A stretch of 26,632 bases of DNA from a virus: the IMG/VR virus record IMGVR_UViG_3300036985_001458, positions 1 to 26,632 of that record; one strand, written 5' to 3'. This document shows positions 1-26,632 of this stretch, piece by piece. Made by a program: the position numbers and the translations under genes. The first letter of the stretch is position 1; every line of letters starts with the position of its first letter. Below the pieces are notes generated by a model, which was not told the DNA's origin, ran no database searches, and saw only the letters and a program-made list of their open reading frames with translations.

Positions 1-10100: not shown

Positions 10101-13100
10101 AAAGGTTATTGGCGCGAACCACAAAGTCCGTTCGTTCTACAACAACATCATCGCCCCATATTCGGGCGGCGACGTAACCATTGATACCCATGCCGTAGCT
10201 GCTGCGCTGCTGCGTCCGTTGGGGTCAAACGACATTGAGGTCTCGCACAACTTTGGCAGCGGTAAAGCTGCGGTCAAAGACAAGAAGACCGGAGAGGTTG
10301 CCGAACCTGCTATTCCGGGCCCAGCCAATAGTGCCATCACAGGGCTGAATGGTACCTATTCAATTTATGCCGAGGCCTACCGTCGTGCGGCTGAGCAGGT
10401 TGGTCTGCTGCCCCGTGAAATGCAGTCCATTACATGGGAAGCCGTGCGCGGTATGTTCCGCCCGGAGCAAAAGACTGCAAAGAATAAGGCGGCAGTTAAC
10501 CAGATATGGCAGAATGTTGCCGAGGGTAAACTTGATGTCACCGAAGCAAGAAACCAAATCGAAAAACTGGTTGGCGGAATTGCCGATCCCGCTTGGGTTA
10601 GATCCCCTGCTGGAACTAATGAAGCGGCAGCGGATTCCTCTTACGCTGAACAATTACCTGAGGCTGGCGTACCCGGAAGGGGTGCCGGAGTCGGCAGAGG
10701 TGATGGAGCTGGTGCCGCAGGAATTGCGCCCCGGCTTTTCCAAGGCGAAGGGCAAGAAGTCCGAGGGTCTTTTAGTCCCGAAGAGCTGACGATCCGGTTG
10801 ACCAAGGCGCAGGATCTGTCGACGTTCCTGCACGAAAGCGGGCACTTCTACTTGCATATGCTTGTCAATCTGGCTGCTCGGCCAGATGCCCCTGCTGATG
10901 TTCGCAAGGATGCTGAGACGATCCTGAAATGGTTCGGCGTCAAAGGTACGCCTGAGATGAACCAGTTCGACACATGGCTGAATATGTCGGTCGACGAGCA
11001 GCGCCCGAGCCATGAGCGGTTTGCGCGCAGCTTTGAGGTGTACCTCGCCGAAGGCAAGGCTCCCTCGACTGAACTACAACCGATGTTTGACCGATTCCGA
11101 TCGTGGCTGATGTCTGTGTATCGGTCGTTAATGGAACGCGCCAAGACCGCTTTCGGACGCGAGGTGTCGTTCGGCAAGGCGATGCAAGCCGAGCTCAATG
11201 ACGAGGTTCGCGCTGTGTTTGATCGCCTGCTGGCTACGCAGGAAGAGATCGAAGCCAAGGAGGCAGCCCAGTCTATGGGTATGCTGTTCAAGACCGAAGC
11301 CGAAGCACAAAAGTTTGGTGTTGATTGGCAGTCCTATCAGGCGCAAGGAGAAGCCGCTACACAGCAGGCAATCAGCGACCTTGCCGCCAAGTCGATCCAA
11401 GACATGAAGTGGTTGGAAAACGCTCGTAGTCGGTTATTGACGAAGCTGCAAAAGGAAGAGAAAGAAACCCGCCGCAGCGTACGCTCAGCAGTACGGCCTG
11501 AGATCATGTCTCAGCCGGTCTACCGGGCATGGGCATACCTGACTGGCCCCCTCACCGACGACCCGAATGCGGAGCCGACAAGCCGTTTTGATCCTGAGTA
11601 CCTCGAGCAGGTCACGGCTAGCAAGGAAGTGGTCGCTCAGCTGCGCAAGCTCAGAATGGTGGCTGGCCCTGCCGATATCAAGAAGGGCGTCAGCGGCGAA
11701 CACCCGGATGTGGTCGCGGAGACCTTCGGGTTCTCGAGCGGCTCTGAACTGATCCGCGCCATTCTCGCCTCGCCGACCCCGGACGAAGCGATCAATGCCG
11801 AAACCGACGCTCGGATGCTGCGTGACTTCTCCGACCTGTCGACAGCAGAGGGCCGCAACAACGCGGTCAATGCTGCGCTGGCTAACGACGCCCGCACTCG
11901 GATGGTGGAGACCGAACTGTCTGCGCTCGAGCAGGCGATGGCCCCGACCGTCACGGTTGGTGGTCGACGACAGCGAACCTTGCCGGGTGCCGCAAAGGCA
12001 TTTGCCCGATCGGTAATCAACCGTCTAAAGATCCGCGACGTTCGCGTCAGCCAGTACAGCGGCAGCGCTGCCCGTGCTGGGCGTAACGCAGACCGTGCCG
12101 TGAAGCGTGGCCGACTGGCCGAGGCTGCACTCGAGAAGCGCAACCAGCTGGTCAACAACTACGCTGCTCGGTTTGCCGGCGAAGCGCTCGACAATGTGAA
12201 GAGCGGTCTTGCTTACCTGAAGAAGTTCACGAAGGAAGGTACGCGCAAGAACATCGATCCTGAATACCTCGACCAGATCGACCGGATACTTGAACGGTTT
12301 GACCTGCGGCAAAAGACGCTGCGCGAACTCGACAAGCGCTCAGCTCTGGCTCAATTCATCGAGAACCAGAAAGAGCTTGGCATCGAGCCAGATCTCCCGG
12401 CGCACATCGTCAACGAAGCGCAGGCGGTCAACTACAAGAACCTGACCGTTGAAGAGTTTGCCGGTCTGGTAGACAGTATCCGTCAGATAGAACACTTCGG
12501 CAGACTGAAGCGCAAGTTGTTACTTGCCAAAGATAAGCGCGAGTTTGACGCCTTGATGGCTGAGATCCGCGAGTCTGTCATTGCCAATGATCAGGGCCGC
12601 GTTGCCGACAATCGCACCCGTACGGATCTGGGCAGTATTCTTGTTCGCGCGTTCAAGTCATTCACGGCAGCGCATCGCAAGATGGCTAGCATTGTGTATG
12701 AGATCGACGGGTTCAAAGACGGCGGCCCGCTGTGGGATGCGCTGGTGCGCACCGCTAACGAGCGCGGCAACTGGGAGGCCGACAAGCAGGCCGAGCTGAC
12801 CACGCGCCTCGCGCAGTTGTTGCAGGGCTTGCCGAAAGAGCGCGCATTCAACAAGGGCCAGTTCTTCCCAAAACTTGGCGTGAGCTTAAATCAGGAAGCG
12901 CGTCTCGCTGTTGCGCTTAACTGGGGCAACGACGGCAACCGTCAGCGATTGCTTGATGGTCGCAACTGGACGACGGACGGTGTGCAGCAAGTCCTCGACT
13001 CTCTGTCACAGGAAGAGTGGGATTTTGTGCAGGGCGTATGGGATACGTTTGAAAGCCTGCGCCCAGAGATTGCACGGGTCGAGCGCAGCCTGATGGGCAA

Positions 13101-14562
13101 AGAGCCCGAGTGGATTGAGGCTGTGCCGATTCAAACAAAGTTCGGCACATACCGCGGCGGTTACTACCCTGCCGTGTACGATCCTGCCGAGAGCCTGCGC
13201 ACCGAGCAGATGGCTGCGGAAGAAGAAGCCAAGCGACAACTCCGCGGCGCGCGTACTGCGGCTACGGTTCGCAGCAACTTTGTGAAGGGCCGCGCTGAAG
13301 AAGTAAAGGGCCGCCCAATCCTGCTGACGATGGACGCAACCTTCAACGGCTTGACCGACGTCGTGCATTACCTTGCCTACAAGGAATGGCTGGTTGACGC
13401 CAACCGAATCCTCCGCGCTGTCGACGGCACGATCCGAGAGCGTTACGGCGCTGAGATGACCCGGCAGTTGCGCACCGCTGTAGAGGCGATCGCTGCTGGC
13501 GAGCAAAACAATCCTCACGCTCTCGACAAACCGCTGCGCCACATTCGCATCGGCTCAATGGTGGCCGGGCTCGGGTTCAATATCGTCAACGCTGTTATGC
13601 AGCCGCTTGGCTTGTCGCAGTCGATCGTGCGTGTCGGCCCGAAGTACATCGCGCAGGGCGTGGCTGCATTCGCAAAGAACCCGGTCAAACTTGGCACAAC
13701 CGTGTTGGAAAAGTCCTCGTTCATGCGAAACCGCAAGCGCACACAGAACAGAGAGCTGAACGACCTGCGAAACAGTCTACGCGGCAAGACAGAATCGCGT
13801 CAGTTTATTGACGGCGCAATGTTCCTGCCGATGACTGCAATTCAGATGACGGTCGATATCCCGACATGGTGGGGCGCGTATCAAAAGGCGCAGACCGAAG
13901 GGTATGACGAAGAGACATCGATTCAGATTGCGGATCAGGCTGTGCTTGCATCGCAAGGCGGCGGTCAGATGAAAGATCTGGCTGCAATCCAGCGCGGGTC
14001 TGAGTTCGTCAAAATCTTCACGGTGTTTTACGGTTACTTCAACACGGCGTACAACTTAGGCGTCGAGCGTATCCGTGCAACAAATCCTCGCAGCCCTGCA
14101 CAGGTTGCGCGACTCGCAACAGATCTGTTGCTGATCTACTCGGTGCCTGCCGTGCTTGGAATGTTAATCAAGGAAGCATTCAAGATTGGCGACGAAGATG
14201 ACGAGGAAGAGATTGCTAAGAAGCTGGCCGCAGAACAAGTGTCGTTTCTGTTCGGAACAATGGTCGGTGTGCGCGAAGCCGCTGGTGCAGCGCAGATCAT
14301 GCTCGGCCTGTCGACCTCTGGCGGGCTCGGGTACAACGGCCCTGCCGGATTGCGATTTTTTAACGAACTGAACAAGTTTGCGCAGCAAGCCAATCAGGAC
14401 GAGCTTGATCGCGCATTCGTTCGTGCAGGCGTAAACGTGGCAGGCATCGCTCTGCACTTGCCATCCGCGCAGATCAATCGAACCATCGATGGTGTGATCG
14501 CTATGAGCGAGGGTCGCACCCAGAACCCGGTCGCCTTGGTTGGCGGCGCTCCACCACAGTAA
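7114..14562 (+). CDS. Giant polyvalent ejection protein (ART, HhH-GPD-like and zincin domains)
   Basis: The 2482-residue product is the largest in the window and sits where T7 encodes gp16. From the N-terminus: helical and Gly/Ala-rich hydrophobic segments (about 110-220); an ADP-ribosyltransferase-like domain (about 572-710) with VVYRG at 590-594 and YFS at 610-612; a probable HhH-GPD DNA-glycosylase fold (about 776-1167) with TSPQKDW at 851-857, K1004 and D1024 in TIDTH; a Gly/Ala-rich linker (about 1170-1220); a zincin domain with HESGH at 1240-1244 and a possible third ligand in HERFA at 1300; then over 1000 mostly helical residues with a hydrophobic segment near 2345. No lysozyme motif was seen. 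Domains of this kind are combined in the polyvalent proteins known from phages and conjugative elements, thought to enter with DNA and counter host defences. Domain calls are from motifs; catalytic activity is inferred. Confidence 0.75.
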   Translation: MPTLQEWLSKQNEQGVSEKLLSVSDANPDLAAQSVKQARANNIPPALTPFEPDPDLAQQERLNRISSTVQSTKALKQWLGAQPDVVAASVQDDVENMSLIEKTLSVPRAILSGAPSLVGGILGTASLAAGSLRTIGDYVNKSGIAMLSPTATLFSTGGAAEQFFAEQAKAQEGLAEFVAGEQAISGPISGGIYDGLKSIGQQLPALAAGLATRNPNYALSLMASSATGTEYVKAREQLDYAQAAPYATLQGLIEYATEKAPVFQLFKDLKVDESFLSILGKQILLEIPGEQAATVLQDLNEWANLNPEKPFKEYLAERPAAAVQTLAATIVGVGGNVTVTKAVNYLLERDTYSEQANETATLLRELDTLAKASVVRERDVETFEGFLQTVTQDTPVESLYIDSQTLLDSGLAEVLAGQSPTVAAQLEQASAGTMIRIPTAEVMGRFNQELSPLLPEMRTDPNGMSQKEAEEYVSTRGEQLRTEVETVLSQSENESAAQEARTMVRDTVAQELMATGRVTQDVADNYALLTSTFYHVMAQRMGTTADKLFGEQRVRVLGAGRGEFEQITAPEFQLWFQDSKIVDQNGKPLVVYRGALSDVAERGGQDGFIYFSKDPKVAAGGERGFIEPEVLEAAGISPDLATVPEGLRVVPAYLSIKNPASLDDVRQIAPNAKTIRDALPALKNAGFDGFVSDYEIVAFDKTQVRSAISGAEFQQVGVSEETDQDQENSLTGMRVSPRLPTAVKVTEDPLAEERLQPDLNTAKREPAKLAKNVELMSAYPNFVGLTGDPETRVEKMISDMVENLVWLHNNWKPEYRNRSRMWYVGGNRIAHRWATRFGIEPQQVAGVIAATSPQKDWFQNVSLAERILEAVINNSDVVWDSKMSDLVRSRDWGGKLSKELGYVPVNEISRLEGKTLRDLFDAENWDRSLLDMAVWIRAWDEANNPQVARIITPEGAFTNEFDQTKGGQPVALRWQSFATIAKTLEILKARTPDEISKVIGANHKVRSFYNNIIAPYSGGDVTIDTHAVAAALLRPLGSNDIEVSHNFGSGKAAVKDKKTGEVAEPAIPGPANSAITGLNGTYSIYAEAYRRAAEQVGLLPREMQSITWEAVRGMFRPEQKTAKNKAAVNQIWQNVAEGKLDVTEARNQIEKLVGGIADPAWVRSPAGTNEAAADSSYAEQLPEAGVPGRGAGVGRGDGAGAAGIAPRLFQGEGQEVRGSFSPEELTIRLTKAQDLSTFLHESGHFYLHMLVNLAARPDAPADVRKDAETILKWFGVKGTPEMNQFDTWLNMSVDEQRPSHERFARSFEVYLAEGKAPSTELQPMFDRFRSWLMSVYRSLMERAKTAFGREVSFGKAMQAELNDEVRAVFDRLLATQEEIEAKEAAQSMGMLFKTEAEAQKFGVDWQSYQAQGEAATQQAISDLAAKSIQDMKWLENARSRLLTKLQKEEKETRRSVRSAVRPEIMSQPVYRAWAYLTGPLTDDPNAEPTSRFDPEYLEQVTASKEVVAQLRKLRMVAGPADIKKGVSGEHPDVVAETFGFSSGSELIRAILASPTPDEAINAETDARMLRDFSDLSTAEGRNNAVNAALANDARTRMVETELSALEQAMAPTVTVGGRRQRTLPGAAKAFARSVINRLKIRDVRVSQYSGSAARAGRNADRAVKRGRLAEAALEKRNQLVNNYAARFAGEALDNVKSGLAYLKKFTKEGTRKNIDPEYLDQIDRILERFDLRQKTLRELDKRSALAQFIENQKELGIEPDLPAHIVNEAQAVNYKNLTVEEFAGLVDSIRQIEHFGRLKRKLLLAKDKREFDALMAEIRESVIANDQGRVADNRTRTDLGSILVRAFKSFTAAHRKMASIVYEIDGFKDGGPLWDALVRTANERGNWEADKQAELTTRLAQLLQGLPKERAFNKGQFFPKLGVSLNQEARLAVALNWGNDGNRQRLLDGRNWTTDGVQQVLDSLSQEEWDFVQGVWDTFESLRPEIARVERSLMGKEPEWIEAVPIQTKFGTYRGGYYPAVYDPAESLRTEQMAAEEEAKRQLRGARTAATVRSNFVKGRAEEVKGRPILLTMDATFNGLTDVVHYLAYKEWLVDANRILRAVDGTIRERYGAEMTRQLRTAVEAIAAGEQNNPHALDKPLRHIRIGSMVAGLGFNIVNAVMQPLGLSQSIVRVGPKYIAQGVAAFAKNPVKLGTTVLEKSSFMRNRKRTQNRELNDLRNSLRGKTESRQFIDGAMFLPMTAIQMTVDIPTWWGAYQKAQTEGYDEETSIQIADQAVLASQGGGQMKDLAAIQRGSEFVKIFTVFYGYFNTAYNLGVERIRATNPRSPAQVARLATDLLLIYSVPAVLGMLIKEAFKIGDEDDEEEIAKKLAAEQVSFLFGTMVGVREAAGAAQIMLGLSTSGGLGYNGPAGLRFFNELNKFAQQANQDELDRAFVRAGVNVAGIALHLPSAQINRTIDGVIAMSEGRTQNPVALVGGAPPQ
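8935..9240 (+). other. AT-rich segment of the giant gene covering its ART domain
   Basis: Hand count of 8941-9240 gives 127 G or C in 300 bases (42%), against 73 of 120 (61%) at 8581-8700 and 62 of 120 (52%) at 9421-9540. Codons here are richer in A/T-ending forms than in the neighbouring parts of the gene. The edges match the ADP-ribosyltransferase-like domain, which suggests that the domain was acquired separately. Confidence 0.6.
10522..10526 (+). promoter_or_regulatory. Ribosome binding site for the overprinted gene at 10535
   Basis: GAGGG lies eight bases before the internal ATG at 10535, the normal spacing. It decides the start chosen for that gene over the later in-frame ATG at 10619, which has no comparable site. 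Confidence 0.45.
10535..10789 (+). CDS. Overprinted small gene inside the giant gene (84 aa)
   Basis: A second reading frame lies inside the linker between the glycosylase-like and zincin domains. It has an ATG at 10535 with its own GAGGG (10522-10526) eight bases upstream, and stops at TGA 10787-10789. The product includes LDPLLELMKRQ, IPLT..NYLRLAYPEG and a later VPQELRPGF. The pattern LM...IPLTRENYL.LAY....P followed by an acidic stretch and LP.ELR is one I know from many stand-alone small phage proteins of unknown function. In the same bases the giant gene encodes only a Gly/Ala/Arg-rich linker using otherwise uncommon GGA, AGA and AGG codons, as if the small frame set the sequence. It may be expressed, or be a relic of an independent gene caught in a fusion. 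Confidence 0.55.
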   Translation: MSPKQETKSKNWLAELPIPLGLDPLLELMKRQRIPLTLNNYLRLAYPEGVPESAEVMELVPQELRPGFSKAKGKKSEGLLVPKS

Positions 14563-14589
14563 AATAGTACGGAATCATCGGAGACTGTT

Positions 14590-16773
14590 ATGACCGTTTC
14601 ATCATCAACTGCTCGAGTGAGCTATTCCGGCAACGGCTCAACACAAGCCTTTGCTGTCCCGTTCTACTTCCTGTCTAGCTCGCATCTGTTAGTCACGCTG
14701 CGATCCTCGGCTGGAGTGGAAACCCCGCAAGTGCTCGGCACCGACTACACGGTGACTGGCGCTGGCGTCTTGACTGGCGGCACAGTCACGATGACAACTG
14801 CTCCCGCCTCTGGCGCGACGCTCGTTATCGTGCGCAACGTCCCGCTGACGCAAGAGACGGATCTGCAGCCGAACGACCGACTGCCTGCGGAAACGCTTGA
14901 GCAGACGGTTGATAAGCTGACAATGATCACGCAGCAGCTTGATGAGGCGTCGGATCGCGCGATTAAGTTCCCCGTGTCTGACTCGTCATCGTTTGACACG
15001 ACGCTGCCCGTTTCGTCCACGCGCGCGGGCAAGTATTTCAAGTTTGGATCGACCGGCGCAATCTCTTTGGATAGCACCGCCCCGGGATACGCGACCGCGG
15101 TGGTCACAGATTTTGGCGCTGTCGGTGACGACTCGACGGTGAACACGACTGCGATTCAAGCGGCGATCGATTCGCTGACCAATGGCGGGACGCTGTTCTT
15201 CCCGACCGGCACATACCGCTCTGGCTCGCTGACGATCGGCAGCGCAAACATCAAGTTCCTGATGACTGACGGAACGGTGTTGAAATTCCCGACCCTTGGC
15301 GCAAGCACGAAGGCGATCACGGTCAATGCCAATAACTTCTCGATTGAGGGCGGCAAACTGCAAGGCCCGGCTGCCTCGGTGTATGTCGCCAACGAGAACG
15401 GCATTCATATGCTCGGCACCTCGACCTCGGCCCGCAAGTCTGCCCTGCGCTTGGTTGATGTCGAGATCACCCAGTTCGGCGGCCACGGCATCTATGCGCA
15501 GTTCGTCGACGACATCCTTCTCGACTCCTGCAAGATTCACTATTGTGGATATTCCGGAGCGTCGTTCTTATCCTGCAATCACGGCGTTGCTACCAAGAAC
15601 CAGTTCTTGAATATCACTCCGGGCACGGTCGGCAATATGTACGGCATCACGCTGACGCATGACTCGACCGGCTACAGCAGCGATCCGAATGTAGGCACCA
15701 AGCTCGCTGCGAATCCGTTTTGCTGGGATTGGTATGTTGGCTACAACTATGTCGCTTATAATGCATGGGAAGGCATCGACTGCCACGGCGGTTACGACAT
15801 CACCATTGATAGCAACAAGGTCTATGCAACGTATGGCGGTATCGCTTGCTCATCTTCGAGCGGCGACGCTGCTGCCTATGCTGGCGCGAACAACGTCATC
15901 ACGAACAATGTCGTCGATGCGCGTAACCCGGACGGATCTGCCTCTGGCTACGAGAACGACAACTACGGCATCAACCTCAACGGCGGTTCAACGCTCAACC
16001 ACAAGAACGTGGTCTGCAAAGGCAACGTCGTGATCAATCACGGCATCTTGGGCAACACCAACTCGGGCGCGATCCAAGCGGTGTATGTACAGAATGCCTC
16101 GTTGACCGAGAACATTGTGCAGAAGTGGGGCGGTGCTGCGATTGTGGCAACGGCCAGCTCGTCAATGGTGATCGATAGCAATACGTTCCTTGAGCTTGGC
16201 GGCACGGCTGCTGGCGCAGAGAACGCAATTATGATCGAGACGACGACATCGCTCGGCAATACGTTCACGATTACCAATAACAATATGCAGGCCAACGGTG
16301 GCACGGCTGGATTGGTTGGCGTTCGCGCCGAGCAGATCACGACGCTGCCGTACTTTGCTGGCAACGACTTTGCTGCTGCGACATCTTCTGGATACGTTGT
16401 CCCGAATGACTTCCTGACAAGCGATCTGGCGTCACCCATCTATCGCGTTACGGTGAATAACGCAGGAGGTGGAGCGGCTGTGAATGTGAACATAGCCGCG
16501 CTGTCTCGATACCAAATCGTCCGGATCGACGTTACGTCTAGCAATGCAGCGTCTGAAATTTCAAATTTCACGAATGGTGTATACGGTCAGATCCTTCATA
16601 TCCACTCACCTTCATCGACGGCGTTCGTCTTGAATGCGACTGCCAAGCGACTGTCAGGTGGTACGTCGTTCACGGCGAGCCAGTACGACATCGTCACGTT
16701 GCTTCAGACCGGCGATGTCTCTGGTGTCGGCGGCGTGTTCTGGACGGAGATCAGCCGTTCTGTGAATGCGTAA
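14590..16773 (+). CDS. Tail spike / fibre with pectate-lyase-like beta-helix
   Basis: CGGAG lies six bases before the start. The first 100 or so residues (GNGSTQAFAVPFYFLS, then D..V.G.GV.TGGTVTM..APASG, ending in LEQTVDKLTM) match the adaptor domain common to T7-type tail fibres and spikes, which joins the protein to the tail. From about residue 175, DFGAVGDDSTVNTTAIQAAID and NGGTLFFPTGTY are the hallmark of the Pectate_lyase_3 right-handed beta-helix, followed by many N/G-rich helix rungs to about residue 600. The last 120 residues form a separate beta-rich tip, perhaps for trimerisation or binding. Such spikes usually bind and often degrade surface polysaccharide. The 3-prime end overlaps the opposing leftward gene by 23 bases. 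Confidence 0.88.
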   Translation: MTVSSSTARVSYSGNGSTQAFAVPFYFLSSSHLLVTLRSSAGVETPQVLGTDYTVTGAGVLTGGTVTMTTAPASGATLVIVRNVPLTQETDLQPNDRLPAETLEQTVDKLTMITQQLDEASDRAIKFPVSDSSSFDTTLPVSSTRAGKYFKFGSTGAISLDSTAPGYATAVVTDFGAVGDDSTVNTTAIQAAIDSLTNGGTLFFPTGTYRSGSLTIGSANIKFLMTDGTVLKFPTLGASTKAITVNANNFSIEGGKLQGPAASVYVANENGIHMLGTSTSARKSALRLVDVEITQFGGHGIYAQFVDDILLDSCKIHYCGYSGASFLSCNHGVATKNQFLNITPGTVGNMYGITLTHDSTGYSSDPNVGTKLAANPFCWDWYVGYNYVAYNAWEGIDCHGGYDITIDSNKVYATYGGIACSSSSGDAAAYAGANNVITNNVVDARNPDGSASGYENDNYGINLNGGSTLNHKNVVCKGNVVINHGILGNTNSGAIQAVYVQNASLTENIVQKWGGAAIVATASSSMVIDSNTFLELGGTAAGAENAIMIETTTSLGNTFTITNNNMQANGGTAGLVGVRAEQITTLPYFAGNDFAAATSSGYVVPNDFLTSDLASPIYRVTVNNAGGGAAVNVNIAALSRYQIVRIDVTSSNAASEISNFTNGVYGQILHIHSPSSTAFVLNATAKRLSGGTSFTASQYDIVTLLQTGDVSGVGGVFWTEISRSVNA

Positions 16774-16963
16774 GCCGGTGTATCTCGGCCTTTAGGCTGT
16801 TGATCTCTGCCACTAGGGTGCTGGCCTCCGACCAGAGGCCACGCATCCTGATGGCGGCTAGCGCGTTATCGATGCGCCAATCACGCTCTTGGCCGTACCC
16901 CCACGGGGCGGCCTTGAGTTCGTTTGCCCACGCTCCCGCTGGGCTCTCGTTGTCGATCGTCAT
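16751..16963 (-). CDS. Small hypothetical protein, last gene of the leftward operon
   Basis: The chosen ATG (complement of 16961-16963) follows a GGTGGAG ribosome binding site, which rules out longer in-frame starts. The 70-residue product begins MTIDNESPAGAWANELK, has a W/G-rich middle (APWGYGQERDW) and ends in a short coiled-coil-like helix (LVAEINSLKAEIHRLT). No family recognised. It overlaps the previous operon gene by 83 bases and its end overlaps the tail-spike gene on the other strand by 23 bases, so there is no room for an ordinary terminator between the two converging transcripts. Confidence 0.6.
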   Translation of the reverse strand: MTIDNESPAGAWANELKAAPWGYGQERDWRIDNALAAIRMRGLWSEASTLVAEINSLKAEIHRLTHSQNG

Positions 16964-17090
16964 GCTCCACCTCGTCGGTGCCGGGTTCGTACATGAAGTG
17001 ATTGCAGCGCCATTCCGCAGGCCAATCATTGGCCGTGCAGAATAATTGTTTGCCGTCGTGTTTGGAGTAGCGACAGCTCCAGCAGGTCAT
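16881..17090 (-). CDS. Small Cys-rich, probably zinc-binding protein (69 aa)
   Basis: The start overlaps the stop of the preceding operon gene as ATGA. The N-terminal part reads CWSC (C3, C6), then C18 and C29 in WRCNHF, a spacing able to bind one zinc ion and seen in small phage zinc proteins. The last 25 residues are Arg/Gly/Pro-rich and lie over the next gene in another frame, so they may be unconstrained. No ribosome binding site is evident and translation would depend on coupling. Function unknown. Confidence 0.5.
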   Translation of the reverse strand: MTCWSCRYSKHDGKQLFCTANDWPAEWRCNHFMYEPGTDEVEHDDRQREPSGSVGKRTQGRPVGVRPRA

Positions 17091-17278
17091 GCGAGCGTGT
17101 ACCGCGCGTAGGTTTTCTTGCGCTTGGTCTCGAGCTTGCTGCTGATCTGGAATCCCATGCCGCGCAGGTCAAGGATGCGAGCGGCTAGGCGAAAACATCC
17201 GAAACGGATCGCATCGAGCTGGGTGATGCTGCCGCGGCGCTTCAAGTGTGAAAGCACTTTGTCGTTCTGGGTTTTCAT
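17087..17278 (-). CDS. Small helix-turn-helix protein (HTH_39-like)
   Basis: The 63-residue product starts MKTQNDKVLSHLKRRGSIT and continues LDAIRFGCFRLAARILDLRGMG, ending in RYTL. This arrangement (K.QN..VL.HL...G.IT...A.....CFRLA.RI.DLR..G) is the one I associate with the HTH_39 family of small phage winged-helix-like proteins. The start overlaps the stop of the NinB gene as ATGA, and a longer upstream frame is Arg/His-rich shadow sequence. It could bind DNA as a local regulator or act in replication; the target is unknown. Confidence 0.7.
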   Translation of the reverse strand: MKTQNDKVLSHLKRRGSITQLDAIRFGCFRLAARILDLRGMGFQISSKLETKRKKTYARYTLA

Positions 17279-17679
17279 GTGTAGTTTGGCTCCGGTATGT
17301 GAATGCCAAGCTCTGCGCACTTGGCCTCGATGATGGCGAGGTAGTCGCTGAATTCCTGTTTGGTCAACTTGCTGGATCTGCGCAGGGGCTTGTGTCGCTT
17401 CCTGCCGAATCCCTCGATGACCTCGGAACCCCATGCCTCGATCAAGAAGTATTCGTGCAGATCGTTTGTCGTCCAACCTCGCAGCGCTTCTCCGCCTCCC
17501 TCTAGGATGGATGGGTACACCACACCCCAGAGGAAGGCGTTTTGTTGGTCGCTCCGTTTTGGCTTGAATGCCTCGACGGTGATCTGCCAGCTCTGCGCCG
17601 GGTCAAGTCTGCTGACCATGTTGCTGATCGCGTTTGCGATCTGATCGGGCGGTGTGCCTTTGGCTATTACGCGGCGCAT
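17275..17679 (-). CDS. ninB: NinB-like recombination protein
   Basis: The 134-residue protein contains KPKRSDQQNAFLWGVVYP near residues 39-56, the R..eQN..lW......a segment typical of NinB, followed by W...DLHEYFL and a C-terminal helical half with RSSKLTKQEFSDYL. Length agrees with lambda NinB (about 146). In lambda, NinB (Orf) binds single-stranded DNA and supports Red recombination in place of RecFOR. Its place in an operon with an annealing protein and exonuclease fits. An AAGGAG site (complement of 17691-17696) precedes the start; it is one of the few operon genes with a gap before it. Confidence 0.82.
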   Translation of the reverse strand: MRRVIAKGTPPDQIANAISNMVSRLDPAQSWQITVEAFKPKRSDQQNAFLWGVVYPSILEGGGEALRGWTTNDLHEYFLIEAWGSEVIEGFGRKRHKPLRRSSKLTKQEFSDYLAIIEAKCAELGIHIPEPNYT

Positions 17680-17698
17680 GGTAAGGAATCCTCCTTAC

Positions 17699-17986
17699 TT
17701 AAAACGGGATGTCGCCGATGTCGTCATCGGTGAACGTCTCGGTGACGGGCTGCTGTTGCTTGGGTACTGGGCGCGCCTCGGGCAGCCCATCCTTTGGCGT
17801 GATTGCCAAGCTAAAGAATTTTGAGCCCGGCTCTTTCGCAGTAGGGCCAGCAACTTTTACCCATGCTGAAAGCCAATACTCGACGCCGCCAACATTGATC
17901 GATCCACGGTATTCGGGATGCTTGTCGGTTTTGCGATCTAAATTCTTGCCAAGCGTTCCTTTGTTTGTGTTGTCGTACTCTTTCAC
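17699..17986 (-). CDS. Small SSB-like protein with an SSB C-terminal tip
   Basis: The 95-residue protein has NKGTLGKN near the start, then HPEYRGSINVGGVEYWLSAW and SKFFSLAITP, a short beta-rich arrangement I know from small phage proteins related to single-strand binding or DUF736-like proteins. It ends in DDDIGDIPF, close to the DDDIPF tip by which bacterial SSB recruits repair and replication proteins. The start overlaps the exonuclease stop as ATGA. I infer that it coats single-stranded DNA or tethers host SSB partners during phage recombination. The fold assignment is less certain than the tip. Confidence 0.62.
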   Translation of the reverse strand: MKEYDNTNKGTLGKNLDRKTDKHPEYRGSINVGGVEYWLSAWVKVAGPTAKEPGSKFFSLAITPKDGLPEARPVPKQQQPVTETFTDDDIGDIPF

Positions 17987-18588
17987 AGGCTCAACTCCTT
18001 CAGGTTATTCACTTTGCGGTCAACTTCAGATAGGAAATTCGTCACGGCCTGCGTGATCTCAAGGATCTGCGGCTGGTCGCGGTGGACGCGGATGATGTGC
18101 AGTCGCAGGCGCTCGGGCAGTTTCGGCTGATACACAACGTAGTCGCACCAGTCTCGCCCGGTCACGGCCATCTGCCATTGCATCTGGAGGCGGTGTTCGG
18201 TCGGAACTTTCTTGCTCTCGATGATGTCCAAGGCGGTTGCGGGCTGGACGCACTTGATCTCGACCAAACCTTCCGTACCGACAAGGCCATCCGGTGACGC
18301 ACCGGCCTCGAGCTTCGGGTGCTTGATGAACCCGACCTCTTCGACCAACTGCCCCACACGGGCGCTATAAGCGGCTCTGGCCTCGGCCTCGGTGTCGATG
18401 CCGTGCTGCATCGCCGGGCTCGTATACGTCTCCGTAGCCTGCCCTGTGAGGCGCTCGCAGACGAGCTGCGCCATGTAATTACGATAACCGGCCTTCGTCT
18501 TCTCCATCATCACATTCGAGATGGCCGATGCGGTGACCCGGCCACAGCGACTCGAGTACCACTCTGGCGTACGTTGGGTGTCGCTCAC
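17983..18588 (-). CDS. YqaJ / lambda-Exo-type recombination exonuclease
   Basis: The start is GTG (complement of 18586-18588) in a GTGA overlap with the annealing-protein stop and behind an AAGGAG sequence; longer in-frame starts are shadow sequence. The 201-residue product has TPEWYSSRCGRVTAS (residues 7-21), G63 to E69, SPDGLV with D100, and VEIKC with E110 and K112, giving the PD-(D/E)XK active site of the YqaJ viral recombinase family, plus a later HRLQMQWQMAVTG helix. Such enzymes digest one strand from double-stranded ends and hand the 3-prime strand to an annealing protein, here the adjacent gene. Confidence 0.92.
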   Translation of the reverse strand: MSDTQRTPEWYSSRCGRVTASAISNVMMEKTKAGYRNYMAQLVCERLTGQATETYTSPAMQHGIDTEAEARAAYSARVGQLVEEVGFIKHPKLEAGASPDGLVGTEGLVEIKCVQPATALDIIESKKVPTEHRLQMQWQMAVTGRDWCDYVVYQPKLPERLRLHIIRVHRDQPQILEITQAVTNFLSEVDRKVNNLKELSL

Positions 18589-19106
18589 TTGGAAAGCTCC
18601 TTCTTGCGGGCGGTAAACTTGCTGACGCCGCGGGAACGGATCGCCTCCGGCAGCGTGTGATACAGGGCGTTGAGTTCGTCGACCGTGTTGCAGGCGGCAA
18701 CCTCGGCGTTGAGCTTGGCCTCGATCTCGTCGACCTCTGCCTCCGGCAGATCCTCGCCAGCGTAGATGTAGAGGCCGAGGCCGTGCAGCGCGATGCACTT
18801 GGCAAGGCAGCGCATGATGCTCGTATTCACGGCGAACGCATTCGGGTTCTGGATCGGCTGGTTGCGGTGGTCAAGCACCGGCAGCAGGCAAGTCTTGATG
18901 TCGCCCTTGATCTCGACCGAGACCTTGACCATTCCGGTCTGATCCTTGAGATAGACCAGCGGTAGTCCGTCGTATTCGTGGACGGTGTAGCGCGCAGTCG
19001 CGTCGATCTTCAGCACCTCGGCCCACGCCCATGCCCACGACAGATACGAGAGATTGTTCTTTTTCTCGATGTGGTCGTTGACGTTAATCTTCAGCAGTTC
19101 GCTCAT
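18585..19106 (-). CDS. Single-strand annealing protein, Sak3/DUF1071 type
   Basis: The 173-residue protein opens INVNDHIEKKNNLSYLSWAWAWAE, the diagnostic N-terminal block of the DUF1071 (Sak3) annealing family, followed by V.VSVEIKGD and NTSIMRCLAKCIALHGLGLYIYAGEDLP, the conserved central helix of the family. It anneals complementary single strands during recombination and works with the exonuclease whose start overlaps its stop. A GGGAG site precedes the start, which also overlaps the previous stop as ATGA. The C-terminal third is less conserved and may interact with the exonuclease or SSB. Confidence 0.9.
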   Translation of the reverse strand: MSELLKINVNDHIEKKNNLSYLSWAWAWAEVLKIDATARYTVHEYDGLPLVYLKDQTGMVKVSVEIKGDIKTCLLPVLDHRNQPIQNPNAFAVNTSIMRCLAKCIALHGLGLYIYAGEDLPEAEVDEIEAKLNAEVAACNTVDELNALYHTLPEAIRSRGVSKFTARKKELSK

Positions 19107-19276
19107 GACAGGCTCCCGTAGATCTTGTTGAGTTCGTCTTCGATGACGGCGTTCAGTTCGGCAAGGGCTCGATCGCAGGCGGCGATGCGATCCTGCTCGT
19201 CACGCTCGGCGAGTTCCTGATCCTGTTGCTGCCACCAACTCTGGTCGTCGTTGCCCCAAGGCGCTAAATCACTCAC
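19103..19276 (-). CDS. Small acidic hypothetical protein (57 aa)
   Basis: The start is taken as GTG at 19276 because AGGAGG (complement of 19286-19291) lies nine bases upstream; an upstream ATG has no such site. The product starts VSDLAPWGNDDQSWWQQQ and continues as an acidic, Gln/Glu/Ala-rich helix. No family recognised. It overlaps the small membrane-protein gene before it and joins the annealing-protein gene by ATGA, so it is translated as part of the early operon. Confidence 0.6.
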   Translation of the reverse strand: MSDLAPWGNDDQSWWQQQDQELAERDEQDRIAACDRALAELNAVIEDELNKIYGSLS

Positions 19277-19388
19277 GGCTCTGTACCTCCTCTTGTTGTG
19301 TGCAGCCGCGGTCGCCACACGGGTCGAGTGCGGCAGCCAGTAGAAACAGAATGATCAGTCCGATGAACTGCGGCCAAGGAGACTTCAT
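19269..19388 (-). CDS. Very small membrane protein (39 aa)
   Basis: This short frame starts with an ATG in an ATGA overlap with the previous gene stop and ends just inside the next gene, so it exactly fills a gap that would otherwise be non-coding. The product is MKSPWPQ, then a hydrophobic segment FIGLIILFLLAAAL, then a polar tail with two Cys (DPCGDRGC) and QQEEVQ. It would make a single-pass inner-membrane protein or an uncleaved signal-anchored peptide. There is no clear lipobox. Function unknown; small early membrane proteins in phages are often superinfection-exclusion or host-inhibitor factors, but nothing here shows that. Confidence 0.55.
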   Translation of the reverse strand: MKSPWPQFIGLIILFLLAAALDPCGDRGCTQQEEVQSRE

Positions 19389-19561
19389 CGCTGGTCTCCC
19401 GCGACAGCCTGTACGCCAGAGGCGTAGCCATCGGTCTTGCCCATCGAATAGGCGTACTTGACCGACTGCTCGATGATCGGGTCGAGCGACTTGTTGTCGA
19501 CGAACTTGATCAGGTCTTGGATAACGCGCTCGAGTTCGGCGCGATAGGCGATGTCGTTCAT
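19385..19561 (-). CDS. Small hypothetical protein (58 aa)
   Basis: The start is the ATG at 19561, in an ATGA overlap with the first operon gene and behind AAGGAGG. The product begins MNDIAYRAELERVIQDL and is mostly helical, with YSMGKTDGYASGVQAVAGD at the end, a Gly-containing segment found in some small phage proteins. No domain recognised. It is the second gene of the leftward early operon. Confidence 0.6.
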   Translation of the reverse strand: MNDIAYRAELERVIQDLIKFVDNKSLDPIIEQSVKYAYSMGKTDGYASGVQAVAGDQR

Positions 19562-19749
19562 GCGGCCTCCTTGAGGGCGTTGACTACGGGAATCCAAGCG
19601 GCAAAGCGCACAGGGTCACGCTCGACTTGCTCAAACAGATCCGGCTGCTCGTCCGGGTTAGCGCGGAAGAAGGCGATCTCGCAGGCGACGCAGTAATCGT
19701 CGCAGATGGCTTCGGCGACTTGGCATTGAAAGCACCATGCGTTGTTCAT
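19558..19749 (-). CDS. Small zinc-ribbon-like protein, first gene of the leftward operon
   Basis: The 63-residue product has C6, C9, C16, C20 and C23 in CFQCQVAEAICDDYCVAC, enough for one zinc site, followed by an acidic helical stretch. The start follows a GGAG site seven bases upstream, and the leftward promoter lies 36 bases or more before it. It is the first gene made from that promoter, so it is among the earliest phage products. Function unknown; a host-directed or regulatory role is possible but not shown. Confidence 0.62.
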   Translation of the reverse strand: MNNAWCFQCQVAEAICDDYCVACEIAFFRANPDEQPDLFEQVERDPVRFAAWIPVVNALKEAA

Positions 19750-19785
19750 CTCGTATCTCCGTTGTTGTTTTGCTCGACGGGATGA

Positions 19786-19816
19786 ATGTTAGCACAGGCT
19801 ACTTCCTATCTGTCAA
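19786..19816 (-). promoter_or_regulatory. Leftward early promoter
   Basis: On the minus strand, a consensus -35 TTGACA (complement of 19811-19816) is followed after 19 bases by -10 TAACAT (complement of 19786-19791), which carries an extended TGC just before it. The spacer is longer than ideal, but the extended -10 may compensate. It points into the recombination operon. Confidence 0.6.
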
Positions 19817-19828
19817 CACTTGCTAACG
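19787..19828. promoter_or_regulatory. Candidate Cro operator half-sites
   Basis: Three related octamers occur: TGTTAGCA (19787-19794, plus strand), TGTTGACA (complement of 19811-19818) and CGTTAGCA (complement of 19821-19828). The outer pair includes the perfect inverted repeat GTTAGCA / TGCTAAC. The first covers the leftward -10, the second its -35. This is the arrangement expected of a repressor controlling a divergent promoter region, with the adjacent Cro-like protein the obvious candidate. Confidence 0.5.
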
Positions 19829-19848
19829 AAATATTTTTAGTCTACCTT
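19820..19848 (+). promoter_or_regulatory. Possible rightward promoter for the cro-like gene
   Basis: A weak match TTGCTA (19820-19825), 17 bases, TACCTT (19843-19848) lies in front of the cro-like gene, with an AT-rich stretch between; TATTTT at 19832-19837 is an alternative -10. The -35 overlaps an operator half-site. This is weaker than the leftward promoter and is supported mainly by position. Confidence 0.3.
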
Positions 19849-19866
19849 TCGCGGCAGGAGGAACCT

Positions 19867-20085
19867 ATGACGTTCGATGAACTACTGACCGTGTACGGAT
19901 CACAGGCGGAGATCGCCCGGGTGTATGGCATTAGCCGTGCCTCGGTGAATCGCTGGGCAAAGACAGGAAAAGTGCCGGAGCTGCGCGTATTGCAGTTTGA
20001 ACGGACGCAGAGCCCCGCACAGGCGAGGCAGATGCGCAAGCAGTTGCAGATAGCCGCGGCTCGTAGATGGGCCGAGAAGGGCTGA
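19867..20085 (+). CDS. Cro-like repressor
   Basis: The 72-residue protein starts after a strong AGGAGGA site (19857-19863). Residues 3-31 (FDELLTVYGSQAEIARVYGIS, then RASVNRWAK) form a helix-turn-helix of the lambda Cro/YdaS kind: an F..LL..FGSQ..IAR.LGIS..AV..W pattern. The basic, helical C-terminus ends in ARRWAEKG. It sits at the head of the rightward genes, opposite the leftward operon, and would bind the operator half-sites between them to turn early transcription down. No CI-type partner is seen in the window. Confidence 0.82.
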   Translation: MTFDELLTVYGSQAEIARVYGISRASVNRWAKTGKVPELRVLQFERTQSPAQARQMRKQLQIAAARRWAEKG

Positions 20086-20087
20086 CG

Positions 20088-21329
20088 ATGCGATACGGCA
20101 GCGTTTGCTCGGGGATAGAAGCCGCGACCGTGGCTTGGCATCCCCTTGGTTGGCAGGCGGCATGGTACAGCGAGATCGAACCGTTCCCGTGCGCCGTGCT
20201 GAAACATCACTACCCACACGTTCCCAACTACGGGGACATGACCAAGTTTGAGGAATGGCCGAATGAACCAATTGAACTTCTGGTCGGAGGAACCCCTTGC
20301 CAATCCTTCAGCGTCGCAGGGTTGCGTCGAGGACTGGCTGATCCCAGAGGGAACCTCATGCTTACCTACCTTGCAATCGCTCAACGTCACCGGCCTCGAT
20401 GGCTTGTCTGGGAAAACGTCCCCGGTGTCTTGTCATCGAACGGTGGACGGGATTTTGGAACCTTCCTCGGGGCGCTGGGGGAGTTGGGGTATGGGTTCGC
20501 CTACCGAGTGTTGGACGCTCAATGGTTCGGAGTGGCCCAGCGACGTCGCCGTGTGTTCGTTGTCGGATACCTTGGAGACTGGCGTCGTGCCGCAGAGGTT
20601 CTTTTTGAGTCCGAAAGCGTGTCAAGGCATCCTGCGCCGAGCCGAGAAGCGCGGCAAGGAACTGCCCAATGCCTTACAGCAGGCGTTGGAAAGCGTTTCG
20701 ATCCAACAACAGAAACCCTCCCAGTCGTAGCAGAAACACTAATTGCATCTGACCATAAAGGGCCGGGTCATAACCGCGACCATAACTTCATCGCGCAGCC
20801 GATTACGTTCGGCGCACAAATGTCTACGCCACAGACCGACGTTGACATGGTGCAAACGCTGCAAGCCAAAAATCCAATGGCGGTGGCTGCTCCTGCTTAT
20901 GGAATCCCCGGCAACTGGATTGGCAGAGCGCCAGAGAACGGCGGCAATGCGGTAGAGCCGATGCTTGACGTATCGCCGTGTCAGACCAAGACCGACATTC
21001 ATGCCGTCGCGCAGCCGGTGGCGATGCGAGAGTCCGGTCAAGGCTACTGGATGGAGGACACGGTAGCGGGGACGATTGACGCGAACATGGGAATGAGCGG
21101 TCACGCAAACCGCCCTGCTGTCATCAAGCAGCCGGCTATGCAAGTCCGTCGCCTCACGCCCGTAGAGTGCGAGCGTCTGCAAGGCTTCCCTGACGGCTAC
21201 ACCAACATTCCTTGGCGCAAGGCTACGGAAAGCCCGGATGGCCCACGTTACAAGGCATTAGGCAATAGCATGGCTGTGCCTGTCATGACATGGATCGGGC
21301 GCAGAATTGCAAATGTTGAGAACACCTAG
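20088..21329 (+). CDS. DNA cytosine-C5 methyltransferase
   Basis: The start at 20088 is preferred over the in-frame ATG at 20067 because it lies just after the cro stop and an AGAAGG site. The 413-residue protein shows the C5 motifs in order: GSVCSGIEAA (motif I, residues 4-13), GGTPCQSFS with catalytic C71 (motif IV), WENVPG (motif VI, 108-113), QRRRRVF (motif VIII, 151-157), a target-recognition region (about 195-345), and RRLTPVECERLQGFPDGY plus ALGNSMAVPV (motifs IX and X). It transfers a methyl group to cytosine in a specific, unknown sequence. No partner restriction enzyme is seen, so protection of phage DNA against host restriction is the likely role. Another gene is nested in its first half in a different frame. 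Confidence 0.95.
   Translation: MRYGSVCSGIEAATVAWHPLGWQAAWYSEIEPFPCAVLKHHYPHVPNYGDMTKFEEWPNEPIELLVGGTPCQSFSVAGLRRGLADPRGNLMLTYLAIAQRHRPRWLVWENVPGVLSSNGGRDFGTFLGALGELGYGFAYRVLDAQWFGVAQRRRRVFVVGYLGDWRRAAEVLFESESVSRHPAPSREARQGTAQCLTAGVGKRFDPTTETLPVVAETLIASDHKGPGHNRDHNFIAQPITFGAQMSTPQTDVDMVQTLQAKNPMAVAAPAYGIPGNWIGRAPENGGNAVEPMLDVSPCQTKTDIHAVAQPVAMRESGQGYWMEDTVAGTIDANMGMSGHANRPAVIKQPAMQVRRLTPVECERLQGFPDGYTNIPWRKATESPDGPRYKALGNSMAVPVMTWIGRRIANVENT
20250..20254 (+). promoter_or_regulatory. Ribosome binding site for the nested gene at 20263
   Basis: GAGGA lies eight bases before the ATG at 20263, inside the methyltransferase coding region. It fixes the start of the nested frame at MNQLNFW rather than the upstream TTG at 20248. 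Confidence 0.5.
20263..20730 (+). CDS. Overprinted gene within the methyltransferase gene (155 aa)
   Basis: A long frame offset from the methyltransferase frame runs over its first half. The ATG at 20263 has GAGGA (20250-20254) eight bases upstream. The product starts MNQLNFWSEEPLANPSAS and contains LPSSGRWGSWGMGSPTECW-like text (around residues 70-90), CSLSDTLETG, PQRFFLSPKACQGILRRAEKR and GKELP. I recall essentially this order (FW.EEPPA..SAS, GMGSPTECWTL, SLSD.LE.GDVP.RFFLS..AC.GILRRAEKRGK.LP) from many phage proteins of unknown function found at or beside cytosine methyltransferase genes. Both frames thus encode conserved-looking protein, so this is a strong candidate for a true overlapping gene. 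Function unknown. Confidence 0.6.
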   Translation: MNQLNFWSEEPLANPSASQGCVEDWLIPEGTSCLPTLQSLNVTGLDGLSGKTSPVSCHRTVDGILEPSSGRWGSWGMGSPTECWTLNGSEWPSDVAVCSLSDTLETGVVPQRFFLSPKACQGILRRAEKRGKELPNALQQALESVSIQQQKPSQS

Positions 21330-21339
21330 AAACGACAAA

Positions 21340-21353
21340 CCCCCTCTCGGGGG
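21340..21353. terminator. GC hairpin after the methyltransferase gene
   Basis: CCCCC (21340-21344), TCTC loop, GGGGG (21349-21353) lies 10 bases after the methyltransferase stop. Rightward it is preceded by AAA but followed by CTTGACG, not a T-run; leftward it is followed by TTTGTCGTTT. It could stop leftward transcripts, or partly stop rightward ones, just before the new promoter. Confidence 0.45.
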
Positions 21354-21354
21354 C

Positions 21355-21383
21355 TTGACGGATCACGCAGGGCGATCTATTTT
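21355..21383 (+). promoter_or_regulatory. Rightward sigma-70-type promoter
   Basis: TTGACG (21355-21360), a 17-base spacer and TATTTT (21378-21383) make a good match to the bacterial housekeeping consensus with ideal spacing. It begins directly after a hairpin and precedes a 320-base non-coding stretch, so transcription would start near 21390 and read into the structured region and possibly the genes from 21705. Confidence 0.6.
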
Positions 21384-21389
21384 CTCGTC

Positions 21390-21690
21390 AGGGTGGACGA
21401 GTGAAGATAGGGTAGTACGGTGTACTACATCTGTCAAACACTCTCCATCCTCGGCTGTTCTGGTCGGGGAAACTACGCGCAGAACAGGCCTAAATCTAGA
21501 CCGGGGCGGCCAGCCTCTAGACACGCGGCGTAAGCGAGGAAGCGTGAATGGCACCGGGAAACCGGCAAAAGTAGCTCGCAGCAGGGTGGCTCCGTCAGTC
21601 ATCAACTCTGTGCGATCTCATTAGGCGTAATCCGTCCAATGACCGTGCAGAGTTCACCATCAGTCATCAGTTCTTAAAGCAATAACTATC
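21390..21690 (+). ncRNA. Candidate structured non-coding RNA
   Basis: This stretch has no convincing gene but a chain of stem-loops: GTAGTAC/GTACTAC (21412-21428), CTGTTCTG/CAGAACAG (21455-21487), TCTAGA/TCTAGA (21495-21521), CACGC/GCGTG (21522-21546), CCGG-GAAA-CCGG with a GNRA tetraloop (21554-21565), and AACTCTG/CAGAGTT (21604-21654). TCAGTCATCA is also repeated directly at 21595-21604 and 21660-21669. With a good promoter just upstream, this could be a small RNA or a long structured leader of the 21705 gene; a DNA site such as an origin or packaging site is an alternative. No known RNA family was recognised. Ends are approximate. Confidence 0.4.
21412..21428. repeat. Inverted repeat GTAGTAC-GGT-GTACTAC
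   Basis: A perfect 7-base inverted repeat with a 3-base centre lies about 30 bases after the -10 of the promoter at 21355. It could be an operator for a dimeric repressor or the first hairpin of the transcript. Confidence 0.5.
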
Positions 21691-21704
21691 TAGGAGATAC
21701 ATAC

Positions 21705-22028
21705 ATGGGTGATGAATTTGTTTACTCACCATCTGCTAAAGCCGAGAAGAAAGTACCAGACCGTACAGACTCCGCTATCCATTCATCAGCAGACTACTGG
21801 GCTACAGCAGTAACAGAGAACCCTCTCAATCGCTTGCGTCTACTCGATGCCAAGCTCGCTAGACCGAACGTCGATGTGGAAACAATCAAAGCTCGAGCAG
21901 GTGAACTGATACGCGAACTGGGTGCAGCCAAAGTGTTGACCGATCCCGATTGCGTTGGCCTAGTGCGTCAGTTGTTCGGTCAGCGTGGAGTTGATCGGTT
22001 ACGGGAAAGGGCTAAAGAGAATGCGTGA
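21705..22028 (+). CDS. Hypothetical protein (107 aa)
   Basis: The start follows AGGAG (21692-21696) at normal spacing. The product is charged, with a Ser/Lys-rich N-terminus, SSADYWATAVTENPLNRLRLLDAKLARP in the middle and a helical C-terminal half with LIRELGAAKVLTDPD and VRQLFGQRGVDRLRE. No domain was recognised. Its stop overlaps the next start by eight bases (ATGCGTGA), so the two are probably translated together. It is the first gene after the structured non-coding stretch. Confidence 0.65.
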   Translation: MGDEFVYSPSAKAEKKVPDRTDSAIHSSADYWATAVTENPLNRLRLLDAKLARPNVDVETIKARAGELIRELGAAKVLTDPDCVGLVRQLFGQRGVDRLRERAKENA

Positions 22029-22248
22029 TCACATCAATCCAGACCATTACCAGCAAGAGATCGAGACCGTCGATTTCATGCGAGCGAATGCTAAATCCCA
22101 AGAACATTTTCTCGAGTTCTGTAGACTGACAGCTCTTGGCTACATCGCTCGAGCAGGACGCAAGCCGGATAACCCGATGGAACAAGACGCGCAGAAGGCA
22201 ATCTGGTGGCTCACTTGGATGACAGGCAATGACCCTCGCAATCGATAA
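22021..22248 (+). CDS. DUF3310 family small protein
   Basis: The 75-residue protein starts MRDHINPDHYQQEIETVDFM and continues LEFCRLTALGYIARAGRK, ending in DAQKAIWWLTWM. This is the DUF3310 pattern: P.HY...ieTiDfi, F..g....YI.RaG.K, ED..KA.WYL. The family is common in phages beside nucleotide-metabolism or recombination genes; its biochemical role is not established. Start chosen because it overlaps the upstream stop; a longer frame to 21985 is unlikely. Confidence 0.8.
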   Translation: MRDHINPDHYQQEIETVDFMRANAKSQEHFLEFCRLTALGYIARAGRKPDNPMEQDAQKAIWWLTWMTGNDPRNR

Positions 22249-22546
22249 GGCTACCGCGGCAGGCCCGCGCAACGACGACGACGAACCGTACCGCGCTCTG
22301 TGGTCGAGCGTTCTGTACCTCGCCATCCGAGACTGCAACCGCAAGGGCAATGCTCGAGCTGCGCTGCATTGGATCTATGCGCCACACGATGAGGTCGGAA
22401 GCCTGCGCTGGATCTGCGATATGCTCGATCTGGACTATCAGAAACTACAGAACATCTGCATGAGCCGTGAAGGGCGAGCGCAGATCCTCAAACGTAACGT
22501 GAGAATGAATCATGCGTATCGTCCTCCCGTGGCCTCCCTCGATTAA
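22229..22546 (+). CDS. Hypothetical protein (105 aa)
   Basis: The start lies 20 bases before the end of the DUF3310 gene. The product has an acidic N-terminal part (RNDDDEPYRALW), a W/I/C-containing middle (RAALHWIYAP, RWICDMLDLDYQKLQNIC) and a basic end. No family recognised. The alternation of D.D.Y.KL helices with basic residues might be DNA binding, but that is a guess. It overlaps the RusA gene by 35 bases. Confidence 0.6.
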   Translation: MTLAIDKATAAGPRNDDDEPYRALWSSVLYLAIRDCNRKGNARAALHWIYAPHDEVGSLRWICDMLDLDYQKLQNICMSREGRAQILKRNVRMNHAYRPPVASLD

Positions 22547-22886
22547 CCACTACTGGCGCAATTACCGCGGTCGAATCGTGGTATCCGCAGACGGCAGGCA
22601 ATACCGACAGACCGTATCCTATCGGATACTTGAGCAGGGAATCCCGCGCGACAATCTCGCTTGCAGGCTCGCGGTCAGCATCGATGCGTACCCACCAGAC
22701 AAGCGGCGGCGCGATCTCGACAACATCCAGAAGGCGCTGCTCGATGCCCTAGTCCACGCTGATGTCATTGAAGACGACAGCCTAATTGATGCCCTGTCTA
22801 TCCAGCGGCATGAAGCCAAGGAAGAGGGCGAAGTCATTGTGAGAATTCAACCTTATGCCACAGAGATGCCGGATCTGCGGGTGTGA
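22512..22886 (+). CDS. rusA: RusA-type Holliday junction resolvase
   Basis: The 124-residue protein begins MRIVLPWPPSINHYW, the RusA N-terminal signature, and carries PPDKRRRDLDN with D68 and D70, followed by V.EDDSLID with D89, matching the three catalytic aspartates of Escherichia coli RusA. Length is normal (about 120). It acts as a homodimer on four-way DNA junctions, here most likely to debranch recombination intermediates before packaging. Confidence 0.92.
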   Translation: MRIVLPWPPSINHYWRNYRGRIVVSADGRQYRQTVSYRILEQGIPRDNLACRLAVSIDAYPPDKRRRDLDNIQKALLDALVHADVIEDDSLIDALSIQRHEAKEEGEVIVRIQPYATEMPDLRV

Positions 22887-23118
22887 ATATGCCTTCAAGT
22901 GTCACAACTCGAGGTTTCACATCTACATTCAAGAACACTACGAGCTGATCGAAAAAGTAAATCAACTAGCGAGGATCATCGGAGATGCAATCGATCAATC
23001 CAGAAAAAGTGAAAAAGTTATGGGCCGAGGTACGCGAACTAAATCAACAACTCGCAGCGGTTCACCGAGAAATTCATCGCGTCGAACTCGGGTTGCCGGA
23101 ACCCTTCGACTTCGGTAA
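22855..23118 (+). CDS. Small Cys-rich protein overlapping rusA
   Basis: The 87-residue frame starts inside the end of rusA. The first 45 residues look real: CRICGC (C5, C8, C10) and C16 with H17 form a possible zinc site, followed by a helix with EHYELIEKVNQL. From about residue 50 the sequence turns into Ser/Arg/Thr-rich low complexity, exactly where the 22985 gene runs in another frame. The long overlap suggests that the C-terminus is unconstrained or that the gene was once shorter. Function unknown. Confidence 0.5.
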   Translation: MPQRCRICGCEYAFKCHNSRFHIYIQEHYELIEKVNQLARIIGDAIDQSRKSEKVMGRGTRTKSTTRSGSPRNSSRRTRVAGTLRLR

Positions 23119-23176
23119 GGATTGGGTGCCGCCTTACTTGAGGGAAGGATCATGTATACCGTTGAGGACGATGTAA
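22985..23176 (+). CDS. Small helical hypothetical protein (63 aa)
   Basis: GAGGA (22971-22975) lies nine bases before the start. The product begins MQSINPEKVKKLWAEVRELN and reads as an amphipathic, coiled-coil-like helix to about residue 35, then ELGLPEPFDFGKDWVPPYL. No family is recognised. It overlaps the previous gene by 134 bases and the next by 25, so three short genes are stacked here. Confidence 0.55.
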   Translation: MQSINPEKVKKLWAEVRELNQQLAAVHREIHRVELGLPEPFDFGKDWVPPYLREGSCIPLRTM

Positions 23177-23346
23177 CGGACGAGGAGCTGGCAGGCGTTG
23201 ATCTGGCGCTGACTTTGATGGTGTCTTGGCATACGATGCGCGAATACGAAAAGGTGCTGCGCAGGATCAGCAAATGGAACGACGATGGCCCCTCGATCTG
23301 GGCGCGCCGGGTGTTGAACGAGTACGAGCGGAGACTGGATTCGTGA
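23152..23346 (+). CDS. Small acidic hypothetical protein (64 aa)
   Basis: The ATG at 23152 follows GAGGGAAGGA. The product starts MYTVEDDVTDEELAGVDLA and is helical throughout, with MVSWHTMREYEKVLRRISKW in the middle. No family recognised. Its stop overlaps the next start as GTGA. Confidence 0.6.
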   Translation: MYTVEDDVTDEELAGVDLALTLMVSWHTMREYEKVLRRISKWNDDGPSIWARRVLNEYERRLDS

Positions 23347-23537
23347 GCGATGGAATCAGGCTAGAGCCCTGCCGAACCTGTATGGCAAAGGGTTGGATCG
23401 AGGACGGCATGGGCGACTGGCTCCGATGCTGGGAGTGCAACCCCCAACCGGCCAAGGAGCCGGCCAAGATTCTCCAGTTCGCCCGCGGTGCCAAGGTCAA
23501 GCAAAAGCCGGTAGACGATCTGCCGCCAGCGGCATAG
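23343..23537 (+). CDS. Small zinc-finger-like protein (64 aa)
   Basis: The start is GTG in a GTGA overlap with the previous stop; a longer upstream frame is shadow sequence. The product has C10RTC13 and C29WEC32 with MAKGWIEDGMGDWLR between, a two-CxxC zinc ribbon like those in short DnaJ-type fingers and in many small phage proteins, and a basic tail. It may bind nucleic acid or protein; no specific role can be read. Confidence 0.68.
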   Translation: MSDGIRLEPCRTCMAKGWIEDGMGDWLRCWECNPQPAKEPAKILQFARGAKVKQKPVDDLPPAA

Positions 23538-23546
23538 AATCCTGAT

Positions 23547-23693
23547 ATGAAGCCCGGACTCTACGCAAACATCCATGCCAAGCGCGAGCGCATCAAAGCC
23601 GGAAGCGGCGAGAAGATGCGTAAGGTTGGGGCCAAGGGTGCGCCGACTGCGAAGGCGTTTCGTGAATCTGCAAAAACGGCGTTGAAGAAATGA
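23547..23693 (+). CDS. Very small basic phage protein (48 aa)
   Basis: The frame starts MKPGLYANIHAKRERIKAG and continues SGEKMRKVGAKGAPT, ending in KTALKK, with stop TGA in an ATGA overlap with the next start. The GLYANIHAKR.RI..GSGEKMRK.G..GAPT pattern is one I recall from conserved small proteins near terminase genes in many podoviruses. It is strongly basic (over a quarter Lys or Arg), so nucleic-acid binding or a virion-internal role is possible. Function unknown. Confidence 0.7.
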   Translation: MKPGLYANIHAKRERIKAGSGEKMRKVGAKGAPTAKAFRESAKTALKK

Positions 23694-23887
23694 AAGGCAA
23701 AGGCGCAAAGATGCTCGCCAAGCACCTCGAGATGATGGACGAGGAAGGCTACGGCGAAGAAGGCAAAGAGGAAGGCGGCGAAGAGGCTGGCGAACTCGAG
23801 TTGAAGCTCAAGTTCAAGTCTGCTGCCGAGGCTCGCGATTTCCTGATGAAGGGATTCGGAAGTGCTAGCAAGCCGTCTCGGCGATAA
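23690..23887 (+). CDS. Small highly charged protein (65 aa)
   Basis: The start overlaps the previous stop as ATGA. The protein has a basic start (MKGKGAKMLAKHLEMMDEE), a very acidic centre rich in Glu and Gly (about residues 17-35), then LELKLKFKSAAEARDFLMKGF and a basic end. No family recognised. The acidic middle could pair with its basic neighbours. Confidence 0.55.
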   Translation: MKGKGAKMLAKHLEMMDEEGYGEEGKEEGGEEAGELELKLKFKSAAEARDFLMKGFGSASKPSRR

Positions 23888-24098
23888 CGGTGACACCGAT
23901 CTGCCGCCAGTCCGGCGTGGTATCGCTGGCGAGATCCGGGTGGGTGCTGCTGCATTCCGCCCGCTCGCTGCAAGAGCGACCCGACTGGCAGGCGCACAAG
24001 CGGTGGCTCGCCCCGCGCTCGGTGGCGCTGTCCGTGAACGCATTCCGTTCTACGAAGACCGCAGTCGCCCGTCACCCGATGTGCAGTTAATCCCATGA
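23862..24098 (+). CDS. Small phage protein with FYEDRSRPSP motif (78 aa)
   Basis: The GTG start follows AAGGGA (23849-23854) at seven bases and overlaps the previous gene by 26 bases. The product contains LPPVRRGIAGEIRVGAAAFR, then a long Ala/Arg stretch, and ends in [19 protein letters not shown]; its stop overlaps the next start as ATGA. The motif near the C-terminus is familiar from small proteins upstream of terminase in related phages, though I cannot name the family. A competing frame (23890-24090) covers the same bases and has no recognised pattern. Confidence 0.55.
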   Translation: MLASRLGDNGDTDLPPVRRGIAGEIRVGAAAFRPLAARATRLAGAQAVARPALGGAVRERIPFYEDRSRPSPDVQLIP

Positions 24099-24391
24099 AG
24101 ACCGCGGCATGGCAGCGCAAAGAGGGCCAGAACCCAAAGGGCGGCCTCAACGAGAAAGGAAGGGCTAGTTATGCTCGAGAGACTGGTGGAACACTCAAGG
24201 CTCCGGTTCGCAGCGGCGACAATCCGCGTCGAGCGAGCTTTCTCGCAAGGATGGGCAACGCTCCGGGCCCGATGGAGAAAGACGGTAAGCCAACCCGCCT
24301 TGCCCTCGCCCTCCGAGCATGGGGAGCCAGCAGCAAAGCCGACGCGAAAGCGAAAGCCAAAGCGATAAGCGAACGAAACAAGGGGAAGTAA
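24095..24391 (+). CDS. DUF6321-like basic phage protein (98 aa)
   Basis: The product begins [19 protein letters not shown] and continues with [32 protein letters not shown], then [20 protein letters not shown] and ends in ISERNKGK. This is the arrangement of a widely conserved small phage protein (I associate it with DUF6321), usually found next to terminase or other head genes. It is strongly basic; its function is not known. Start fixed by the ATGA overlap with the previous gene. Confidence 0.75.
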
Positions 24392-24395
24392 GTTT

Positions 24396-24566
24396 ATGCC
24401 TCTGAAGCAAGGTTATAGCCAAGCCACGATCAGCTCGAACATCTCGAAAGAGGTGAAGGCTGGCCGACCACAGAAGCAAGCGATTGCGATCGCACTATCA
24501 ACCGCACGATCGGCTGCCAAGAAGGCCAAGCGCAGCTCTGTCGTTCGACGCCTGACGGAGAAGTAA
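24396..24566 (+). CDS. Small basic phage protein of the DUF6496-like type (56 aa)
   Basis: The frame starts [19 protein letters not shown] and continues [19 protein letters not shown], ending in a Lys/Arg-rich tail. MPLK.G.S...IS.NI...V..GRP.KQAVAIAL..AR is a highly conserved small phage protein pattern. The stop overlaps the terminase start as TAATG. Role unknown; the composition suggests DNA or RNA contact. Confidence 0.72.
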
Positions 24567-24979
24567 TGCCCGCAGGACGCCCGTCAATCTACACGCAGGA
24601 ACTGGCGACCGACATCCTCACGCAGTACAGCAGCGGCAAGAGCCTGCGCAAGATCTGCGAGCAGGAAGGAATGCCAGACCGGGTGACTTTGTGGCGCTGG
24701 CGGATTGAGAACCCAGAATTTGCATCCGCTTTCGCGCGCGCACGGGAAGCAAACGCCGAGACGATTGAGGATGAGATTGAGGCGATCGAGACCAAGGTGC
24801 TCGATGACAAGGTTAATCCACAAGCTGCCAACGTGGTGCTCTCATCGATGCGCTGGCGAGCCCGAGTGCTGCACCCGAAACGATACAGCGACAAGGCCGA
24901 GGTCGAGCATTCCGGCAATGTGGGCCTGACCGTCAACGTGCTACGGATCACGGATGCCGACGATAAACCTACCAGCTAA
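24566..24979 (+). CDS. terS: Terminase small subunit
   Basis: The 137-residue protein starts [20 protein letters not shown] and has a DNA-binding helix-turn-helix (GKSLRKICEQEGMPDRVTLWRW, residues 29-50), then the E.F...ARARE segment and a coiled-coil-like region (NAETIEDEIEAIET), followed by MRWRARVLHPKRYSDK, the conserved block of this terS type. It recognises phage DNA at the packaging start and loads the large subunit. It is followed by terL with a 26-base overlap. Confidence 0.88.
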   Translation: MPAGRPSIYTQELATDILTQYSSGKSLRKICEQEGMPDRVTLWRWRIENPEFASAFARAREANAETIEDEIEAIETKVLDDKVNPQAANVVLSSMRWRARVLHPKRYSDKAEVEHSGNVGLTVNVLRITDADDKPTS

Positions 24980-26330
24980 CGGCTGGCTCCCTCGCCACTA
25001 CCAGATCCCGGCATGGCGAGCGCTCGAGAGCGGCACGAAGCGCCTTGCTCTGGCATGGCATCGCCGCAGCGGTAAGGACGACATCAGCTTGCATTGGGCT
25101 GCTGTGTCCATGATGACCCGCGTCGGATCTGTGTGGCATATGCTCCCGCAGGCTAATCAGTCGCGTAAAGCGATCTGGGACGCCGTGAATCCGCACACCG
25201 GCAGACGTCGCATCGACGACGCATTCCCGCCAGAACTACGCGAGACGACCCGTGAGCAGGATATGTTCATCCGGTTCAAGAACGGATCGACATGGCAGGT
25301 AGTCGGCTCGGACAACTACAACAGCCTCGTCGGTTCGCCTCCGGTCGGCGTCGTGTTCTCCGAGTACGCGATGGCCGATCCCAATGCGTGGGCGTTCCTG
25401 CGACCGATCCTTGCCGAGAACGGCGGTTGGGCGATCTTCATCTCGACGCCTCGGGGCCGGAACCATTTCGCTCGGCTCGTCGATTACGCACGGCAGGACG
25501 CTGACTGGTTCGGGCAAGTGCTCACGGTCGAGGATACGAAAGCGATCCCGATCGACACCATCAAGCGCGAACGCAAAGAGTTGCGCATGGAACGCGGCGA
25601 CAAAGAAGCCGAAGCGATCATCCGGCAGGAATACTACTGCGATTTCGACGCTGACATCCCGGGCGCGTACTACAACGAACTGATCCGATCGGCAGAGCTG
25701 AATGGCCGCATCGCAGAGTTCCCGCACATCATCGGCCAGCCGGTCGGTACTGCGTGGGACATCGGGGTTGGCGACTCGACGGTGATCTGGTTCTACCAGC
25801 TGATCGGTCACAAGGTGCGCATCATCAACGTACTCGAGGGCAGCGGTGTCGGCCTCGACTGGTACGCCAAGAAGTTGCTCGCGCTCGATTACGTCTACGG
25901 TGACCACATATGGCCTCACGACGGCGCTGTGCAGGAATGGGGCAGCGGTGTATCTCGAGTACAGGTAGCCGCGGGCTACGGCCTCAAGCCGCGTGTGCTC
26001 GAGCGTGACGCGGTGGACGATGGCATCCAAGCGGTGCGCATGATGCTGCCTGCCTGCGAGTTCAACCTCGACCCTGATCCGTTCCCGGGTGAGACTCGAG
26101 ATGATGCCAAGGCGCGCATGACCCGTGCGATCGACGCGCTGAAGCAATACCGACGCGAGTACAGCGACCAGCTCCAGCGGTTCCGCGACAAGCCGGTACA
26201 CGATTGGACGTCGCATTTTGCAGACGCATTCCGCTATCTCGCCAAGGGACGCAAGCCATTCCGCGGCACCGAGTCTGCCCGTCGTCCCGGGCATCAAGTC
26301 GCTGTAGCAGACTACCGAGTGCTGGGGTAG
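24954..26330 (+). CDS. terL: Terminase large subunit
   Basis: The 458-residue protein has an ATPase domain with AWHRRSGKDD (Walker A-like, residues 34-43), VGVVFSEYA (Walker B with E137, residues 131-139) and ISTPRG (coupling motif, 163-168), followed by a nuclease domain with AWDIGVGDS near residues 267-275, and later WPHDGAVQEW and DWTSHFADAFRYLA, typical of the C-terminal RNase-H-like part. It powers packaging and cuts concatemers. The R.SGKD form of Walker A is normal in terminases of this group. Start is the first ATG overlapping terS; the ribosome binding site is weak. Confidence 0.94.
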   Translation: MPTINLPANGWLPRHYQIPAWRALESGTKRLALAWHRRSGKDDISLHWAAVSMMTRVGSVWHMLPQANQSRKAIWDAVNPHTGRRRIDDAFPPELRETTREQDMFIRFKNGSTWQVVGSDNYNSLVGSPPVGVVFSEYAMADPNAWAFLRPILAENGGWAIFISTPRGRNHFARLVDYARQDADWFGQVLTVEDTKAIPIDTIKRERKELRMERGDKEAEAIIRQEYYCDFDADIPGAYYNELIRSAELNGRIAEFPHIIGQPVGTAWDIGVGDSTVIWFYQLIGHKVRIINVLEGSGVGLDWYAKKLLALDYVYGDHIWPHDGAVQEWGSGVSRVQVAAGYGLKPRVLERDAVDDGIQAVRMMLPACEFNLDPDPFPGETRDDAKARMTRAIDALKQYRREYSDQLQRFRDKPVHDWTSHFADAFRYLAKGRKPFRGTESARRPGHQVAVADYRVLG

Positions 26331-26360
26331 ACTGTCGTCGCAACCCAAAGGGAGTGCGAT

Positions 26361-26558
26361 ATGTCAAGTCTTTTTAAACCCAAGATGCCGAAGATCGAGC
26401 CGACCCCTCCGCCTCCGACGGTGGATGAGGCGCAGCTCTCTCGCATCGAACAGCGCCGCATGGCTCGTCGCCGTGGTCGCGGATCTACGATTATGTCTAC
26501 GCCAGCCAGTCAGCAGACCGGCTCGGTCGGTGTTTCTCGCTTGCTCGGAGGTGGCTAA
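26361..26558 (+). CDS. Small Pro-rich, basic head-module protein (65 aa)
   Basis: AAGGGAG precedes the start. The product starts MSSLFKPKMPKIEPTPPPPT, a Pro/Lys-rich segment, and continues EAQLSRIEQRRMARRRGRGS and ends in SRLLGGG. Small proteins with this K.P.....PPP...D and R..RGR..T....LGG layout are common just after terminase in podoviruses and some siphoviruses; the role is not established. The stop overlaps the next start as TAATG. Confidence 0.7.
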   Translation: MSSLFKPKMPKIEPTPPPPTVDEAQLSRIEQRRMARRRGRGSTIMSTPASQQTGSVGVSRLLGGG

Positions 26559-26632
26559 TGGCTGGCTTATCTGGATTCGGTAGCTATATGCGCAAGCAGG
26601 GCAAGAAGAAGGGCAAGGCTGCTGGCATGGCC
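26558..26632 (+). CDS. Start of the next head-module gene (partial)
   Basis: An ATG in a TAATG overlap opens a frame that stays open to the right edge (25 codons), reading MAGLSGFGSYMRKQGKKKGKAAG. The Gly/Lys-rich start does not itself identify it. Gene order would put the portal protein gene at or soon after this point. Confidence 0.5.
   Translation, partial: MAGLSGFGSYMRKQGKKKGKAAGMA

Follow-up and report, generated by a model that had tools for sequence, protein, structure and literature searches.

Introduction

In the immunity regions of lambdoid phages such as lambda and P22, the early promoters and their operators are arranged around the repressor gene in the order pL-OL, cI, OR-pR-cro. 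The locus analyzed here belongs to an uncultured bacterial virus represented by a 26,632-base IMG/VR virus record, the whole of which is referred to as the window. It resembles lambda and P22 in that cro is the first gene of the rightward early operon, recombination genes lie in the leftward direction, and operator-like sites overlie the promoters. It differs from them in that no CI or integrase is recognized in the window, and in that the two early promoters stand back to back in a gap of 117 bp with one common operator.

The Cro-like protein of the window falls into the all-alpha class of Cro proteins, like those of phages N15, PY54, and phiKO2. According to the accessible parts of two reports (PMC4488713, PMC4997575), PY54 Cro binds a 16-bp palindrome and, among the operators, only OR3; the PY54 cro mRNA is leaderless, as compared with the very short leader predicted for cro of the window; and N15, PY54, and phiKO2 are temperate phages with a prophage repressor, from which the phage of the window appears to differ. 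Related by TerL are Rhizobium phage RHph_I3_18 and Bradyrhizobium phage ppBjS10J-1 (46.3% and 44.6% identical, respectively). Both share with the window two divergent operons flanking an HTH gene in the cro position, but both have in addition a second, leftward HTH or repressor gene, and RHph_I3_18 has an integrase as well. The major capsid protein of Pelagibacter phage HTVC010P shares 43% identity with its counterpart in G005, a relative of the window that is taken as complete and described below; in contrast to the window, the HTVC010P record has no gene annotated as Cro.

Virulent phages of Streptococcus thermophilus, which are unrelated to the window, contain a "lysogeny replacement module" of presumed lysogeny-module remnants located before the replication genes, for which the accessible text names neither Cro operators nor an RNA (PMC5601072). 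Phage SA97 was rejected as a precedent, being described in the accessible text as lacking both cI and cro (PMC4632378), and the accessible portions of the papers on UFJF_PfDIW6 and on Pseudomonas syringae phages give no Cro-only precedent (PMC8951688, PMC11256456). No report of a Cro-only region was found in a literature search to which most subscription papers were inaccessible, and absence in print is not claimed.

Results

The divergent gap and its promoters

The start of the first leftward ORF (19749) is separated from the start of the cro-like gene (19867) by 117 bp, and it is in this gap, between a recombination operon and a P22/N15-type cro, that Cro-like sites are found over back-to-back promoters. 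The original prediction, made from the sequence of the window, described a divergent control region in which three TGTTrrCA-type octamers cover the -10 and -35 of a TTGACA promoter firing into the recombination operon, with a Cro-like gene just to the right. Octamers, promoter, and gene were all located in the neighborhood of 19750-19866. The leftward early promoter has a perfect TTGACA -35 hexamer (19811..19816, minus strand, reading 19816-19811), which points to the zinc-ribbon ORF and then to the operon. Its putative -10, TAACAT (19786..19791, minus strand), is preceded by TGn at a spacer of 19; this element is weak, and the candidate spacers vary by lineage (16, 17, or 19). The candidate cro promoter has a -35 TTGCTA (19820..19825, plus strand) and a -10 TACCTT (19843..19848, plus strand) with a spacer of 17, which would leave a very short leader. 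When promoters of relatives were compared, L026 and L029 had TTGACT/TTGACA at the leftward -35, and the remaining 10 rows were picked by the pattern of the operator O_B (see below), which itself contains both -35 boxes, including TTGCWA of the cro promoter. In all 10 of these rows A2 and T6 of the cro -10 are kept at spacer 17, the hexamers being TACCTT, TAGGGT, CATCAT, CACACT, and CATGAT. A generic promoter and terminator scan gave no entry in the gap.

Two of the octamers match TGTTRRCA exactly, TGTTAGCA at 19787-19794 and, on the minus strand, TGTTGACA at 19811-19818, and the third, CGTTAGCA at 19821-19828 on the minus strand, has one mismatch. The first two lie on the leftward -10 and -35 as described in the original prediction; the third covers, instead, the -35 box from which cro would be transcribed rightward. 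Across the window as a whole the octamer shows no enrichment (4 exact copies against 2.26 expected, sd 1.63), and its clustering is local: shuffling 19750-19866 by dinucleotides 2000 times never gave two exact copies, and gave three copies with at most one mismatch in 0.05% of cases.

The Cro-like protein

The cro-like gene (19867..20085, plus strand) encodes 72 amino acids and has a Shine-Dalgarno sequence, AGGAGG, immediately 5' of it. Its assignment in the original prediction is borne out by matches to phrog_409 (E 3e-9) and to Pfam P22_Cro (E 1e-6), the latter at 28.9 bits, slightly under the cut-off of 30.2, and the protein also matches YdaS (4e-6). A profile built from 11 Cro relatives and searched against 177,635 PDB sequences finds P22 Cro (1rzs) as the top match (E 9.4e-7), followed at lower significance by the Cro proteins of Xfaso1 (0.0012), N15 (0.09), and Pfl6 (0.38); the profile further picks up BldC (E 0.001). 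The predicted model is all-helical with five helices (pLDDT 82, pTM 0.55), and its top Foldseek matches are N15 and Xfaso1 Cro at weak E values (≥ 0.06). Membership in the P22/N15-type all-alpha Cro proteins is thus indicated by sequence kinship to solved Cro proteins and, in a predicted model, by fold. Dyads at which a Cro dimer might bind over its own promoter (sites of 14-18 bp would be expected) are present, and they follow the recognition helix in several of the helix classes but not in every one.

Conservation of the sites among relatives

A scan of viral contigs yielded 29 loci with a relative of the window Cro (43-100% identical), and the upstream region was compared for 28 of these. 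Half-sites are kept in 22 of the 28 (L002-L023). Among these, 17 mutually close loci (L002-L018) keep the half-sites TGTTAGCA, TGTCAACA, and TTGCTAAC, and L019-L023, with Cro proteins of 63-65% identity, have TGCTAACA, TGTCAACA, and TTGCAAAC. The six most distant relatives (L024-L029, Cro 43-48%) are arranged differently, with TTAAC-type sites over the leftward promoter and further ones beside the cro start. In the records compared, TerL is 85.6-91.0% identical to that of the window, and the capsid protein is 95.6-100% identical to that of G005.

A scan with the DNA pattern found 61 stretches, of which 22 lie in contigs already known and one more is of the window type. Another six (L052, L058, L062, L077, L086, and L087) have a very different Cro, in front of which the site pair recurs at an unchanged distance, and 32 have no Cro-like ORF in the printed translation. 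The dyads of this second cro lineage, whose members were found by the dyad-derived pattern, their Cro not being part of the query, are located at -57/-47 from cro, versus -56/-46. For one member, L086, a partial TerL (86%) shows membership in the phage group of the window. A primosomal-type protein was observed in the second lineage at L114 14283-14795. A pattern-based scan of genome contigs (84,980 species genomes), made with the Cro profile and of limited sensitivity, confirmed no Cro relative and gave no prophage relative; a corresponding search with the capsid protein gave three matches at 37-49%.

These comparisons bear on the possibility that the octamers and boxes are conserved by chance or shared ancestry and have no part in regulation. 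Close relatives are nearly identical in the gap, and genome-wide enrichment is absent, both as that explanation would have it. The sites are, however, kept in loci with a different left gene and a Cro of only 63-65% identity, and neither the local shuffles nor the peak in dyad spacer reported below fits with it, so that we consider it barely credible.

Candidate operators as 16-bp dyads

As half-sites, the octamers fit 16-bp dyads of the form GTYARC-N4-GYTRAC better than they fit the role of complete operators, for which they were rejected because other lineages repeatedly show perfect dyads spaced by 4 bp. On this basis two candidate operators are proposed. O_B (GTCAACACTTGCTAAC, 19812..19827) has no mismatch to the pattern, of which it is the sole such copy in the window, spans both -35 boxes, and persists in relatives; its arms agree with each other at only 4 of 6 positions, making it an imperfect repeat. 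O_A (GTTAGCACAGGCTACT, 19788..19803) has two mismatches and lies over the leftward -10; its first half is kept in the 17 loci L002-L018, and its second half is weak. The two sites are within 40 bp of each other. By sequence positions, the gap has candidate operators shared by divergent promoters, as in a lambdoid switch. The dyad is not enriched genome-wide (8 copies at up to two mismatches versus 9.2 expected), and since the total is not raised, only position and clustering speak for the dyads. An earlier search for partners at 10 bp with the octamer consensus left only a weak signal once anchor partners were set aside (3.05 at distance 10) and was replaced by the dyad test.

Because the letters of the pattern GTYARC-N4-GYTRAC were drawn from the sequences of the relatives themselves, the form was tested letter-free on 54 non-redundant lineages, in the 130 bp that precede cro in each (of 93 cro-bearing loci, 88 had a clear start and full length, and removal of similar ones reduced these to 54). 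Perfect 5-bp arms at a spacer of 4 occur in 18 of the 54 lineages, as compared with 5.9 in shuffles (sd 2.1, z 5.8), and perfect 6-bp arms at this spacer in 8 as compared with 1.7 (sd 1.3). When one arm mismatch is allowed (5 of 6), the count of 31 is little over that of the shuffles (22.5, sd 3.7); in 23 lineages a spacer-4 repeat is absent even at this stringency, and many of these have PPAVLRW, PPAILRW, or TRxxVSxW helices. The window's own O_B, with arms agreeing at 4 of 6, is not scored by this test. Spacer 6 is also raised (15/54, z 3.7), nested in the same dyad as spacer 4, as is spacer 10 with 6-bp arms (5 versus 1.5, z 3.1). Inverted repeats with a spacer of 7 are over-represented as well (16/54 versus 5.6 in shuffles, z 5.6), an observation that is unexplained.

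The sites might instead be direct repeats one turn apart, bound head to tail as by Apl or excisionase-type proteins. Phage 186 Apl binds direct repeats of 10-11 bp between pR and pL, according to the accessible part of one report (PMC7498355), and the Cro profile does touch BldC. The octamers of the window, being near-palindromes spaced by 10 bp, suit a dyad and a direct repeat about equally well. The other lineages speak for the dyad: clean inverted repeats such as CTTAAC-N4-GTTAAG and GTTTAG-N4-CTAAAC occur, and the closest kin in sequence and fold are Cro proteins. A head-to-tail arrangement is accordingly quite improbable, and the sites are treated below as dyads for a Cro dimer.

The dyad varies with the recognition helix of the phage protein. 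All nine lineages with the helix TKGAVSQW, and the single TDGAISQW lineage, have a GTTTAG-N4-CTAWAC operator. PAVSRW helices other than SRPAVSRW go with TTAAC-N4-GTTAA in 9 of 9 lineages, and SRPAVSRW with GTTAAC-N4-GTCAAC in 2 of 3. Lineages with PPAVLRW/PPAILRW or TRxxVSxW helices have no such dyad, one unrelated repeat aside. These counts were read from the lineage list with shared descent not factored in, and they are not independent because helix and operator are inherited together. The co-variation supports the view that Cro itself would read these sites. The dyads could alternatively be sites of a host regulator, with the Cro-like protein acting elsewhere: they overlap ordinary promoter boxes, and binding of Cro to them is a prediction. 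A shared host factor is unlikely to fit a dyad that changes with the recognition helix of the phage protein in several classes, and this explanation appears very remote.

The leftward operon and its first gene

The leftward early operon (17275..19597, minus strand) comprises recombination genes and small ORFs, all on the minus strand: a Sak-type single-strand annealing protein (SSAP, 18585-19106), a YqaJ exonuclease (17983-18591), an SSB-like protein (17699-17986), and NinB (17275-17679). The first leftward gene (19558..19749, minus strand) encodes a CxxC/CxxC protein of 63 aa that matches no family, in agreement with the tiny zinc-ribbon protein that the original prediction had placed opposite cro. 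In relatives this slot is exchangeable and holds the 63-aa CxxC protein or other CxxC proteins of 58-119 aa; proteins in this slot that lack the CxxC pattern are found in L019 and L024, which are alike, and in L026 and L029, the automatic gene start being doubtful at some loci in this comparison. With other genes occupying the slot among relatives, the zinc-ribbon protein was rejected as a CI substitute, and we regard its gene as cargo.

CI, integrase, and lysogeny

The window is a fragment, about 9.5 kb short of its relative G005, a record of 36,261 bases with an exact end repeat of 127 bases that is taken as complete (a closed circle) and that spans both the window and the part absent from it. 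In that part the ORFs of G005 look structural or concerned with packaging, lysis, or nuclease activity, among them portal, a weak Bbp19-like match, capsid, a scaffold/protease-like protein, lysozyme, a LamG fiber, and a nuclease of the phosphoesterase type whose N-terminus is an HTH. Neither an integrase nor a repressor was recognized there among the ORFs listed or scanned, and G005 as a whole has no match to an integrase, to S24, or to a second HTH_3 domain. Nor did the listed or scanned ORFs of G005 (L033, L034) include a recognized polymerase, primase, helicase, or replication initiator. A separate feature of the window is a 2482-aa virion-type polyvalent protein (7114-14562) that contains LPD22 and DUF7178 domains and weakly matches ART-PolyVal.

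The search was extended to related records and to 50 further records of 4-59 kb bearing the RNA or the hairpin described below, many records in these sets being fragments. Tyrosine integrase (PF00589) was matched in none of 15 related and none of the 50 further records, S24 repressor (PF00717) in none of 21 and none of 50, and resolvase (PF00239) in none of 21 related records. HTH_3 (PF01381) gave one match each, below the cut-off, in 19 of 21 records, and the 15 of these compared by coordinates all fall in cro; in the 50 further records there was no match over the cut-off, and sub-cut-off matches occurred in 22, with two in one record (G036). These calls are based on HMMs, which an unrecognized repressor would escape. 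A Cro without a visible CI partner, as originally proposed, is therefore what is found in the related records searched as well as in the complete relative: the genes opposite cro are other proteins, and an integrase or recombinase is not recognized in record sets of which many members are fragments.

It is unlikely, but of the alternatives weighed the most substantial, that the phage is temperate, with a repressor that has diverged or a system of episomal lysogeny, either of which goes unrecognized, and that its Cro is half of a complete switch. Cousins that look temperate have TerL and layout in common with the window: RHph_I3_18 has an integrase, a repressor C, and a divergently placed HTH gene, and ppBjS10J-1 has an HTH-HTH pair between ERF/YqaJ/NinB and the rightward operon. 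The two HTH_3 matches of the RNA-bearing record G036 point the same way. Against this are the results for G005 and for integrase and S24 in the 50 further records, the occupation of the leftward slot by other small genes, and the lack of a confirmed Cro relative in the species genomes at the limited sensitivity of that scan. That the locus has only the Cro half of a genetic switch is well supported. An earlier loss of CI, as opposed to CI never having been there, is plausible, since similarly laid-out cousins carry a leftward repressor or HTH gene.

A conserved structured RNA downstream of cro

In the window a C5 DNA methyltransferase gene (20088..21329, plus strand) forms a cassette between cro and a hairpin, CCCCCTCTCGGGGG (21340..21353, plus strand), that precedes an RNA element. 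The hairpin element lies directly 3' of the cro stop in 18 of 27 relatives, and a CCCC..GGGG hairpin precedes the RNA in 53 of 58 non-redundant regions. Between hairpin and RNA lies a rightward promoter-like sequence, TTGACG-N17-TATTTT (21355..21383, plus strand); the form TTGACn-N16-18-[TC]AnnnT occurs in 47 of the 58 regions, against a mean of 0.5 in mononucleotide shuffles. A leftward counterpart, TTGACA-N17-TACCCT (21409..21437, minus strand), is directed antisense towards the methyltransferase and cro, and TTGACA-N16-18-[TC]AnnnT occurs in 48 of the 58 (shuffle mean 0.1). The hairpin and promoter patterns were first noticed in 13 sequences before being applied to the whole set, so that these 13 are not independent. 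The stretch 21355-21437 of the window has the form of a convergent promoter-like pair, and a leftward RNA from it would be antisense to both methyltransferase and cro.

The noncoding stretch 21330-21704 folds at z -5.0 and contains a conserved structured RNA of about 215 nt (21453..21669, plus strand; helices 21453-21652) within the cro operon. The first gene after it (21705..22028, plus strand) encodes 107 aa with no family match, and an ORF resembling it comes first after the RNA in 68 of the 85 copies with an ORF. Rfam 15 gave no match at gathering in the window and none at E ≤ 1 in 21320-21720; in 10 relatives it gave one tRNA elsewhere and no RNA-element match. Against 50,697 phage records distant blastn gave only chance-level pieces, in 8 records with a best E of 1, and against plasmids it gave no match, and a narrow literature search found no matching report.

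A 23-base pattern from the RNA occurs in at least 119 stretches of viral contigs. The loci fetched contain 101 distinct copies (108 before seven truncated duplicates, including one that repeats the window itself, were merged), of which 88 have a Cro-like ORF upstream on the same strand, 74 of them within 320 nt. The 13 copies lacking such an ORF comprise five whose contigs end within 250 nt, three with 250-1700 nt of sequence, and five with longer sequence than that, and in two of the last five (L203 and L216) an HTH ORF is present that the profile missed. Copies with no recognized cro are seen in L165, L177, L160, and L231, on contigs of up to 59 kb, with little upstream sequence in L160; L160, L165, and L177 have a common variant 5' end, CCCCCTATCG.

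For the alignment, 64 dissimilar copies were taken from the 98 distinct full-length ones, and the structure tested was one of 55 pairs from an earlier fold of 13 sequences. In the 64 rows 92.5% of cells pair, versus 29-51% when the structure is slid along the alignment. Double changes are found at 31 of the 55 pairs in 402 cells, compared with 113 (sd 13) in shuffles, none of 500 reaching 402. Further pair types show no excess (74 versus 74.5 in shuffles), and some pairs are poor, columns 89-93 pairing in 18 of 64 rows. RNAalifold applied to all 64 rows gives a smaller structure of 39 pairs, 17 of them with double changes. Two direct repeats of TCAGTCAT lie inside the RNA (21595..21602 and 21660..21667, plus strand); they change together and still match each other in nearly all 64 rows. 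In most rows repeat 1 can pair with an upstream ATGGCT, for which repeat 2 could be a competitor. With strong evidence of compensatory change, no Rfam 15 match, and only chance-level pieces in phage records, the RNA in 21453-21669 may be an undescribed phage regulatory RNA.

Discussion

The gap is most probably (probability about 0.78) the early control region of a podovirus with no recognizable CI or integrase, in which Cro bound to the dyads would shut off both early directions. Host RNA polymerase would fire from the back-to-back promoters, leftward into the recombination operon and rightward into cro and then the methyltransferase and later genes. A dimer of Cro, as an all-alpha repressor of the P22/N15 type, would then bind the 16-bp dyads. 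Because O_B covers both -35 boxes, one dimer there should touch both promoters and turn down both directions, cro included, and O_A would strengthen the shut-off of the leftward promoter. Where CI is lacking the circuit would have a single direction, running from an early burst through accumulation of Cro to shut-off. We infer from this arrangement that Cro sets the time of the early genes, and the timer proposed in the original prediction is a fair hypothesis. Expression of the rightward genes would then probably pass to the second, conserved promoter 3' of cro, which leads into the structured RNA.

A bolder suggestion, to which we give clearly less than even odds, is that Cro, as the timer of early shut-off, and the RNA, with its own promoter 3' of cro facing a conserved antisense promoter, form one control cassette common to a large group of lytic phages, all uncultured, in which the RNA launches the next genes. 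The RNA might act in trans, or in cis as a switch for processivity or antitermination in which its two direct repeats compete. If this is true, the RNA of the cassette would do the job that is done by N/Q or CI elsewhere.

What is new at this locus is a P22/N15-type Cro with its operators in the absence of a recognized CI half, and the RNA is the more novel element of the two. A Cro-only circuit of this kind would show half of a genetic switch working without its partner, and the phage group offers dozens of natural pairs of Cro and operator from which recognition rules may be derived.
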